Made by a program: the position numbers and the translations under genes
In this document: positions 1-64,000 of the stretch, one piece after another
How the letters are laid out: each line of letters begins with the position of its first letter
How positions within the stretch are numbered: position 1 is the first letter of the stretch
The notes under the pieces: generated by a model
The model's input: only the letters and a program-made list of their open reading frames with translations
What the model was told of the DNA's origin: nothing
The model's database searches: none
Source of the DNA: Pyrinomonadaceae bacterium
GTDB lineage: Bacteria; Acidobacteriota; Blastocatellia; Pyrinomonadales; Pyrinomonadaceae
Assembly: GCA_026129865.1 (NCBI GenBank)
Contig: JAHCHG010000009.1
Location: forward strand, 64,501-128,500
Length of the DNA: 64,000 nucleotides
Reading direction: 5' to 3'

Positions 1-708
1 GCACGCGTTTCCATCCACCGAAGCTTCGCCCGCAAATTTATATGCAGCGTCGGCATTTTCGGACGCGGTGCCGAGCAAAGCCATTGTCATTCGAAACATT
101 TCATTGTTTCGATTTCCCGATATATTCTCAAGTTTTACATCGTTTTCAACGACAATCCGCTTACCGTCTTTTGTAACCCATTCCTTTTTCGTCGGACTTA
201 CATTCTCTGTTACGACCGTTTTAACATCAGCGGTCGAATCGTCGCTTTTGCGAACGGTTATCTTTTTGCCTCCGTCACTGCTTGTCCAGTTAACATCGCC
301 GTCGCCTTTTTTTACTATGAAAACATCTTTGTCGCCGGATTTGTTTCCTTCGTCATTTCGCAAAATTACGACATCGAAATCTTTCTCCACTATTGCATCA
401 CCGCCGCCCGGCGTTCCGATGCGAACTATCTTGCTGTACATATTCGGCAGCTGCATGTTGATCTCGACCGAACCGTTCTCGGTTTGCCTCACGCCGTTCT
501 TTTCGAAAACGTGGGTTGAATTTCCCGAGATAGTCATGCTGCGAACGCTGTTGATATTCGCGTCGCCGCCGATCGCAATGCGCGCAAGGCGAATAAGCTC
601 GAGCGCCTGCGGATCGGATTTGAACTTAGCACCCGTTCGCTCGACAACCGCGCCTAAACCCAGAAAAAATGTAGACACCAGGATGATCATCAAAAAAAAC
701 TTTTTCAT
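1..708 (-). CDS. Secreted hypothetical protein, LolA/outer-membrane lipoprotein-sorting-like (3' end cut by window edge)
   Basis: The minus strand is open from an ATG at 708 to the window edge, giving at least 236 codons with no stop, so the C-terminus is missing. The start is preceded by a strong Shine-Dalgarno GGAGGT at 713-718. The first residues (MKKFFLMIILVSTFFLGLGA) form a signal peptide. The next stretch (QALELIRLARIAIGGDANIN) and the alternating polar/hydrophobic beta-strand pattern resemble LolA-fold or DUF4292-like periplasmic proteins common in Acidobacteriota; this is inference, since no diagnostic motif is visible. It is divergent from the histidine kinase gene at 958, and the shared upstream region carries paired GTAAA boxes, so it may be a target of that two-component system. 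Confidence 0.75.
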   Translation of the reverse strand, partial: MKKFFLMIILVSTFFLGLGAVVERTGAKFKSDPQALELIRLARIAIGGDANINSVRSMTISGNSTHVFEKNGVRQTENGSVEINMQLPNMYSKIVRIGTPGGGDAIVEKDFDVVILRNDEGNKSGDKDVFIVKKGDGDVNWTSSDGGKKITVRKSDDSTADVKTVVTENVSPTKKEWVTKDGKRIVVENDVKLENISGNRNNEMFRMTMALLGTASENADAAYKFAGEASVDGNAC

Positions 709-798
709 ATTTACCTCCAAATGAATTGAAATTTGTTTTTAGAACCGTACGCATTCTGACAAAAATTTCGACACGGGTGATTAAGACGACGCAAAGAT

Positions 799-816
799 TT
801 TGTAAAGAATGTAAAA
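799..816 (+). promoter_or_regulatory. GTAAA-N4-GTAAA box, copy 1
   Basis: The 18-mer TTTGTAAAGAATGTAAAA holds two direct GTAAA half-sites separated by 4 bp, the layout of CpxR/OmpR-family binding boxes. An identical 18-mer occurs 107 bp downstream, in the same divergent promoter region next to an OmpR-type regulator. Its function as a regulator site is inferred. Confidence 0.4.
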
Positions 817-905
817 AGTGTCCGCGAAAGTCTGTTTATTCAACTTTCAACGAAAACAATGCAGTTTTGCGGATTTCGCTGCGTTTGTAAAACTCACGCA
901 AAATG

Positions 906-923
906 TTTGTAAAGAATGTAAAA
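906..923 (+). promoter_or_regulatory. GTAAA-N4-GTAAA box, copy 2
   Basis: Identical 18-mer TTTGTAAAGAATGTAAAA, about 35 bp upstream of the histidine kinase start. A further single GTTTGTAAA lies just upstream near 889-897. The repetition and position suggest autoregulation by the adjacent response regulator. Confidence 0.4.
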
Positions 924-957
924 TATGCAGCGTTTCTGCGAAATTCGATAAATTTGC

Positions 958-2808
958 ATGTTAATATTGGCAGCAATGACCGGTAGTAAAGAAAATTCGT
1001 GGATATTGATCGCAGCCGTTGTATTTTTACTCGGTTTGCTCGTCGTGCTCGCCGGATTTCAATATACCTGGGTTGGTCAAATCAGCGACGCCGAGCGCGA
1101 GCGAATGAAAAACCGCCTGCAGGACGATACGCGCAGATTTGCCGAAGATTTCGACCGCGAGATGCGTTTGGTCTATTTCGGTTTTCAGCTGAATTCCGAA
1201 GATATCGCCGAACCCGATTCGAAGCCGTTCAAAAAGCTCCTTGCAAACTGGCAAAATCAGACGAAATTTCCCGAGCTGGCTGAATCGTTCTATTACCTGT
1301 CGTTTGACGGCTCGGACGACCTGAAGTTTGACGGCGAAAAAGGAAGATTTGAGAAAATCGAATTGCCTGAGAAACTTGCGGCGACAAAGAACCATTTAAG
1401 AACATCCGCCGCGTTTTCGCCGATTCTCGAAGTCGAACACGCTCTCGCAGTGCCGATCTACCCGCCGGAAAGCGGAGTAAAAAGGATCGTTTTGCGCACC
1501 GGAAATTCGGAGGATGAAAACGTTTCGCTCGAATCAAAAATGGAAATGCCGGAAAAATCGGGTGTTTTGATCATTGTTTTGAACCGGCATGCGATCTTTG
1601 AAAGGATCTTGCCGGCAATTTCCGCCAAGTATTTTTCAAATTCCGGCGGCGCGGATTTTAAGGTTGCGGTTACCGATTCGCATAAGAATTTAATCTTCAA
1701 GACCGCTGATCTATCCACAATGTCTCCCGATTCGACCGCCAAACTTTTTAGCGTACAGCCAACCGATTTTGCGTTTTTCAGAAAAGAAGCCGGATTGGTC
1801 GAAAGCGCGGCGTCGGTAAAAAGAAGCACTGTCATAAAAAGTGAAAGCGAATCGTTAAAGTCGAAAAAACCTGAAAAGAGTGAGGTCGTCAGCGTAAATC
1901 TGCAAGGACTCGACGGAAATACGCCTAAAATTGCCGTGTTTGAATCGATGAACGGTAACGGAAACGGAATTTGGACTTTACAGGTACAGCATAGCGCCGG
2001 TTCGCTTGAACAATTTATCGAGAACGCACGGCGAAGAAATCTGGCAGTAAGTTTCGGTATTTTAGGACTTTTGGCAGCAAGCGTCATATTGATCTTTGTT
2101 TCGGCACAGCGTTCTAAACGTCTTGCACAGAGTCAGTTGGATTTCGTTTCGTCCGTTTCGCACGAATTTCGAACGCCGCTTTCGGTAATTTATTCTGCCG
2201 GAGAAAATCTGACCGACGGCGTCGTGAACTCGCCCGATCAGGTCGAAAGATACGGCGATCTGATAACGGGCGAAGGCAAGAAATTGACGGCAATGGTCGA
2301 ACAGATCCTTCAATTTGCAGGAGCGCGATCCGGAAAGCAGAAATACGATTTTCGCGAAACCGATGCGCGAACCATCGTCGAAAACGCCGTTGCGGAATGC
2401 AAACCATTGCTCGATGAGAACGAATTTCAGCTTAATGTCGATTTGCCGGAACGACTTCCGACGTTTGCCGCCGATTTCGGCGCGTTGAGCCGCGCGGTTC
2501 AAAATTTGATCGTAAACGCAGTTAAATACAGCAACGGCAGACGTGAGATCGCGATCGCGGCGAAAAACGGTGATGGTGAGTTAAAAATTTCAGTGGCGGA
2601 CAAAGGAATCGGCATTTCGCGGAAAGACCTTGCACATGTGTTCGAGCCGTTTTACCGTGCGAAATCGGTTGTTGACGATCAAATTCACGGCAACGGACTC
2701 GGTTTGAACCTGGTCAAAGAGATCGTCGAAGCGCACAAAGGAAAAGTCGATGTCGAAAGTGAGGTCGGAAAGGGAAGTAAGTTCACGATCCGGCTGCCTA
2801 TAAACTGA
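958..2808 (+). CDS. Two-component sensor histidine kinase (HisKA/HATPase)
   Basis: This is a membrane sensor kinase of 616 residues. There is a transmembrane helix at about residues 15-37, a large extracytoplasmic sensor region (about 40-360) with no recognised fold, and a second helix at about 362-383. The HisKA domain follows with the H-box SHEFRTPL (phosphoacceptor His402). The HATPase domain has the N-box NLIVNAVKYS (Asn516/Asn520), G1 box DKGIGIS (from Asp548) and G2 box GNGLGL (from Gly578). An alternative start is Met7; neither has a good ribosome binding site. The response regulator gene follows 19 nt downstream, so the two form an operon. The stimulus cannot be read from the sequence. 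Confidence 0.92.
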   Translation: MLILAAMTGSKENSWILIAAVVFLLGLLVVLAGFQYTWVGQISDAERERMKNRLQDDTRRFAEDFDREMRLVYFGFQLNSEDIAEPDSKPFKKLLANWQNQTKFPELAESFYYLSFDGSDDLKFDGEKGRFEKIELPEKLAATKNHLRTSAAFSPILEVEHALAVPIYPPESGVKRIVLRTGNSEDENVSLESKMEMPEKSGVLIIVLNRHAIFERILPAISAKYFSNSGGADFKVAVTDSHKNLIFKTADLSTMSPDSTAKLFSVQPTDFAFFRKEAGLVESAASVKRSTVIKSESESLKSKKPEKSEVVSVNLQGLDGNTPKIAVFESMNGNGNGIWTLQVQHSAGSLEQFIENARRRNLAVSFGILGLLAASVILIFVSAQRSKRLAQSQLDFVSSVSHEFRTPLSVIYSAGENLTDGVVNSPDQVERYGDLITGEGKKLTAMVEQILQFAGARSGKQKYDFRETDARTIVENAVAECKPLLDENEFQLNVDLPERLPTFAADFGALSRAVQNLIVNAVKYSNGRREIAIAAKNGDGELKISVADKGIGISRKDLAHVFEPFYRAKSVVDDQIHGNGLGLNLVKEIVEAHKGKVDVESEVGKGSKFTIRLPIN

Positions 2809-2827
2809 CAGTTTAGAGAATTAAAAG

Positions 2828-3508
2828 ATGAGGATCTTACTTATTGAAGATGAGGAAGGATTGATCCTGACGTTGACGGACCGATTACGAAGTGAGGGTT
2901 TCGATGTGAGATCCGCTTCGGACGGCGCTGCCGGGCTGGAAATTGCTTTGAGCGAATCGTTCGATCTGATCGTTTTAGACGTAATGCTTCCGAAAAAGAA
3001 CGGGTTCGACGTTTGCCGCGATCTTCGTAAAAACGCGGTTGAAACGCCGATCTTGATGCTGACGGCGAAAGGCGAAACATTTGATAAGGTGCTCGGCTTA
3101 AAACTTGGTGCGGACGATTATTTGACCAAACCGTTCGAAATTGCCGAACTGCTTGCCAGAGTTGAAGCATTGATTCGCCGGACGGCGAACACGGTTCAAA
3201 ACCTTAACGGATCGTTCAAATTTGGAAATGTAGCGATAGATTTTCGCCGTGCCGAAGTTCTTCGCGAAAATAAGCCGGTCGAACTTTCCGCGCTTGAATT
3301 TAAGCTTCTTCAATATCTGATCGAACATCGCGGCGATGTCTTAAAACGCGACGAACTTCTCGACGAAGTTTGGGGATACGACGCGATGCCGTCCACGCGA
3401 ACGGTCGATGTTCACATTGCCTGGCTTCGGCAAAAGCTGGAGGACAATCCGAAATTCCCCAAATTTATTCAGACTGTTCATGGGCTTGGCTACAAATTTT
3501 CAGCATAA
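2828..3508 (+). CDS. OmpR/PhoB-family response regulator
   Basis: This 226-residue DNA-binding response regulator is the partner of the kinase just upstream. The receiver domain (about 1-115) has the acidic pair at Glu7-Asp8, phosphoacceptor Asp51 in LIVLDVMLP, Thr79 in LMLTAK and the conserved Lys101 in LTKPF. The C-terminal winged-helix domain (about 125-226) carries the typical ELSALEFKLLQYLIEHRGDV and TVDVHIAWLRQKLE segments. A strong intrinsic terminator follows directly after the stop codon, closing the two-gene operon. Paired GTAAA boxes upstream of the operon are plausible binding sites. Confidence 0.95.
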   Translation: MRILLIEDEEGLILTLTDRLRSEGFDVRSASDGAAGLEIALSESFDLIVLDVMLPKKNGFDVCRDLRKNAVETPILMLTAKGETFDKVLGLKLGADDYLTKPFEIAELLARVEALIRRTANTVQNLNGSFKFGNVAIDFRRAEVLRENKPVELSALEFKLLQYLIEHRGDVLKRDELLDEVWGYDAMPSTRTVDVHIAWLRQKLEDNPKFPKFIQTVHGLGYKFSA

Positions 3509-3510
3509 AA

Positions 3511-3550
3511 AAGGCGAAACGGCTAATGGAAAGCCGTTTCGCCTTTTTTT
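3511..3550 (+). terminator. Intrinsic terminator of the two-component operon
   Basis: A perfect 14-bp stem (3511-3524 AAGGCGAAACGGCT pairing with 3532-3545) with a 7-nt loop is followed by a T run, 2 nt after the response regulator stop. The complementary A run on the left side may let it serve the convergent gene ending at 3570 as well. Confidence 0.9.
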
Positions 3551-3569
3551 GTGATCGTTTCTACGATCT

Positions 3570-5120
3570 CTATTTAAAACATCCCGCACGTTGCCCGCCG
3601 AAAAGCTTCGAACCGGCGAGATTCTCACTGTCAGGCGTCAAATTTAAATTTGTAACGTCTGCGTTTACCGTGATGGAAGTCGGGCAGAAAACGAATTGCT
3701 TCGAAAGGACAGTAACCGAATATGTGCGACCTGTCGGGACGTCCGGAATGCTGAAGTTACCGAAACTGTTCGTTGTTGCCGAAACCGTAAACGTAGTTCC
3801 GGCTGCCGTCATCGACGTTTCCGTCAAAACGACGATTACGCGATCGATCGGCGAACCGGTCGATGTCTGCAATTTGCCGCTTACGCTTGCGCTTGTCGCT
3901 GCGACCTCTACCGATCCGATATCGACATTCGCTCCCGACGGTCGCGTCGTACCGCGCTGATCGGTGACGACCGCTTGCGGGGGGTTGTTGGTGGCGCACG
4001 AAAGGTCGAGAACACAGTTTTGTCCGCCGTCGATCGCCGGTGAACCGCTCATCGGCAGCATTGTTTGGGTTGGTCCGCCGTTGTCCGCAAGCATTCCGAG
4101 CATGGGATCGATGTTCAGCAAATCGGACGTTTCCCAGCCTGTGCTTGTTCCGACATTTCCAATTATGTTATTTCCTTCCGAATCGATACCGTTCGTCGAA
4201 TTTGTTATATCCGGCGAGGTTGATACGCCGTTATTTCCCGCGACGATACAGTTGCGGATAAAGAAATTGACATTTGTCGTTCCGCGATGAATGCCGCCGC
4301 CGTTGTTTCCCGAACTGTTTCCGGAAAAAGTTGAATTTGTAATGATCTGATTTGAACCGTTGGAATGGAACCCGCCGCCGCTTCCGTTAGGCGCAGTGTT
4401 ATTTGCAAAAGTGGAGTTCGTGATGCGCACGATCCCGTTAAACTGTGCGCCGCCGCCGCCGGTCGTGCCGCCGCTTGTATTTCCGACGAAAGTTGAATTA
4501 TTGATATTTACGGTGCTGCTCGAAAAATTCTGCATTCCGCCGCCCGAAGAAGTTGTCGCGGTATTGCTGCTGATAACGCTTTCATTGATGTTCAGAACAC
4601 TGCCGCTGCCTGAATTGCGAATGCCGCCGCCGTTTGTTGCGGTGTTTCCGGTAACGACGACCCGGTTGAGCGTCAGCGTTCCAAGGTCGTTGTAGATCGC
4701 GCCGCCGCTGTTTGATGCTACGGAGCCGACGCCGTTTCCACGCGTTAACGTCAGATCGTTGATCGTTGCAGCGACGCCTGCGGCGGTCTTAAAAATGCGG
4801 CTGCTTAAGTTGCCGTCGATAGTCAGCAGATTTGCGCCCGTACCGTTGATCGTCAACGTCCCGTTCGCACCGAAAATTATTTCGCCGAGCGTTATGCTAA
4901 CCGTTTGCGCCGAACCAAAGACCATTGGGTCAAAGTTGATAATGTCGTCGCCAGCCGCAGTGTTGGCGGCTTGCACTGCTTCGCGCAGAGAACAGTCTGT
5001 GTCGCATATACCGTCGTTTGTGTCGGCAGTTTTAGTAACCGTGAATGTTGCCGCCGACGCGATGCCGGAAGCCAGGCAGATCAAAGCTGCAATGATGGAA
5101 CCTTTAACAAATCTTCTCAT
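3570..5120 (-). CDS. Secreted CSLREA-domain parallel beta-helix protein
   Basis: This secreted protein of about 516 residues has a signal peptide (GSIIAALICLASGIASA), then the CSLREA motif (CDTDCSLREAVQAANT). A long right-handed beta-helix follows, with repeated G-G-[GA]-[IM] and NNST/ITNSTFSGN turns, and the choice-of-anchor Q-like motif DNGGPTQTMLP. A carboxypeptidase-regulatory-like domain (about the last 100 residues, SVSGKLQTSTGSPIDRV) lies at the C-terminus. The start at 5120 is chosen because GGAGG sits about 10 nt upstream; an in-frame ATG at 5147 lies before that site. Such proteins are exported adhesin-like or surface proteins in Acidobacteriota and relatives; the substrate is unknown. 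Confidence 0.85.
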   Translation of the reverse strand: MRRFVKGSIIAALICLASGIASAATFTVTKTADTNDGICDTDCSLREAVQAANTAAGDDIINFDPMVFGSAQTVSITLGEIIFGANGTLTINGTGANLLTIDGNLSSRIFKTAAGVAATINDLTLTRGNGVGSVASNSGGAIYNDLGTLTLNRVVVTGNTATNGGGIRNSGSGSVLNINESVISSNTATTSSGGGMQNFSSSTVNINNSTFVGNTSGGTTGGGGAQFNGIVRITNSTFANNTAPNGSGGGFHSNGSNQIITNSTFSGNSSGNNGGGIHRGTTNVNFFIRNCIVAGNNGVSTSPDITNSTNGIDSEGNNIIGNVGTSTGWETSDLLNIDPMLGMLADNGGPTQTMLPMSGSPAIDGGQNCVLDLSCATNNPPQAVVTDQRGTTRPSGANVDIGSVEVAATSASVSGKLQTSTGSPIDRVIVVLTETSMTAAGTTFTVSATTNSFGNFSIPDVPTGRTYSVTVLSKQFVFCPTSITVNADVTNLNLTPDSENLAGSKLFGGQRAGCFK

Positions 5121-5238
5121 CTCATTCTTCCCTCCTCGAATGATCAAAAAAAGTCAATAAGACGCGCGCAACGTCCCGGAAATCGAACCGCGCGTTTTAA
5201 ATTATGTGAAATTGGGCTTGAGAAGGATTTTAACGGCA

Positions 5239-5271
5239 ATTGCCGCGATCCGGCAAGAAAATCGCGGCAAT
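5239..5271 (-). terminator. Hairpin downstream of the malic enzyme gene
   Basis: An 11-bp inverted repeat (ATTGCCGCGAT at 5239-5249 against 5261-5271) lies 25 nt past the malic enzyme stop on the minus strand. No clean U tract follows, so it may be a weak terminator or an RNA 3' end-stabilising hairpin. Confidence 0.45.
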
Positions 5272-5295
5272 ATTTAGAAGAAGATCTTAAGCAGA

Positions 5296-6735
5296 TCAGA
5301 ATTCGCTTTCAGGAGTTGCTCGCTCGCGCCTTGCAACTCCGCTGCGGTATGCGGCTTCTTCAACTTCGGATGCGACGGCTTCGCCGACCCGGCGGTCGAA
5401 AACCGACGGGATAATATAGTCGGGATGCAGTTCGTCGTCGCCGATTATTCCGGCTATTGCGTTTGCGGCGGCGAGCTTCATCTCTTCGTTTATTCGCGAC
5501 GCGCGGCAGTTCAGCGCACCGCGGAATATTCCGGGAAAACAAAGAACGTTGTTGATTTGATTCGGATAATCGCTGCGTCCGGTTGCCATAACGGCAACAT
5601 GTCCGGCGGCGTCTTCGGGCATAATTTCAGGTACCGGATTTGCCATCGCGAAGATTACCGGATCTTTCGCCATGTTCGCCAGATCTTTTTCATCTATCAC
5701 GCCCGGCGCGCTGAGTCCGAAAAACACATCGGCTCCCTTAATAATGTCGTGGATCGATCCTTTTTCCCCGTTTGGATTTGTATTGCGCGCATACCAATCC
5801 TTGACCCAGTTCATATTTTCGGTTCTGCCGTCGAAAAGTGCGCCTGTTTGGTCGCAGCCGATGATGTTCTTAACGCCTGCTGCCTGAACGATCTTTGTGC
5901 ATGCGACGCCCGCCGCGCCGACTCCGTTTACGACGACCTTTATGTCTTCCATTCGCTTTCCGACGATCTTCAGCGCGTTGATCAGCGCCGCAAGAACTAC
6001 GACTGCAGTTCCGTGCTGGTCGTCGTGAAATACAGGAATATCCAGCTCTTCCTTCAGGCGGTCTTCGATCTCAAAACATCGCGGCGCTGAAATATCTTCT
6101 AGATTTATTCCGCCGAAGGCGACCGAAATATTTTTGATGGTTTGAATGATCTCGTGCGGATCTTTCGTGTTCAAGCAGATCGGAAAAGCGTCGACGCCGC
6201 CGAATTCCTTAAATAGCTGAGCCTTTCCTTCCATTACAGGCATGGCAGCAGCCGGTCCGATGTCGCCGAGTCCCAAAACTGCAGTTCCGTCCGAAACGAC
6301 CGCGACGGTGTTTTTCTTGATCGTCAATGTAAACGCTTTTTCCGGATCCTTATGTATCGCTTCGCAAACCCGCGCGACACCGGGCGTGTATGCCATCGAA
6401 AGATCGTCGCGCGTTTTTAAAGGCATTTTCGAAACCATTTCGATCTTTCCGCCGAGATGCATAAGAAACGTCCGGTCCGAATGATTGATCAGGTCTACTC
6501 CGTCGATAAACTTGATCGCGTCAAGAATTTCCTGATCGTGCTGTTCGGAAGACGCATTGACCGTTATATCGCGGACAAGAAAATCCTTCCCGACGCTGAC
6601 AATATCGATCGCTTCAATGCTTCCGCCTGTTGTTCCGATCGCGGTTGTCAATTCGCCGAGCTTTCCCGGGCTGTTTTGAATTTTGACTCTTAATGTAACG
6701 CTGTAGCTTGCGTTTGGTGTTGGTTTATTTGGCAC
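5296..6735 (-). CDS. NAD(P)-dependent malic enzyme with N-terminal ACT domain
   Basis: This 479-residue enzyme oxidatively decarboxylates malate to pyruvate and CO2. An ACT regulatory domain occupies residues 1-85 (VTLRVKIQNSPGKLGELTTAIG), suggesting small-ligand control. The malic enzyme N-domain has MAYTPGVARVC, SDGTAVLGLGDIGPAAAMPVMEGK and DAFPICLNTKD. The NAD-binding domain has FHDDQHGTAVVVLAAL, VVNGVGAAGVACTKI and FAMANPVPEI. It lies 43 nt downstream of the lexA-like gene on the same strand and may be co-transcribed with it. The ACT-fused small type is common in Acidobacteriota and related groups. Whether NAD or NADP is used cannot be told. Confidence 0.93.
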   Translation of the reverse strand: MPNKPTPNASYSVTLRVKIQNSPGKLGELTTAIGTTGGSIEAIDIVSVGKDFLVRDITVNASSEQHDQEILDAIKFIDGVDLINHSDRTFLMHLGGKIEMVSKMPLKTRDDLSMAYTPGVARVCEAIHKDPEKAFTLTIKKNTVAVVSDGTAVLGLGDIGPAAAMPVMEGKAQLFKEFGGVDAFPICLNTKDPHEIIQTIKNISVAFGGINLEDISAPRCFEIEDRLKEELDIPVFHDDQHGTAVVVLAALINALKIVGKRMEDIKVVVNGVGAAGVACTKIVQAAGVKNIIGCDQTGALFDGRTENMNWVKDWYARNTNPNGEKGSIHDIIKGADVFFGLSAPGVIDEKDLANMAKDPVIFAMANPVPEIMPEDAAGHVAVMATGRSDYPNQINNVLCFPGIFRGALNCRASRINEEMKLAAANAIAGIIGDDELHPDYIIPSVFDRRVGEAVASEVEEAAYRSGVARRERATPESEF

Positions 6736-6778
6736 AATTTTCCCTTACTGTTTGATTCGATCTTTTAGCTTAAACCTT

Positions 6779-7384
6779 TTATCGCAGATGACGCAAAATG
6801 CCGCGCAAAACTCCCAAAATTTCAACCTTATCGGCGGAAATAAATTGCGGCGAATAGCTTCCGTTCGATGGTCGCAACTCAACATTTGCCCCGGCGCGGT
6901 GATACGTATGAAGCAGCGCGCGGCTCTTTTCAAGCACTGCCAGCACGACTTCGCCGTCGCGCGAATAGGATCTTTTTTCGACGATCGCAATGTCGTCGCG
7001 GCAGATCTGCTTATCTATCATTGAATCGTCTTCGATCCGAAAAAGCGACATCTTTTCCGGACGCTGACCTTCGACCATAAACATCGGGACAAATAAAGAC
7101 GGTTCGTTGGATTCGCGAAACGGAAGCTGCGCCCAATTGATCTCGCAGGTTTTTTCAAAAACCGAACCGGTCGGATTGAGCTGAAGCTTAAAGCTGCCGG
7201 TTTCCCGGCTGCGCAAAAGTAAACCCTGAGATTCGAGCGCGGCAATATGTTTCGCGATTCCGGCTTTTGACGAAACCCCCAAATGACGCGCGATCTGCTG
7301 GTACGACGGCTCAAAACCGTGATTTTCTATGTATTGTTTGATGAATTCCAGAACATCCTTTTGTCTTCTGGTCCGCGGCTGCAT
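6779..7384 (-). CDS. lexA: LexA-like repressor, apparently non-self-cleaving
   Basis: This 201-residue protein has a LexA winged-helix domain (residues 1-65, QKDVLEFIKQYIENHGFEPS, then SYQQIARHLGV) and a C-terminal S24 peptidase-type dimerisation domain. The nucleophile Ser is retained (Ser121 in IEDDSMIDK). The general-base lysine of E. coli LexA (in VTVKRL) aligns with His159 (ALLHTYHR), and no Ala-Gly cleavage site is present in the linker (residues about 75-105). SOS-type autocleavage may therefore be lost. It is divergent from hflX, and a palindrome TACAATTGTA lies 4 nt upstream of the start codon. The malic enzyme gene follows on the same strand. Confidence 0.85.
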   Translation of the reverse strand: MQPRTRRQKDVLEFIKQYIENHGFEPSYQQIARHLGVSSKAGIAKHIAALESQGLLLRSRETGSFKLQLNPTGSVFEKTCEINWAQLPFRESNEPSLFVPMFMVEGQRPEKMSLFRIEDDSMIDKQICRDDIAIVEKRSYSRDGEVVLAVLEKSRALLHTYHRAGANVELRPSNGSYSPQFISADKVEILGVLRGILRHLR

Positions 7385-7388
7385 ATTT

Positions 7389-7398
7389 TACAATTGTA
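7389..7398 (-). promoter_or_regulatory. Palindrome just upstream of the lexA-like gene
   Basis: TACAATTGTA is a perfect 10-bp palindrome in an AT-rich setting, 4 nt from the lexA-like start codon. It is a candidate autoregulatory operator by position only. Confidence 0.3.
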
Positions 7399-7489
7399 TT
7401 TTAATTTCGAACAAAGTAAAACGAGCCCGCCGGTCGCCCAAACGATCGTACTCCGATCCATCGGCAAATCCGTTTACCAAAGCGCGCTA

Positions 7490-7498
7490 TGGTATAAT
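7490..7498 (+). promoter_or_regulatory. Extended -10 promoter of hflX
   Basis: TGGTATAAT is a perfect extended -10 (TGnTATAAT) about 45 nt upstream of the hflX coding start. No good -35 lies at 17 bp, as expected of extended -10 promoters. A transcript starting near 7505 would include the GGAGG at 7529-7533. Confidence 0.55.
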
Positions 7499-7543
7499 CT
7501 AGGCTAAATTCAAGCAAAATAACTTCTTGGAGGAAAGTTTCTT

Positions 7544-9235
7544 ATTATTCACGGTTTTACTCAGGGACTTAAACATAGTCAAACCAAACGGATCGAACGG
7601 CTTGCGACGCGCCGCGTGCCGCCGGAGCAGATCGTTTCGCCGGAGCTCGCGCGCCAGCTTTCGGAAATTTCTCACGAAACAGGCAGACAGGTCGGGGTTT
7701 TGCTCAACCGCAAGGGGAAGGTCGAATATGTCATGGTCGGCGATGCCAAGCAGATCGAGATGCCCGATTTTAAACGTACCCGTGTTGCCGCAGACAGATT
7801 TCGCGGACTTCGCTGTGTTCACACTCATTTACTGGGAGAAAAACTCAACCAGGACGATTTGACGGATCTTGCGCTATTGCGGCTCGATCTGATGGCGGCG
7901 ATTCAGGTCGATGAAAAGACAGGTCTTCCGAACAACGTTTATTCAGCACATCTTTTGCCGACGACGGCGGAAAATTTGGAGGAAGAAAGTTTGTCGCTTC
8001 CATACGAATTTCTCGAGCCGAACATTCCGTCCCAGCTGGATATTAATTTTATCTCGCTGATAAATTCGCTCGAAAATGAGATGGCGCGCATTCGGCAAAC
8101 AGGAAGAAACCGCCACACGAATCGCGACCGCGTCATTCTGGTCGGTGTTACGACGGGCTACAAATCGGACGCTGAAGAATCGATCAAAGAATTGGAAGAA
8201 CTCGCACTTTCGGCGAATGTTGTGGTGTTGGACAAGCTCGTTCAGCGTCGAAATCAGATAAATCCGAAAACCGTTTTAGGCGGCGGAAAACTGGAAGAAT
8301 TGCTGATTCGCGCAATGCGTCTCGGCGCGGATATGATCGTTTTCGATACCGAATTAACGCCTGGTCAGGTTCGCTCGATCTCCGAAGCGACCGAACTAAA
8401 GGTCATCGACCGTCCGCAGTTAATTCTCGATATTTTTGCCCAGCGTGCTCAATCGCGCGAAGGTAAACTTCAGGTAGAACTGGCGCAATTAAAATATTTG
8501 CTTCCGCGGCTCGCGCAAGGTCCAAATTCTGCACTTTCGAGGCTCGCGGGCGGAATCGGCGGTCGCGGTCCCGGTGAAACTAAGCTTGAAACCGACCGCC
8601 GTCGCGCACGCGACAAGATCACACAGCTTGAGAAACAGGTCGATAAACTTAGCCGTCAGCGGCAGGAACGGCGAAAAAGCAGGTTGAACCGGCAAGTACC
8701 TATCGTTTCATTGGTCGGCTACACAAATGCGGGAAAATCGACCTTGCTGAACACGCTTACGAACAGCGATGTTTACGCAAAAAAAGAGATGTTCGCAACG
8801 CTCGACCCGACGTCGCGCCGGCTGCGTTTGCCGATCGAACAGGAAATTATCATTAACGACACTGTCGGGTTTATTCGCGATCTGCCGGAAACGCTCGTTG
8901 CCGCGTTCCGCGCGACTCTCGAGGAGATCAGCGACAGCGATCTGCTTGTTCACGTCGTCGATGCGTCGAACGCAAACGCCGAAGCGCAAATTGATTCGGT
9001 TGAAAAGATTCTGCGTGAATTACAGCTTCACGAGATACCGGTCGTCATCGCGCTCAATAAATCCGATCTTGCCGAAAAAGAACAGCTTGAAGCACTCGAA
9101 AGACATGTAAAGCTTGACAAGAACACGGAATGCGTGGCAATTTCAGCTATCCGACCAAAATCTACAGCAAAATTACTGGAAAAGATCGGCAAGATCGCGG
9201 GTAAACCGGATCTTCAATATGCCGTTAACAATTAA
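7544..9235 (+). CDS. hflX: GTPase HflX (apparent non-canonical start)
   Basis: HflX is a ribosome-associated GTPase that splits stalled or stressed ribosomes. The GTP-binding motifs are G1 GYTNAGKST (8717-8743), NDTVGFIRDLP, NKSD and SAI. The N-terminal domain contains VSPELARQLSEISHETGRQV and the glycine-rich linker GGRGPGETKLETDRR. The first canonical in-frame start is GTG at 7616, but it has no ribosome binding site. The family-conserved N-terminal segment (HGFTQGLKHSQTKRIERLAT) is encoded upstream, in frame, from about 7550. A GGAGGA at 7529-7534 sits 10 nt before an ATT codon at 7544, so initiation at AUU 7544 or 7547 (about 563 residues) is proposed. The frame closes upstream at the TAA at 7520. 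Confidence 0.9.
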   Translation: MIHGFTQGLKHSQTKRIERLATRRVPPEQIVSPELARQLSEISHETGRQVGVLLNRKGKVEYVMVGDAKQIEMPDFKRTRVAADRFRGLRCVHTHLLGEKLNQDDLTDLALLRLDLMAAIQVDEKTGLPNNVYSAHLLPTTAENLEEESLSLPYEFLEPNIPSQLDINFISLINSLENEMARIRQTGRNRHTNRDRVILVGVTTGYKSDAEESIKELEELALSANVVVLDKLVQRRNQINPKTVLGGGKLEELLIRAMRLGADMIVFDTELTPGQVRSISEATELKVIDRPQLILDIFAQRAQSREGKLQVELAQLKYLLPRLAQGPNSALSRLAGGIGGRGPGETKLETDRRRARDKITQLEKQVDKLSRQRQERRKSRLNRQVPIVSLVGYTNAGKSTLLNTLTNSDVYAKKEMFATLDPTSRRLRLPIEQEIIINDTVGFIRDLPETLVAAFRATLEEISDSDLLVHVVDASNANAEAQIDSVEKILRELQLHEIPVVIALNKSDLAEKEQLEALERHVKLDKNTECVAISAIRPKSTAKLLEKIGKIAGKPDLQYAVNN

Positions 9236-9280
9236 ACGATGGCATAGTGTCGCGCGGCAGCGGCATCGAACTTATAGTTT

Positions 9281-11740
9281 ATGAGCAACCGGCTTAAAAA
9301 TTTTCGATCGCCCGTGGAAACGTTTCTCAAAAATGCGTGGACATTTGTTCGAAGTCCCGTCGACAAACTTTCGTCGAGTCAAAAATTTTGGATCGGGTTC
9401 GCTTTTTTATGTGTCGTTACGACGATCTTAATCAACAATCCGTTCTGGCGTTCGTCGGTCGATCAGTACAAGGTTGACGACATTGCGCGGGAAAGCATTA
9501 TCTCGCCGGCGGACATCTCAATTACCGATGAGGAAGAAACCGAGCGGATACGACAAGTCGCGCGCGAAAGTATTCCGCCGATATTTACTTACGAACCTAA
9601 TCTTGAAGAAAGCGCCGTTCAGAGTTTTAGATCCGCCTGGGAGAATCTGCAAAGGAGAGCAGACCGGGCGGTTCAAACGCCGAAAGACGCTGTGAATGCA
9701 AAACCCGGAATAGTTTGGACCGGTGCAGGCGGGGAAGAAGTAGGCGAAATTCTTGCGAGTAGAAAGTTCAGCGCCAATGAATTAGAAGCGATCACGCGCG
9801 TTTTGCGGGAAAACTCCGACGGGTATATTTACGACGACAAAGATCGGCAATATTTCCAGGAACTCATAACATTAAACGACCGCCAAAAGCCTGATCAACA
9901 GCCCGTTCTGCAATTTCCGGAGAATTATTCGACTGCACTGTCGCGTGCCCGCGAAGGCTTGAAGACGGGATTGTCGCAGATAATCAGTCTTTCGCCGCGG
10001 GAGGTCGAAGCTTTTTACGCCGCGCTTGCACCGCTGATAAAGCCGAGCATCGTTTACGACAGCGTCGCCACCAACAATGCGCGTGAGATAATCGCGCGAA
10101 AAACCACGCCGGTTACGATCTCTTTGAAACGCGGGCAAACGGTCGTCCGCGAGGGCGATACGATCACGGAATCGGCGCTTTCACAGATCTCGGCGATCAA
10201 GAGTTACAGTTCTTCAACACGTCAGGTAAACAGATTTTTAGGTCTGTTGGCGTTGGTTTCGGCGCTTTTTTGGGTCGCCTGGAAGTTTATCCTGCATCGC
10301 GGAGTGGTTCCGCGGTTGGTGCTTTCGGAAGAAAAGACATTTGCGCTTTTTGGATTTATTATCGTTTCGCAGACAGCGATTATGGCGATCAGTTTTCGAC
10401 TAGCCGAATTTACCGCTGCACAGAATATCAAGGCACCGCTGAACGACCCGACACTCTGGGGATTTGCAATTCCGTTTGCTTTCGGCAGCCTTTTAATGAC
10501 TCTTTTGGCGGACCGCCGAACGGCGCTATTTACGGGACTTTTCGCGGCTTTGATCGCCGGATTGATAGCCCCCAGATCGCTGGAGTTCGCCCTTTATGCG
10601 GCAATTACTTCGGCAGTAGCTGTTTACGGGATCGGACGCTACCGCAGCCGACAATCGGTAACGATCGCCGGCGCACTCGTCGGACTCGCGAGCGCAGCCG
10701 TTACCGTCGCGCTTATTGCCTTCACGCAGCAGCCTTTCATTTTAAATACGATTTTGCTCGCCGTCAGCTGCGGATTGGCGAGCGGTGTGATCACCGCCGC
10801 CGTTACGGCAGTGTTCTTACCGTTTTGTGAATCTTTATTTGGAATCTTGACCGATGTAAAACTTCTGGAACTTTCAAACGCAGATCTGCCCGCGCTCGGT
10901 CAATTAGCGCTGCGTGCGCCGGGAACGAACCAGCATTCGCATGCCGTCGGACAGTTGACCGAAGATGCGTGTAGGAAAGTCGGTGCAAACGGACTTCTTG
11001 CAAGGATCGGCGCACTTTACCATGACATTGGAAAAACGGCTGCGCCCGAACATTTCGTTGAAAATCAGTCCGGACGAAATCCGCATGACAAATTAAAGCC
11101 CGCGCAAAGCGCGAAGATCATTATCAGTCACGTAACTTACGGAACGAAACTCGCGAAAGAAATGGGGCTTCCCGCCAGAATTGTCGATTTCATTCCGCAG
11201 CATCACGGAACACGCACGCTCCATTATTTCCTGAAAAAGGCGCAGGCTGAGGCAAAAGAAGGCGAAGAGGTCGTTGAAAACGATTTCCGCTACCCAGGAC
11301 CGAAACCGCAGTTCAAAGAAGCCGCGATCATGATGATCGCCGACAGCTGCGAAGCCGCTGCGCGTTCGCTTGCCGAACCGACGCCGGAAAATATCCGATT
11401 TATTGTTACGAAAATTATCGACGCGATCTTGTCGGATGATCAGCTGGATGAATGCGATCTGACGCTTCGCGAACTTACACAGATACGCGAATCGATGATC
11501 AAATCGCTCGTCGCTATTTATCATTCGCGGGTCGAATATCCGGGATATACACCGCCCACTTCTTTACCGACGATAAACGTTGAAGCCGATTCGGAAGAAC
11601 GCGGAATGCGCTTTGTCAATCCGGCGGATATTCCGATCAGCAAAGGCGGGGAAGTCGAGGATGAGGCAATCGACCGTTCGCACCAGCCGAATGCTGAGGA
11701 GGCACCGAAAGCAGAGCAGTCTTCAACTGCTAAGAAATAA
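9281..11740 (+). CDS. 7TM-HD family phosphohydrolase, PgpH-like
   Basis: This 819-residue membrane protein belongs to the 7TM-7TMR_HD family. It has one N-terminal transmembrane helix (about 38-55), an extracytoplasmic 7TMR-HDED domain (about 60-310), seven or so helices (about 315-530) and a cytoplasmic HD domain with HSHAVGQL (His552) and LYHDIGK (His581-Asp582), then FIPQHHGT. Characterised PgpH proteins of Listeria hydrolyse cyclic di-AMP; the same substrate is inferred here. The C-terminal 70 residues are acidic and low in complexity. It starts 45 nt after hflX. A YbeY or diacylglycerol kinase gene, often next to pgpH, is not found here. Confidence 0.88.
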   Translation: MSNRLKNFRSPVETFLKNAWTFVRSPVDKLSSSQKFWIGFAFLCVVTTILINNPFWRSSVDQYKVDDIARESIISPADISITDEEETERIRQVARESIPPIFTYEPNLEESAVQSFRSAWENLQRRADRAVQTPKDAVNAKPGIVWTGAGGEEVGEILASRKFSANELEAITRVLRENSDGYIYDDKDRQYFQELITLNDRQKPDQQPVLQFPENYSTALSRAREGLKTGLSQIISLSPREVEAFYAALAPLIKPSIVYDSVATNNAREIIARKTTPVTISLKRGQTVVREGDTITESALSQISAIKSYSSSTRQVNRFLGLLALVSALFWVAWKFILHRGVVPRLVLSEEKTFALFGFIIVSQTAIMAISFRLAEFTAAQNIKAPLNDPTLWGFAIPFAFGSLLMTLLADRRTALFTGLFAALIAGLIAPRSLEFALYAAITSAVAVYGIGRYRSRQSVTIAGALVGLASAAVTVALIAFTQQPFILNTILLAVSCGLASGVITAAVTAVFLPFCESLFGILTDVKLLELSNADLPALGQLALRAPGTNQHSHAVGQLTEDACRKVGANGLLARIGALYHDIGKTAAPEHFVENQSGRNPHDKLKPAQSAKIIISHVTYGTKLAKEMGLPARIVDFIPQHHGTRTLHYFLKKAQAEAKEGEEVVENDFRYPGPKPQFKEAAIMMIADSCEAAARSLAEPTPENIRFIVTKIIDAILSDDQLDECDLTLRELTQIRESMIKSLVAIYHSRVEYPGYTPPTSLPTINVEADSEERGMRFVNPADIPISKGGEVEDEAIDRSHQPNAEEAPKAEQSSTAKK

Positions 11741-11763
11741 CCGCGGTTTTGGCTTTTTTGTGC

Positions 11764-12195
11764 TTAATTTTGCAGATCTAAACTTCCTTCCTTAAAGTCT
11801 TCGATCAATTCTTTACACATATTCTCAAGCTCGGCTTTAGGACCGGCGAAAACGCCGAAGTTTTCGAATCGTTCACATTGCGTAGATGCAACTTTGTTAA
11901 AATCACCTTCGCTGCCTAAACATTTGGCGGCAGCAGTGATCACCGCGGACAAGGTGTACTTTGGAGAGTTTTCTTCCGTCAGCCCTTCGGTAACCATGAT
12001 CTTGATCACCCACGAACCTTCATCGGAAACGGCGACACCTTCGATCGCGTTCAGCTCCGACGATAGATAATTTTCGATCGTGTCAGCCGTTTTTTCGTCG
12101 TCTGCGACCACGGCGATCGAAACCTTCAGATCGCCTGCCATTGCTGTAAACGCAGTCATAAGAATAAATAGAACGAGAAGAATCGCTTTTTTCAT
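11764..12195 (-). CDS. Small secreted hypothetical protein
   Basis: The 143-residue product has a clear signal peptide (MKKAILLVLFILMTAFTAMAG). A compact domain follows with predicted alternating strands and helices (VSIAVVADDEKTADTIENYL, SEGSWVIKIMV) and two cysteines. The pattern of a small exported protein with a repeated N-terminal strand resembles periplasmic proteins of unknown function; no family is recognised. A ribosome binding site GGAGAC lies just upstream. It is convergent with the PgpH-like gene, whose stop is 23 nt away. Confidence 0.75.
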   Translation of the reverse strand: MKKAILLVLFILMTAFTAMAGDLKVSIAVVADDEKTADTIENYLSSELNAIEGVAVSDEGSWVIKIMVTEGLTEENSPKYTLSAVITAAAKCLGSEGDFNKVASTQCERFENFGVFAGPKAELENMCKELIEDFKEGSLDLQN

Positions 12196-12420
12196 TTGTC
12201 TGTCTCCTAGATTAATTAGTTGGAATGCGCCGCAGGATCACGGCAGAATGATTTTCGTTTGGAAAATTTAGGATCTGTATGTTTTAGAAATTTCCCGGAG
12301 AGATCCTAATTGACAAACAAAGTTTAACATATCTTATTATGTTGACGCAAAAAGCAGATTTTCCGGCTTGTGAAGATTATAAAATTCCGATTGAACAAAC
12401 TTCGGATCGGGAGAGAAACG

Positions 12421-12921
12421 TCAGGCTAAAAAGTGAGTTTTGAGTTTTTCGTACGTGGTCGCGAGCGATTCGGGAATTGTTCTAGTTTCGCCGATCGCGG
12501 TCATAAAATTTGCATCTCCGACCCATCGCGGCAAAACGTGCATATGAAAATGTTCTGCAACGCCCGCACCTGCGGCTTTGCCGAGGTTCATTCCGATATT
12601 CATACCGTGCGGCTTATAAACCTCACGAATCGCGGTCTGGCACCGTTTCGTGAGTTCCATCATCTCAGTTGTCGTTTCGGCAGGCGCGCGCTCGAGATCG
12701 GCAATATGTTCGTAAGGAACGATCATCAAATGACCGCTGATATAAGGATAGATATTTAAAATGACAAAATTATACCCGGCGCGATGAAGAATAAAGTTTT
12801 CCTCATCGGTCGCCGGGTTATTCAAAATACTGCAAAAGACGCAGCCGTCGCAAACTGCGGCGGGCGAGTGCTCTGCGGACTTAATGTAGTCGTAACGCCA
12901 CGGACTCCATAAAACATCCAC
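12421..12921 (-). CDS. HIT-family nucleotide hydrolase/transferase
   Basis: This 166-residue histidine-triad protein belongs to a superfamily acting on nucleotide phosphoanhydrides or phosphoramidates such as Ap4A. The triad is HFHMHVLPRW (His124, His126, His128). An N-terminal cysteine cluster CDGCVFC (Cys24, Cys27, Cys30) and the substrate loop ISGHLMIVPYEH are present, as in zinc-binding Ap4A phosphorylase-like HIT proteins. It is the last gene of an apparent rpsA-HU-HIT operon, starting 11 nt after the HU stop. The exact substrate is not determinable. Confidence 0.92.
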   Translation of the reverse strand: MDVLWSPWRYDYIKSAEHSPAAVCDGCVFCSILNNPATDEENFILHRAGYNFVILNIYPYISGHLMIVPYEHIADLERAPAETTTEMMELTKRCQTAIREVYKPHGMNIGMNLGKAAGAGVAEHFHMHVLPRWVGDANFMTAIGETRTIPESLATTYEKLKTHFLA

Positions 12922-12932
12922 GATCGGTATTC

Positions 12933-13208
12933 CTACTTGTTGATCAGATCTTTGAGATCTTTTCCGGGTTTGAAATAGGCAACGCGTTTTGCGGGAATTT
13001 TTACCGCTTCGCCTGTTTTCGGATTACGTCCTTTTCGAGCATTTCTTTCGCGAACGCGGAAACTGCCGAAACCACGAAGTTCGATCTTTTCGCCTTCGTT
13101 AAGAGTGCTGATAATACTGTCGAATATAATTTCAACAAGCTTTTCTGCATCCTTTTTGGTCATGTCGGCTTCTTTTGCGACTTTTTCTACCAAATCTGCT
13201 TTCGTCAT
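12933..13208 (-). CDS. HU/IHF-family DNA-binding protein
   Basis: The 91-residue product matches the histone-like HU fold along its whole length: MTKADLVEKVAKEADMTKKD at the N-terminus, then the arm GFGSFRVRERNARKGRNPKT with the conserved RNPKTGE and the C-terminal FKPGKDLKDLI. It bends DNA and helps organise the nucleoid. The gene lies directly after rpsA (36 nt), an arrangement also seen for rpsA-ihfB in Proteobacteria, so it may be functionally closer to IHF beta than to HU. A purine-rich ribosome binding site (GGGGAG) lies about 10 nt before the start. Confidence 0.95.
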   Translation of the reverse strand: MTKADLVEKVAKEADMTKKDAEKLVEIIFDSIISTLNEGEKIELRGFGSFRVRERNARKGRNPKTGEAVKIPAKRVAYFKPGKDLKDLINK

Positions 13209-13244
13209 CTGTCTTTTTCTCCCCGCACTGTTAAAAAAAGCTAA

Positions 13245-15410
13245 CTATGCTGATTTTTCCTCTGATTCAGTGTTTTCTTCGGCAGCAGGTTCTTCAGCCG
13301 CCGGGGCGTCCTCGGAATCCGCGCCTTCGGCGCTTGCGGCGGCACCGACCGCTTCGACTGTTTCGTTTTCAGCTTCAGTCGCCGCCTCGGCTGCAGTCTC
13401 GTCCGCTGTTTCCGTCGATTCTTCGGCGGTTTCCAATACTTCAGGTGCATTCGATTCGGATTCGTCACCCGATGAATCGTCGGATTCCGCCTGTTCCTGC
13501 GCACGTCTCGCGCGGCGCTCTTTTTTGGAAAGCTTCGGTTCGTCCACGGCGTCGTCGCCTTCGTCTGCCGAGCTCCGCTTAAGATTAATCAATTCACCGA
13601 GCGAAGCCATGCCGCCTTTCGCTTCGGTCGAATAGCTTTTCGTGTCAACTATCGGTTCGTCGTCTTTTCCAACCGCACGGTGCGACAATCCGATTTTTTG
13701 AACGTCGTGTTCGATACGTAAGATCTTGAAATCGAGTTCCTGACCGATCGAAACGACGTCTTCCGGCTTGTCGACACGTTCGTCCGACAATTCCGAAATA
13801 TGGCAGAGACCTTCAAGATCGTTTCCGAGTTCAACAAATACGCCGAATCCAGCAAATCTCGAAACTTTTCCTTTGACGACATCGCCCGGTTTGTGCGATT
13901 CAACAAACGCATCCCAGGTGCTGGGCGTAAGTTCCTTGATCGAAAGCGAGAGTCTGTGTCCCTGCGTATCGATATTGGTAACGATAGCTTCAACTTCCTG
14001 ATCGCGTTTGAGGACGTCCTTCGGATGTTTGATCTTTTTCGAATGCGAAATATCGGAAACATGGACGAGTCCGTCGACACCTTCTTCGATCTCAACGAAC
14101 GCACCGAAATCGGTCAGATTACGTACTTTTCCAATGACTTTGCTGCCGATTTGATATCGCTCGCCGATCGTATCCCACGGATTTTCCTGAAGCTGCTTCA
14201 TTCCGAGCGAAATTCGACGTTCTTCGGTGTCGATTCCGAGAACCTGAACTTCAACTTCCTCGCCCGGTTTGACTAATTTTTTCGGGCTCTTTGTCCGTTT
14301 CGACCAAGACATTTCGGAAATGTGGACGAGTCCTTCGACTCCGGGTTCGAGTTCGACGAACGCACCGTAATCGGTAACGCTCGAAATCGTTCCCTTAACG
14401 GTCGAATCAACCGGATAAACCTCAACAACGGTCGACCAAGGATCAGGGAGCAATTGTTTAAAACCAAGCGAAACTTTTTCTCTTTCGCGGTCGAGCTTAA
14501 GGATCTTGACCTGGATTTCGTCATTAACCTTGAACATTTCATTCGGGTTCTGAAGGCGTCCCCATGACATATCGGTAACGTGCAAAAGTCCGTCGATGCC
14601 GCCAAGGTCAACAAACGCACCGTATTCAGTCAAATTCTTAACAACGCCGTCAACAACGTGACCCTGCTCGATTCGCGCAAGCGTTTCCGCTTTTTGCTTG
14701 TTAACAACTTCATCGGTCAAGATCTTGCGCGAAACCACAATGTTGTTGCGTTTTCGGCTGAATTTAATGACCTTGACTTCAATTTCTTTATCTTTAAATG
14801 AATCGAGGTTTCTGATCGGGCGTGAATCAACCTGCGAGCCGGGCAGAAATGCCTCAACTCCATTGATGTCGATCTTTAAACCGCCCTTTGTTTTGGAAAT
14901 AACTCTAACCGAAATCGGTCTTTCTTCATTGAAAGCGTCTTCGATCACATCCCACGATTTTCTTCTGATCGCATCAAGGTGCGAGAGTACCGGAGGAGCG
15001 TCACCTGAGTAGATGTTCTTAATAACAACTTCTACGGTATCGCCTTCCTTAACGCTTAATTCTCCTTCCGGAGACATTAATTCATCGCTCGGGACTACAC
15101 CTTCGGATTTGTACCCGAAATCGATCAAAACTCCGCGGTCTGAAATGCCGACCACCGTTCCTTCTACCAGTTTGCCGGTGTGGTAAACTTCCTGATCTTG
15201 TTCGAATTCCTCCAGGATCGCTCCGAAATCCATTTCAGCCATATTCATGGCATCAACATCAGTTTCGTTTTCCTCGGGAGCGCTCGCTTCCACGGTTTCT
15301 GCCGGAACTTCCGCCTCTGGTTCTACTGCGGTTTCCGTTGTTGTTTCCTCGTTAACTGCTTCCTCTTTTTTTTCGGAGTCTTCAGTTTCGTTTATAACCT
15401 CATTAATCAT
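13245..15410 (-). CDS. rpsA: Ribosomal protein S1
   Basis: Protein S1 binds mRNA leaders on the 30S subunit. This 721-residue version has six S1/OB repeats (about residues 78-570), recognisable by repeated G-x-V and YGAFVDLGGIDGLLHVTDMS / DFGAFVEIEEGVDGLVHVSD blocks. It has unusually long acidic tails: about 70 N-terminal residues (EDSEKKEEAVNEETTTETAV) and about 130 C-terminal residues rich in Glu, Ala and Ser. E. coli S1 is 557 residues. No strong Shine-Dalgarno precedes the ATG, as is usual for rpsA. A TATAAT box with a surrounding inverted repeat lies about 95 nt upstream. HU and HIT genes follow in the same operon. Confidence 0.96.
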   Translation of the reverse strand: MINEVINETEDSEKKEEAVNEETTTETAVEPEAEVPAETVEASAPEENETDVDAMNMAEMDFGAILEEFEQDQEVYHTGKLVEGTVVGISDRGVLIDFGYKSEGVVPSDELMSPEGELSVKEGDTVEVVIKNIYSGDAPPVLSHLDAIRRKSWDVIEDAFNEERPISVRVISKTKGGLKIDINGVEAFLPGSQVDSRPIRNLDSFKDKEIEVKVIKFSRKRNNIVVSRKILTDEVVNKQKAETLARIEQGHVVDGVVKNLTEYGAFVDLGGIDGLLHVTDMSWGRLQNPNEMFKVNDEIQVKILKLDREREKVSLGFKQLLPDPWSTVVEVYPVDSTVKGTISSVTDYGAFVELEPGVEGLVHISEMSWSKRTKSPKKLVKPGEEVEVQVLGIDTEERRISLGMKQLQENPWDTIGERYQIGSKVIGKVRNLTDFGAFVEIEEGVDGLVHVSDISHSKKIKHPKDVLKRDQEVEAIVTNIDTQGHRLSLSIKELTPSTWDAFVESHKPGDVVKGKVSRFAGFGVFVELGNDLEGLCHISELSDERVDKPEDVVSIGQELDFKILRIEHDVQKIGLSHRAVGKDDEPIVDTKSYSTEAKGGMASLGELINLKRSSADEGDDAVDEPKLSKKERRARRAQEQAESDDSSGDESESNAPEVLETAEESTETADETAAEAATEAENETVEAVGAAASAEGADSEDAPAAEEPAAEENTESEEKSA

Positions 15411-15789
15411 TTAAATTTATTTAAATTCCTTTTCTTAAAGTAGCTTCGTATATTGTCGCCCGTATACCCGGAATTTGCATAAGCAATGGAACAGGTCGGC
15501 AAACGCCTGATTATAGCAATTAATCAGAGCGGGTGGAAATAGATGGACACGCTAATCCGTCGGATCTTGAATCCGTAAAAATTGTGAGATTAGATACATA
15601 CAGTCCACTTCCGAAAACGCCTGTTTGATCGGGTAAGACTAAAATTTAACGCCGAAGTACCGGTATGTCAAGACAATGCCGAAGAAAGTAGCTTTTTCAG
15701 CGAAATAGCTACAAATGTTTGTTAAAGCTTGAGACCGATCGTTTTTCAGTCTCTGCATCCAATTCACAACCGATCGAAATTATCGGATA
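15411..15789. other. Divergent intergenic region between rpsA and the PhzF gene
   Basis: This 379-nt stretch has no credible gene. The left part is an AT-rich rpsA leader and holds a TATAAT (minus strand, 15510-15515). The right part up to 15789 shows no ribosome binding site of note and no strong hairpin that I can identify. Confidence 0.5.
15507..15527 (-). promoter_or_regulatory. Putative rpsA -10 box inside an inverted repeat
   Basis: On the minus strand TATAAT occupies 15515-15510. It lies inside the 7-bp inverted repeat CTGATTA / TAATCAG (15507-15513 and 15521-15527). The -35 is poor (TTTCCA at 18 bp). The overlap with the -10 suggests an operator, but this is positional inference only. 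Confidence 0.4.
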
Positions 15790-16722
15790 ATGGCGAGCAT
15801 GGGATCGCTTAAGTTTTTTCAGCTGGATGTATTTACGAATACGCCGTTCGCCGGAAATCCGCTAGCCGTTTTTCCGGAATGCGGCGAACTAGAATCTGAG
15901 AAGATGCAGGTCATCGCGCGCGAAATGAATCTCTCCGAGACGGTCTTTGTTCAAGGATCCGAAAAGGCATTGCGAAAACTCCGCATTTTTACCCCAAAAC
16001 AAGAATTGCCGCTTGCCGGTCATCCTGTTGTCGGGACCTGGAATTTACTTGCCCAATTAGGAATTGTCTCGGTGGATGGAAAATCCGTTACTGTTGAACA
16101 GGAACTTCTCGCGGGAGTTTTGCCGGTTGATATTGAATTCGAAAACGGTAAGCCGACCATTGTTACTATGACGCAGGCAAAATTTGAACCGGGAAAGATA
16201 GCTGCAGATCGCGGAGTAATCAAAGACCTTGCAGCGGCTCTCGGCATTTTGGAGAGTGACATTTGTGCGGATGCAGACCTTCCGGTGCAGGCTGTTTCGA
16301 CAGGTATTTATTCGCTTGCAGTCCCTGTTCGTTCGCTCGATGCACTTTCGACCTGCCGGATCAATTCAAGCTTACTTGCAGAAGTTTATCTCGCGTACGG
16401 AGCGATCGGGTGTTATCCGTTCACGTTTGAAACGAAGGAAAAAAGTTCGAAAGTTCATGCCCGATTTTTTGCGCCTGATGACGGAATTCCGGAGGATCCC
16501 GCGACCGGTTCTGCCGCGGGCGCGCTGGCAGGTTATTTGATACATCATGGCGCGATCGAACCGGAAAGTGATGGACATGCCCGGTTTACGATCGAACAAG
16601 GGGATTTTATGGGTCGACCGAGCCGGATTTTTGCGGAGGTTAAGGGAGCCAAAGGCAATATCGAAAAAGTACGGATCGGAGGCAGATCGTGTTTGGTCGC
16701 CACCGGCGAAGTTTTCGTTTGA
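15790..16722 (+). CDS. PhzF-family isomerase/epimerase-like protein
   Basis: This 310-residue protein has the two-lobed PhzF/diaminopimelate epimerase-like fold. Family marks include FFQLDVFTNTPFAGNPLAVF at the N-terminus, MNLSETVFV, LPLAGHPVVGTWNLLA, the central VHARFFAPDDGIPEDPATGSAAGALAGYL and the C-terminal IEQGDFMGRPSRI. The conserved catalytic glutamate of PhzF enzymes falls in NLSETVF. PhzF itself isomerises dihydro-3-hydroxyanthranilate in phenazine synthesis, but no other phenazine gene is nearby, so the substrate here is unknown. An alternative start is Met4. A palindromic 256-bp element lies immediately downstream. Confidence 0.9.
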   Translation: MASMGSLKFFQLDVFTNTPFAGNPLAVFPECGELESEKMQVIAREMNLSETVFVQGSEKALRKLRIFTPKQELPLAGHPVVGTWNLLAQLGIVSVDGKSVTVEQELLAGVLPVDIEFENGKPTIVTMTQAKFEPGKIAADRGVIKDLAAALGILESDICADADLPVQAVSTGIYSLAVPVRSLDALSTCRINSSLLAEVYLAYGAIGCYPFTFETKEKSSKVHARFFAPDDGIPEDPATGSAAGALAGYLIHHGAIEPESDGHARFTIEQGDFMGRPSRIFAEVKGAKGNIEKVRIGGRSCLVATGEVFV

Positions 16723-16732
16723 AACGGAAAGA

Positions 16733-16988
16733 GGCTGTCTGAAAAGTCCTTAAAGTCCCCAACGGGGACAGGTTTAATAACGCAGGGTGTAGCGAATGAA
16801 AATGAGCGACACCCGAAGTCTGATTGTGAACACGTTGCGACGCTGAAAGTTCCGCACGATCAACGATTTATATCCGACTCCTTCAGAGTCGGAATGTAGG
16901 ATTCAAACAATCGCGGGGTGTCGCTTCGCTTTACCCCACGCTATTAAATTTATCGCTTTCAGCGAATTTAAGGACTTTTCAGACATCC
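16733..16988. mobile_element. Non-coding 256-bp element with 22-bp terminal inverted repeats (MITE-like)
   Basis: The left end (16733-16754, GGCTGTCTGAAAAGTCCTTA...) matches the reverse complement of the right end (16967-16988) at 21 of 22 positions. The interior holds nested hairpins: GTCCCC/GGGGAC, GGGTGT/ACACCC, CCGACTC/GAGTCGG and CGCTGAAAG/CTTTCAGCG. TTTAATAACGC-type sequence also recurs inverted near both ends, so the whole is an imperfect palindrome. There is no ORF or transposase and no obvious target duplication. It fits a miniature inverted-repeat element or a REPIN-like unit mobilised in trans. Confidence 0.75.
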
Positions 16989-17010
16989 TTATTTTGTTGA
17001 TTTAGTTTTC

Positions 17011-18165
17011 TTAATTTCGTGTCAAAAGCTTGCTCAGCGAACCTATCCCGCTTACTTTTTCCATCTCTTCTTTGGCTATTGTCGCCGTATTTTGAATTCC
17101 GGAAAGCCGCAGACGAAATTCATCCGGGTTCGTCGAACCGCGAAGCGCTTCGTCGAGAGTAATCAAACCGGATTGATAAAGATAAAAGAGCGATTGGTCA
17201 AACGTCTGCATGCCGTATTGCGACGTTCCAGCCGAGATCGCATCTCGGACCTGCGAAGTCTTATCTTCATGAAGAATATAATCGCGAATGAGCGGTGTCG
17301 AGATCATTATTTCGACAGCGGGAACGCGACTCGTTCCTTTGGAAGATTTCATTAAGCGCTGCGAGACAACTGCTTTCAGAAGTCCGGCAAGCTGAATTCT
17401 AATAGATTTTTGCTGATACGGCGGAAATGCCGTGATTATTCGGGTCAATGTTTCGGGCGCGTCAAGCGTATGAAGCGTCGAAAGTACGAGATGACCGGTT
17501 TCCGCCGCGAGAAGCGCTGTTTCGATCGTTTCAAGATCACGCATTTCGCCGACCAGAATGACATCAGGGTCCTGGCGAAGCGAGCCGCGCAGTGCTTCCG
17601 CGAAGGAACGCGTATCCACGTCAACCTCACGCTGGGTAACAAATGATTTCTTGTTCTTATGAAGAAATTCGATCGGGTCTTCGATCGTTACGATATGAGC
17701 GTTTCGATTTGTATTTATATGATCGACGATTGCCGATAACGTCGTCGATTTTCCGGATCCGGTGGTGCCGGTTACAAGTATCAAGCCTCGATTTTCGTCA
17801 GCGATCCTTGATAAAACCGGCGGAAGTCCAAGTTCGGTAAATCCGGTTACCTGATCCGCTATCACACGGGCGACAATTCCGATCGAATTTCTTTGCTGGA
17901 AAATATTTACCCTGAATCTCCCTAAACCAGAAACGCCGTAGCCGATATCAACTTCAAAAACTTCTTTGAAATGAAGCTTTTGCCGGTTGGACATCATCGA
18001 AAATGCCATTTCGAGCGTCTCGTCCTGCGAAAGCCGGTTGACTCCGGCAACAGGTCTCAGTTCGCCATTTACACGGATGAATGGGAACGATCCGGCGCGA
18101 AGATGAAGGTCGGAAGCGCCGAAGCTCATCGCCATTTTTAAAAGGTCGTCGATCTTGTTGGGCAT
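17011..18165 (-). CDS. pilT: Type IV pilus retraction ATPase PilT
   Basis: PilT is the hexameric ATPase that retracts type IV pili for twitching motility. This 384-residue protein shows the N-terminal PAS-like region ending ASDLHLRAGSFPFIRVNGEL, Walker A GTTGSGKSTT, the Asp box EDPIEF, Walker B DPDVILVGEMRD, the His box TGHLVLSTLHT and the family AIRE-type segment. Length matches PilT/PilU. No other pilus gene is present; the gene stands alone between the palindromic element and a divergent propeller gene. Confidence 0.95.
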   Translation of the reverse strand: MPNKIDDLLKMAMSFGASDLHLRAGSFPFIRVNGELRPVAGVNRLSQDETLEMAFSMMSNRQKLHFKEVFEVDIGYGVSGLGRFRVNIFQQRNSIGIVARVIADQVTGFTELGLPPVLSRIADENRGLILVTGTTGSGKSTTLSAIVDHINTNRNAHIVTIEDPIEFLHKNKKSFVTQREVDVDTRSFAEALRGSLRQDPDVILVGEMRDLETIETALLAAETGHLVLSTLHTLDAPETLTRIITAFPPYQQKSIRIQLAGLLKAVVSQRLMKSSKGTSRVPAVEIMISTPLIRDYILHEDKTSQVRDAISAGTSQYGMQTFDQSLFYLYQSGLITLDEALRGSTNPDEFRLRLSGIQNTATIAKEEMEKVSGIGSLSKLLTRN

Positions 18166-18365
18166 AATTAGTTAAAGGAAAAACAGGAGAAATGAGTTGT
18201 CGGAATCGAAGATCAGAGGTCAGAGTTGATGGAATCGACAATCCGAAACACCTGTTATTCTAGCCTTTTGGAAAGTAGTGCGTCAACAAGTTTTTCCGGA
18301 ACGTGTTAGACACTCAACTTTAGGCAACGTAAAATCAAAGCTTAAGATTTGGACGGGAATAATTA

Positions 18366-19394
18366 ATGAACAAAGCAGGCAAAATAATTTCGATCTCGCC
18401 GCCGCACGCAATTCCGGGCGGGGAAATTGCTATTGAATGCGAGGGTTTCACGGTTTCGGAGTTTAATGAATACGGCTGCCGTTTCAACGAAATTGAAGCA
18501 CGGCTGATCGGAGCATCATCGAACAGAATTCTGGCGATCGTGCCTGAAGGGCTTGAAACCACGACGGTCGAGATCGTTCTCTACAGCGGCAATGATGAGT
18601 CCGAACCGCAGAAGATAATCGTCGGGCGAAAGCTTGCCGATGATCTGCATCTCGTATCAAACCCGGCAATCGATCCGAATGACGATTCGATAATTCTTAC
18701 CCGGTCGGGGTCTCGCGGGCAAAGTTTGCCGGTCACGCTTTATCGTTTGGAAAAAGACGGTTATCTTGGCGAAATGCCGGCAGATATTATGAACCCGACC
18801 GGCATCGGGTTTAATCAAAGCGGCGAACTGTTCGTCACAGCACGCGCCGACGGGCAGGTTTGCCGTATCTCGCGCGATGAGGAGGTTGTTCCTTATTCGT
18901 CCGATCTCGGGATCGCGACCGGAATCGCTTTCGACAGCAGCGGCGAAATGTTCGTCGGTGACCGCAGCGGAACGGTTTTTCGCGTTCCATCGTTCGGAAA
19001 TGCCGAATCGTTTGCCACGCTCGAACCGTCGGTCTCAGCTTATCATCTTGCGTTCGGAGCCGACGACCGGCTTTTTCTCTCATCGCCCGGACTTTGCAGT
19101 TTTGATTCGATCCATGTCGTCGATAGATCCGGAAATGTTTCGGACTATTTTCGCGGTTTGGGACGACCGCAAGGATTGGCTTTTGACCGTCAGGGAAATT
19201 TATATTGCGCCGCCTGTTTACACGGTCGGCACGGGATCGTAAAGATCTCTCCCGACGCGGCAAACGCGGAAATTTTTGTTGCCGGAATGAATGTTGTCGG
19301 ACTTTGTTTCGACCGAACGGGATCGATGATAATTTCGACTACAGAATCTGTTTTTAGTCTTCCGCTCGGAATTTTCGGCACCCTTTTGAATTGA
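18366..19394 (+). CDS. IPT/TIG-domain plus beta-propeller (NHL/SMP-30-like) protein
   Basis: This 342-residue protein begins with an IPT/TIG immunoglobulin-like domain (residues about 5-85: ISISPPHAIPGGEIAIECEG, LIGASSNRILAIVPEG). A six-bladed propeller of NHL/gluconolactonase type follows, with repeated blades such as NPTGIGFNQSGELFVTARAD, IATGIAFDSSGEMFVGDRSG and RPQGLAFDRQGNLYCAACLH. No signal peptide is seen, so it may be cytoplasmic. A sugar-lactonase or binding role is possible, but no catalytic metal site is evident. It ends at a bidirectional terminator shared with the convergent M48 gene. Confidence 0.8.
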   Translation: MNKAGKIISISPPHAIPGGEIAIECEGFTVSEFNEYGCRFNEIEARLIGASSNRILAIVPEGLETTTVEIVLYSGNDESEPQKIIVGRKLADDLHLVSNPAIDPNDDSIILTRSGSRGQSLPVTLYRLEKDGYLGEMPADIMNPTGIGFNQSGELFVTARADGQVCRISRDEEVVPYSSDLGIATGIAFDSSGEMFVGDRSGTVFRVPSFGNAESFATLEPSVSAYHLAFGADDRLFLSSPGLCSFDSIHVVDRSGNVSDYFRGLGRPQGLAFDRQGNLYCAACLHGRHGIVKISPDAANAEIFVAGMNVVGLCFDRTGSMIISTTESVFSLPLGIFGTLLN

Positions 19395-19413
19395 AGAACG
19401 CTTAAATTTCAAC

Positions 19414-19450
19414 AAAAAATGCAGCGGACTTTTTGTCGGCTGCATTTTTT
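19414..19450. terminator. Bidirectional intrinsic terminator
   Basis: A stem AAAAAATGCAG (19414-19424) pairs with 19440-19450, with a short extra inner stem. There are A/T runs on both sides, between two convergent genes ending at 19394 and 19459. Confidence 0.85.
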
Positions 19451-19458
19451 GTTTTTCC

Positions 19459-20589
19459 TTATTCAGGTGAAGACGTCGGTTCGGGATCGCCGCGCCGTTT
19501 TAACTTCGGCGGCTCATCTTCTTTCGGAGAAGTTGAGTCATCGGACGGAGAATTCGGGTTATCCGGCTGACGCCTTTTGAGCGTAGGTCTACCGGGTTCT
19601 TCTTCATCGAAATCGCCGACAACCGCTGCTTTCGCGTTTGTTATTCGTAAAAGATGATTTTTTACTTTTTGAAATTCCGAAGTGCTGATAATGTATTCGT
19701 TCTTTTCGGGAAAACGTGAAACGAGGTCCAGGCTGGCGTCGCGCCGCTCGATCGACTGCGGATGCGATGAGAACAGCTCCGAAAGCTTGCTTCGTTTCTT
19801 TCTGTTTTGCGAAGCGAGTTTTTCGAACATCGTCGCCATTCCGGTCGGATCGTAGCCCGAAGCATAAAGATATTGAACGCCTAAACGGTCAGCTTCTTCC
19901 TCGGCTCCGCGGCTGAACTTAAAGAACGCAAGCAATTGCCCGATTCCGGCAGTATTCTGCAATACGGCGCCGGCAATTCCGCCGGTGAAAATAATCCCCG
20001 CGAGCAAGCCGTAATTTAGAAAAGTGCCTTTTCCCGCATTTTCCATCGAGTGACGCGCGGCAACATGCGCGATCTCGTGCGCCATTACGCCGGCAAGTTC
20101 GGCTTCGTTCTCCGCCGCCAGGATCAAACCCTTATTTACATAAAAATAACCGCCCGGAAGCGCAAAGGCGTTTATCTCATCGCTGTCGATAACCTTTATC
20201 TGAAATGGAACTTTTGCATCGGAGTTCAGAACAATGTTCTGCCCGACGCGATTAACATATTCAGTTACAAGAGGATCTTCGATCAGTTTTGCCTGCTGTT
20301 CGACTTCGCGCGAGAGCTGAGCGCCGATCTGCGCTTCTTTTTCACGCGAACCGCCTAACCAGCCAAAAAATTTGTCCGCTCCGCTGTTAATATTCCGGGT
20401 TCCGATCTTCGATGGGTCTTCCTTTTCGGAAAGCGGTTTCTTAGAGCTTTGCTGAACTTGCTGTTTTGCCTCGTCGGTATTGTCGTTCGACTGCGCGGCA
20501 GCACTCATCGGCAGAAAAGCCACAGTTCCAATGAGAACTGCGTGCGCCAAAATCATTGAGAACGCTTTGCGGATCGAGTTATTACGCAT
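19459..20589 (-). CDS. Secreted M48-family zinc metalloprotease
   Basis: This 376-residue protein has an N-terminal signal/anchor (AFSMILAHAVLIGTVAFLPM) and a peptidase M48 domain. The zinc site HEIAH lies at residues 171-175 (MAHEIAHVAARHSME), the third ligand Glu in RGAEEEADRLGVQYL, and the family motif NAFALPGGYFYVNKGL is present. It resembles BepA/YfgC and LoiP periplasmic proteases involved in outer-membrane protein quality control. The C-terminal 55 residues are proline- and charge-rich. The start at 20589 is chosen because GGAGG lies 8 nt upstream; the TTG at 20607 overlaps that site. Confidence 0.9.
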   Translation of the reverse strand: MRNNSIRKAFSMILAHAVLIGTVAFLPMSAAAQSNDNTDEAKQQVQQSSKKPLSEKEDPSKIGTRNINSGADKFFGWLGGSREKEAQIGAQLSREVEQQAKLIEDPLVTEYVNRVGQNIVLNSDAKVPFQIKVIDSDEINAFALPGGYFYVNKGLILAAENEAELAGVMAHEIAHVAARHSMENAGKGTFLNYGLLAGIIFTGGIAGAVLQNTAGIGQLLAFFKFSRGAEEEADRLGVQYLYASGYDPTGMATMFEKLASQNRKKRSKLSELFSSHPQSIERRDASLDLVSRFPEKNEYIISTSEFQKVKNHLLRITNAKAAVVGDFDEEEPGRPTLKRRQPDNPNSPSDDSTSPKEDEPPKLKRRGDPEPTSSPE

Positions 20590-20801
20590 GAATTTTGCCT
20601 CCAACACTATCTTATCAGGTAACTGATCATTTTCTGAAAAATTTACCCGACATCTTAACTTCTTAGCGGTTTTTCGAGTTTAGGATGCACGCACCGGGAA
20701 AAAAGTTGTGAATCGGATAAGAATTTAAAACGATCGATTTTTAGAATGAAAAATATTGTTAATAAATGTTTTTTTATTTCCAGAAAATTGTTAAAGTATT
20801 A

Positions 20802-20905
20802 GTCAGCCCGATTTCTTTTAGTCTTAAAGGAAACCGGTGCTGACCCGTTTGTTTTTCCCAACCGCATTAAAAAGATCCCTTCCGGCGGCTTTTTTATTTC
20901 GTTAG
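20802..20905 (+). ncRNA. Structured leader or small RNA upstream of the large ATPase gene
   Basis: A long hairpin runs from GTCAGC (20802-20807) to GCTGAC (20839-20844). It continues inside as CCG/CGG and TTTCTTTT/TAAAGGAAA-type pairing, giving about 18 pairs with one mismatch and one bulge. Downstream, a second A-rich/T-rich segment ends in GGCGGCTTTTTTATTT near 20885-20900. The 336-nt gap 20590-20925 is otherwise AT-rich with no gene. It could be the 5' leader of the ATPase gene or a separate small RNA; no known riboswitch family matches convincingly. Confidence 0.35.
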
Positions 20906-20925
20906 ATATTTATTCTTCAATACAA

Positions 20926-23900
20926 ATGAAAAGGATTCAAGAAAAGGTAAAAGATTTAATTGATGTACGCCCGTACGAAGTTCTCCAGGATTTTATTTCC
21001 GATCCGGCGCAAACGCTTTCGATCTATCAATTTACCGACATAACTTCAGACCTGATGGCGCAATGGCTCGATCACGTAGCGAGCGTCGAAAAAGGAAACG
21101 GTTCTGCTAAAGCGCTTGCCGGATACAGGGGTGTCGGAAAAAGTCATTTTCTTGCAACTTTAGGCGCGATCATTTCGCAGCCTGAACTTCGTTCGCGCAT
21201 TACAGATTCTCATGTCGCTTCGAGCGCACAGCGGCTCAAACGGCGCCGTCATCCCGTCGCGTATGTGCGCCGTGGAATTTTCGACCGTTTTGTGGATGAA
21301 TTGCGCGCCGCCATCGCAAAGGCTCTAAATATTGATGTTACCCATATCGATTCGCTTGCGGAACTTCTAAACCTGGCTGCGCAGACCGCGGATGACATGC
21401 CGTTCGTATTAATGATCGACACTGCATTTGAGCGAAGTTCTAGAGTGTCGCGCGATGACGGACCGATCTTGAGCGAAATTGCCGAGATCGCAAAGGATCT
21501 GAACATTTTTGTCGGAGTTGCGCTTGACGACGATATTGCCGGCGCTGACGGCGCGAATGCCTCGATTACAAGAACTTACGCCATCGATTACCTCGATCAG
21601 GAACATCTTTATAAGATCGTCAATACGTATATTTTTCCGAAGCACCGGCAGACTCTTCCGATGCTGCACGACATTTACAACGAATTTCGACGGATGCTCC
21701 CAAGCTTTCGTTGGAGCGAACAAAGATTCATTTCGCTTTATCCGCTTCATCCGGTAACGCTTGAGATCGCCCCTTACGTTCGTCTTTACGCGCAGGATTT
21801 TGCGCTTTTGAGCTTTACCGCGACCGCCGGCACACGCATCATGGGGCGACCGGCGAATTCGCTGATCGCGCTTGACGAAGTTTTCGACAGCGTCGAACCT
21901 TCGCTTCGAAAAGTTGCCGACCTGGACGATGCGTTCGCTGCGTACGACAAGCTAAACAACGAGGTCGTCGCACAGATTCCGATCATGCAGCGAATGCAGG
22001 CGAAACTGATCTTAAAGGGACTTATGCTGCTTTCGCTCGACGGTTACGGAACGACGGTTGGCGAGATCAGCGCGGCAATGCTTATCTTCAACGAAGCCGC
22101 GCCTGAAAAATCGACCGAAGAAGTCCGTTCGCTGCTTGAAATGTTTATTACGGCGCTTCCTGAGCGGCTCGAACGATTTGCGGAAGAAGGGCGTGAAACG
22201 CGTTACAGCATTCGCATCAGCAATAAAGATTATTTGAACAATGCGCTGACGGAAGCCGTCTCCGGAATAACAAAAGCGGTCATTCCCAAGATTCTCCGGC
22301 GTGTCGGGCGCGACAGATTTCCTGAATGGATCCTGCCGGGCGAAACTGAAAACCAGCGCGGCGACACGACCGAATGTCATGTTACCTGGCGCGGAGGGCT
22401 TCGCCGCGGCAAGGTTATCTGGGATCTTGAACCGGAGAGTTCAGCTGTTTCCGAAAAACAAGAATCTGCCGAGATTTACGATTGGGAAGTCCGGATCACT
22501 CCGTTCGATGTTGCGGAAGCAACCGAAGAAACCGACGCGTCCCGCATTTATTGGCGTCCGGCGCCGCTCCGCGAAGACGAAGCGGACACAATACTTCGAT
22601 ATTTCGTGCTTTCGACCAATCAGACTTTGCGCGAAGAATACGGCGAACTTTGGCATGCCGCCGGTCACACCCACACGGTTAATGTAGAAAAGATCTGGCA
22701 CCGTTTATTTATTGAAGACGCAAGATTCATCATTGACGGCTCTGAATACAGCGTTTCAGAAGATGCAGCGATGTCGCTGAATCTTTCGGAATTCTTATCG
22801 AATATGCTTCAGCCGCTTTTCGAAGTTCGTTATCCGAATCATCCGGTATTTCCGGAAACTCTTCAGATGAACGACGTCGCCGCGCTTGTGAAGGATTTCT
22901 TCAGCGGCGCAAAACAAACCAGTCCGGAGATGCAGCGTTTGGCTGAAAACTTTGCACTTCCGCTCGATCTTGTCGTCGAACGCGGAAACGAGTTTGTCAG
23001 CGAGTCGGAAGAAAATATTCTCAAGCTTTCGCCGGTGCAGGAAGTTCTCTCATTGATCGAATCCGAAAAAGGCGGCGCGGTTTCGCTGAAAACGGTTAGT
23101 TCGCGGCTTCGTCAGATTCCGTTTGGATTGATGCGCGAGTCGCAATATTTGATCCTAAGCGCGCTAGTCGCCAAGCGGCAGCTTGAATTTGTGACATCAA
23201 AAGGCGACCGTATCAATCGCCGTTCACTCGATCTCAACATTATCTGGGATGACATTGTCGGAATCGCAAAGCCTGCAACGCTTGATTATTCCGTTAAACG
23301 TCTGACCCAATGGGCACAGCTGATCACCGGCGATGAGACGATAAGATCGATCGAAAACCGCGAAGATCAGGAAGCTTTGACGAACGCATTTTCGGCGTGG
23401 ATGAAGGATTGGGAGCAGAAGAATATCCTCAAACGCTTCGACGAGCTGCCGGACGAAATTTTTAACACGGAAATCTGGCGAATCTCCGTCGCACTGCAAA
23501 AGACATTCGGTTCGGCTGCGAACGCGCTGCGCGAATTTTTAAACGGAAATATCGCGGTCGAGGAATCTTTGCTGCGGATCGCCGACGCGTTTTCGGATTC
23601 GGAAAACGTTTTCGAAAACTGCCGCAACGATCTTGTGGTCTTGCAAAATTTTGTTGATACCATCGATAAGCGCCGCGAGATCTCGATCTATCTTGCGGTC
23701 TGCGATGCCACGGACGAGCCTGAGATCGAAAAACTTCGCGAACGTCTTTCCGATGCAGTAGACGGTATCGGTTTTGATCCCGACGTTGAAAGACGATCTG
23801 AACTGGAAACGCTTTGGGCTGATTTTCGCCAAAAATTTGGCGAGCATTTCGCGGTCAATCACGATGCGGTAATGAAAAGCCACGCGCTCCAAGAAAAATA

Positions 23901-24441
23901 TGACGAGATCCGAAAGGGCGACGAATGGTGGGAATTTGAAAATCTTTCGGCAATTCCCGCGTTTCCGAAAACGCACTGGACCGAGCTAAATTCATTTCGA
24001 AGACGTTTTCGCGAGCTCGACTGCCGGTTCGATGTGCGCGAACTGCTGAAAACACATCCTTTCTGCGCGTGTTCGTTCACTCTTTCAAAATCGGAAGACT
24101 GGGAAGCGCTGCCGGCGACATTTTTTGACCGGTTAAACGGCGGTCGAACTGCATACCACGATATGCTTCGCAAATTGAACAGTATTTTGCTGCCGGCGAT
24201 AGAAGAAACGGCGCGGAAATATTCCAGTCCCGAGTTTCGCACAGCTGCGGAAAAGCTCAGCGAGTTTCTCAACGGAGAGGACAAAACGACAACACTCGAT
24301 ACCTTTCAGATAGCAATTTTGCGAGAGGTTTTCGATTCTCTTCCGGAGATCGTTCTGACCGGAATTAACACTGCGCTGGAATCTAAATCGTTCGATCAAG
24401 CCAAGTTTTGGAATCACACCTTGAATGAACTAAATGTCTGA
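20926..24441 (+). CDS. Large P-loop ATPase, probable DUF6079 family (PglY/BrxC-like)
   Basis: The 1171-residue protein has an N-terminal AAA-type ATPase domain with Walker A GYRGVGKSH (residues 67-75) and Walker B-like VLMID (161-165). These are followed by a long, mostly helical body rich in acidic residues and no membrane segments. The opening RIQEKVKDLIDVRPYEVLQD, then LAGYRGVGKSHFLATLGAII, recalls DUF6079 proteins, which include PglY of BREX type 2 phage defence. No methyltransferase, PglZ phosphatase, helicase or nuclease gene is adjacent, so a complete BREX system is not present. It is isolated by a structured upstream region and an inverted repeat downstream. The role is unknown. Confidence 0.8.
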   Translation: MKRIQEKVKDLIDVRPYEVLQDFISDPAQTLSIYQFTDITSDLMAQWLDHVASVEKGNGSAKALAGYRGVGKSHFLATLGAIISQPELRSRITDSHVASSAQRLKRRRHPVAYVRRGIFDRFVDELRAAIAKALNIDVTHIDSLAELLNLAAQTADDMPFVLMIDTAFERSSRVSRDDGPILSEIAEIAKDLNIFVGVALDDDIAGADGANASITRTYAIDYLDQEHLYKIVNTYIFPKHRQTLPMLHDIYNEFRRMLPSFRWSEQRFISLYPLHPVTLEIAPYVRLYAQDFALLSFTATAGTRIMGRPANSLIALDEVFDSVEPSLRKVADLDDAFAAYDKLNNEVVAQIPIMQRMQAKLILKGLMLLSLDGYGTTVGEISAAMLIFNEAAPEKSTEEVRSLLEMFITALPERLERFAEEGRETRYSIRISNKDYLNNALTEAVSGITKAVIPKILRRVGRDRFPEWILPGETENQRGDTTECHVTWRGGLRRGKVIWDLEPESSAVSEKQESAEIYDWEVRITPFDVAEATEETDASRIYWRPAPLREDEADTILRYFVLSTNQTLREEYGELWHAAGHTHTVNVEKIWHRLFIEDARFIIDGSEYSVSEDAAMSLNLSEFLSNMLQPLFEVRYPNHPVFPETLQMNDVAALVKDFFSGAKQTSPEMQRLAENFALPLDLVVERGNEFVSESEENILKLSPVQEVLSLIESEKGGAVSLKTVSSRLRQIPFGLMRESQYLILSALVAKRQLEFVTSKGDRINRRSLDLNIIWDDIVGIAKPATLDYSVKRLTQWAQLITGDETIRSIENREDQEALTNAFSAWMKDWEQKNILKRFDELPDEIFNTEIWRISVALQKTFGSAANALREFLNGNIAVEESLLRIADAFSDSENVFENCRNDLVVLQNFVDTIDKRREISIYLAVCDATDEPEIEKLRERLSDAVDGIGFDPDVERRSELETLWADFRQKFGEHFAVNHDAVMKSHALQEKYDEIRKGDEWWEFENLSAIPAFPKTHWTELNSFRRRFRELDCRFDVRELLKTHPFCACSFTLSKSEDWEALPATFFDRLNGGRTAYHDMLRKLNSILLPAIEETARKYSSPEFRTAAEKLSEFLNGEDKTTTLDTFQIAILREVFDSLPEIVLTGINTALESKSFDQAKFWNHTLNELNV

Positions 24442-24479
24442 AAGATTTCAATTTAGATCTGAATGGTCTAAACTTTCAG
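24438..24479. repeat. Inverted repeat between the ATPase stop and the DUF2520 gene start
   Basis: CTGAAAG (24438-24444) pairs with CTTTCAG (24473-24479), and TTTAGA (24452-24457) pairs with TCTAAA (24467-24472). It overlaps the ATPase stop codon and ends 4 nt before the proposed TTG start, so it could hinder or regulate downstream initiation. Confidence 0.5.
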
Positions 24480-24483
24480 TAAT

Positions 24484-25392
24484 TTGCAGCCCTATCCATT
24501 AACAATTTCAATTATCGGCGCCGGTCGACTCGGCGGAGCTTTGGCGATCGCACTTTCGCGGCGGCGCGAAAAATTCCGCATCGAAAATTTGGTCGTTCGC
24601 GGCGAATCCGCGGCGGAATCTGCCCGGTCTCTTGTTTCGGATCTTCCAGATCAAGATCGACCGGAGATTCTTCATTCGGGCGATCTTTCGCTAATTCGAT
24701 CAAAGATCGTACTTATTACGACTCAAGATCCCGAGATCGAAAAGATCTCGGAAGATCTCGCCCGCGCTGTTTCTTACGATCCGGTTGTTTTGCATTGCAG
24801 CGGCGCGCTTTCTTCCGAAATCCTGGGTCGGCATAAGCATGCCGGATCGATGCATCCGCTTATTTCTATCAGCGATCCCGCCGTCGGCGCGAAAAGCTTC
24901 GCCGGAGCGTATTTTTGCGTTGAAGGAACCCCGACCGCGCGCGAAGTTTCGGAACTAATTGTCCGAGAGCTCGGTGGTCGTCCGTTTTCGATTGAGACGA
25001 GATTTAAGCCGCTTTATCACGCCTCTGCCGTTATGGCGAGCGGGCATCTTACCGCGCTTTTGAGCGCAGCTTTCGAATCGCTTTCAAAATGCGGGCTCGA
25101 CCCGGAAAACGCTAAGAAAGTGCTGTTTCCGCTCATAAAAAGTACGATCGCGAATCTGGAACAGCACGACCCTTCGAAAGCGTTGACAGGAACATTTGCC
25201 CGGCTGGACGATGCGACATTTGAAGGTCATCTTCGATCAATGCACGAGAATCTGACAGACGAGCTGATCGACATCTATCTGCAACTTGGCTTAAGGTCGC
25301 TGCATCTGGTTGAAGAAAGAGACTCGAGATCGGAAGCGATCGACCGCATGCGCGAGAAAATATCGTTAGCGAAAAGGAATCTCAAATGTTAG
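24484..25392 (+). CDS. Rossmann-like and DUF2520 domain protein
   Basis: This 302-residue protein has an N-terminal NAD(P)-binding Rossmann fold (ISIIGAGRLGGALAIALSRR) and a C-terminal helical DUF2520 domain (GGRPFSIETRFKPLYHASAV, then MASGHLTALL and TGTFARLDDATFEGHL). The family is related to pyrroline-5-carboxylate and ketopantoate reductases; its substrate is not known. Only a TTG start (24484) gives the full N-terminal glycine-rich loop, since the next Met is far inside. A hairpin lies just upstream. It probably forms an operon with the fur-family gene 26 nt downstream. Confidence 0.88.
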   Translation: MQPYPLTISIIGAGRLGGALAIALSRRREKFRIENLVVRGESAAESARSLVSDLPDQDRPEILHSGDLSLIRSKIVLITTQDPEIEKISEDLARAVSYDPVVLHCSGALSSEILGRHKHAGSMHPLISISDPAVGAKSFAGAYFCVEGTPTAREVSELIVRELGGRPFSIETRFKPLYHASAVMASGHLTALLSAAFESLSKCGLDPENAKKVLFPLIKSTIANLEQHDPSKALTGTFARLDDATFEGHLRSMHENLTDELIDIYLQLGLRSLHLVEERDSRSEAIDRMREKISLAKRNLKC

Positions 25393-25442
25393 AATTGTGA
25401 AAAACGCGTATTCGAAGTTTGGGTTTGATGTTTTCAGAGATT

Positions 25443-25964
25443 ATGGCTGCAAAGAAGGAAGAATTTAAGGACGAAAAGGAAGTATTTTTGGATCACATTC
25501 AAAAATCGGGCTTGCGGCGGACTGCGCAGCGCGATCTGATCCTGGATATTTTTTTGCGTACCGAAGATCACCTTTCAAGCGAAGATCTTTACTGGCTTGT
25601 TCAAAAAGAAGATCCGAGCATCGGGCATACAACGGTTTACCGCACCTTGAAGTTGTTGACAGAAGCCGGTTTAGCGCGTGAGGTTCGATTCGGCGATGGG
25701 AAAACCTATTACGAACATCATTACGATCATGCACATCACGACCATATGATCTGCACGGAATGCGGAAAAGTTATCGAATTCTTTTCGGCTGAGATCGAAG
25801 AACTGCAGGACGAGATGGCGGAAAAGTTCGGTTTTAAACCGACACATCATTCGCTAAGGCTTTTGGGAATTTGCGCAGAATGTCAGAATAAAGAAAAAGA
25901 TTTGAGCAGCGCTGCTTCGGGCGCGCAGCCGAGGATTCGCGTTAAGACCGTTTTTGGAAATTGA
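25443..25964 (+). CDS. Fur-family metalloregulator
   Basis: This protein of about 173 residues has the Fur winged helix ([20 protein letters not shown], then [20 protein letters not shown]) and a metal-binding dimerisation domain with [18 protein letters not shown] and CAEC. The two CxxC pairs form the structural zinc site, and the His-rich stretch is the regulatory metal site. Whether it senses Fe, Zn, Mn or peroxide cannot be told. Starts at TTG 25419 and ATG 25428 are also in frame; 25443 is chosen as the nearest ATG to the conserved region, with only a weak AGAG upstream. The ferredoxin-like gene follows by 27 nt. Confidence 0.92.
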
Positions 25965-25991
25965 TCCGGGCAAAAGGGAAGTTTTGGTTTT

Positions 25992-26711
25992 ATGGTTGCA
26001 GATGTAAGATTTGAGCGCGAAAATCGCGACGGTATTATTCCGGTAGGTACATATTTGATCGACGCCGCCGGACGGCTCGGCATTGAGATCGACGACGAAT
26101 GCGGTCGGCGCGGCGAATGCGATCAATGTGCCGTGAAAATCACAAAAGGTGCAGATCTTCTTTCGGAACCGACAAAATCGGAGGTCGAACAATTAAGCGA
26201 AAAACGGCGTAAAGACGGTGAACGTCTGGCATGTCAGGCGAAATTCGAAAAGTCAGGAGAAGTTGTAATTATGACAAAAGAAAAAGTCGTTGAAGATGAA
26301 AAGCCGGAAGCAGAAGCAAAAACGGATGAATTTCGCAAGGAATTTGAAAAAATGCCGCTGGATCAAAAAGTTTCGTCGCTGCTTGAGCTGGAAATGATCG
26401 CGCTTGGCGAAACGGTTTCGTATATTTTTAATTCGCCGTACGAAGTTGCCGGAAAAGTGATGGATGTCATGGCACGCTACGGCAGAAAATTGGAAGACGA
26501 AGTAAAAAAAGCGACGCGACCGGACGAACATGTTCCGGAACCGGAAAACAAGAACGGCAGCGCCAGAGCAGAAAGATCGGAAAAGAAAAATTCGGTTAAA
26601 TCTGACTCCGCAACCAAAGAAAAAAAGGCGACGTCGAAAAAAGATTCGGCGAAAAAATCGTCCGTAAAGAAAAGCGCAAAGAAATCCGACAAATCGTCTG
26701 ACAGTAAATAA
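25992..26711 (+). CDS. [2Fe-2S] ferredoxin-like protein with basic histone H1-like tail
   Basis: This 239-residue protein has three parts. Residues 1-97 form a plant/adrenodoxin-type [2Fe-2S] domain with cysteines at 37, 43, 46 and 81 (ECGRRGECDQC, LACQAKF). Residues about 105-175 form a helical segment (KMPLDQKVSSLLELEMIALG, then NSPYEVAGKVMDVMARYGRK). The last 65 residues are a Lys/Ser/Ala-rich tail (KKSSVKKSAKKSDKSSDSK) resembling histone H1-like nucleoid proteins. The fusion is unusual and suggests a redox protein bound to nucleic acid or another polyanion. It sits between a Fur-family gene and a membrane protein gene in one run. Confidence 0.82.
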   Translation: MVADVRFERENRDGIIPVGTYLIDAAGRLGIEIDDECGRRGECDQCAVKITKGADLLSEPTKSEVEQLSEKRRKDGERLACQAKFEKSGEVVIMTKEKVVEDEKPEAEAKTDEFRKEFEKMPLDQKVSSLLELEMIALGETVSYIFNSPYEVAGKVMDVMARYGRKLEDEVKKATRPDEHVPEPENKNGSARAERSEKKNSVKSDSATKEKKATSKKDSAKKSSVKKSAKKSDKSSDSK

Positions 26712-26735
26712 GAATTTTGAATCAGGGTTGAAAAC

Positions 26736-27605
26736 TTGAGCGATAAGCTGCAAAAACGAAGTACCACCTCACTGAAAGAAAAAACGCATTATGCGCTCGC
26801 TTTCGGTCTGATCGCAACCATGCTTGTGGTCGCTAATTTTCCGATGTTTGTAGTATTTTTCTTCGGCATTTTCGCTTATTTTCTCTGGAAGACCTTTTCG
26901 CAGCCCTCGCGAAACGAAACCCGTGAAATATTTGAGTTTTACCTAAACGCCAATGAAATTCTTCGCGATGACGAACGGCGCTGGTTCGGATTCGAAGTTC
27001 AGGAAGTAGTCGGTCGCGGCGAACGCCTTCTTCAGATAATGAACGGTGCGCCGCCGCTTGTATATTTTGCGCTCGGTGCGCTTTACAACAAGATCGGCGA
27101 CCATAAATCGGCGGTAAATCATCTTTCGTACGTTATCGAAAACGACAACGCGGACGAGGCGACGTATGTGTATCCGTCGCCGGATCTGCGAAATTACGTT
27201 CGAATTCTTCGAAAGATCGAGCGCGAACCTGCTGAAGCCCCGCAAACTTCGGCAGCAGTTAGAGCGCTTGAGCGCGCACGGCGAAATCGCGGGAAAGCGA
27301 TGCTTCAGAACAGTCGTTTGGAACTCGAAAAACAAAACGAGGAAAAGCGTGCACTGTTACAGGAACAGGCGGGCAGCACCGAGCAATCAAGATCGGTGGT
27401 TTCGCGAGACGACGAAGCGGTGCCGCAGAACAGCTTTGAAGTCGCCAGCAGATCGCTATTTTCTTCAGACGGCGAACTTCGAAAATCCCGACCGTCGGCT
27501 AAACGAAGCCGTTCAAAACGCGGCAAGTCAAACGAGGAACCTTTTGCCGATCGAAAACCGATAAGCGAAGTGCTTCACGACATTTACGACAAGAATATTC
27601 AGTAG
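26736..27605 (+). CDS. Membrane-anchored protein with TPR-like segment
   Basis: The 289-residue product has two closely spaced N-terminal hydrophobic stretches (ALAFGLIATMLVVANFPMFV and VFFFGIFAYFLWKTF) that could form one hairpin. A cytoplasmic region follows with one TPR-like pair (LVYFALGALYNKIGDHKSAV) and a charged, low-complexity C-terminus. The start is TTG at 26736, 24 nt after the ferredoxin-like gene, so it is probably in that operon. No specific function is recognised. Confidence 0.75.
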   Translation: MSDKLQKRSTTSLKEKTHYALAFGLIATMLVVANFPMFVVFFFGIFAYFLWKTFSQPSRNETREIFEFYLNANEILRDDERRWFGFEVQEVVGRGERLLQIMNGAPPLVYFALGALYNKIGDHKSAVNHLSYVIENDNADEATYVYPSPDLRNYVRILRKIEREPAEAPQTSAAVRALERARRNRGKAMLQNSRLELEKQNEEKRALLQEQAGSTEQSRSVVSRDDEAVPQNSFEVASRSLFSSDGELRKSRPSAKRSRSKRGKSNEEPFADRKPISEVLHDIYDKNIQ

Positions 27606-27619
27606 ATCCGCGGATTGTT

Positions 27620-27660
27620 AATTGTTATTTGAACGAAGTAGAATGATTCAAATAACAATT
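27620..27660. terminator. 14-bp perfect inverted repeat between two genes
   Basis: AATTGTTATTTGAA (27620-27633) pairs with 27647-27660 around a 13-nt loop. It follows the stop at 27605 and precedes cinA (27677). Being AT-rich with only a short T run, it may be a weak terminator or an operator. Confidence 0.5.
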
Positions 27661-27676
27661 TTCTAATCCAAATTCT

Positions 27677-28927
27677 ATGCTTTCTGCTGAAATTATCGCG
27701 ATCGGCTCCGAACTTCTAACTCCAACAAAGACCGATACCAACAGCCTTTGGCTAACTGAAAAATTGAACGAGATCGGAATTGACGTAAAACTCAAAACCG
27801 TCGTCGGCGATGACGAACTGCGGCTTGAAGAAGCCGTCAAGGATGCGATAAAGCGTTCGGACGTAATAATTACGACCGGCGGTCTGGGTCCGACGGAAGA
27901 CGATATTACACGGACAGTTACCGCAAATGCGGTCGGTCGCGAACTCCTTTACCATAACGAACTCGAAAACGAACTGCGTGAACGTTTTCTCGGCATGGGT
28001 CGCGAAATGCCGGAGATCAATAAACGTCAGGCGTTCATTATAGAAGGCGCAAGAATTTTACCGAATCCGAACGGATCCGCATCGGGGATGCTCGTTGAGG
28101 TAGGCGAAAAATTTCTGGCTGTCTTACCCGGACCTCCGCGCGAACTTAAGCCGATGTTTGAGAACCATGTGCTTCCTGAATTAAGTAAATTGAGAGGCGG
28201 CGTTGTGTTCAGAAAGCAGATCTTGAAAGTTTCGGGAATGGGTGAATCGGCGATAGACGAAGCAATTGCACCCATTTATTCTTCCTACGAAAAGGTTCGA
28301 ACAAGCATTTTGTTCAATAAAAGCGATGTAGAAGTTCATTTAACTGCACAGGCGAGTTCGGCTCGCGAAGCTGATATTTTGAACAATGAAATTGCTCAGA
28401 AAATAGTCCGGGCGCTCGGTAACGCTGTTTTTTCGACCAAGGGCGAAGAGATGGAAGAAGTTGTAGGAAATCTTTTGAAGAAAATGGGTAAAACCCTCTC
28501 GACCGCCGAAAGCTGCACCGGCGGGCTGATCGCCGGCAGAATTACGGAAGTTTCGGGTTCATCGGCTTATTTTATCGAAGGAGCAGTTACCTATTCGAAC
28601 GACGCAAAGATGCGTACCCTCAATGTTCCCGCGGAAATGCTCGAAAAGCACGGCGCGGTCAGTGCCGAGGTCGCCGAGGCGATGGCGCGCGGAATGCGCG
28701 AACGTGCAAGGACAGATTATGCGGTCGCTGTAACCGGCATTGCAGGTCCGGACGGCGGAACCGAAGAAAAACCCGTCGGAACGGTCTATATCGGATACGC
28801 AGACGAGGATAAAGTTACCTCGAGAAAGATCATTTTTCCGGGCGACCGTTATTTGATCCGCTGGCGAACGAGCCAGGCGGCGCTTGAGATCCTTCGAAGA
28901 AACCTAATCAAAGGACAAAATGAATGA
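27677..28927 (+). CDS. cinA: CinA-family protein (nicotinamide-nucleotide amidase)
   Basis: CinA proteins combine an N-terminal MoaB/COG1058-type ADP-ribose pyrophosphatase domain with a C-terminal NMN deamidase domain, and take part in pyridine nucleotide recycling. In this 416-residue protein the N-domain shows SAEIIAIGSELLTPTKTDTN and TTGGLGPTEDDITRTV. The C-domain begins near residue 260 with LSTAESCTGGLIAGRITEVS and contains AVTGIAGPDGGTEEKPVGTV. Length and domain order match the family. The start ATG lies just after a 14-bp inverted repeat. Confidence 0.95.
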   Translation: MLSAEIIAIGSELLTPTKTDTNSLWLTEKLNEIGIDVKLKTVVGDDELRLEEAVKDAIKRSDVIITTGGLGPTEDDITRTVTANAVGRELLYHNELENELRERFLGMGREMPEINKRQAFIIEGARILPNPNGSASGMLVEVGEKFLAVLPGPPRELKPMFENHVLPELSKLRGGVVFRKQILKVSGMGESAIDEAIAPIYSSYEKVRTSILFNKSDVEVHLTAQASSAREADILNNEIAQKIVRALGNAVFSTKGEEMEEVVGNLLKKMGKTLSTAESCTGGLIAGRITEVSGSSAYFIEGAVTYSNDAKMRTLNVPAEMLEKHGAVSAEVAEAMARGMRERARTDYAVAVTGIAGPDGGTEEKPVGTVYIGYADEDKVTSRKIIFPGDRYLIRWRTSQAALEILRRNLIKGQNE

Positions 28928-29021
28928 TTCTAGAGCGGTTACGGCGATACGTAAGTCCGGTTCGAGGTTTAGCCGGATGCAAATGCAACGAGTATTTCCG
29001 TTCAGCAAACGGAGAAAAATT

Positions 29022-30404
29022 ATGAAACAACAAACAATTTTCTTTGCGATCGCCGCAATCCTGCTCGCCTTTTCGACCATGAATGCACAGGAAGACACGC
29101 TTGAATACAAAGATATCGACCTCGGAAGCGGCGTAAAATTGGTAAATAAGAACGTTGTCGAAAAGAACACGGAAAGGCTGTTTGAAATTTCTGCGGACTA
29201 TCCGCAGGTTGTCGGAACGAACTCGCCCGGAGCGGTAAAATTTAACAAAACCGTACAAGATCTAATCGGCGAACGAAATCAAGAATTTCGCGAATGGATG
29301 ATGAGTCTCGATGCCGAAGAACTCAAGTTCCATAAAGAACGCGGAATCGAAAGTTATTCCGAGATCGGATACAGCGTTCAATTTGCCGGAAAGGACCTTG
29401 TAAGTATTTCATTCGGAAAAAGTTATTACACAGGCGGAGCGCACCCGAATCTGGATTCGTTCACGATCACCTTTGACCTGAAAAACGGAAAACCGCTCGA
29501 GCTTTCAGATCTCTTTTTGCCCGGTTCTAATTTTCTTAAGTTTATCTCCGACTTTTCAATATCAACGCTAAAGAAACAGACAAAAGATTTTTCCGACGAC
29601 GAATGGATAGCCGGCGGGGCTGGTCCAAAAATCGAAAACTTCAAAAGCTGGTATTTGACGAAAGACGCGCTGGAAATAACATTCGATCAATATCAGGTTG
29701 CCGCGTATGTCGCCGGACCGCAATACGTTTCAATTCCATTTGAAAAGCTGCGACCTTTTTTAAGAGTTTTTAATATTGCACCGCTGCAATATGCTAACAC
29801 CGGAAATCCTGTAAATTGGTGCCGAAACGGTCTTTTTCCGAAGGACGGCGAGAACTTTCGCATCGCAAAAGTAAAAGCGGCAACAAACGAAAAGGTATTC
29901 TTTTACAGCGACGACCGTTCGGAATGTCCGGGATCGTCGAACTGCAAAACTCGAAGCTATATTGTTCCGAACGATGAAGTTATTGTTTCGCAAACGTACG
30001 GAAATTACGCCTGCAGCTGGTATCAGCCGCGAAAAGGTTCCGAAACCGTCGGTTGGATCGAACTCGATAAACTTTCGTTTCAGACTGCTGCACAGAATTT
30101 CTCATGGATCGGAACGTGGCGCGATGGCGAAAATGAAATAAAGATCGCTCCGATGAAGATCGCGGGAAAATTTAAAATAACAGGAAACGCTTTTTGGAGA
30201 GGGACCGGCGACAATATTCACATCGGCGAGATCGATTTCGCCGGATCGCCGGAAAATAACAAGATGAATCTGGGTGAACCCGGCGAATTTGACTGCCGCG
30301 TTAAAATGCAAAGGGTCGGGAAGTTTTTGATCGTCTCCGACAATCTCAATTGCGGCGGTGCTAATGTTAGTTTTACCGGCATTTTCGAACAAAGCAAGAA
30401 CTGA
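29022..30404 (+). CDS. Secreted DUF3298/RsiV-like domain protein
   Basis: This protein of about 460 residues has a signal peptide (TIFFAIAAILLAFSTMNAQ). Its central domain carries the DUF3298/PdaC-type signature SYYTGGAHPNLDSFTITFDL followed by LSDLFLPGSNF, as in the anti-sigma factor RsiV. A C-terminal beta-rich part contains an SH3-like stretch (EKVFFYSDDRSECPGSSNC). The start at 29022 is favoured over ATG 28920: GGAG lies 7 nt upstream, the signal peptide begins there, and it avoids overlap with cinA. RsiV-type domains bind lysozyme in Bacillus; the ligand here is unknown. Confidence 0.82.
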   Translation: MKQQTIFFAIAAILLAFSTMNAQEDTLEYKDIDLGSGVKLVNKNVVEKNTERLFEISADYPQVVGTNSPGAVKFNKTVQDLIGERNQEFREWMMSLDAEELKFHKERGIESYSEIGYSVQFAGKDLVSISFGKSYYTGGAHPNLDSFTITFDLKNGKPLELSDLFLPGSNFLKFISDFSISTLKKQTKDFSDDEWIAGGAGPKIENFKSWYLTKDALEITFDQYQVAAYVAGPQYVSIPFEKLRPFLRVFNIAPLQYANTGNPVNWCRNGLFPKDGENFRIAKVKAATNEKVFFYSDDRSECPGSSNCKTRSYIVPNDEVIVSQTYGNYACSWYQPRKGSETVGWIELDKLSFQTAAQNFSWIGTWRDGENEIKIAPMKIAGKFKITGNAFWRGTGDNIHIGEIDFAGSPENNKMNLGEPGEFDCRVKMQRVGKFLIVSDNLNCGGANVSFTGIFEQSKN

Positions 30405-30437
30405 ACTCTTTAAGACTTTCAACGTAATTATTCTGCG

Positions 30438-31166
30438 ATGAAAAACTTGAAATTATTTTGTAAATGGTTAACAGCAGCGTGCGTTTTATTTCTGTCGACC
30501 TTTCCAATCCACGGTCAAAAACAGCAAAATGCCGAGGTTTTTGTTTTGTCGACGCTGCATCAATTTCACGATAGGACGAAGTTCTATTCTTTCGAAAAGC
30601 TTTCTCAAATCGTTGAAAAATTCGATCCGGATGTGATCGCGGTCGAGCTTACCGCGGACGCAGCGCAGGCAAAATCGGAACAAAAGACAAAACAGGAATA
30701 CCAAAAAAGCATTTTTCCGCTAGCCGAAAAACACCGGTACAAGATGGTAGCGCTGGAACCTGAAGAGCCGAAATTTTCGGAGCTTGTAAATCTCGTGACC
30801 TCGGCGAACAGGGAACTTAGGGAAAAATCGCCCGACAAAGCCGAGGCGTTTTCGATCTTTTCCGAAAATCTTTACGAGTACTTATTCAAAAAATGGGACT
30901 CGCCGCTGTCCGTAAATTCGTCGGAAACCGACGCGCTTTTCGAGGTTAAACACGAATTTCAAAAGGCGATATTCGGTGAAAAAGAAGAAAAAGGATGGGA
31001 AGGCTGGAATACCTGTTTTTTGGATAAGATCATCGAAACCGCAAAACAAAATCCCGGCAAAAAAATTATTGTAACGGTTGGAGTAGAGCATGCATACTGG
31101 CTTCGCGACCGTTTGCGGCAGCACAAAGGCGTAAACTTTATCGAAGCGGCGGAGATCTTAAAATAA
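30438..31166 (+). CDS. Secreted TraB/Tiki/EreA-like superfamily protein (tentative)
   Basis: The 242-residue product has a signal peptide ending near FPIHGQ. The body resembles the TraB/Tiki/EreA-like group: an early His-containing strand (VFVLSTLHQFHD), a VIAVELTAD strand with the conserved acidic residue, a KMVALEPEE strand and a terminal IIVTVGVEHAYWLRD strand. Members include metal-dependent peptidases and esterases, but the assignment is by eye and could be wrong. It starts 33 nt after the DUF3298 gene and is convergent, by 2 nt, with the dehydratase gene. Confidence 0.6.
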   Translation: MKNLKLFCKWLTAACVLFLSTFPIHGQKQQNAEVFVLSTLHQFHDRTKFYSFEKLSQIVEKFDPDVIAVELTADAAQAKSEQKTKQEYQKSIFPLAEKHRYKMVALEPEEPKFSELVNLVTSANRELREKSPDKAEAFSIFSENLYEYLFKKWDSPLSVNSSETDALFEVKHEFQKAIFGEKEEKGWEGWNTCFLDKIIETAKQNPGKKIIVTVGVEHAYWLRDRLRQHKGVNFIEAAEILK

Positions 31167-31168
31167 AT

Positions 31169-32080
31169 TTATGACGACAAGATCCTGCGGTAAACTTCCG
31201 CATCGACATTTCCGCCGCTGACGATAACGCACACCGTTTTTCCGCTGAAAATCTCCGGCTTTTGAAAAATGGCTCCCAACCCGAGCGCGCCTGTCGGTTC
31301 GACTTTCAAATTCGCTAAACCGAACAATGTCTGAAGCGCCTTTCGGATGTTTTCTTCAGAAACTTCCACGATCTCAGAAACGCCGTCTTTAATTATTTCC
31401 CAGTTATGTTTCCCGAGCGAAAGGGTTCGTGCGCCGTCGGCGATCGTTTGCGGTTCTGAATCGTTTCGGACGAGTTCGCCATTCCGAAGAGAACGCGCGG
31501 CGTCGTTTGCCATTTCGGGCTCGGCTCCAATTAAAGCGGCGTTTTTTCCGTTCCGGCATAGCGCCAGAGACGTTCCCGAGATCAATCCGCCGCCTCCGAC
31601 CGGGACAATGACGGTGTCGAAATCGAACTGCGAAATTTCATCGCCGAGACTCGAATTTCCTTCGATCACAAGCGGATCGTCATACGCGCTCGCTTTATAA
31701 GCATCGGGAAATTCATCTAAAAGCTGCAGCACGCGATCTTCACGTGAAACCTTTGCCGTGTCGATCAGGTCGACAATCGCGCCGTAACTTCTTACGGAAT
31801 CGATCTTTACCTTTGCAGAAGTTTCGGGCATTACGACATGGCATCGTTTCCCGAGAATTTTGCAAGCGTATGCCAAAGCCTGACCAAAATTTCCCGACGA
31901 AGCCGTGATCAAATGTTCCTGTGCGACCTTTGAAGCAGTATTATAACCAGCGCGGAACTTGAAACTTCCTGTATGCTGAAAAGTTTCCGTCGCGATCGTC
32001 AGATCTAAATTCAAATACGTATTCAATTTTTCCGGCTTAAGAAAAACCGTCGGGCGAATTGCTTCGAGCAATGTTTTCAT
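31169..32080 (-). CDS. PLP-dependent threonine/serine dehydratase
   Basis: This 303-residue fold-type II PLP enzyme deaminates threonine or serine to the 2-oxo acid. The PLP lysine is Lys41 in HTGSFKFRAGYN. SSGNFGQALAYACKILG binds the cofactor 3-hydroxyl, VIVPVGGGGLISG binds the phosphate, and IVSGGNVD sits near the C-terminus. It lacks the C-terminal ACT regulatory domain of biosynthetic IlvA, so it looks like the short catabolic form (TdcB or serine racemase type). Confidence 0.9.
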   Translation of the reverse strand: MKTLLEAIRPTVFLKPEKLNTYLNLDLTIATETFQHTGSFKFRAGYNTASKVAQEHLITASSGNFGQALAYACKILGKRCHVVMPETSAKVKIDSVRSYGAIVDLIDTAKVSREDRVLQLLDEFPDAYKASAYDDPLVIEGNSSLGDEISQFDFDTVIVPVGGGGLISGTSLALCRNGKNAALIGAEPEMANDAARSLRNGELVRNDSEPQTIADGARTLSLGKHNWEIIKDGVSEIVEVSEENIRKALQTLFGLANLKVEPTGALGLGAIFQKPEIFSGKTVCVIVSGGNVDAEVYRRILSS

Positions 32081-32210
32081 AAAAAAAGATTAACGCGGAA
32101 ATGAGCATTTAGTCCAAGCGGCTGGGGGCGCATTGCTAAAAATTCAAACTGCGAAATTAGCGCGTAAGCGTTCGGCTTGCTCCTTCGCACCTTTCCATTA
32201 AAATAAGGAA

Positions 32211-33818
32211 ATGGAAAACGCACAATTTGGAATGATCGGACTTGGAACAATGGGGCGAAACTTCCTGCTGAACGTCGCGGAGCACGGATTTCGGTGCGCC
32301 GGTTACGATCTTGACCATGAAAAGGTCGATCTCTTAAACGAAGACGGCGCGGATTTCACGGTCGAAGGAATTCACGACCTTTTGACATTCATAAAGTCGC
32401 TCGAAAAGCCCCGAAAGATAATGATGCTCGTTCCGGCGGGCAAAATCGTAGATTCGGTGATCGAAAATCTGATCCCTTTCCTCGAAAAAGGCGACATATT
32501 GATCGACGGCGGAAATTCGCATTTTTCCGACACGGAAACGCGCGAGAAATATCTGGCGGAAAAAGGTTTTGCGTTTCTTGGCGTCGGCGTGTCCGGCGGC
32601 GAAGAAGGCGCACGCCGCGGCGCCAGCATTATGCCGAGCGGCAGACGCGAATCTTACGAGTTTGTCGCACCGATCTTCGAAGCTGCAAGTGCGAAGGTCG
32701 GCGGCGAACCTTGCGTTGCCTATATGGGAAATTCGAGCGCGGGGCATTTTGTAAAAATGGTTCATAACGGCATCGAATACGGCTTGATGCAGATCTTGGC
32801 GGAAACGTACGATTTTATGAATCGCGTGTTAAAGATGGACTACGACGAGATGAGCGCGACGTTCGCCGAATGGAACAATGCTGAACTCAATTCTTTTTTG
32901 GTCGAAATTACGGCTGAGGTTTTAGGTAAAACTGACGACAAAACCGGCAAACCTTTAGTTGAAATGATCCTTGATAAAGCGGCGCAGAAAGGAACGGGCA
33001 AATGGACTTCGCAGGCGGCGATGGATTTCGGCGTTCCGATTCCGACAATTGACGCCGCGGTTTCGATGCGGCAGATCTCGGCGCAGAAAGAGGCGCGTAT
33101 TGTGATTGCCGAAAAATACGGCAGCGATGAACCCGCAATCACAAATCCGCCAAAAGCGGTCGGCGAAACCGTCTCAAGCGAACCCGAAACGGACGAAGCA
33201 AAAGCCGCGCGCGAAAAGCGAGCCGCCGAAACCGTTGTCAGCGAACATCACAAAGCGAGTATGGATGCAAAAGACGGCGGCGACCCAACGGAAATCGTCT
33301 CCGACGAACAGAGAGATTCCGCCGTTCGCGCCAATGTTTCGCGGAACAAAGCCGAATTTCTTGAACTTCTGAAACACACGCTCTTGAGTTCATTCGTCGT
33401 TACATACGCCCAGGGGATGTCGCTTTTACAAACTGCTTCGAAAGAAAAAGATTACGATCTGAATCTCGCCGAGATCGCGAAGATCTGGCGCGGCGGCTGC
33501 ATAATTCGGTCTAAATTGTTAGAAGAAATTCGTTCCGCTTATGCAAACGATCCGGATCTTCCGAATATGATCCTCAACAACGAATTTGCCGAAATTCTAA
33601 GCGTTAATCGCGATTTTTGGTGTATTATCAACAATGAGTTTTCGATCAGCCAGGTGCCGTCGCTTTGCTTGTCGTCCGCTCTTTCTTACTTTGACGCCTT
33701 TCGTTCGAGCCGTCTTCCGGCTAATTTGATCCAGGCTCAGAGAGATTTTTTCGGCGCGCACACGTATCAAAGAGTCGACGAAGAGGGAAATTTTCACACA
33801 CCCGACTGGGACAAATAA
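32211..33818 (+). CDS. gnd: 6-phosphogluconate dehydrogenase, decarboxylating, with a large insert
   Basis: This pentose-phosphate enzyme converts 6-phosphogluconate to ribulose 5-phosphate with NADP+. Signatures are GMIGLGTMGRNFLLNVAEHG, ILIDGGNSHFSDT, GVGVSGGEEGARRGASIMPS, KMVHNGIEYGLMQ, GTGKWTSQAA and the C-terminal LPANLIQAQRDFFGAHTYQR. At 535 residues it exceeds the usual 470-485. The extra length is a charged segment at about residues 304-378 (encoded 33120-33344), where E. coli Gnd has only about 15 residues. The metal-dependent hydrolase-like gene follows 3 nt downstream. Confidence 0.95.
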   Translation: MENAQFGMIGLGTMGRNFLLNVAEHGFRCAGYDLDHEKVDLLNEDGADFTVEGIHDLLTFIKSLEKPRKIMMLVPAGKIVDSVIENLIPFLEKGDILIDGGNSHFSDTETREKYLAEKGFAFLGVGVSGGEEGARRGASIMPSGRRESYEFVAPIFEAASAKVGGEPCVAYMGNSSAGHFVKMVHNGIEYGLMQILAETYDFMNRVLKMDYDEMSATFAEWNNAELNSFLVEITAEVLGKTDDKTGKPLVEMILDKAAQKGTGKWTSQAAMDFGVPIPTIDAAVSMRQISAQKEARIVIAEKYGSDEPAITNPPKAVGETVSSEPETDEAKAAREKRAAETVVSEHHKASMDAKDGGDPTEIVSDEQRDSAVRANVSRNKAEFLELLKHTLLSSFVVTYAQGMSLLQTASKEKDYDLNLAEIAKIWRGGCIIRSKLLEEIRSAYANDPDLPNMILNNEFAEILSVNRDFWCIINNEFSISQVPSLCLSSALSYFDAFRSSRLPANLIQAQRDFFGAHTYQRVDEEGNFHTPDWDK

Positions 33819-33821
33819 TTA

Positions 33822-34343
33822 ATGCCATTACCGATCGCACACGGATTACTCGGCGCAGCAGCCGTTGCCGCTATAAATCCAAAAAATTTCGATCGCAAAA
33901 CACTGAAGCAATGTTTGTTGGGCGGCGCTTTCACGCTGCTGCCGGATTTCGACTTCATCCTTGTTTTCGCAACCGGAAACGATCAATGGCATCGCGGATT
34001 TACGCATTCGATCGCGTTTTCGGTTTTTGTCGCTGTGCTGTTATTCCTCTATTTCGGGCGCGAACGCATTCGAGAGGCGTCGGCATATAGTTTGGCATTT
34101 GCATCGCATTTTATTCTGGATTTTACGACTACAAAGATCGGAGGCGGATTAGAGTTGTTTTTTCCGTTTTCCGAAAAAAGATACGGACTGCGCTGGTTCG
34201 GGTTCTCCGAATTTCCGTCGAAAATGCATGTAACCGATGTTATACAAGCATTTATAACCGAGTTTGTAGTTTTTGGATTGATCTTTTTGCTGGTTGTTGC
34301 TGCGAGTAAAAAATTATCCGAACACCGCAGAGACTTTAGGTAG
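33822..34343 (+). CDS. YdjM-like membrane-bound metal-dependent hydrolase (DUF457)
   Basis: The 173-residue integral membrane protein starts with the family signature PLPIAHGLLGAA, contains LPDFDFI, WHRGFTHSIAFSVF and ASHFILDFTT, and has about four hydrophobic segments. The conserved His and Asp residues of these motifs are thought to bind metal. Family members include E. coli YdjM, an SOS-induced inner membrane protein. It starts 3 nt after gnd and is presumably co-transcribed with it. The substrate is unknown. Confidence 0.88.
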   Translation: MPLPIAHGLLGAAAVAAINPKNFDRKTLKQCLLGGAFTLLPDFDFILVFATGNDQWHRGFTHSIAFSVFVAVLLFLYFGRERIREASAYSLAFASHFILDFTTTKIGGGLELFFPFSEKRYGLRWFGFSEFPSKMHVTDVIQAFITEFVVFGLIFLLVVAASKKLSEHRRDFR

Positions 34344-34381
34344 ACAGTTTTTGAGATCTGTGACAATTTGGTGTCTCAAGA

Positions 34382-34999
34382 TCAGTCAGCACCTGTCATC
34401 CGCCGCAGCTTTTCATATTCGTCCTGAGTATTGACGTTTAAAAACTGGTCTTCGCTAAAGACCGAATGATCGATCTGAAAGGTATTTAAGCTGTCCAACA
34501 GATCGCGCATCGAAGCCGATCTCGTTTCTAACAGGATCTCGCCCGCTTTTTTTCGCGATTCCGCAACGCGATAAACCGCGCAGAGCGGCTGCCGTCGTCC
34601 ATCCCGCTGCAGCGGAACGAACACGGAAAACTCTTTTTTTTCAAGTGCTATCCGGCAAATTCTTTCGATCGCCTCCTTTGCGGCGAACGGCAGATCAACC
34701 GCAAGAATTAATGCAAACTCGGTTTCGCAATCGGAAAGCGCGGCGTGAACTCCGCCAAGCGCGCCTCTTTCTTCGTGAATGTCGAAAAGTGCAGGTGTTT
34801 CAGAAGGAATTTTATCTAGACGATCTTTCTGAGAACGGTTTAAGACGATTTTTGTTTCTGCACAAAACGGCTTAACAATGTCTAAAGCGTTCTCAAGCAG
34901 TGTTTTTTCGCCGATATTTAGAAATGCCTTATCGGTTCCCATCCGCGAAGATCTGCCGCCCGCGAGGATGTATCCGGTAAATTTTTCAAATTTCGACAT
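34382..34999 (-). CDS. mobA: Molybdenum cofactor guanylyltransferase MobA
   Basis: MobA attaches GMP to Mo-molybdopterin to make the bis-MGD cofactor of DMSO-reductase-family enzymes. This 205-residue protein opens with GYILAGGRSSRMGTDKAFL, the nucleotide-binding loop, followed by ERGALGGVHAAL and the metal-binding LILAVDLPF and RQPLCAVYR motifs. It overlaps the end of the FdhF-like oxidoreductase gene by 14 nt, which implies translational coupling and makes that enzyme its likely client. Confidence 0.93.
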   Translation of the reverse strand: MSKFEKFTGYILAGGRSSRMGTDKAFLNIGEKTLLENALDIVKPFCAETKIVLNRSQKDRLDKIPSETPALFDIHEERGALGGVHAALSDCETEFALILAVDLPFAAKEAIERICRIALEKKEFSVFVPLQRDGRRQPLCAVYRVAESRKKAGEILLETRSASMRDLLDSLNTFQIDHSVFSEDQFLNVNTQDEYEKLRRMTGAD

Positions 35000-37370
35000 G
35001 TTTTTTCAGCTTCGAAAACTCGTTGTCAAAAGCGGCTGAAACGAAATGCCGTTCGCCCGCTTTGTGCGGTTCCAACGTAACGATCGTCAATTTTGATGTC
35101 GGGCAATTGCTCTTTTTCGCCGTGCTTTTATGCGGGACGAGCACATTTGCTTCAGGAAAATAGGTCGCCGCACATCTTTCGGGAATTTGATACGGCACAA
35201 CGACAAATTTCAAAGCTTCCCGCCGTTCGCCTTCGAAATTGCTGACAATATCCACGACGTCACCTGCCGAAAAGCCATGTGCAGCAATATCTTTCGGGTT
35301 CATCAAAATAACTCGCCGCGTACCGTAAACGCCGCGGTACCGGTCCTCGGCTTCATAAACCGTCGTATTAAACTGGCTGTGCGCGCGAATCGTTGTAAGC
35401 ATCAGTTCGCCCGGTTCGATCCCGATCTTTAAAAGCTCTGACGCGGTAAATTTTGCCGTTCCCGTATCGGTCTTAAAAACTCCTTCGCGCGGCGGATTGG
35501 GAAGATAAAAGCCGCCCGGTTCACGAACGCGTTCGTTATAATCTTCCATTCCGGGAACCACACGCGAGATCGCGTCGCGGATCAGATCATAATCGCCGGC
35601 GAGCGCATCCCAATCAACCGTCGAACGTTCGCCGAAAATTGATTTCGCAAGATTCGCAATTATCCAGACTTCGCTCCGCAAATGTTCCGACGCCGGTTCC
35701 AGAATTCCTTCCGACGTTTGCACCTGAAGCGTCGTATTTTCAGTAGTTACAAATTGTTCGCCGGACGATTGCAGATCGATCTCCGATCGTCCAAGACAGG
35801 GCAAAATGATCGAAGTTTTCCCGCCTGTCAGCGCCGTCCGGTTTAACTTTGTGATGACCTGAACGGTCAGATCGCAGCGCTGCAAAGCGTCGGCGGTGAA
35901 ATTTGTATCGGGCGATGCGACGAGAAAATTTCCGCCCATTGCGAAAAAGACCTTTGCGCGACCATCATGCATCGCGCGAATGCTGTTGACCGTATCGAAA
36001 CCGTCTTTTTCCGGCGTCTTGAAGTTAAATTCCTTTTCGAGTCTTGCGCGAAAATCGGGTCGCATTTTTTCCCAGATTCCCATCGTCCGGTCGCCCTGAA
36101 CGTTTGAATGCCCTCGTACGGGACAAAGTCCCGCACCGGGTTTTCCGATCTGTCCGCGAAGTAAATGCAGATTTACAATGTCTTTTATCGTCGCGACCGC
36201 ATCGATATGCTGCGTTACGCCCATCGCCCAGCAGGTGATGACCCGTTCCGCGCCAATGAACATCTGAGCGGCGGCTTCGATCTCACTGCGTGTCAGACCG
36301 CTCTGCTCAAAAATATCCTGCCATTCGACTTTTTCCAGATTTGTAACAAATTCCTCGAATCCCGAGGTCTTTTCTGCGATGAATTGGCGGTCCAAAATGC
36401 TTCCGGGATTCGCATTTTCGAGCTCAATGACGATCTTCAAAATTCCCTTTAGGAACGCCATGTCGCCGCCGATCCTGACCGGAAGATGCAGATCTGCCAA
36501 TTTTGTCGGTTCTCCGATCAAGGCAAGCGGGAATTTAAAGATGTTTGAATAATGCTGGGGATTCGGGTTTGTAAAACTCGTCAAACCGGCTTCTGCCAGA
36601 GGATTTACCGCAATTATCTTCGCTCCGTTTCGCTTGGCGTCCTGAAGCGACGACATCATCCGCGGCGCGTTCGTTCCGGGGTTTTGACCAATTACAATTA
36701 TCAGATCTGCGATCTCAAAATCTTCGAGACGAACACTTGCTTTCCCGAGACCAATCGTTTCCCCGAGAGCGACGCTAGTCGATTCGTGGCACATGTTCGA
36801 ACAATCCGGCATATTGTTCGTGCCGAACTGCCGGACGAACAGCTGGTAAAGAAATGCGGCTTCGTTCGACGTCCTGCCCGACGTATAAAAGATCGCTTCA
36901 TCCGGCGAATTCAAACCGTTTAATTTTTCTGCGATGACCGCCAATGCCGATTCCCACGTCACCGGCTCGAAATTTTTTGAATTTTCCCGGAGGATCATTG
37001 GAGTGGTTATTCTGCCTTGCGAATTTAACCATTGATCGTCTTCAGCGGCGAGTTCGTCAACCGTGAATTTTTTAAAAAGATTCGGGGACGCACGTTTTGT
37101 GGTCGCTTCGTCGGAAAGCGCTTTGGCGCCGTTTTCGCAAAATTCCGCAAACGTACGATCGTCCGGATCAGCCCACGCGCAGGACTGGCAATCGATCCCG
37201 CCTTTTTGATTTAGCTTAAGCAGCGTATTTACTGCATTAAGAACGCTCATCTCATTAAAAGTGTATTTGAGCGCCGAAATTATCGACGGGAAACCCGCAG
37301 CACGCGATTTTGCTTCGCCGATCCTAAAACTATCTAACTTTTCCGGTCCGACCGCCTTGTTATTTCTCAT
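34986..37370 (-). CDS. FdhF/YdeP-family molybdopterin oxidoreductase
   Basis: This bis-MGD oxidoreductase of about 794 residues is related to formate dehydrogenase H. Marks include CQSCAWADPDDRTFAEFCEN near the N-terminus, the substitute cysteine-region motif FYTSGRTSNEAAFLYQLFVR, NMPDCSNMCHESTSVALGET, CPVRGHSNVQGDRTMGIWEK and the C-terminal molydopterin dinucleotide-binding domain (RAHSQFNTTVY, VVPYQIPERCAATYFPEANV). E. coli YdeP is linked to acid resistance; the electron partner is unknown. The start at 37370 lies 7 nt after the fdhD stop; longer in-frame starts would overlap fdhD. It forms an operon with fdhD and mobA. Confidence 0.93.
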   Translation of the reverse strand: MRNNKAVGPEKLDSFRIGEAKSRAAGFPSIISALKYTFNEMSVLNAVNTLLKLNQKGGIDCQSCAWADPDDRTFAEFCENGAKALSDEATTKRASPNLFKKFTVDELAAEDDQWLNSQGRITTPMILRENSKNFEPVTWESALAVIAEKLNGLNSPDEAIFYTSGRTSNEAAFLYQLFVRQFGTNNMPDCSNMCHESTSVALGETIGLGKASVRLEDFEIADLIIVIGQNPGTNAPRMMSSLQDAKRNGAKIIAVNPLAEAGLTSFTNPNPQHYSNIFKFPLALIGEPTKLADLHLPVRIGGDMAFLKGILKIVIELENANPGSILDRQFIAEKTSGFEEFVTNLEKVEWQDIFEQSGLTRSEIEAAAQMFIGAERVITCWAMGVTQHIDAVATIKDIVNLHLLRGQIGKPGAGLCPVRGHSNVQGDRTMGIWEKMRPDFRARLEKEFNFKTPEKDGFDTVNSIRAMHDGRAKVFFAMGGNFLVASPDTNFTADALQRCDLTVQVITKLNRTALTGGKTSIILPCLGRSEIDLQSSGEQFVTTENTTLQVQTSEGILEPASEHLRSEVWIIANLAKSIFGERSTVDWDALAGDYDLIRDAISRVVPGMEDYNERVREPGGFYLPNPPREGVFKTDTGTAKFTASELLKIGIEPGELMLTTIRAHSQFNTTVYEAEDRYRGVYGTRRVILMNPKDIAAHGFSAGDVVDIVSNFEGERREALKFVVVPYQIPERCAATYFPEANVLVPHKSTAKKSNCPTSKLTIVTLEPHKAGERHFVSAAFDNEFSKLKKHVEI

Positions 37371-37377
37371 CTTTTTA

Positions 37378-38229
37378 TCAAATGTCGATCCTTTCTTTTC
37401 CGGCGTAGATGTTAAATCTCCGGTCGCGGACAAATCCGACCAATGTTGCATTGAACGACCGGGCGGCTTCGACCGCAAGGCTCGACGGCGCGCCGACTGC
37501 GGCAATTACGGGAATCTGTGCCATGACCGCTTTCTGAACAAGCTCAAAACTCGCGCGTCCGCTTAAAAAAAGAATGGAGCTTTCGAGCGGTAATTTGCGA
37601 TCCAAAAACTTCTGCCCGATCAGTTTATCGACTGCGTTGTGCCGACCGACGTCTTCCTTCAGGTCGATCAATTCGCCGGAAAGATCAAAAAGCGCGGCAG
37701 CATGAAGTCCGCCCGTTTCATCGAATACTTTTTGGTTTGCGGAAATCGACCGGGGCAGTTCATGCAAAACTGAATAGCTGACGTTCTGTGAAATCTCATT
37801 ATTCAGAACCTTCGCGCCGGTTGCGAGCGCTTCGATCGAGGTTTTTCCGCAAACGCCGCAGCTTGACGTGGTGTAAAAATTTCTTTCAAGCCTTTTCAGG
37901 TCAAGGTTTACGCCTTTCAAAACATCGACCCGTACCGTGTTTTTGTTGTTCGGAAATTTACCGCAAAACTTGATCGAATCGATTTCGTCCGGATCGGAGA
38001 CGATGCCTTCGGTAAACAAAAATCCGGCGGCGAGCTGGAAATCGTCACCCGGCGAACGCATCGTTATCGAGATCGGTTTGTGAACTTTTTTTCCATTCTC
38101 GAAAAAACCGAGCCGAATTTCCAACGGTTCTTCGACCGCCACCGCGTCGCATTCGATCTGCAGATCGCGGACGTTAACTTTATGAATGTCAACGGTATAA
38201 CCTGAAGGTTTGACGGCGGCTTTTGACAT
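37378..38229 (-). CDS. fdhD: Formate dehydrogenase accessory sulfurtransferase FdhD
   Basis: FdhD transfers sulfur from a cysteine desulfurase to the molybdenum cofactor before its insertion into formate dehydrogenase-type enzymes. The 283-residue protein shows MRSPGDDFQLAAGFLFTEGI, the catalytic loop SSCGVCGKTSIEAL with its CxxC, GLHAAALFD, EDVGRHNAVDKLIG and FLSGRASFELVQKAVMAQIP. It is the first gene of the fdhD - FdhF/YdeP - mobA operon, with 7 nt to the next start. Confidence 0.95.
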   Translation of the reverse strand: MSKAAVKPSGYTVDIHKVNVRDLQIECDAVAVEEPLEIRLGFFENGKKVHKPISITMRSPGDDFQLAAGFLFTEGIVSDPDEIDSIKFCGKFPNNKNTVRVDVLKGVNLDLKRLERNFYTTSSCGVCGKTSIEALATGAKVLNNEISQNVSYSVLHELPRSISANQKVFDETGGLHAAALFDLSGELIDLKEDVGRHNAVDKLIGQKFLDRKLPLESSILFLSGRASFELVQKAVMAQIPVIAAVGAPSSLAVEAARSFNATLVGFVRDRRFNIYAGKERIDI

Positions 38230-38282
38230 GACCTAATGATACCAAATCGTCAAAATTTAAGCAGAACCAGGATCGAACGAAT

Positions 38283-39128
38283 CTAAATTACTTCCCATGC
38301 GGAATCGGTTTTAAGAAGCTTGCTCATCAGCGAAGCATGAACGGCATGCCCGCTTTTTTCAGCTTTTACCTTTCCCAGTAACGGCATTCCGAGCAGTGCA
38401 AGATCGCCGATAATGTCGAGAATCTTGTGTCGGACAAATTCATCCTTGAATCTCAAGGGACCTTCGTTAAGCATGCCTTCAGGAGTTAGAACGATCGCAT
38501 TTTCAAGCGAACCGCCGAGAGCAAGATTGGCTTTTCGAAGCATTTCGATCTCTTCCGTAAAACCGAATGTTCGCGCCGATGCGATCTCGCGACCGAAACT
38601 TCCGTTCTCAAAAACGAAATGAAAAGACTGTTTTTCGATAAAAGGATGCGGAAAATCGATTATGCATTCGATCTCAAATTTTTCCGATGGTTCGACGGAC
38701 ATTTTTCTATCGCCCTGTTCGAATTCAACTTTTTCGAGGATCTTCAGCGAATGCCGCGGCGAATCTTGTTCTTTAATGCCCGCGCGTTCAAGAAGCGCGA
38801 CGAAATTTTCCGACGAACCGTCCATTATCGGAATTTCTATGTTGTCGAGTTCGATAAAACAATTGTCTATTCCAACACCGCGCAGGGCTGAAAGCAGATG
38901 TTCGCAGGTTGAAAGCACAACGCCGCGGCGCAGAAGCGTCGTCGCGTATGCGCAGTGCGAGATATATTCGACAGAAGCGGGAATCTCGAAATTGTCGAGA
39001 TCGGTGCGGACAAAGATATAACCGGTATTCGGCGGCGCACTTTTCAGCGTCAAATTTACGTCCACGCCCGTGTGCAGCCCGATTCCGGAAACTTTAACTG
39101 TCTTTGCAATTGTTCGTTGGTTCGCCAT
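38283..39128 (-). CDS. lpxC: UDP-3-O-acyl-N-acetylglucosamine deacetylase LpxC
   Basis: LpxC catalyses the committed zinc-dependent step of lipid A synthesis, indicating an LPS-type outer membrane. In this 281-residue protein the zinc ligands and catalytic residues are visible: Glu76-His77 in STCEHLLSAL, Thr187 in ARTFGF, His234-Lys235 and Asp238 in FVRHKILDIIGDLA, and His261 in KSGHAVHASLM. The N-terminus RTIAKTVKVSGIGLHTGVDV is typical. It stands apart from other lipid A genes and is divergent from the uncharacterised gene at 39385. Confidence 0.95.
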   Translation of the reverse strand: MANQRTIAKTVKVSGIGLHTGVDVNLTLKSAPPNTGYIFVRTDLDNFEIPASVEYISHCAYATTLLRRGVVLSTCEHLLSALRGVGIDNCFIELDNIEIPIMDGSSENFVALLERAGIKEQDSPRHSLKILEKVEFEQGDRKMSVEPSEKFEIECIIDFPHPFIEKQSFHFVFENGSFGREIASARTFGFTEEIEMLRKANLALGGSLENAIVLTPEGMLNEGPLRFKDEFVRHKILDIIGDLALLGMPLLGKVKAEKSGHAVHASLMSKLLKTDSAWEVI

Positions 39129-39384
39129 TGGTTTCGATCAATTCACAAAACAAACGCCGTGCCGCCGCGACCGGCGCCGCTTTAACCTGAAAATACCGCG
39201 TTTCAGCATCATTAGGTAAAGAACGGTTTGTCGTTTTTGTAGTCCAGCCGCAACACGGTGCGTTGCTTTTCTGCAAATCGTTCTCTGCCTTGACTGAATC
39301 TGGCGTCTAACCTAGCATTTACTTGAGATTTAATATTATTTGCCCGTTTTGCACACGACGAAAATCGGGCAGGCTTTTCATAAA

Positions 39385-39969
39385 ATGGCAATAAAAACCG
39401 CAGGGATACGAACAAATAAAACGACCGAGATACGGATTGAGAATCAATCGACTCTGGAAATGCCGAAAAATTCGGAAGAGACGATCCAAAAGATAATTTC
39501 TTTTCTGCCGATCGAACATTTACGCGGAATGGAAAAGATCCGGCTGGTAGATTTCATCAAGCCGCCGCAGATGAAAAATATGTCGACGCCGGTAACCGGC
39601 GATCTGCCGGGGCTTTATCATCCGCGTGTCGGTAACCAGTCGGCTTGGATGGAAGTCTCGCTCGGCGCGCTTCTTCAGCCGACGGAAGGATTTGCAAAGC
39701 GTTGGATGGCAAAGAGCTCATTTAAAAGTAACCTTGCGGGCATAATCTTTTCGCTTGTCGGTCAGCATTACTATTTGACGCTTCGTCATTCGGTGAAAAA
39801 ACAGAGTTTAGAACCGCAGATCCGGCAATATGCCCAGAAAAATTTGAAGGAATGGGGCGAAAAACAAGCCGAGAACTCGCGCCGCGCCAAGTTTTTCAAA
39901 CCGTTTCGTCCATACCTCGAGCGCTGGGCGAAATGGCTGAACAAAAAAGCAGCGGCTTCGAAGAAATGA
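39385..39969 (+). CDS. Uncharacterised protein
   Basis: This product of about 194 residues matches no family I recognise. It has no signal peptide. It contains FLPIEHLRGMEKIRLVDFIK, a weakly hydrophobic stretch (NLAGIIFSLVGQHYYLTLRH) and a strongly basic C-terminal third (RRAKFFKPFRPYLERWAKWL then NKKAAASKK). ATG 39385 is preferred to the TTG at 39340. Its stop codon overlaps, as ATGA, the ATG of a short ORF through the 9-bp array that begins at the same point. The array directly downstream may therefore lie in its transcript. Confidence 0.7.
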   Translation: MAIKTAGIRTNKTTEIRIENQSTLEMPKNSEETIQKIISFLPIEHLRGMEKIRLVDFIKPPQMKNMSTPVTGDLPGLYHPRVGNQSAWMEVSLGALLQPTEGFAKRWMAKSSFKSNLAGIIFSLVGQHYYLTLRHSVKKQSLEPQIRQYAQKNLKEWGEKQAENSRRAKFFKPFRPYLERWAKWLNKKAAASKK

Positions 39970-40130
39970 GTCTAGCGAGTCTAGCGAGTCTAGCGAGTCT
40001 AGCGAGTCTAGCGAGTCTAGCGAGTCTAGCGAGCCAAGCGAGTCTAGCGAGTCTAGTAAGTCTTGCAAGTCTTGCAAGTCTTGTTAGTCTTGTAAGTCTA
40101 AGGAGTCTCTTAAGGCTATTTTCTATTTAA
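39966..40130 (+). other. 54-codon ORF (Ser-Leu-Ala)n through the first 9-bp array
   Basis: Starting at the ATGA overlap with the upstream gene, frame 3 reads MSLASLASLASL and so on, degrading to SLVSLRSLLRLFSI before TAA at 40128. Because the unit is 9 bp, the translation is a perfect tripeptide repeat. There is no independent ribosome binding site. It may be only a by-product of the array, or a translationally coupled hydrophobic peptide. Confidence 0.25.
39969..40112 (+). repeat. 9-bp tandem array A: AGTCT plus 4 variable bases, 16 units
   Basis: Sixteen phased 9-bp units run from 39969 to 40112. The core AGTCT is kept in all but one (AGCCA at 40032). The 4-nt tail is AGCG in the first nine units, then drifts (AGTA, TGCA, TGCA, TGTT, TGTA, AAGG, CTTA). 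Array B, in inverted orientation, lies 40 bp downstream. The gradient from identical to divergent units suggests recent expansion at one end. Confidence 0.95.
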
Positions 40131-40424
40131 TTTTGTAAGCAGCGTCTCGCCGGACTGAATCGACCGGAAAGACTGGAAAGACTGGAAAGACTGGAAAGAC
40201 TCGAAAGACTCGAAAGACTCGCTAGACTCGCTAGACTCGCTAGACTAGAAAGACTCGATTTTGCCAAGCAGAAGGCAAGTTCCGAAGGGAAACAATATCT
40301 CCACCTGGACTTTGCGCAGCGCGAAAAGCTTTGCAAATTTTACGATGGTCAGGGTTTCGCGCTCCATATCGAAAAGGTGCGAAAACCTTATCATGTCAAC
40401 CGTTACCAGTGTGAACTAACTTAA
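40131..40424 (+). pseudogene. Start-less ORF containing array B, possible gene remnant
   Basis: In the same frame as the (SLA)n ORF, the stop at 40128-40130 is followed by 97 open codons to TAA at 40422. The first half is Leu-Arg repeats (ERLERL..., ARLARL...) made by array B. The second half is normal-looking protein (SSEGKQYLHLDFAQREKLCK, then YDGQGFALHIEKVRKPYHVN). No ATG, GTG or TTG is in frame before the repeat. This could be the 3' part of a gene invaded by the repeat, or part of a gene interrupted at 40128. It ends 8 nt before the ATP-grasp gene. Confidence 0.35.
40152..40259 (+). repeat. 9-bp tandem array B: inverted counterpart, 12 units
   Basis: Twelve phased 9-bp units with core AGACT, the reverse complement of AGTCT, run from 40152 to 40259. 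The first two are degenerate (GGACT, CGACC); tails are GGAA, CGAA, CGCT. The stretch 40215-40246 is the exact reverse complement of 32 nt in array A (for example 39969-40000), so the two arrays could fold into a long hairpin in RNA or single-stranded DNA. Confidence 0.93.
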
Positions 40425-40432
40425 TTAAAATT

Positions 40433-41788
40433 ATGCTAAAAAAAGCCGTCGAATATTACAATGAATTGCTTTCGGACTTTGACCTTGCCGAACGTTCGCG
40501 GTTGAACCTAGATATCGGTTTGGAAGACGCGAAATTGATCTTCGGCGGTCGCCGTCTGACGCCGTATCTTCGACCGCATTTTGTGACGGAAGACGATTGG
40601 GCAATGGTTACAAAGAACTGCGAAATAGTTTGGGGCGCACTGCAAAAGGTCAAAGAAGCGGCGATCGGAAACGACGAGATCTTTGACGAGCTCGGCATAA
40701 CAGACATCGAACGCAAACTCGTTGCGATCGAGCCCGGATATAAGCAGGTTTCGCCGACGGCGCGGCTCGATTCGTTTTTGACAGAGGACGCATATTCTTA
40801 TGTGGAACTTAACGGCGAAAGCCCGGCGGGTATTGCTTATGCAGATTCCGCAACGAAGATCTTTATGGATCTTCCGGTAATGCGTAAATTTCGCGAGCGA
40901 TATGACGTGCGCGGGTTCGAAGGTCGCCCGAAGCTTTTGCGCGTTTTGCTTGACTGTTATCGCGAATATCTCGGGCACGAACCGGAAAAGAAACCGTTGA
41001 TTGCGATCGTCGATCTAAAAGATCTGCCGACTCAAAAGGAGTTCGAGCTTTTCCGCGATTATTTCGAATCGGAAGGTTATCCGGCGATCATTTGCTCGCC
41101 TGACGAGTTGGAGTTTTCGGACGGAGAACTGAAATATCAGGACAAAAAGATCGACATCGTTTATCGACGATTGCTTGTCAATGAATATCTGCCGATCCTA
41201 AAAGAAAATCCGGCGCTTTTCGACGCTTACAAAGCGGGGTCGATTTGTATGGCGAACAGTTTCCGCGCAAAATTGGTTCATAAGAAAGCGATCTTCGCGG
41301 TTCTGACTAACGAAAAATATCAGCATTTATTCGACGAAACCGAACGCAGCGCAATTACGGCTCATATTCCCTGGACACGGAAGTTCCGCGATGAACGGAC
41401 AAAATATTACAAAGACGACATTGATCTGGTCGAATGGACGAAGATGAGCCAGAGCAAGCTGGTTTTGAAACCGAACGACGATTACGGCGGGCAGGGCATC
41501 TATATCGGTTGGGCATCGACGATCGAAGAATGGAGCGACGCGATCGAGATGGCGCTGAAAAACGGCGATTATCTCGTTCAGGAACGCGTGAAAACAGCGC
41601 GCGAAGAATTTCCTATGATCGACGATGTCGGCAATTGGCATATGATCGAACAACTTGTCGATCTCGATCCGCTGCTTTTCGACGGCAAGGTCGGTTCGGC
41701 TTTTACGCGATTGTCGTCGTCCGAACTCGCCAATGTTTCGAGCGGCGGCGGAATGGTTCCGACGTTTATCATTAGTGAAAAGAAATAG
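40433..41788 (+). CDS. Circularly permuted ATP-grasp / glutathionylspermidine synthase-like protein
   Basis: This 451-residue protein resembles the circularly permuted ATP-grasp group that includes glutathionylspermidine synthase and peptide-modifying ligases. Suggestive segments are RPHFVTEDDWAMV, YSYVELNGESPAGIAYADSA, DIVYRRLLVNEYLP, VLKPNDDYGGQGIYIGW (ATP-binding lysine and glycine loop), YLVQERVKTAREEFP and SGGGMVPTFIISE at the C-terminus. It probably joins an amino group to a carboxylate using ATP. No partner peptide or alpha-E gene is adjacent. It starts 8 nt after the start-less ORF carrying array B. Confidence 0.82.
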   Translation: MLKKAVEYYNELLSDFDLAERSRLNLDIGLEDAKLIFGGRRLTPYLRPHFVTEDDWAMVTKNCEIVWGALQKVKEAAIGNDEIFDELGITDIERKLVAIEPGYKQVSPTARLDSFLTEDAYSYVELNGESPAGIAYADSATKIFMDLPVMRKFRERYDVRGFEGRPKLLRVLLDCYREYLGHEPEKKPLIAIVDLKDLPTQKEFELFRDYFESEGYPAIICSPDELEFSDGELKYQDKKIDIVYRRLLVNEYLPILKENPALFDAYKAGSICMANSFRAKLVHKKAIFAVLTNEKYQHLFDETERSAITAHIPWTRKFRDERTKYYKDDIDLVEWTKMSQSKLVLKPNDDYGGQGIYIGWASTIEEWSDAIEMALKNGDYLVQERVKTAREEFPMIDDVGNWHMIEQLVDLDPLLFDGKVGSAFTRLSSSELANVSSGGGMVPTFIISEKK

Positions 41789-41927
41789 CGCTGCTGCGTT
41801 CCCTTTAGAATTATTACAATAAACGCGAGCCGCGAAAATCATCATCCAAGCTTTTCCAATTTACCCGATCAACATTTGTTCGCGCGTATTCGACGAATCT
41901 TTTCGGTATAAAAATTAACTGTAAATT

Positions 41928-43433
41928 ATGAAATTTAAAATATTTACGCTTTTTGCAATCGTCTTGTGTTCGGCGGTCGCTTTCTTTTATTCGGTTTCGA
42001 CCGGTGCAAAAGCTGCCGGCGGCGAGCTGTTGTTTACGATCTCGAATGAAACCGGGGTGCAGCTGCTCGACCGCGACGATACAGATGCCGCGATCAGAGA
42101 AAAGAGAATCGATTTTGCGGTGGATTCGTTCAATGCGGGCGAAAGACATTCGGTAAAATTTCCATTGCTCGACGGCAAAGTTTACGAAGCGGTACAGACC
42201 TCGCGCGAAGGCACGGAAAGACGCAGCTTGCGCGATTTTACCTGGCGCGGAAAGATCAGCGAAGGTGAATTTAGCGGCGACGCCGTCTTTTCGTTCAAAA
42301 ACGGCGCGGTTGCCGGAATAATCTATTCGCCGGACTCCGTTTATGAAATAACTTCGAAAGGCGGCGAGCAATATCTTGTGGAACTCGATCAATCGCGTTT
42401 TCCGGAATGCGCCGGCGATGTTTCGGGCGAACAAAATTTCGATCTGACCGACGCCGGAAATTTCGGTACAGCGGCAGATTCGGGCGATCGAATCGACGTT
42501 TTGGTAGTTTATACACCGGCGACGAAGAATATCCTTGGCGGTTCTGCGGCGGCAGAGGCATTGGCGCAGGCGTCGATCGATTCGACGAACACGGCGTATA
42601 TCAACAGCAAAATTCGCCAGCGTGTCCGGCTTGTTCATTCTGCAGAATATAATTACACGGAAACGTCGAGTGCCAGCGCAGATCTTAGCGCACTCAGAAA
42701 TAATGCAACGATTCAGGCTCTAAGAAATACACATAACGCCGATCTGGTTGCGATGATCGGTGAAATTCAGGGTGCGTGCGGAATCGGGTATTTGATGGGC
42801 GCAGTCAGCACCGGATCGCAGAACAACGGATTTACATTTACCGGACGAACCTGCGCGGTCGGAAATTTGAGTTTCGCGCACGAGCTCGGTCATAACATGG
42901 GCAGCACCCATAATCCGGAAAACGGTTCGAGCGCTTCGTTTCCGTACGGCTACGGACATTATGTCAACGGAAGCTACCGAACGGTGATGTCGTACGCCGA
43001 TCCGTGCACGCAAGGCTGCACCCGTCGACCTTATTTTTCGAATCCTTCGATCTCGTTTAACGGTTTTGCGACAGGAATCGACAATCAGCGCGATAACGCG
43101 CGGTCAATAGAGAACACTGCGGATTTTATTGCGAATTACCGGTACAGCGGAAAGAGCATTACGATGCTTAATTTCAACGCCGGTGAATTTCTTCCGCGAA
43201 ACATTTTGCGGACGGTGAATTGGGATTCGAACAACGTAACCGGAAATGTACGGATCGAGATCTCGCGCGATGAAAGTACGAACTGGGAAACGGTCGTTGC
43301 AGACACGCCGAACGACGGTTCGCAGGCGATCAGCGTACCCGGAAGACCGACGCGCCGCGCGCGTGTTCGCGTGACAAGCGTTGCCGATCCGACGGTCAGC
43401 GATTCGAGCAATAAAAACATTTTCATTCGATAG
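41928..43433 (+). CDS. Secreted reprolysin-like zinc metalloprotease
   Basis: This 501-residue protein has a signal peptide (LFAIVLCSAVAFFYSVSTGA), a propeptide-like region, and a metalloprotease domain. The extended zinc motif is HELGHNMGSTH (His318, Glu319, His322, His328) with the metzincin Met-turn VMSYAD further on. The C-terminal 95 residues form a beta-sandwich-like domain (GKSITMLNFNAGEFLPRNIL). The HExxHxxGxxH plus Met-turn is characteristic of metzincins such as reprolysins. It is most likely exported for degradation of external protein. Confidence 0.9.
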   Translation: MKFKIFTLFAIVLCSAVAFFYSVSTGAKAAGGELLFTISNETGVQLLDRDDTDAAIREKRIDFAVDSFNAGERHSVKFPLLDGKVYEAVQTSREGTERRSLRDFTWRGKISEGEFSGDAVFSFKNGAVAGIIYSPDSVYEITSKGGEQYLVELDQSRFPECAGDVSGEQNFDLTDAGNFGTAADSGDRIDVLVVYTPATKNILGGSAAAEALAQASIDSTNTAYINSKIRQRVRLVHSAEYNYTETSSASADLSALRNNATIQALRNTHNADLVAMIGEIQGACGIGYLMGAVSTGSQNNGFTFTGRTCAVGNLSFAHELGHNMGSTHNPENGSSASFPYGYGHYVNGSYRTVMSYADPCTQGCTRRPYFSNPSISFNGFATGIDNQRDNARSIENTADFIANYRYSGKSITMLNFNAGEFLPRNILRTVNWDSNNVTGNVRIEISRDESTNWETVVADTPNDGSQAISVPGRPTRRARVRVTSVADPTVSDSSNKNIFIR

Positions 43434-43463
43434 TTATCCAATTTTGGGGATCCGAAAAGTTTT

Positions 43464-44255
43464 GTGAGAACATACAGAAAATTAAAGATCCTCGCATTTT
43501 TTTTGACCATTCCCTTGCTTTTTTCGACTTGCACGAATAAAGACGGACAGGCGGAAAATAGAGTATCAATTTCGGCGGCGATCTCTCTGCGCGATGCGGT
43601 GGAAGAGATAGGCGCCGTTTTTCGCGAAAAATTTGCTATCGAACCGGAATATAATTTCGCGTCGTCCGGAGTTCTACAGCAGCAGATCGAAGCGGGGGCG
43701 CCGGTCGATATCTTTCTCAGCGCAGGCGAACGGCAGATCGACGCGCTCGAGCGTTCCGGTTCGATCGAAACGGAATCGCGCCGTGATTTTGCCGGAAACT
43801 CGCTCGTCCTGATCATTCCGGCAAATTCTACGATCGCAATTTCCGACATGAAAGATTTGCAGGATTCACGGGTTGAACGGATCGCGATCGGCAATCCGAA
43901 AACCGTTCCCGCCGGTGTTTACGCAGCCGAAAGCATTCGGAATCTGGGAATTGAGACGGAAACCGGCAAAAAACTGATCTATGCTGAAAATGTCCGGCAA
44001 GTCCTCGATTACGTGGTTCGCGGCGAGGTTGATGCCGGAATCGTGTATTCATCCGATGTCGAAACCGCCGGCAATCGCGTAAAGATCGCCGCACGGGTTG
44101 AGCCGCGGACGCATTCGCCGATAAGATATCCGCTGGCGATAGTAAAAACGTCGAATCGAAAAGAAGCCGCACGCGCATTCGCCCGGTTTCTGCTTTCCGC
44201 CGAAGCGCAGCAAATTTTAAAAAAACACGGATTTACGAGCGTTCCCGAACAATGA
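43464..44255 (+). CDS. modA: Molybdate ABC transporter substrate-binding protein ModA
   Basis: The 263-residue periplasmic binding protein captures molybdate or tungstate. It starts at GTG 43464 and has a signal peptide with a possible lipobox (LLFSTC). ModA marks include SAAISLRDAVEEIGAVF, YNFASSGVLQQQIEAGAPVD, IFLSAGERQIDALE and VDAGIVYSSDV. The stop codon overlaps the modB start by 4 nt (ATGA), showing an operon. Uptake of molybdate fits the molybdoenzyme operon at 34.4-38.2 kb. Confidence 0.93.
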   Translation: MRTYRKLKILAFFLTIPLLFSTCTNKDGQAENRVSISAAISLRDAVEEIGAVFREKFAIEPEYNFASSGVLQQQIEAGAPVDIFLSAGERQIDALERSGSIETESRRDFAGNSLVLIIPANSTIAISDMKDLQDSRVERIAIGNPKTVPAGVYAAESIRNLGIETETGKKLIYAENVRQVLDYVVRGEVDAGIVYSSDVETAGNRVKIAARVEPRTHSPIRYPLAIVKTSNRKEAARAFARFLLSAEAQQILKKHGFTSVPEQ

Positions 44256-44914
44256 TCTGGTCGGCATTCCAACTTTCACTTCTCGTGGTAATTATTTCGA
44301 CCGCGATCGTCGGCGTCGCCGGGCTCGCTTTTGCGTATCTGATCGCGAAATTTGAATTTCCGGGAAAGGAACTGCTCGATGCGGTATTGACCATGCCGCT
44401 CGTTCTGCCGCCGACGGTAACCGGTTATTATTTAATAGTTTTACTCGGAAGAAACGGTTTTATCGGCGGATTTGTTTACGACCTGACCGGCTGGTCGTTC
44501 GCTTTTACGTGGCAGGGCGCGGTGATCGCTGCTTTCATCGTTTCGCTGCCGCTGATGATTCGTGCCTCGCGTGCGAGTATCGAATCGGTAAATCCTAATT
44601 ACGAGATCGCATCATACACGCTCGGCAAGGGAAAGTTTGAGACCTTTCTAAAGATCACACTGCCGCTTGCGAAACGCGGGATATTTGCCGGATTGATCCT
44701 GTCATTTGCCCGCGCGCTTGGCGAATTTGGCGCGACATTGATGATCGCCGGCAACATTCCCGGTAAAACGCAGACGATGCCGCTTGCCATCTACGAAGCG
44801 GTCGCATCCGGCGATGACAAAAACGCGCAGATCCTGGCTTTGATCTTAACGGCAATTTCCATTCTCGCGGTTTACCTGACAAATAAAATCAGCCGTTCGC
44901 ATATTTACGGATAA
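44252..44914 (+). CDS. modB: Molybdate ABC transporter permease ModB
   Basis: The 220-residue permease has about five membrane segments and the binding-protein-dependent transport signature in YTLGKGKFETFLKITLPLAK. ModB-specific stretches are MPLVLPPTVTGYYLIVLLGR, RALGEFGATLMIAGNIPGKT and TMPLAIYEAV. Its start overlaps modA by 4 nt and modC follows 3 nt after its stop. Confidence 0.95.
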   Translation: MIWSAFQLSLLVVIISTAIVGVAGLAFAYLIAKFEFPGKELLDAVLTMPLVLPPTVTGYYLIVLLGRNGFIGGFVYDLTGWSFAFTWQGAVIAAFIVSLPLMIRASRASIESVNPNYEIASYTLGKGKFETFLKITLPLAKRGIFAGLILSFARALGEFGATLMIAGNIPGKTQTMPLAIYEAVASGDDKNAQILALILTAISILAVYLTNKISRSHIYG

Positions 44915-44917
44915 AAA

Positions 44918-45604
44918 ATGCTGACCGTAAAAGTCAAAAAAAGCTTTGTTAAAAAAGGGTTTCGGGAATTTTCGCTCGACGTAGATTTTTCCGCGAACGA
45001 TGGAATTACGGTTTTGGCAGGCGCGTCCGGTGCCGGGAAAACGACAGTCTTGCGCCTGATAGCCGGAATTCTCACGCCGGACTACGGAACTATAAAGTTA
45101 GATTCACAAACGTTTTTCGATTCGGAGAATGACCTAAATTTACCGATTCAAGAACGGAACGTGGGATTTGTCTTTCAAGATTATGCGCTTTTTCCGCATC
45201 TGACGGCGGAGCAGAATATCGCCTACGGCGCAAAGATCGAAGGGAAAAGCGCAAAACTCGCGAAAGCGCGTGAATTGTTAACGCTATTTCACATCGAACA
45301 TTTGAAAGACAGAATTCCCGCAGAAATGTCCGGCGGCGAACAACAGCGAATCGCGCTGGCGCGGGCTTTGGCGAGCGAGCCGAAAATCGTTCTATTGGAC
45401 GAACCGTTATCTGCCGTCGATGTCGAAACGCGAGCGAAACTTATGGATGAGATCGAATTTGCCCAAACCAGAACGAAAATTCCGTTTATTTACGTAACTC
45501 ACAACGAAGCCGAAGCAGCAAGACTCGGTTCGCAGCACATCAAGCTCCGAACCGGAATAGTTATCAAGGACGAAGTTTTCGAAAATCGTGAATCTTTGGT
45601 GTAG
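44918..45604 (+). CDS. modC: Molybdate ABC transporter ATP-binding protein ModC (short form)
   Basis: The 228-residue ATPase shows Walker A GASGAGKTT (residues 35-43), the Q-loop FVFQDYALFPHLT, signature MSGGEQQRIALARAL, Walker B KIVLLDEP and the switch histidine in IYVTHNEAEA. It ends right after the nucleotide-binding domain, so the C-terminal TOBE/Mop molybdate-sensing domain of full-length ModC (about 350 residues) is absent. It is the last gene of modABC. Confidence 0.93.
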   Translation: MLTVKVKKSFVKKGFREFSLDVDFSANDGITVLAGASGAGKTTVLRLIAGILTPDYGTIKLDSQTFFDSENDLNLPIQERNVGFVFQDYALFPHLTAEQNIAYGAKIEGKSAKLAKARELLTLFHIEHLKDRIPAEMSGGEQQRIALARALASEPKIVLLDEPLSAVDVETRAKLMDEIEFAQTRTKIPFIYVTHNEAEAARLGSQHIKLRTGIVIKDEVFENRESLV

Positions 45605-45698
45605 CGTAAATTGCTGTGTTATTTTTAGATAAACACGGGAAAACATTGATCCTGAAGATGATAAGGTCTGGACGGTTTCGAGCGAAGGTTTGGCTTTT

Positions 45699-45998
45699 AT
45701 GAGAAAGAAAAGCTTAAAAACGTTTATCAAGGGAGAAAAAGAGGGAAAAAAGTTTTACTCGAGGTTTACAATTTGCCTGATTACATTTGCGTTTGGCTTG
45801 GCAAATGTTTTTGTACTTAACGGTTCGCTGCAGTTTTCGGATGAAATTTCTGTAAATTTGCCGGAAGCCAAAAGTGCACGGATAATTTGGGTTTATTCTA
45901 AACTTTCCGACGAAATTTCCGAAGAAAAAACAAGTATCATCGCCTGTGAAAGAGGAAAGCTTATAAAGCTAGAAGAAAACAATCCGGATCATAAATGA
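45699..45998 (+). CDS. Small single-pass membrane protein, uncharacterised
   Basis: This protein of about 99 residues has a basic N-terminus (RKKSLKTFIKGEKEGKKFYS), one transmembrane segment (FTICLITFAFGLANVFVLNG) and a short polar C-terminal part (PEAKSARIIWVYSKLSDEIS). No family is recognised. A TTG at 45690 is also in frame. Its stop overlaps the carboxylase start as ATGA, indicating translational coupling. It may anchor or regulate the carboxylase, or merely precede it. Confidence 0.6.
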   Translation: MRKKSLKTFIKGEKEGKKFYSRFTICLITFAFGLANVFVLNGSLQFSDEISVNLPEAKSARIIWVYSKLSDEISEEKTSIIACERGKLIKLEENNPDHK

Positions 45999-47614
45999 AA
46001 ACATCAAAACAAAAAACACGTCTGCGCGAATTAACCGAAGAATTTGAACGTCTTGAACGCAAATTAAAATTCGGCGGCGGCGCGGCGAAAATTGAGCGAA
46101 TCCATCAGAAAGGGAAATTGACGGCGCGTGAACGTATTGATCTGCTGTTTGATAAAAATGCTTACAGCCAGGAAATCGGTCTGCTTTTCGCTTACGATCA
46201 ATATAACGGGCAAGCACCGGCGGCGGCAGTTGTAACAGTCGTCGGGAAAATTCACGGGCGCGAATGCGTTGTCGTGGCAAATGACGCGACGATCAAAGCG
46301 GGCGCGTGGTATCCAGAAACGATCAAGAAAATTCTTCGCGCACAGGAAATTGCGATGCGAAATCATGTGCCGATCATTTATCTGGTTGATTCGGCGGGCG
46401 TGAATTTGCCGTATCAGGGCGGCGTTTTTCCGGGACAATACGGCGCGGCGCGGATATTTTATTACAATTCGATCATGCGCCGATATTTGAAAGTTCCGCA
46501 GATTTCTGCCGTGATGGGAATGTGCGTCGCGGGCGGCGCGTATCTGCCGGCGTTGTCGGACGTGATTTTGATGGTCGAAGGCACTTCATTTATGGGCTTG
46601 GGCGGCGCAAATTTGGTCAAAGGCGCGACGGGACAGACGATTGATAATGAAACTTTGGGCGGCGCGTTGACTCATAATTCGATCTCCGGCGTGGCGCATT
46701 ATCGCACGAAAAATGAAGAAGAATGTATCGAGAAAATCCGTAAATTGGTTTCCGAACTTCCGAATAAATTCCAGACAAATGTTTCGATAGAAAAATCGCA
46801 AAAACCGAAGTTAAAAGCCGAAAAACTCTACGAAATTTTGCCCGAAGATCATCGCGCCGGATACGATATGCGCGAGCTTTTAAGCTGCATTTTGGACGCG
46901 GGCGAACTCGACGAATTCCAAGCCGATTACGCGAAGGAAATGCTCTGCGGCACGGCGCGAATCGCCGGAATTCAAATCGGAATCATCGCCAATCACCGCG
47001 GAATGGTCACGCAAAAAGGCAAACCGCCAAAATTCGGCGGAATTGTTTATACCGAATCTGCCGAAAAAACGGCGTATTTCATCGAAAACTGCAACCGCCA
47101 CGGAACGCCGATTCTTTTTGTTCAAGACGTTTCCGGCTTTATGGTCGGCAAAGACGCGGAGCATTCGGGCATTATTCGCGCGGGCGCAAGATTTGTCGAA
47201 GCAATGGCGACGGCGATCGTTCCAAAATTGGTTTTAACGATCAATCACGCTTCCGGCGCGGGATATTACGCGATGGCTGGACAAGGTTTCGATCCCGATT
47301 TTATCTTTTCACTTCCGACGGGCAGAATGGGCGTAATGGAAGGCGATTCGGCGGCGGTCGCAATTTTCGGAACGCAGATCGAAAAACTCAAAAAGGAAGG
47401 CAAAGAAATTGACGCGGAGATGGAAGCCGAAATGGAAAAGGTGCGCGAAACTTACGAGCGTGAGTTGGACGCAAAATACGCGGCGGCGCGAGGTTTCGTT
47501 GATGCGATCGTCACGCCTGAAAACTTGCGCGACGCTTTGCAAATCGCTCTCGAAACGACTTTGAATACAGACAAACCGCATCTTGGCGCGTTTGTTTTGC
47601 CGGAAGATCTTTAA
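45995..47614 (+). CDS. Acyl-CoA carboxylase, carboxyltransferase (beta) subunit
   Basis: The 539-residue protein belongs to the methylcrotonyl-/propionyl-CoA carboxylase beta family, which transfers a carboxyl group from biotin to an acyl-CoA. Marks are ERIHQKGKLTARERIDLLFD, VYLVDSAGVNLPYQ-like VDSAGVNLPYQGGVFPGQYG, AVMGMCVAGGAYLPALSD, GLGGANLVKGATGQ and LTINHASGAGYYAMAGQGFD. The sequence is closest in style to methylcrotonyl-CoA carboxylase (leucine or acyclic terpene catabolism). The biotin carboxylase/carrier subunit is not in the window. Confidence 0.9.
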   Translation: MKTSKQKTRLRELTEEFERLERKLKFGGGAAKIERIHQKGKLTARERIDLLFDKNAYSQEIGLLFAYDQYNGQAPAAAVVTVVGKIHGRECVVVANDATIKAGAWYPETIKKILRAQEIAMRNHVPIIYLVDSAGVNLPYQGGVFPGQYGAARIFYYNSIMRRYLKVPQISAVMGMCVAGGAYLPALSDVILMVEGTSFMGLGGANLVKGATGQTIDNETLGGALTHNSISGVAHYRTKNEEECIEKIRKLVSELPNKFQTNVSIEKSQKPKLKAEKLYEILPEDHRAGYDMRELLSCILDAGELDEFQADYAKEMLCGTARIAGIQIGIIANHRGMVTQKGKPPKFGGIVYTESAEKTAYFIENCNRHGTPILFVQDVSGFMVGKDAEHSGIIRAGARFVEAMATAIVPKLVLTINHASGAGYYAMAGQGFDPDFIFSLPTGRMGVMEGDSAAVAIFGTQIEKLKKEGKEIDAEMEAEMEKVRETYERELDAKYAAARGFVDAIVTPENLRDALQIALETTLNTDKPHLGAFVLPEDL

Positions 47615-47698
47615 GAGCAGATGACGTTTCGTTTAGAGCAGACAAGTAAAATCACCAGACAAATCTAAAATCTACTATCTGTCATCTATTTTGAAAAA

Positions 47699-48016
47699 AT
47701 GAAATTCAGGATCGATGAAATGCTTTCGAAGCTCGCTTTGCCCGCCAACGAAAAATGGACGGAAGGCGTTTGGGATATTGAGCCGTTTGAAAAGAACAAC
47801 GTCAAACTCGTATTTTTTGCGCCGCGCGGTACCGATCATCAGACTTTTCATGATGAGGACGAATTTTATTTCATTGTGCGCGGGTCTGGCGATCTGGTGA
47901 TCGACGGAGAAACGTTCGAATGCAAAGTCGGCGATGCGTTTTTTGTTCCTGCCTTGAAAACGCATCATTTCGAAAACTTCACGGCTGAATTCGCGACGTG
48001 GGCGATATTTTTTTAA
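47699..48016 (+). CDS. Cupin-domain protein
   Basis: This 105-residue single-domain cupin has the two metal-binding motifs in compact form: DHQTFHDEDEFYFIVRGSGD (motif 1, His/Glu ligands) and GDAFFVPALKTHHFENF (motif 2, His). Small cupins may be dioxygenases, isomerases or sugar/ligand-binding regulators; the substrate is unknown. It lies between the carboxylase and crotonase genes in the same direction. Confidence 0.88.
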   Translation: MKFRIDEMLSKLALPANEKWTEGVWDIEPFEKNNVKLVFFAPRGTDHQTFHDEDEFYFIVRGSGDLVIDGETFECKVGDAFFVPALKTHHFENFTAEFATWAIFF

Positions 48017-48037
48017 TCAAAATGTTTTTGCTAAAGA

Positions 48038-48652
48038 ATGAATCAAACTCCGCAGACATCGACGGAACAGTGCGTTGAAATAGAAATTTATCGATCATCT
48101 GCACTTCTTCGATTAATTCGACCGGATACCAAAAACACTCTGTCGGTCGCGACGCTCGGTGAACTCGGAAACATCTTTTCCGGTTTAGAATCGAACCGCG
48201 ACATTGAAACGATCATTGTTACGGGTTCCGGCGACACTTTCGCTTCCGGTGCTAACCTGAACGAATTGAGAATGACTTCAAAAAGCGACGCGCGCGAATT
48301 CGCGCTTCGCGGTCAAAACCTGATGCAGCGTATTTACCGATCGAGCAAGACGACGATCGCGGCGATAAACGGTTACTGCATGGGCGGCGGACTCGATCTG
48401 GCGCTTTCGTGTTCAAAACGGATCGCTTCGCAAAGCGCGGTCTTTGCGCATCCCGGAGCAAGTTTGGGAATAATGACCGGTTGGGGCGGAACGCAGCTTT
48501 TGCCGCGCCTTGTCGGCGAAGCCGTCGCATTAGAAATTTTCTTTACCGCAAAAAGGATCGGTCCAAGAGAAGCTTTACGAATCGGTCTGATCGACGAGAT
48601 TAGCGAAGATCTGCAGGCACGCATCGCCCAAATTACCGGAAAACAAATTTAA
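48038..48652 (+). CDS. Enoyl-CoA hydratase/isomerase family protein (short)
   Basis: This 204-residue crotonase-fold protein contains the oxyanion-hole stretches TFASGANLNEL and INGYCMGGGLDLALSC, then ASLGIMTGWGGTQLLPRLVG. It is about 50 residues shorter than typical family members and lacks the C-terminal helical trimerisation region beyond about EALRIGLIDEI. The acyl-CoA substrate is unknown; the context suggests hydration of an unsaturated branched-chain acyl-CoA. Confidence 0.87.
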   Translation: MNQTPQTSTEQCVEIEIYRSSALLRLIRPDTKNTLSVATLGELGNIFSGLESNRDIETIIVTGSGDTFASGANLNELRMTSKSDAREFALRGQNLMQRIYRSSKTTIAAINGYCMGGGLDLALSCSKRIASQSAVFAHPGASLGIMTGWGGTQLLPRLVGEAVALEIFFTAKRIGPREALRIGLIDEISEDLQARIAQITGKQI

Positions 48653-48682
48653 CGCCGCAAAATTAAAAAACAAATTGAATTA

Positions 48683-50587
48683 ATGCGAAACAAGATACTA
48701 GCCATTTCCGCACTTATCGTCGTGAATTTCATTTTGTTTTCAAATTCATTGACCGGCGAATTTGTTTATGACGACACGCGTCAAATAGTCCGAAATCCGC
48801 TTATTCAGGATCCGTCGCTTTACGGAAAAGCTTTGGTTTCAGACGTTTGGGCGTTCAAAGGCGACGGCACCTATACAGCCAGCAACTACTGGCGACCGAC
48901 TTTCACCGCGTATCATATCTTAAATTTCCGGCTTTTCGGGCTCGATCCGTTCGGATGGCATTTTTTAAACCTCGCGCTTCACGCAGTTGTTTGCTTGCTG
49001 ATCTTTCTACTTCTGCTGAAATGGGAGGCATCGCCCGGAGCGGCGTTTTCGATCGCGCTTTTATTTGCGGTTCATCCGGTTCATGTCGAATCGGTCGCGT
49101 GGATCTCCGGATCGCCGGACATTTTGTTTGCCGCGTCGGCTCTTGCTTCATTCTGGTTCGCGGATAAATGGGCGCGCAGCAAAAGAAATTTTCTTAGCCT
49201 CATCGTCGCGCTTATTTTTTATGGTTTAGCGCTTGGCTCAAAGGAAGTTGCGCTGCTTTGTTTTCCGATCTATTTCTTAATTTTTTCACGCCGCCGGGAG
49301 TTGAACAATGGGTTCGCTGACGAAAATGATGTGAAGTTGGATACTGATTTACAGGGGGAAACCCAAATTTCAAATTCAAAAGCAGCGGCGACATTCGCGT
49401 TTTTAGCCGGACTCTATTTTGTCTTTCGATGGATGATCCTCGGCAGAATTTCGGAATCTGCCGACAGTGCCGCGGGACTGTTGAGCGCCGTGATAAGCGC
49501 ACCCTCAATCTTTGTATTTTATTTAAAGCAGATCGTTTTTCCCTTAACGGTCGGAACAAACTACGCGCTTCGCCCAATCGAAACGGTTACTCTGATGAAT
49601 TTTGGGCTGCCGCTTTTGATAGCTGTCGCCGCGATCGCGCTGATGATCTTTTTTATGCGCCGCGGCGGTTTTATAGAGAAGATCGGATTTGCGCTGTTCA
49701 TTCTTCCGCTCATTCCGGCGTTTAATATTTCCGCTTTCGTGCCGGAACAGATCGTACATGATCGATATTTATATCTGCCCGTGATGGGTTTTCTAACGAT
49801 AATCGTTCCGTCCTTTGCGAAGGCGTTACGATCGAAGGCGGAAAAGCGGTCGGATTTGATCTTGATCGCGATTTCCGTCATTTTGAGTGTTCCGTTGGCA
49901 TTTCAGACTTTCGCTTCGAACCGTGTTTGGAAAAACGATCTTACGCTCTGGGAACATAACATCGCCATCGATCCTTCTTCGTCGTCGAGCTATATGCTTT
50001 ACGGGTCTGCACTTAGCCAGGCAGGCAAGCATGCAGAAGCTCTCGAAGCGTATAATCGCTCGCTCGACAACCGGCAAACGGCGCTCGGTTTAATGGGACG
50101 CGCACGGGCGAATATCTTTCTCGGCAACAACGAGGAAGCTGTCTGGGATCTGAAGACCGTTGTCGAAATGGACAACAAAGACCTTGATGCTTACACGCTT
50201 TATCAAACGTACGAAGCGCTTTCGCTCGCTCTGTCGCAGGAAAAGAAAAACCGGGATGCCGCGGAAGTTTTGCGCGAAGCGAGAAAGCGTTTGCCGATCT
50301 ATATGGCGGCGCTGACCGAAAAACTGGCGATAGTTTTGTACCAGCAAAACCGCAAGGATGAAGCTTTAAGAGAACTCGAAACTGCAAAACCGCAGGCGCG
50401 CCGCGAGCTGCTTCCGGAATCGAAAAACGTATTTATGCGGTCCGGAATGCTTTACGCGGAACTCGGGCAAAACCAAAAAGCGCGTGAAGATCTACAGGAG
50501 TTTTTAAGACTAACGCAAGGTTTTAACGATAAAGGTTCTTTGGAAAATCGCCGGCAAGTGACAGAACTGTTGAAATCCCTCAATTAG
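48683..50587 (+). CDS. Membrane glycosyltransferase-like protein with TPR repeats (TMTC/DUF1736 type)
   Basis: This 634-residue protein has about ten hydrophobic segments over residues 1-420. It begins with the GT39/GT83-like signature FVYDDTRQIVRNPLI (conserved Asp pair) and the DUF1736-like RLFGLDPFGWHFLNLALHAV and HPVHVESVAWISGSPD motifs. The C-terminal 200 residues are TPR repeats (MLYGSALSQAGKHAEALEAY, AMLYAELGQNQKAREDL-type units). It resembles the TMTC group, whose animal members O-mannosylate proteins. Transfer of a lipid-linked sugar to a surface acceptor is likely. Confidence 0.85.
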   Translation: MRNKILAISALIVVNFILFSNSLTGEFVYDDTRQIVRNPLIQDPSLYGKALVSDVWAFKGDGTYTASNYWRPTFTAYHILNFRLFGLDPFGWHFLNLALHAVVCLLIFLLLLKWEASPGAAFSIALLFAVHPVHVESVAWISGSPDILFAASALASFWFADKWARSKRNFLSLIVALIFYGLALGSKEVALLCFPIYFLIFSRRRELNNGFADENDVKLDTDLQGETQISNSKAAATFAFLAGLYFVFRWMILGRISESADSAAGLLSAVISAPSIFVFYLKQIVFPLTVGTNYALRPIETVTLMNFGLPLLIAVAAIALMIFFMRRGGFIEKIGFALFILPLIPAFNISAFVPEQIVHDRYLYLPVMGFLTIIVPSFAKALRSKAEKRSDLILIAISVILSVPLAFQTFASNRVWKNDLTLWEHNIAIDPSSSSSYMLYGSALSQAGKHAEALEAYNRSLDNRQTALGLMGRARANIFLGNNEEAVWDLKTVVEMDNKDLDAYTLYQTYEALSLALSQEKKNRDAAEVLREARKRLPIYMAALTEKLAIVLYQQNRKDEALRELETAKPQARRELLPESKNVFMRSGMLYAELGQNQKAREDLQEFLRLTQGFNDKGSLENRRQVTELLKSLN

Positions 50588-50617
50588 ACAAACCGTTAAG
50601 ATCAGTCGACAAGCGAC

Positions 50618-51379
50618 TTATTTTTCGAGGAACTTCGCGATTCCCTTTTGGCAGTCATCCGTGAGACGCGCGATCGTATTGACCTCAGCACCAACCCCGA
50701 GCGCGGTGTCGAAGGTCATTCCGTCCATTTGATAGAGAAGTTTTTTTGATAAGACGACGGCAGATCGCGAAACCTTTGAATAGACCGCGGGATAATTTTC
50801 GACTTCGTCCTCAAATTTTTCATCGTCGAAAACTTTATTGATCAAACCGATCCTTTCCGCCTCATCCGCCGAAAAATTGAAGCCTTGAGTTATCAATTCA
50901 AAAGAGCGTTTTTCGCTCAAATTTCGCCGCAATATCGCCATAACCATGGCGGGAACAAAGCCGATCTTAACTTCCGGGTAACCGAACAAAGCCGATTTGC
51001 TTGCTACGACAATATCGCAGGCGGTCGCCAAACCGCAGCCGCCCGCAAGTGCCCGACCGTGAACGGCGGCGATAACGGGAATCTTAACTCTCCGGATCAG
51101 CGCGAACAGCTCCATCAAATTTTCCGCGTCCCAGAGGTTTTCCAAAACATCGCTTTCGGCGATCTTTTGCAGCGCTGAAAGATCGGCGCCCGAGCAAAAA
51201 TCTTTGCCCGCGCCTTTGATCACGATCGCATTCAGAGTTTCGTCGCCGTCAGCTTTTCGCAAAGCGTCCTTCAAGGAATTTACGAGTGCGTCGTTCAGCG
51301 CATTTCGCTTTTCCGGACGATTAAGCGTGATCGTAAAAATCGAATTTTCCGTGTTTGTTAAAATTTCAGGCATCATCAA
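50618..51379 (-). CDS. Enoyl-CoA hydratase/isomerase family protein
   Basis: This 253-residue crotonase has the full family length. Marks are [51 protein letters not shown] and [20 protein letters not shown] with [10 protein letters not shown]. It resembles methylglutaconyl-CoA hydratase-type proteins of leucine and terpene catabolism, but the precise substrate is not fixed by sequence. Its ATG overlaps the hydrolase stop by 4 nt, making it the last gene of the atuA operon. Confidence 0.92.
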
Positions 51380-52251
51380 TCAATTAAAAATTCTCGAAGG
51401 ATCTTCGAGACTGCGTCTTTTGCTTCCTGCTGTACCCAATGTCCGGACTCAGGAATTCGAACCTCGCGAAATTCGGCTTCAATATATTCGCCGACATTTT
51501 CTACAGTTTGCGGCAAAACGGCGGAGTCCCGTTCGCCGTAAATAAAAAGAGTGGGAACCTCGATCTTTTTTGGTTCGGAGCCTTTCGAAAAAAAACGTTT
51601 CAGAATGTTCGCGCGATAATAATTGAGCATTGCGGTCAAAGCAAACGGCTCACTCCAGGCTTTCTTGTATTCACGCAGATCTTCGCGGGTAAAGACGCCG
51701 GGCTGAGCTGTGGAATTTTGCAGAGCATTGGTCAGCATCGCATAATCATTGAGCTTAAATAAAAATTCTGGAAGGAAAGGTATTTGAAAAAAGAACATAT
51801 ACCAGCTTGCGAAAAACTGGCGAATTGATTGATTTTTCTTCCAAACGGGTATCGGCGGCACCTGAAGCGCGCCGAGTTTCCAAAGCTTTTCGGGATATTT
51901 TGACGCCAGCGCCCACGCGACCGACGCGCCCCAATCATGACCGATGACCGCCGCGTTTTCGCGTCCGAAATGGTGGATCAATCCGACAACATCGTCAACG
52001 AGATTGTCGATCTCATAATCTGCAACCGTCCGGGGTTTGTCGGAAAGATGGAACCCGCGCATATCCGGCGCGATCACGGTGAATTCGTCGGAAAGCGCCG
52101 TTATTTGATGACGCCACGAATACCAAAATTCGGGAAAACCGTGGAGCAGTATCACGAGTTTTTCGCCGGAACCCGCGGCAGCGTAATGAAGCTTTACGCC
52201 GCCGATTCGTGCATAATCAAATTTTATTGCGGAAGCTGCTTCAGAATTCAT
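51376..52251 (-). CDS. Alpha/beta hydrolase, epoxide hydrolase-like
   Basis: This 291-residue alpha/beta hydrolase has the oxyanion [17 protein letters not shown], the nucleophile elbow [15 protein letters not shown] (Asp nucleophile, as in epoxide hydrolases and haloalkane dehalogenases), the [12 protein letters not shown] acid region and the catalytic His in [12 protein letters not shown]. The cap domain lies around residues 140-230. Dehalogenase or epoxide hydrolase activity is equally possible. It overlaps both neighbouring genes by 4 nt in the atuA operon. Confidence 0.9.
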
Positions 52252-52610
52252 GCCAAACCCAGATCTCTTGCCTCGTTTTCGGAAAGTTTGATCTTCATTC
52301 GAAGCAGCGCGGTCGAAAACGTTTTCCCCTGCGCGTCCGTCATTAAACTCAAAGTGCCGCCGCCGCCCAGGCTTTCATGCAGCAAAAAGTTCAGAGCGCC
52401 AAGGTTCGGCAGTTCAAACCGTTCAACTTCGCCTTTTACGATCGCGCCGAAATGTTCCTTGACCTTTTCGGCGGTTACTTCGCGAACCAGAACCGGGTAA
52501 AATTCGTCCCGAAGCGCGATCAAGCCGACATTTGCCGTGTCGCCCTTGTCGCCCGAACGGGCGTGAGCAAGCTTTGTCAGCTCGAAGGTGGAAAATTTTT
52601 CATTGTTCAT
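52248..52610 (-). CDS. AtuA-associated small ferredoxin-fold protein
   Basis: This 120-residue protein matches the small domain found at the C-terminus of AtuA-type (DUF1446) proteins or encoded separately: LAHARSGDKGDTANVGLIAL at the N-terminus and NFLLHESLGGGGTLSLMTDA with GKTFSTALLRMKI at the end. It is presumably a subunit of the AtuA protein encoded in the same operon (53225-54592). Its stop overlaps the hydrolase start by 4 nt. Confidence 0.88.
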   Translation of the reverse strand: MNNEKFSTFELTKLAHARSGDKGDTANVGLIALRDEFYPVLVREVTAEKVKEHFGAIVKGEVERFELPNLGALNFLLHESLGGGGTLSLMTDAQGKTFSTALLRMKIKLSENEARDLGLA

Positions 52611-52643
52611 AACTTTTAGATCCTCGCTTTGTCTGAATCTTTT

Positions 52644-53204
52644 TCAATCTATCAAATTCTCGCGAAACAGATCGGAGTAATAAAAACCCGCAACTGCCAA
52701 CGCATGCGTTATTTTTCCGTCGGCGATCAACTTTTTGACATCGTCATAATCGACAAGTTTCGTTACGACGCTTTCGTGTTCGTCGAAGTTCGTCTCACCG
52801 GAGCGCGTGCAGTTTCGGGCAAGAAAATGGTAGATCAAATTGTTTTGAATCGCCGGATTTGGACGCGATTTGCCCAGATATATCCATTCTTCGGCTCGAT
52901 AGCCGGTTTCTTCTTCAAGTTCGCGCCGCGCCGCTTTTTCCAGGTCTTCGCCGTCGTCAACGATCCCGCCGGGAATTTCCAGGATCAATTCTTCCGTTCC
53001 ATGCCTGTATTGTTCTATCAAAACCACTTGATTTTCAGCCGTAACCGCTATGATATTTACCCAATCCGGGTTTTCCATAACGAAGAAATTATGTTCGTCG
53101 CCGTGATCTTCGCGGCGGCAAATATCTTCACGTATCTTAAAAACACGGCAATCCGCTACTTGTTTTGAGCTAATTCGTTTCCAGACCTGCGGTTTGTTTG
53201 ACAT
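52644..53204 (-). CDS. Nudix hydrolase (ADP-ribose pyrophosphatase-like)
   Basis: This 186-residue enzyme has a complete Nudix box (Gly80 to Tyr102: GGIVDDGEDLEKAARREL then EEETGY), preceded by VVLIEQYRHGTEELILEIPG as in ADP-ribose and nucleoside-diphosphate-sugar pyrophosphatases. It probably hydrolyses ADP-ribose or a related nucleotide and has no evident tie to terpene breakdown, but it lies inside the atuA operon (20 nt after atuA, 33 nt before the small AtuA partner). Confidence 0.9.
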   Translation of the reverse strand: MSNKPQVWKRISSKQVADCRVFKIREDICRREDHGDEHNFFVMENPDWVNIIAVTAENQVVLIEQYRHGTEELILEIPGGIVDDGEDLEKAARRELEEETGYRAEEWIYLGKSRPNPAIQNNLIYHFLARNCTRSGETNFDEHESVVTKLVDYDDVKKLIADGKITHALAVAGFYYSDLFRENLID

Positions 53205-53224
53205 ACAGCATAAATTCAGCCGAA

Positions 53225-54592
53225 TCAGGCTTCGATAATTTCAACTTTTGTCTCGATCAGGTTTTTCGGGATCAGCGCCGGAAAATAAGCCATTATTTCC
53301 TCAACCTTCGGGCGACCGCCGGCAAAGCCGGTAACTGCCGGTGGACCCGTTAAAATAAGCGGCGCGATCTCTTTTGTAAAGCGTTCGACATCGTCGCGCG
53401 ATTGTCCGCGAACTCCGACGCGAAGCTGAATTTCGGGAATGTCTTTGGGCGGTTCGCCCGCGAGATGACCATGTGTCGAGCTCCATCCGACAAACTCCGT
53501 CAGAATTGTGTCAAACTTTAGTCCGAGTTTTTCCAGCCGCGCGCGCAAGATACGATCCGCGGCTTTTGCTTTTTCAAATGCATCCGGATACGAATAGACG
53601 AGCGTTCCGACCGATTTCCATCCGGCGGAATATGCGATCGAAACTTTGTAAAAATCGGTTTTCGGTTTGCCTTTGATGCCGTAAACCCGTACGCGATTTT
53701 CGCCGTCGTCTTTTAACCGAATAGTTGTAAAGTCTGCGACGACATCGGGCGTAATGTATTCGTGCGGATCGCCCATTTCGTATAAAAGCTGCTCTTTGAT
53801 CGACGGAATATTGATCCGTCCGCCGGTATTGTCGTGTTTTGTTACGACAAATTCTCCGTCGGGATAAGCTTCAATTATCGGGAAACCGACGTTTTCCATT
53901 TCGGGAATGCTCTGCCATTCAAACTGGCAGTTACCGCCCGAACACTGTGCGCCGCATTCAATGATATGTCCGGCAATGGTACCGGTCGCAACCTGATCCC
54001 AATTTTCAAAACTCCAGCCAAATTCATGCATCAGCGGGGCAAGCGTCAATCCGGTATCGGTCAACCGACCGCCGACAATGATCTGTGCGCCTTTGCCGAG
54101 CGCTTCGACGAGCGGTTCTGCGCCGAGATACACGTTCGCGCTCTGAACCTTGTCGAGAATATCTGCGAGCGGTTCGCCGGTGTCCATGCTGTTGATCTCT
54201 ATGCCGCTATCAAGAAACTCCTGCAGCCGCGGCAGCACGTCGTCGCCTGTAACCACGCCGATCTTTACCTTGCCGGAAAGCCCGAGTTCATTTGCCACTT
54301 GTTTGACCGCTTCGGCGCAGCCTTCGACATTTACGCCGCCCGCGTTTGAAAGAACCTTGATGTCTTTTTCAACGCAATCGGGCAAAATCTCTTTCATCAG
54401 CGACACAAAATCGCGTGCAAATCCGGCTTCCGGATTACGCGCGCGCTGCTTTTGCATGATGCTCATCGTAACCTCGGCGAGGTAATCGAGCATTAAATAA
54501 TCTATCTGACCTCCGCGAACCTGATCGATAGGTGCGCTCAACAGATCGCCCCAAAATCCCTGCCCTCCGGCAACTCTAATTTTCTGCTTCAT
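53225..54592 (-). CDS. AtuA-family protein (DUF1446), acyclic terpene utilisation
   Basis: The 455-residue protein begins with [19 protein letters not shown] and has [40 protein letters not shown], the cysteine pair in [15 protein letters not shown] and [20 protein letters not shown]-like [15 protein letters not shown]. AtuA is needed for citronellol/geraniol catabolism in Pseudomonas, though its reaction is not established. It is the first gene of the five-gene minus-strand operon ending with the crotonase. An intrinsic terminator lies just upstream, isolating it from the LEA-like gene. Confidence 0.9.
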
Positions 54593-54618
54593 ATAGTTTA
54601 ATTAGAAACCAAAAAAAA

Positions 54619-54669
54619 GAAGCGGTCAATGTTCGAACAATTTTCGAATCACTGACCGCAGCTTTTTTT
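54619..54669 (-). terminator. Intrinsic terminator downstream of the LEA-like gene
   Basis: The stem AGCGGTCA (54621-54628) pairs with TGACCGC (54653-54659), with an inner TTCGAA pair. On the minus strand it is followed by a run of T (A run at 54611-54618 on the plus strand). It also has T's on the other side, so it may act both ways. Confidence 0.75.
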
Positions 54670-54688
54670 ACTTAATGAACCCGACAGC

Positions 54689-55117
54689 CTAATTTACTAC
54701 GTTCTCTGTTACTTCAGCAGTTTTCTTACCGGTTTTTTTGGTAGCCATCCAGACTTTATTAGAAACCCATTTGGTTCCGTCCCATGTCTGAACCGTGTAA
54801 TATTTACCTTCTTCGGCGGATTTTTCCGCGACGTTTTCCGTTACTTCAACGGTTTTTTCGCCGAAGCTCTTTGTGGATTTAACGGCTTTTTTCGTGCCTT
54901 TGACGGTCGCGCCCGCTGCCGTCTTCGTTCCGTCCACCGTAACATCCGCTACATCTTCTGCGACATCCGCAGTTTTCTTCGCCGCGTCAACGGTTACGTC
55001 TTTTGTCACCGAAGCCGCTTTTTTGACTGCATCAACAACCTGTGCGTTGACCACACCGTATGAAACCAATACAAACGAAAATGCGATGATGATCTTTCCT
55101 AAACTCTTTAATCTCAT
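54689..55117 (-). CDS. Secreted repetitive protein, LEA-like
   Basis: The 142-residue product has a signal peptide (IIAFSFVLVSYGVVNAQ). It continues with amphipathic Lys/Ala/Val/Thr-rich repeats (AVKKAASVTKDVTVDAAKKT, ADVTVDGTKTAAGATVKGTK), similar in style to LEA or desiccation-related proteins. A non-repeated segment with aromatic residues (YYTVQTWDGTKWVSNKVWMA) interrupts before a final TEVTENVVN-like copy. It is probably periplasmic. No function is known; stress protection is a guess. It ends before a clear terminator. Confidence 0.65.
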   Translation of the reverse strand: MRLKSLGKIIIAFSFVLVSYGVVNAQVVDAVKKAASVTKDVTVDAAKKTADVAEDVADVTVDGTKTAAGATVKGTKKAVKSTKSFGEKTVEVTENVAEKSAEEGKYYTVQTWDGTKWVSNKVWMATKKTGKKTAEVTENVVN

Positions 55118-55231
55118 AATTAAACTCCTTTTTTCGTCATGCCGACGAATCTTTTTTTATTCTATAAATATGACAATGCACATACTATGCCCAAAAGGGC
55201 GTTTACTTTTGAGATCCTTTTTATGCCGAGT

Positions 55232-55636
55232 TTAATCATCGTTTCTGACGTTATTATTGATAAAAGTTACAATGTCTTCCGTCGAGGTCCCCGGCAAAAA
55301 GATCTCGGAAACGCCGAGCTCTTTAAGTTTTGGAATATCCTCCTGGGGAACTATGCCTCCGACGAGGACCAATGTGTCGTCCATTCCGCTTTCTTTCAGC
55401 AAATTGACGATTCTTGGGCATAACGTGTTGTGCGCGCCCGAAAGAATTGAAATGCCGACCGCGTCGACATCTTCCTGAAGCGCGGCAGCCGCGATCATTT
55501 CCGGTGTTTGCCGCAAACCTGTGTAAATAACTTCCATTCCCGCGTCGCGAAGCGCGCGAGCGATAACTTTCGCACCGCGGTCGTGTCCGTCTAGACCGGG
55601 TTTGGCGACCAAAACTCTGATTTTTCTTTCACTCAT
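55232..55636 (-). CDS. Cobalamin-binding small subunit of methylmalonyl-CoA mutase type
   Basis: The product of about 134 residues is a stand-alone B12-binding domain with the DxHxxG motif (Asp16, His18, Gly21 in [10 protein letters not shown]), then SILSGAH and [11 protein letters not shown]. It matches the C-terminal/small subunit of methylmalonyl-CoA or related acyl-CoA mutases; the large subunit is not in the window. The start at 55636 is chosen over the 55684 extension because the conserved domain starts immediately after. Context with acyl-CoA carboxylase fits propionate or branched-chain metabolism. Confidence 0.9.
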
Positions 55637-55756
55637 TTTTATAAAAATTTTCCGTAAAGCTACGAGTTGTAATAGGTAAAACAACTATATCAACAAATTG
55701 ATTGCAGGAAAAAGAGGGCGGAAGATAAAGTAAGCTCAATATTCGACAATAGGTGG

Positions 55757-56620
55757 TCAACCGGCGGAAAAATTTGAGATAGCCCGGGTTTCGATGTTCT
55801 GAGTTTTTGAACGAAAATTAGGGCTGCCGAAAATGCAGCGAAGTTTTTCTTTTAACGAATTTTCGGAACTTATCGCGGTCCAGGTTTCAACCCATGCGTG
55901 AGTGTTTATCCAGAGCCAATTGTAACTCTTCAACGGCGTCGTAATTCCGTAACGAACCTTTTCTACCTCGGGTTCGAACGTTCGGAACAGCCTGTCCCAA
56001 ATTATCAGGATCCCGCCGTAATTTTTGTCCTGATACTGCGGATTTACACCGTGATGGACTCGATGATGCGACGGCGTGTTGAAAATATATTCGACCGGTT
56101 TCGGCAGTTTATCGATCAATTCCGTATGGATCCAAAACTGGTAAAGCAGATTGAATCCGTGAACCAAAAGATAAATCCAAAGCGGAAAACCCAACGCGGC
56201 AAGCGGCAAATAAAAGATCCAGTGAGCAACGCCGCTAAACCAGCTCTGCCGCACTGCTACGCTTAAATTATATTTGTTCGACGAATGATGAACGACGTGA
56301 AAGTTCCAAAAAAAGCGCGACTCGTGGCTGATGCGGTGGAACCAGTAATAGAGAAAATCGTCGGCAACGATCAGGATCGCCCACGACCACCAAAGGTTAA
56401 GGGGCATCTTAAGCGGCGTTAGTTCATAGATTGCAAGATACGCCAGTCCATTGAAAAGACCGAACAACAATCCAAATCCGACGCTGCCGAAACCGAGAGC
56501 GATATTTGTCCAGGTGTCCTTGCGGTCAAAATTTTCGCGGTTTTGCCGCATTATCATCCATGCTTCGACCGCGATCAGGATCGCGAAGATCGGAATGGAC
56601 AGGTATTGCGGCTTAAACAT
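55757..56620 (-). CDS. Sterol desaturase/fatty acid hydroxylase-family membrane enzyme
   Basis: This 287-residue di-iron membrane hydroxylase has the three histidine clusters of the family: HRISHESRFFWNFHVVHHSS, WIHTELID and HRVHHGVNPQYQDKNYGGIL. About four hydrophobic segments surround them. The start at 56620 is supported by a TATAAT box only 7-12 nt upstream, implying a leaderless transcript. Substrate (hopanoid, sterol, fatty acid or carotenoid) cannot be told. An ORF extension to 56668 is less likely. Confidence 0.9.
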   Translation of the reverse strand: MFKPQYLSIPIFAILIAVEAWMIMRQNRENFDRKDTWTNIALGFGSVGFGLLFGLFNGLAYLAIYELTPLKMPLNLWWSWAILIVADDFLYYWFHRISHESRFFWNFHVVHHSSNKYNLSVAVRQSWFSGVAHWIFYLPLAALGFPLWIYLLVHGFNLLYQFWIHTELIDKLPKPVEYIFNTPSHHRVHHGVNPQYQDKNYGGILIIWDRLFRTFEPEVEKVRYGITTPLKSYNWLWINTHAWVETWTAISSENSLKEKLRCIFGSPNFRSKTQNIETRAISNFSAG

Positions 56621-56626
56621 AAATCG

Positions 56627-56632
56627 ATTATA
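56627..56632 (-). promoter_or_regulatory. -10 box implying a leaderless mRNA
   Basis: On the minus strand TATAAT ends 6 nt before the ATG at 56620, where transcription would start at about the start codon. No Shine-Dalgarno lies between. The -35 is weak. Confidence 0.4.
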
Positions 56633-56700
56633 GCCCAACGGCGGAAGATTTTTGAAAAGCTGTAGCAATTTCCGCAGGTGTCATAGTCAGTTGATTCCGG

Positions 56701-58140
56701 TCATTCTCCGAACGGCAGCGTTTCGCCGCTGTTTTTTGCCGGCGGTAGCTTAGCATTTTTAGACAAAGTCTTTGTCCATTCGATATATTTTTTCGAATCG
56801 AACTTTTTTCCCGTCGAATTCGACGTCATATATCGCATTTTTCCAAAGATCTCGCGCTCCATCCACGGGCGGTCGTGCTTGCCGAAACACCATAAAATGC
56901 CTGCGTAAGAATTCGGATCTCTGCCGTCGAGCCCGTATTTATTGTTCAAATGTTCGAGATGCGCGAATGCTTCTTCATAATTTTTCGACCATTGAATGAC
57001 GAGTTTTCCCCAGAGCATTCGAACGTAATTATGCATTTCGCCCGTTATATTTATCTCCCGCTGCGCTGCGTTCCAAAGTTCGTCGTATGTTTCGCAATTT
57101 TCAAGTTCTTCTAATGAATAAACCTTTTCGCGTTCGTCGTCGACATGATCGCGCATGGTTTGCTGGACCCAATCGGGAAGTGCGGCAAGCGAATCGTAAT
57201 TTTGGTTAAATTTCGTAAAGTTAAACGAAAGCTCCCGTCGGACGATCAGTTCTTCGAGGAAGGCATCTTTCGATTCTTGCTTTGCCTTTGATCTCTTAAC
57301 TTCGAGCGCGATCTCAAGCGCCGAGATGAACCCGAAGTGAAGATATGACGAAAGGCGCGAAGAACCGTCGATCTCAGGTTTATTGCGTGTTTCGTCGTAA
57401 TTTTCCAGAATATTCTCGATAAAAAATTTCAGACGCTTTCGGGCATTGGCTGTTCCGCCGTGATAGATCGGCGAAGGTTTTACGGAATGATCGATGTCGC
57501 ACTCAGCGACAAGTTGGGCAATATTTTCTGCGGTAACCTGCGTGTCCGGGCAATCGACCGGAATGTCCGCCTTTTTGACGGCTATTTCGGATTCTTCAAA
57601 CGGTTTTAGATAATCATCGAGAATTTTATTGATCTTCGGTCTTATCGTATAAGCAGCGTATTCTTCCTTATCGAATTTCGACATCGGAATAATTCCGTTC
57701 GAATCGACCGCGTAAACCGGAATTTCGGCTTTTTCAACTATCGCAGCATTGTGCCCGGGAATGATGAAACAGGGAAAATCGTCTGTAATGAGCAGCGCCG
57801 CGTCTTGTGCGATCTTTTTTACGGTTTGCTTCGGCGCGTTTTTATCTTTTTGCAGATAAAAGACATAAGTAATTCCGAGCTTTTTGAATTCCTTTCGCTT
57901 TTCTTCGACGCCTTCGAGGATAAATGTGTGAATACGGTCGCTCGCCCACGGATAATAATATTTCAGCGCTTCGTAAACGACGAGCGGAAGCTTTCGCTCG
58001 TTCGCCTGCTCGATCGCAAATTTCAAAGCATGATTGTGCGAGGTTCGTTTGAACATCTGCATCCAATACAATACATATTTAGCGTTCTTATTTTCAGGCT
58101 CGTCGTTGAGAAGCGTAACTCGTTCATCGATCTGTTTCAT
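56701..58140 (-). CDS. Class II CPD photolyase
   Basis: This 479-residue FAD enzyme repairs cyclobutane pyrimidine dimers in light. The N-terminal antenna domain starts KYVLYWMQMFKRTSHNHALK, and class II marks appear in the C-terminal half: LWGKLVIQWSKNYEEAF, LNNKYGLDGRDPNSYAGILW, CFGKHDRPWMEREIFGKMRY and MTSNS. The start at Met (58140) agrees with the family; an in-frame ATG at 58161 is possible. Tandem palindromic repeats lie just upstream of the gene. Confidence 0.95.
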   Translation of the reverse strand: MKQIDERVTLLNDEPENKNAKYVLYWMQMFKRTSHNHALKFAIEQANERKLPLVVYEALKYYYPWASDRIHTFILEGVEEKRKEFKKLGITYVFYLQKDKNAPKQTVKKIAQDAALLITDDFPCFIIPGHNAAIVEKAEIPVYAVDSNGIIPMSKFDKEEYAAYTIRPKINKILDDYLKPFEESEIAVKKADIPVDCPDTQVTAENIAQLVAECDIDHSVKPSPIYHGGTANARKRLKFFIENILENYDETRNKPEIDGSSRLSSYLHFGFISALEIALEVKRSKAKQESKDAFLEELIVRRELSFNFTKFNQNYDSLAALPDWVQQTMRDHVDDEREKVYSLEELENCETYDELWNAAQREINITGEMHNYVRMLWGKLVIQWSKNYEEAFAHLEHLNNKYGLDGRDPNSYAGILWCFGKHDRPWMEREIFGKMRYMTSNSTGKKFDSKKYIEWTKTLSKNAKLPPAKNSGETLPFGE

Positions 58141-58181
58141 ACTAAAACGATTTTCACGCATGACCGCAAAGTTATCAAACA

Positions 58182-58324
58182 GTCAGAGTTACGGCTTCAG
58201 CCGTGCCCAGTCAGAGTAACGGCTTCAGCCGTGACCGGTCAGAGTTACGGCTTTAGCCGTGAACCGGTCAGAGTTACGGCTTTAGCCGTGAACCGGTCAG
58301 AGTAACGGCTTTAGCCGTGAAACT
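58182..58324 (+). repeat. Five tandem 28-29 bp units each holding the palindrome ACGGCTnnAGCCGT
   Basis: Units begin with GTCAGAGT at 58182, 58210, 58238, 58267 and 58296, giving periods of 28, 28, 29 and 29. Each carries a 14-bp hairpin ACGGCTTTAGCCGT or ACGGCTTCAGCCGT. They lie between the photolyase start and the phosphodiester glycosidase gene. The unit is contiguous with no spacers, so it is not CRISPR. The ACGGCT palindrome type is seen in Acidobacteriota as dispersed repeats (family knowledge, not checked here). Confidence 0.93.
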
Positions 58325-58428
58325 CTCTCGCTGTAATATAGATAGCGATTTGTAAGCAACTTTCTTAAATGCGTGCGGGTTTCACGCATAAATGCGTAAC
58401 TCTGTCATTACGTGCAAAATTAAAAAAT

Positions 58429-59556
58429 ATGAAAACAGCATTTTCGAAGATCGGCAGCTTTTTTCTGGCATTCCTTTTATGTGTATCGGTTTCGGCACAG
58501 GATTTTAGAACGGTCCGGGAAGGAATCGAATACGCGGAAGTGAGCCGAAATATCGGTGAGAAACCGGTGAAAATGAATCTTCTCCGGCTTGATCTGACAA
58601 AAGTTCGGCTCGACGTGGTTCACGCAATGGACGCGGCGATCGGCACCGAAACCGTTTCTTCGATTGCAAACCGGTACGGCGCTGTCGCGGCGATAAACGC
58701 CGGATTTTTCAGATTGGACAGAAGTATTTTCGCGGGTGATTCGGTTGGCGTTCTGATGATCGATAACCGATTTCTAAGTGAAAGCGCGAACAAAAGAGTC
58801 GCGTTGGAAATTATCAATCTAAAAGATAAAACGTTGACTTTTATCGAAAAAGTCGACGCGACCGCGAAGATCTACATTAAAAAAGATTCGATTTCCGCCG
58901 GAATAAATCGCGAACGCAAGGACGACGATATTGTTATTTTTACTGATCGTTTTAACTCGACGACCTTAACGAATCCTGACGGCGTCGAGTTTGTGGTACG
59001 ACGGAATAAGATCCGGCAGATCTTCGATAAGCAGGGAAGCATTGAAATTCCTTCCGACGGATTTGTCATTTCGGCTAGCGGAAAAAGGCGCGAAGAACTC
59101 CTGCGGCTGCTAAAAATCGGAATGAAGGTTTCACACGGTTATGCGAATTCGGTTGCGCTTAATAGTTCGGAGTCGAATATGTTCGGCGCATCGGAAGACG
59201 CGATTGGCGGCGTTCCGCAATTGATCAAAAACGGCAAGATCGACATCACGTGGGAAGAGGAAAAAACAACCAAAGCATTTGTCGAAACGCGTCATCCGAG
59301 AACCGCGGTCGCGAAGCTGAAAGACGGAAAATTCTTGATGATAACCGTCGACGGCAGAAGCGACGCGAGCGCCGGGATCGGTTTGGAAGATCTGGCAAAC
59401 CTGCTTTTGGAATTCGGCGCGGTCGATGCCATGAATTTAGACGGCGGCGGTTCCACGACTATGTATTTAGAAGGAAAGATCGTAAATCAACCATCGGATA
59501 AGGAAGGAGAAAGAAAGGTCAGCGACGCGATCCTGGTCTTTCCCCGAAAGAAATGA
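58429..59556 (+). CDS. Secreted phosphodiester glycosidase-family protein
   Basis: This 375-residue protein has a signal peptide (IGSFFLAFLLCVSVSA) and the NAGPA-like (phosphodiester glycosidase) domain. Marks are VDARHAMDAAIGTE-like VVHAMDAAIGTETVSSIANR, AAINAGFFRLD near residue 85, RHPRTAVAKLKDGKFLMITV and the C-terminal MNLDGGGSTTMYLEGK. Family enzymes remove terminal N-acetylglucosamine phosphodiesters or handle teichoic acid. The start at 58429 is chosen as the ATG beginning the signal peptide; an extension to 58369 would cover the repeat border. tRNA-Glu lies 1 nt downstream on the other strand. Confidence 0.85.
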   Translation: MKTAFSKIGSFFLAFLLCVSVSAQDFRTVREGIEYAEVSRNIGEKPVKMNLLRLDLTKVRLDVVHAMDAAIGTETVSSIANRYGAVAAINAGFFRLDRSIFAGDSVGVLMIDNRFLSESANKRVALEIINLKDKTLTFIEKVDATAKIYIKKDSISAGINRERKDDDIVIFTDRFNSTTLTNPDGVEFVVRRNKIRQIFDKQGSIEIPSDGFVISASGKRREELLRLLKIGMKVSHGYANSVALNSSESNMFGASEDAIGGVPQLIKNGKIDITWEEEKTTKAFVETRHPRTAVAKLKDGKFLMITVDGRSDASAGIGLEDLANLLLEFGAVDAMNLDGGGSTTMYLEGKIVNQPSDKEGERKVSDAILVFPRKK

Positions 59557-59557
59557 T

Positions 59558-59632
59558 TGGTAGCGCATAGGGGAATTGAACCCCTGTTTCAAGGTTGAGA
59601 ACCTTGCGTCCTAACCACTAGACGAATGCGCC
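59558..59632 (-). tRNA. tRNA-Glu (anticodon CTC)
   Basis: The 75-nt gene on the minus strand has a full cloverleaf. The acceptor stem is GGCGCAT with ATGCGCT (one G-T pair), the D arm TCGTCTAGTGGTTAGGACGC, the anticodon stem CAAGG/CCTTG around TTCTCAA (CTC, reading GAG) and the T stem GGGG/CCCC with TTCAATT. The 3' CCA is encoded (59558-59560 complement). It is convergent with the gene ending at 59556, leaving only 1 nt between. Confidence 0.95.
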
Positions 59633-59681
59633 TCAGGCGAATTGAAGAATAATTTAGAAACGCAAAGATGACAAGCGAAAT

Positions 59682-60068
59682 TTACCGCACTGTCATCAGA
59701 ACCGTTCTTTCCCGTGCGCCGTCAAACTCGCATAAATAGATCCCCTGCCATCTGCCGAGCAAAAGTTTGCCCTGTGCAAACGGAACGGTAATGCTCGAAC
59801 CCATCAGCGAAGATTTAATATGCGCGTCCGAATTATGTTCGAAATGTTTAAAACCTTCGTAATACTGCGGAATCGTATTTTTTAAGAACAGCAGAATATC
59901 GTGCTTCACTTCGGGATCCGCATTTTCGTTGATCGTCAGACCGCACGTCGTATGCTGAGTGAACAAAACACAGATGCCGTCGCCGTTGTCCGGCAGCCGC
60001 CGGGAAACTTCCGATGTAATTTCGATCAATTCCTCGCGTTGCGAAGATCTTACCTTTATCGAATCCAT
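59682..60068 (-). CDS. YjbQ-family protein (secondary thiamine-phosphate synthase)
   Basis: The 128-residue protein has the UPF0047/YjbQ fold: VRSSQREELIEITSEVSRRL at the start, then CVLFTQHTTCGLTINENADP, HNSDAHIKSSLMGSSITVPF and the C-terminal LGRWQGIYLCEFDGARERTV. The conserved His and Glu residues in TQHTTCGLTINE and NSDAHIKSS correspond to the proposed active site. E. coli YjbQ has weak thiamine-phosphate synthase activity; the real role remains uncertain. It lies 37 nt downstream of the S9 peptidase gene on the same strand. Confidence 0.92.
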   Translation of the reverse strand: MDSIKVRSSQREELIEITSEVSRRLPDNGDGICVLFTQHTTCGLTINENADPEVKHDILLFLKNTIPQYYEGFKHFEHNSDAHIKSSLMGSSITVPFAQGKLLLGRWQGIYLCEFDGARERTVLMTVR

Positions 60069-60105
60069 TTACTTATTACTTCTCACCTATCCCTTATACC
60101 GAAAC

Positions 60106-62115
60106 CTACCTTTTGAACTTTTCAAACCAAAGACGCAGATAACTGATCTGCGCCAGACGATTTGAAGGGTGGCGCAAACCGCCGCCGTTGAAACCGTGAT
60201 ACTCATTGTTCAAACGCACCATCGCCGTCGGAACTTTTCTTAGCTTTAGCGCGCGGTAATATTGCTCGGTTTGTTCGAGCGGCGTGCGAAGATCGAGATC
60301 GCCGGTCAGGATCATCGTCGGAGTTTTTACATTTCCTACATAAGTCAGCGGCGAACGCTGAATATGTTCCGACGGATCTTCCCACGGCAATTTTTTAAAA
60401 TTGTAATACCAGTTGGCACCGTCGGTCGTGCCGACGAACGAATACCAGTTGACGACCGGTTTCATCGCGACCGCAGCGGCGAAACGATCCGTATGTCCGA
60501 CGATCCAGGTTGTCAAAACACCGCCGCCCGAGCCGCCTGTTACAAAGAGATTTTTCTCGTCGATATAACCTTTTTTAATAACTTCATCGACGCCGCGCAT
60601 TAGATCGTCATAATCCTTGCTCGGGTAAGCATTGTTGATGGCGTTTCCGAACTTTTTCCCGTAACCCGATGAACCGCGGGGATTTGTGTAGAGAACCACG
60701 TAATTTTCCGCGGCGTGATTTTGAAATTCAAAATTAAAACCGATGCCGTACATCGCGTGCGGACCGCCGTGAATATAAAGCATCAGAGGATATTTTTTCG
60801 AAGCGTCAAAGTCCGGCGGTTTGACGATCCAGCCCTGCACCTTAAATCCGTCGACCGAGTCGTACCAGATCTCTTCAACAGCGCCGAGTTTTCGTCCCGC
60901 GAGAAGATCGCCGTTGACATCGGTTACCTTTCGCGGTGCCGGAGATTTAAGATCGAATACAACAACATCGCCGGGTTCGTTCGCGTCCGAAGCTATTCCA
61001 GCGACGATGCCGGTTTCGCTAATCGACGATGCAATTAGCTGATGATTTCCTTTTGTTATCTGCCGCGGAGCGCCGCCGGTTAGCGGCATAAAATAGAGGT
61101 TGTTGGTTCCTTTATCTTCCGTCGTAAAGTAAACGCCGCTGTTGTCGCGTGCCCAGGAAAGACCAAACGGCGTCCGGTCAAAATCCGCGCTCAATACGCG
61201 TTTGTTTTTACCATCCGAATCCATTACATAAAGGTCTTGAATGTTGTAGGTGTCGTTGTTTCTGTCATTTCCGACATACGCGATAAATTTTCCGTTTGGC
61301 GAGATCGACGGGTTCGCATCGGTACCGTCGCGGTCGGTCAATGCTGTGATCTTTCCGGTCGATAGATTTGCGGCGTAGATCTCGTCGCCGTTGCGAATGT
61401 ATTCTGCATCGTCCTTGCGAACACCGCTGAAAACGATCGTTTTCGAATCGGTCCACCATTCCGGCGAGCCGTGGTTATAATCGCCGTCCGTGATCTGCCG
61501 CGCTGTGCCGCCTTCGGCATCTACTGTGAAAATATGCGAAAAACCTTCCGGTCGATAACCCGAACCGTCCGAACGATAATTTAGTTTATCGACAACACGC
61601 GGCGGTTCCGTCCATTTTGCGCCGTCCGGTTTCGGCATCGGCGGCAGCTTCAGCGCCGGTTTTGCGGGAACCAGCATGTTAAACGCGATGCTCTTGCCGT
61701 CGGGCGACCATTGCAGATTTGAAGGAGAACGTTCCAGCCGCGTGATCTGTGTGCCCGCGTCCGGTGTGTCCATCCATTTCACAAAGATCTGCGCGCCGGT
61801 CGGCTGACCGGGCGCGATGAATGCGATCCGTTTACCGTCAGGCGACCAAACCGGCGACGAGCCTTTCAACAAATATCGATGCCGCGAACCATCTGCGTTT
61901 ACCAGCCAGATATCGCTTTCAAATTTGTCGTTGATCTTATCGGTCCAGCGCCGTGTGTAGATGATCTGTTTCCCGTCCGGCGATATCTGCGGATTTTGGA
62001 CATATTTCCAGTCGAGGAAAAGATCGAGCGTTAGTTTTTTGACGCTGGTTGACTGTGCAGCCGCCGATGTTGAAAAGATTAGGATAAGGAGAAAGCAAAA
62101 ATTTTTTAATTTCAT
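60106..62115 (-). CDS. Secreted S9-family prolyl oligopeptidase
   Basis: This 669-residue protein has a signal peptide (LILIFSTSAAAQ), an N-terminal beta-propeller made of WD40-like TolB blades (repeated SPDGKQIIYT, SPDGKRIAFI, SPDGKSIAFN motifs) and a C-terminal alpha/beta hydrolase catalytic domain. The nucleophile is Ser529 in VTGGSGGGVL, the Asp lies in LTGDLDLRTP and the His in NNEYHGFNGG. It is likely a periplasmic or exported dipeptidyl/oligopeptidase using peptides from outside. Confidence 0.92.
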   Translation of the reverse strand: MKLKNFCFLLILIFSTSAAAQSTSVKKLTLDLFLDWKYVQNPQISPDGKQIIYTRRWTDKINDKFESDIWLVNADGSRHRYLLKGSSPVWSPDGKRIAFIAPGQPTGAQIFVKWMDTPDAGTQITRLERSPSNLQWSPDGKSIAFNMLVPAKPALKLPPMPKPDGAKWTEPPRVVDKLNYRSDGSGYRPEGFSHIFTVDAEGGTARQITDGDYNHGSPEWWTDSKTIVFSGVRKDDAEYIRNGDEIYAANLSTGKITALTDRDGTDANPSISPNGKFIAYVGNDRNNDTYNIQDLYVMDSDGKNKRVLSADFDRTPFGLSWARDNSGVYFTTEDKGTNNLYFMPLTGGAPRQITKGNHQLIASSISETGIVAGIASDANEPGDVVVFDLKSPAPRKVTDVNGDLLAGRKLGAVEEIWYDSVDGFKVQGWIVKPPDFDASKKYPLMLYIHGGPHAMYGIGFNFEFQNHAAENYVVLYTNPRGSSGYGKKFGNAINNAYPSKDYDDLMRGVDEVIKKGYIDEKNLFVTGGSGGGVLTTWIVGHTDRFAAAVAMKPVVNWYSFVGTTDGANWYYNFKKLPWEDPSEHIQRSPLTYVGNVKTPTMILTGDLDLRTPLEQTEQYYRALKLRKVPTAMVRLNNEYHGFNGGGLRHPSNRLAQISYLRLWFEKFKR

Positions 62116-62131
62116 AACTATTCGAATTTAG

Positions 62132-62226
62132 CGAGGCGGAGCCTCGGTGATTTGAAGATGGACGTTTCGGAAAGGCAGAGCCTTTCCGCACATGATTTTC
62201 AAAGTGCGGAAGGGCTTTGCCCTTTC
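62132..62226. repeat. Three adjacent hairpins, two of them in REPIN-like inverted arrangement
   Basis: Hairpins with 3-nt loops lie at 62132-62146 (CGAGGC/GCCTCG), 62168-62188 (CGGAAAGGC/GCCTTTCCG) and 62208-62226 (wobble-extended AAGGGC/GCCCTT). The flanks CCGCAC (62186-62191) and GTGCGG (62204-62209) also pair, so the last two hairpins form a larger inverted pair as in REPIN elements. They lie upstream of the S9 peptidase gene and downstream of the BNR gene. Confidence 0.7.
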
Positions 62227-62266
62227 GATCGAGATTAAATCGAACAAAAAAGCTCCGCCTTTTTCA

Positions 62267-64000
62267 TTATTTGCTCTTAACAGAGATCACCGGAAGTCCT
62301 TTTTCCGAAAACGCTTTATTAAATTCGGCGACGTCCGCCGTTTTTATACGATTGAACCGTGCCAGCTGAACGTCGATCTTTCCAGTCAGATCGTTGTAAA
62401 CATCGACCGCCTGATCGGTCGGCGGAAAATCTGCGCTGTCGACGACCGAAGCCACTCCGGCAAGTTTGTTGTTCAGCTTTATCGGATAATTCAGTGCGTC
62501 CTGCGAAGATTTGATCTTTGTCTGCATCAGTTCTTCCTCGACCGCCGTTAATTTTTTGACGATCGCACCTGCGGATTCCTTCAAGTCTTTCTGGTCGGGT
62601 TTAAGACGCGCTGAGATCGCTTCAAATTGCGACCGGAGATCTCGAATTTCAAGGATCGCTTCATGCGTTTCGGTCAATTTATCACGGGTTTTCAGCAGAA
62701 AATCGAACTGTCTTTGAAATCCGTCCTGCGTCGTCGCAATGCGCGGATCGGCTTTTACGGCAAAATTTTCGGTCGAAACGACCTTGCCGTCGACCGAAAA
62801 ACGAACCTGGTAATTTCCCGGCACGACGCGCGGTCCGGCAAGACTGCCGCCCCAAAGGATCAAGCCGGGAATCGTCGCCGCATTCGGCAGACGGAAATTC
62901 CAAACGAATTTATTAAATCCGTCGTCCATTGAAATGGCGGGTTCGCCCGGCGCAGGCGGCTTTTCCTTTTCGCCGTCCTTCGGAACTTTCGTCGAAAACT
63001 TTCTGATCGAAGTTCCGCCGGCGTCGAGAAATTCTATCGAAATTTCCTGTTTCGGCTTTTCTTTTAGGAAATAATTGATAACCGCACCGTTCGGAGGATT
63101 CGCACCGATAGTCGCGGTCGGCGGCAGCTGACTTGCGCCAAAACCCGGCGTTCGATACGCATCTTCAGGTTTGAAAAGGAACGCGCCCGCTTTTCGCGCG
63201 TCGGCAACTTGGTAAAGAATCGTCAGGTCATCCAAAACGTAAAACGATCTGCCCTGGGTCGCGACGACAAGGTCTTTCATACCTTTGTGAACCGCAAGAT
63301 CCGTGATCGGAACGACCGGAAGATTCAGCCGAAGCGACAGCCACGACTCGCCGTCGTTCGGCGAATAATACATTCCGGTTTCCGTTCCCGCATAAAGAAA
63401 TCCGCGGCGGTTCGGGTCTTCGCGGACGACGCGCGTAAACGCGTCGTTAGCAATACCGTTGACAAGTTTTTTCCAGGACTTGCCGAAATCGCTCGTTTTA
63501 TAAATGTACGGACTATAGTCGTCGGTTTTATAAGCCGTTGCGGCAATGTAAGCCGTTCCGGCGTCGAACGGCGAAGCGTCGATAGAATTGATCTGAATCC
63601 AATCCGGCATTCCTTTCGGTGTTACATTTTCCCAATTTTTTCCGCCGTCGCGCGTGATATGAACGAGCCCGTCGTCGCTGCCTGCCCAGATAACTCCTTT
63701 CGAAACCGGCGATTCGGACAATGCAAAGATCGTGTTGTAATATTCGACGCTCGTATTATCCTGCGTGATCGGTCCGCCGGACGTTCCTTGTTTGGATTTG
63801 TCGTCGCGCGTCAGATCGGGCGATATCGCCTGCCAGCTTTGTCCTTCGTCCATCGAGCGAAAAAACATATTCCCTGCGGCGTAAAGCGGATATATTCCAT
63901 TCTCTTTGTAATAGGAAAAGACGATCGGATAGTTCCATTGAAAGCGGTATTTCATCGCTTCGGCACCCGCGCCCATCGGATTATCAGGGTAAACATTTAC
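62267..64000 (-). CDS. VPS10/BNR-like beta-propeller protein (5' end cut by window edge)
   Basis: The minus-strand frame is open from the window edge to the stop at 62267, giving 577 codons; the N-terminus is missing (an internal Met at 63976 is not the start). Sortilin/VPS10-type or BNR blades are visible: SMDEGQSWQAISPDLTRDDK, GLVHITRDGGKNWENVTPKG, KTSDFGKSWKKLVNGIANDA and YSPNDGESWLSLRLNLPVVP. A C-terminal beta-sandwich (PGNYQVRFSVDGKVVSTENF) and helices follow. Such proteins are secreted in Acidobacteriota and their substrate is unknown. Confidence 0.85.
   Translation of the reverse strand, partial: VNVYPDNPMGAGAEAMKYRFQWNYPIVFSYYKENGIYPLYAAGNMFFRSMDEGQSWQAISPDLTRDDKSKQGTSGGPITQDNTSVEYYNTIFALSESPVSKGVIWAGSDDGLVHITRDGGKNWENVTPKGMPDWIQINSIDASPFDAGTAYIAATAYKTDDYSPYIYKTSDFGKSWKKLVNGIANDAFTRVVREDPNRRGFLYAGTETGMYYSPNDGESWLSLRLNLPVVPITDLAVHKGMKDLVVATQGRSFYVLDDLTILYQVADARKAGAFLFKPEDAYRTPGFGASQLPPTATIGANPPNGAVINYFLKEKPKQEISIEFLDAGGTSIRKFSTKVPKDGEKEKPPAPGEPAISMDDGFNKFVWNFRLPNAATIPGLILWGGSLAGPRVVPGNYQVRFSVDGKVVSTENFAVKADPRIATTQDGFQRQFDFLLKTRDKLTETHEAILEIRDLRSQFEAISARLKPDQKDLKESAGAIVKKLTAVEEELMQTKIKSSQDALNYPIKLNNKLAGVASVVDSADFPPTDQAVDVYNDLTGKIDVQLARFNRIKTADVAEFNKAFSEKGLPVISVKSK

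Follow-up and report, generated by a model that had tools for sequence, protein, structure and literature searches.

The window, a stretch of 64,000 nucleotides from contig JAHCHG010000009.1 of a Pyrinomonadaceae bacterium (genome of 4.4 Mb in 21 contigs), carries a pair of inverted tandem arrays between two protein genes of the same direction. The coordinates of the arrays and of the features around them are collected in Table 1.

Table 1. Features at the array locus of the window
Feature	Position	Strand	Description
Upstream gene	39385..39969	+	194 aa without a Pfam family; the TGA stop reaches into the first unit of array A
Array A (5' arm)	39969..40112	+	16 units of AGTCTNNNN, 9-bp period
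Spacer between arms	40113..40151	.	short, noncoding, without S23 gene
Array B (3' arm)	40152..40259	-	12 units of NNNNAGACT, the AGTCT unit reverse-complemented
GNAT acetyltransferase remnant	40258..40424	+	about 55 C-terminal codons; whole gene in relatives G057 and G050
Downstream co-directional gene	40433..41788	+	circularly permuted ATP-grasp-like, score below the Pfam gathering cut-off

The TGA of the upstream gene borrows the first A of array A. Of 60 family genomes, 52 have an orthologue of this gene that stops at nearly the same residue, and the protein ends at about the same residue also in relatives that lack the array. The upstream gene and the ATP-grasp-like gene are adjacent in most relatives examined; between their orthologues lies an EVE-domain gene in most relatives and an intact GNAT gene in G057 and G050. 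A conserved protein without a Pfam family, with EVE or GNAT and ATP-grasp-like genes as neighbours, is an observation in its own right. The frame that follows array B lacks its own start codon and runs into the last ~55 codons of GNAT. Since only these codons remain, directly after the array, insertion at this locus was probably accompanied, or later followed, by a deletion. The corresponding gap of G008 carries a AGTCTAGGA pair, and that of G032, a genome of the same genus, measures 8 nt.

Array A retains a perfect AGTCT core in 15 of its 16 units, the exception being one degenerate unit (AGCCA near 40032), and array B shows a perfect AGACT in 10 of 12 (40170-40255), with both degenerate units at its left edge. 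A search for three consecutive AGTCTNNNN units gave 19 matches in the window, all at arrays A and B, and no match in 100 dinucleotide shuffles, thereby confirming the strictly 9-bp periodic inverted pair with constant core and variable tails described in the earlier note. The exact 32-nt reverse complement to array A was also confirmed in array B (40215-40246), and the strong hairpin potential proposed there was borne out by RNA folding, in which nucleotides 39966-40262 formed one long hairpin of -152 kcal/mol (z = -10.9). The 32-nt identity does not set this locus apart, because AGCG is the most frequent tail across the genome and because the arms of one pair match each other no better than they match the arms of other loci (permutation p = 0.07, own genome). 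When the window spacer was compared by eye with the spacers of other loci, no similarity was found. An Rfam search of the window detected tRNA only; the window contains no rRNA, and the element lies between two protein genes rather than in 23S rRNA helix 9, 25 or 45. Two further repeats lie elsewhere in the window, namely about five tandem copies of a 29-bp unit with the palindrome ACGGCTTTAGCCGT (58182-58321), which are of a different repeat type, and a MITE-like segment of ~290 bp between convergent ORFs with terminal inverted repeats of ~20 bp (GTCTGAAAAGTCCTTAA...; 16723-17010).

About a dozen AGTCT pairs like that of the window were found in its genome, with the AGTCT array first and the AGACT array second, and a reversed control pattern gave no match. 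The arms of the noncoding pairs are ~5-135 bp apart and the pairs have no common spacer sequence; their arms share one AGTCT vocabulary over many unlinked sites. What the earlier note missed is that the array pair belongs to a dispersed intercistronic element, of which it is one copy, and that S23/IVP genes generally show the same architecture. The AGTCT/AGACT pattern also occurs in 14 of 97 relatives, spanning several genera and families of the class, where the AGTCT core is constant and the tails vary by genome. Core, phase and inverted pairing are thus kept in relatives across genera and families, and it was this conservation that the earlier note had named as the test of the feature. One pair of the window genome (L015, 2470-3216) encloses a gene for an S23/IVP four-helix-bundle protein (TIGR02436/PF05635). 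The window copy is related to the IVS/S23p elements without being a full member, because its spacer holds no S23p/IVP gene, whereas that of its sister does. The right array of this S23 element (3092-3216) runs in frame into rfbC, and gene callers may therefore append a spurious (DPQDSQDSI)n N-terminus to rfbC. S23 was present in 13 of the 14 AGTCT-array genomes and in 62 of the 83 other genomes, so that the presence of AGTCT arrays does not closely follow that of S23.

Most S23 genes sampled in ten array-bearing genomes were found to have close inverted arrays of short tandem units, mostly of 7 bp and sometimes of 8 or 9 bp. A scan of ~85,000 species genomes added 80 S23 loci from more than a dozen phyla; because a narrower S23 alignment served as the query in place of a broad one, this set leans towards one S23 subtype. 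At each locus the left 300 nt was compared with the right 300 nt after reverse-complementing the latter, the threshold being the 99th percentile of mismatched locus pairs and the control being blocks shifted by 650-900 nt (n=412). Matching inverted arms of 7-, 8- or 9-bp units were detected at 87 of 107 S23 loci, as against 3 of 412 shifted blocks (Fisher p 6e-75); arms above the threshold were absent from 20 of the 107. The repeat unit differs from locus to locus, both arms of a locus match, and units of mostly 7 or 8 bp keep no reading frame. In 78 of 85 decided loci G outnumbers C in the 5' arm (p 3e-16), and 42 of 87 5' arms contain recurrent AGT, as against 3 for its complement ACT. The arm unit also correlates with how similar the S23 proteins are (Mantel r 0.23, p 0.0005), those flanked by AGTCT arms having a similarity of 0.63 among themselves and 0.39 to others, a correlation to which common host ancestry may add.

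Comparison of copies and sites showed that members of the family are dispersed and that S23 elements insert. In the relative G065, a noncoding core of 79 nt, which forms a hairpin of nested 7-bp repeats by itself, is present in at least 40 copies; of the 30 copies examined, 29 carry AGTCT arrays of 2-10 units outside the core and have unrelated flanks. At these loci (L114, L115, L199-L228) the 9-bp arrays enclose a nested inverted 7-bp array (CAGTGAC / GTCACTT). G079 contains two S23 elements that are 94.9% identical over precisely the stretch bounded by their arrays and that have unrelated flanks. Strict filled and empty sites were obtained for S23 members on plasmids, and for AGTCT copies the comparison is one of gap lengths with relatives. 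An S23 element (L261, L264) is present in cyanobacterial plasmids of Trichormus variabilis and Scytonema, and the same site is empty in Fremyella and Nostoc carneum, with flanks 97-98% identical; the empty site AAAAAGTAATTAAC corresponds to AAAAAGTAAT, the element and GTAATTAAC in the filled one. Between the two filled copies the 5' arm differs in length by two heptamers, and such changes in whole units, which the earlier note had anticipated, were seen both in related copies and in these orthologous insertions. At the same site Brasilonema carries a hairpin of the same heptamers without S23, that is, an S23-less derivative, and a Nostoc plasmid carries a truncated element copy. A second Nostoc plasmid site gave a filled/empty contrast as well, with insertion at a TAG stop codon. 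In these comparisons, one-step differences at a flank identity of 96-98%, the S23 elements sit exactly at the stop codon and end at their arrays. GTAAT was doubled at one plasmid site and the second site was ambiguous; as a general signal, target duplication was not significant in 26 G065 copies or in 86 S23 loci. The Riemerella S23 locus gave no empty site among plasmids, its four records being all identical, and S23 had no match in phage records.

The elements occupy a characteristic position inside operons. In 83 of 103 loci both neighbours of S23 point the same way as S23 itself, and in 3 both point the opposite way; 70 of 86 S23 elements have a stop triplet in the outermost 18 nt of their left end, compared with 39% of control positions. 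Of 42 noncoding pairs, 39 are placed between co-directional genes (12 of 13 in the window genome, its S23 copy included, and 27 of 29 in G065), as against 49 of 73 background pairs (p 0.0014). The pairs of the window genome are mostly flush, filling the gap from stop to start, although single stop/start distances are approximate because the ORFs are mechanical calls. Their sites include, with genes named from their sequences, infB-rbfA, rpsQ-rplN, clpP-clpX, prfB-pgm and rfbA-rfbC. In some relatives the same gaps are short (2-5 nt for infB-rbfA, 9 nt for clpP-clpX and 15 nt for prfB-pgm), and in others the same junctions carry inverted arrays of a different 7-bp unit. Core orientation relative to genes was random in G065, as expected from the palindromic core. 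The co-directional bias and the absence from coding sequence could be explained by selection instead of targeting. A terminator function is disfavoured, because the elements lie inside essential operons whose downstream genes need transcription. Separately, the rpsQ-rplN gap of G046 and G053 (L240, L241) holds plain near-perfect hairpins without tandem units, which are perhaps decayed or ancestral forms.

We consider, with a probability of roughly three in four, that the window feature is a noncoding copy of a family of small mobile hairpin elements that settle between co-directional operon genes; the best reading of it is a noncoding element between cistrons that is related to the 23S rRNA IVS/S23 elements. 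According to this mechanism, an element would settle in the gap between the stop codon of one gene and the start codon of the next co-directional gene. Its ends are two inverted arrays of a short tandem unit (9 bp in the window, 7 or 8 bp elsewhere), so that its transcript would fold into a single long hairpin. Full-length members carry the S23/IVP four-helix-bundle gene in the loop, in the sense of the host operon, and many copies, that of the window included, consist of arms and a short spacer only. Of this picture, the architecture, the membership of the copies in one family within the genome, their dispersal and placement, the filled and empty sites of S23 members, the change of length by whole units and the S23-less derivatives at an S23 site are observed. 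The hairpin may let the operon tolerate the insertion, probably via RNase III processing as in the 23S rRNA IVS. The arms would stay matched through slippage and through exchange between arms or copies, as suggested by the arms of the window genome, which share one vocabulary and do not match their own partners best. S23, alone or with a host enzyme, may mobilize S23-less copies in trans; against this would count the window copy, which has no S23, and the unit of the G065 noncoding family (AGTCTTGGG), which differs from the units of the S23 loci fetched from G065.

The arrays could instead be immobile, intercistronic hairpins expanding in place by replication slippage and hairpin-templated copying and being tolerated only in gaps, in some of which S23 elements landed. 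In agreement with this, unit number varies by whole repeats, the unit sequence differs between genomes at one junction and also from gap to gap, the pairs of the window genome share no spacer, and the rpsQ-rplN hairpins of G046 and G053 contain no tandem repeats. Expansion in place accounts poorly for the many G065 copies of one core with arrays at both ends, for two G079 elements whose identity stops at the arrays, for the one-step plasmid differences and for a single AGTCT vocabulary being common to many unlinked places in one genome, and we regard it as unlikely. A family resembling REPIN/BIME, in which hairpin pairs are moved by RAYT (Y1, IS200-like) transposases, appears still more doubtful. 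Y1_Tnp proteins are common, with 13 in the window genome, and small intergenic palindromes with an asymmetric arm look like REP pairs. REP elements, however, have a fixed REP sequence and are linked to RAYT, whereas the ends here are variable tandem arrays; no Y1_Tnp was hit in G006, an assembly 89% complete with 22 array matches, Y1_Tnp is equally numerous in array-free genomes, and none lies between or beside the arrays inspected. Reverse transcriptase (PF00078) gave no hit in the window genome, G016 or G032, whose assemblies are slightly incomplete. Neither reverse transcriptase nor RAYT thus finds support as a necessary mover, and neither seems to be needed everywhere.

Finally, an expressed repeat protein or a regulatory repeat might be the reason why the 9-bp period is kept, the former in the shape of (SLA)n/(ERL)n peptides and the latter through phase variation affecting a downstream gene. 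The open frame pointed out in the earlier note does extend through both arrays, and the right array of L015 extends the rfbC frame N-terminally. An expressed (Ser-Leu-Ala)n or (Glu-Arg-Leu)n protein finds no support, since the frame after array B lacks a start codon and ends in a truncated GNAT, homologous elements mostly have 7-bp or 8-bp units that do not keep a frame, and the arrays are placed between genes; we consider such a role highly improbable.

Several known systems resemble the mobile hairpin-element family in part. Like the window element, the 23S rRNA IVS with S23p/IVP (PF05635) has complementary ends that form a long stem; in its full members the loop holds the S23p gene that the window copy lacks, and it resides in rRNA, whereas the window element lies between operon protein genes and ends in long tandem arrays. 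In Coxiella burnetii, heptameric repeats of strain-variable number lie beside S23p in the 23S rRNA IVS, and the rRNA IVS is cleaved by RNase III in vitro (PMC4990558). Cyanobacterial trnL intron P6b stems are built of heptamer repeats of the classes TDNGATT and NNTGAGT (PMC4476775), and the Nostoc hyp operon contains intergenic repeats (PMC2408588). These heptamers share with the window element short tandem units on both sides of a stem, whole-unit length change and intergenic copies, but neither study links them with S23 or with insertion between cistrons in other phyla, and the window period is 9. In Beggiatoaceae, intergenic gaps contain arrays of the heptamer TAACTGA, which often stop shortly before a start codon (PMC4679880); unlike the inverted pair of the window, these are described as direct and almost never as inverted pairs, and a link to S23 is unreported. 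REP/REPIN sequences (PMC3116915) are, like the window family, dispersed noncoding palindromic elements of intergenic space, from which the window family differs in its variable tandem arrays and in the array-bearing genome without RAYT. PF05635, for which solved structures exist (2gsc, 2rld), structurally resembles Avd of diversity-generating retroelements (PMC10053308); in contrast to such retroelements, the window genome shows no PF00078 reverse transcriptase and no template/variable repeat was seen. CRISPR arrays consist of repeats of ~23-50 bp separated by unique spacers, with cas genes, whereas the window units are 9-bp head-to-tail repeats without spacers, a structure that does not fit a CRISPR array. 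In the figure legend of an extensive CRISPR survey, 23S rRNA IVP is named as one of the proteins linked to CRISPR (PMC10910872), and part of such links might come from the short tandem arrays that surround S23 genes.

What was known already comprises the rRNA IVS with S23p, the Coxiella heptamers, the trnL intron stems, the Beggiatoaceae and Nostoc intergenic repeats and the Avd resemblance. In the open literature (preprints and most subscription journals lay outside this scope), we found no prior account joining S23 genes across phyla, matched inverted arrays, operon sites and noncoding families. A partial precedent would most likely be found in older cyanobacterial work on short tandem repeats and small dispersed repeats.

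The role and origin of the 23S rRNA IVS and S23p were called unclear more than 25 years after their discovery (PMC4990558). IVS/S23p now appear as one corner of a much larger family inside mRNA operons, of which strict empty sites show recent insertion, and the old guess that S23p serves mobility becomes directly testable. The family explains odd intergenic heptamer and nonamer arrays, warns against their annotation as proteins or CRISPR-like arrays, and indicates that essential operons such as rpsQ-rplN tolerate long hairpins. We propose, tentatively and at somewhat less than even odds, that S23/IVP proteins define a widespread class of mobile elements without a known transposase, recombinase or reverse transcriptase of their own, which would have locus-specific inverted arrays as ends, insert in sense at operon stop codons and spawn large noncoding families, that of the window included. 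If this is true, the 23S rRNA IVS would be a special case of the S23 element class, and the mechanism would be new, the substrate of S23 being the hairpin or array, either in RNA form or as single-stranded DNA.
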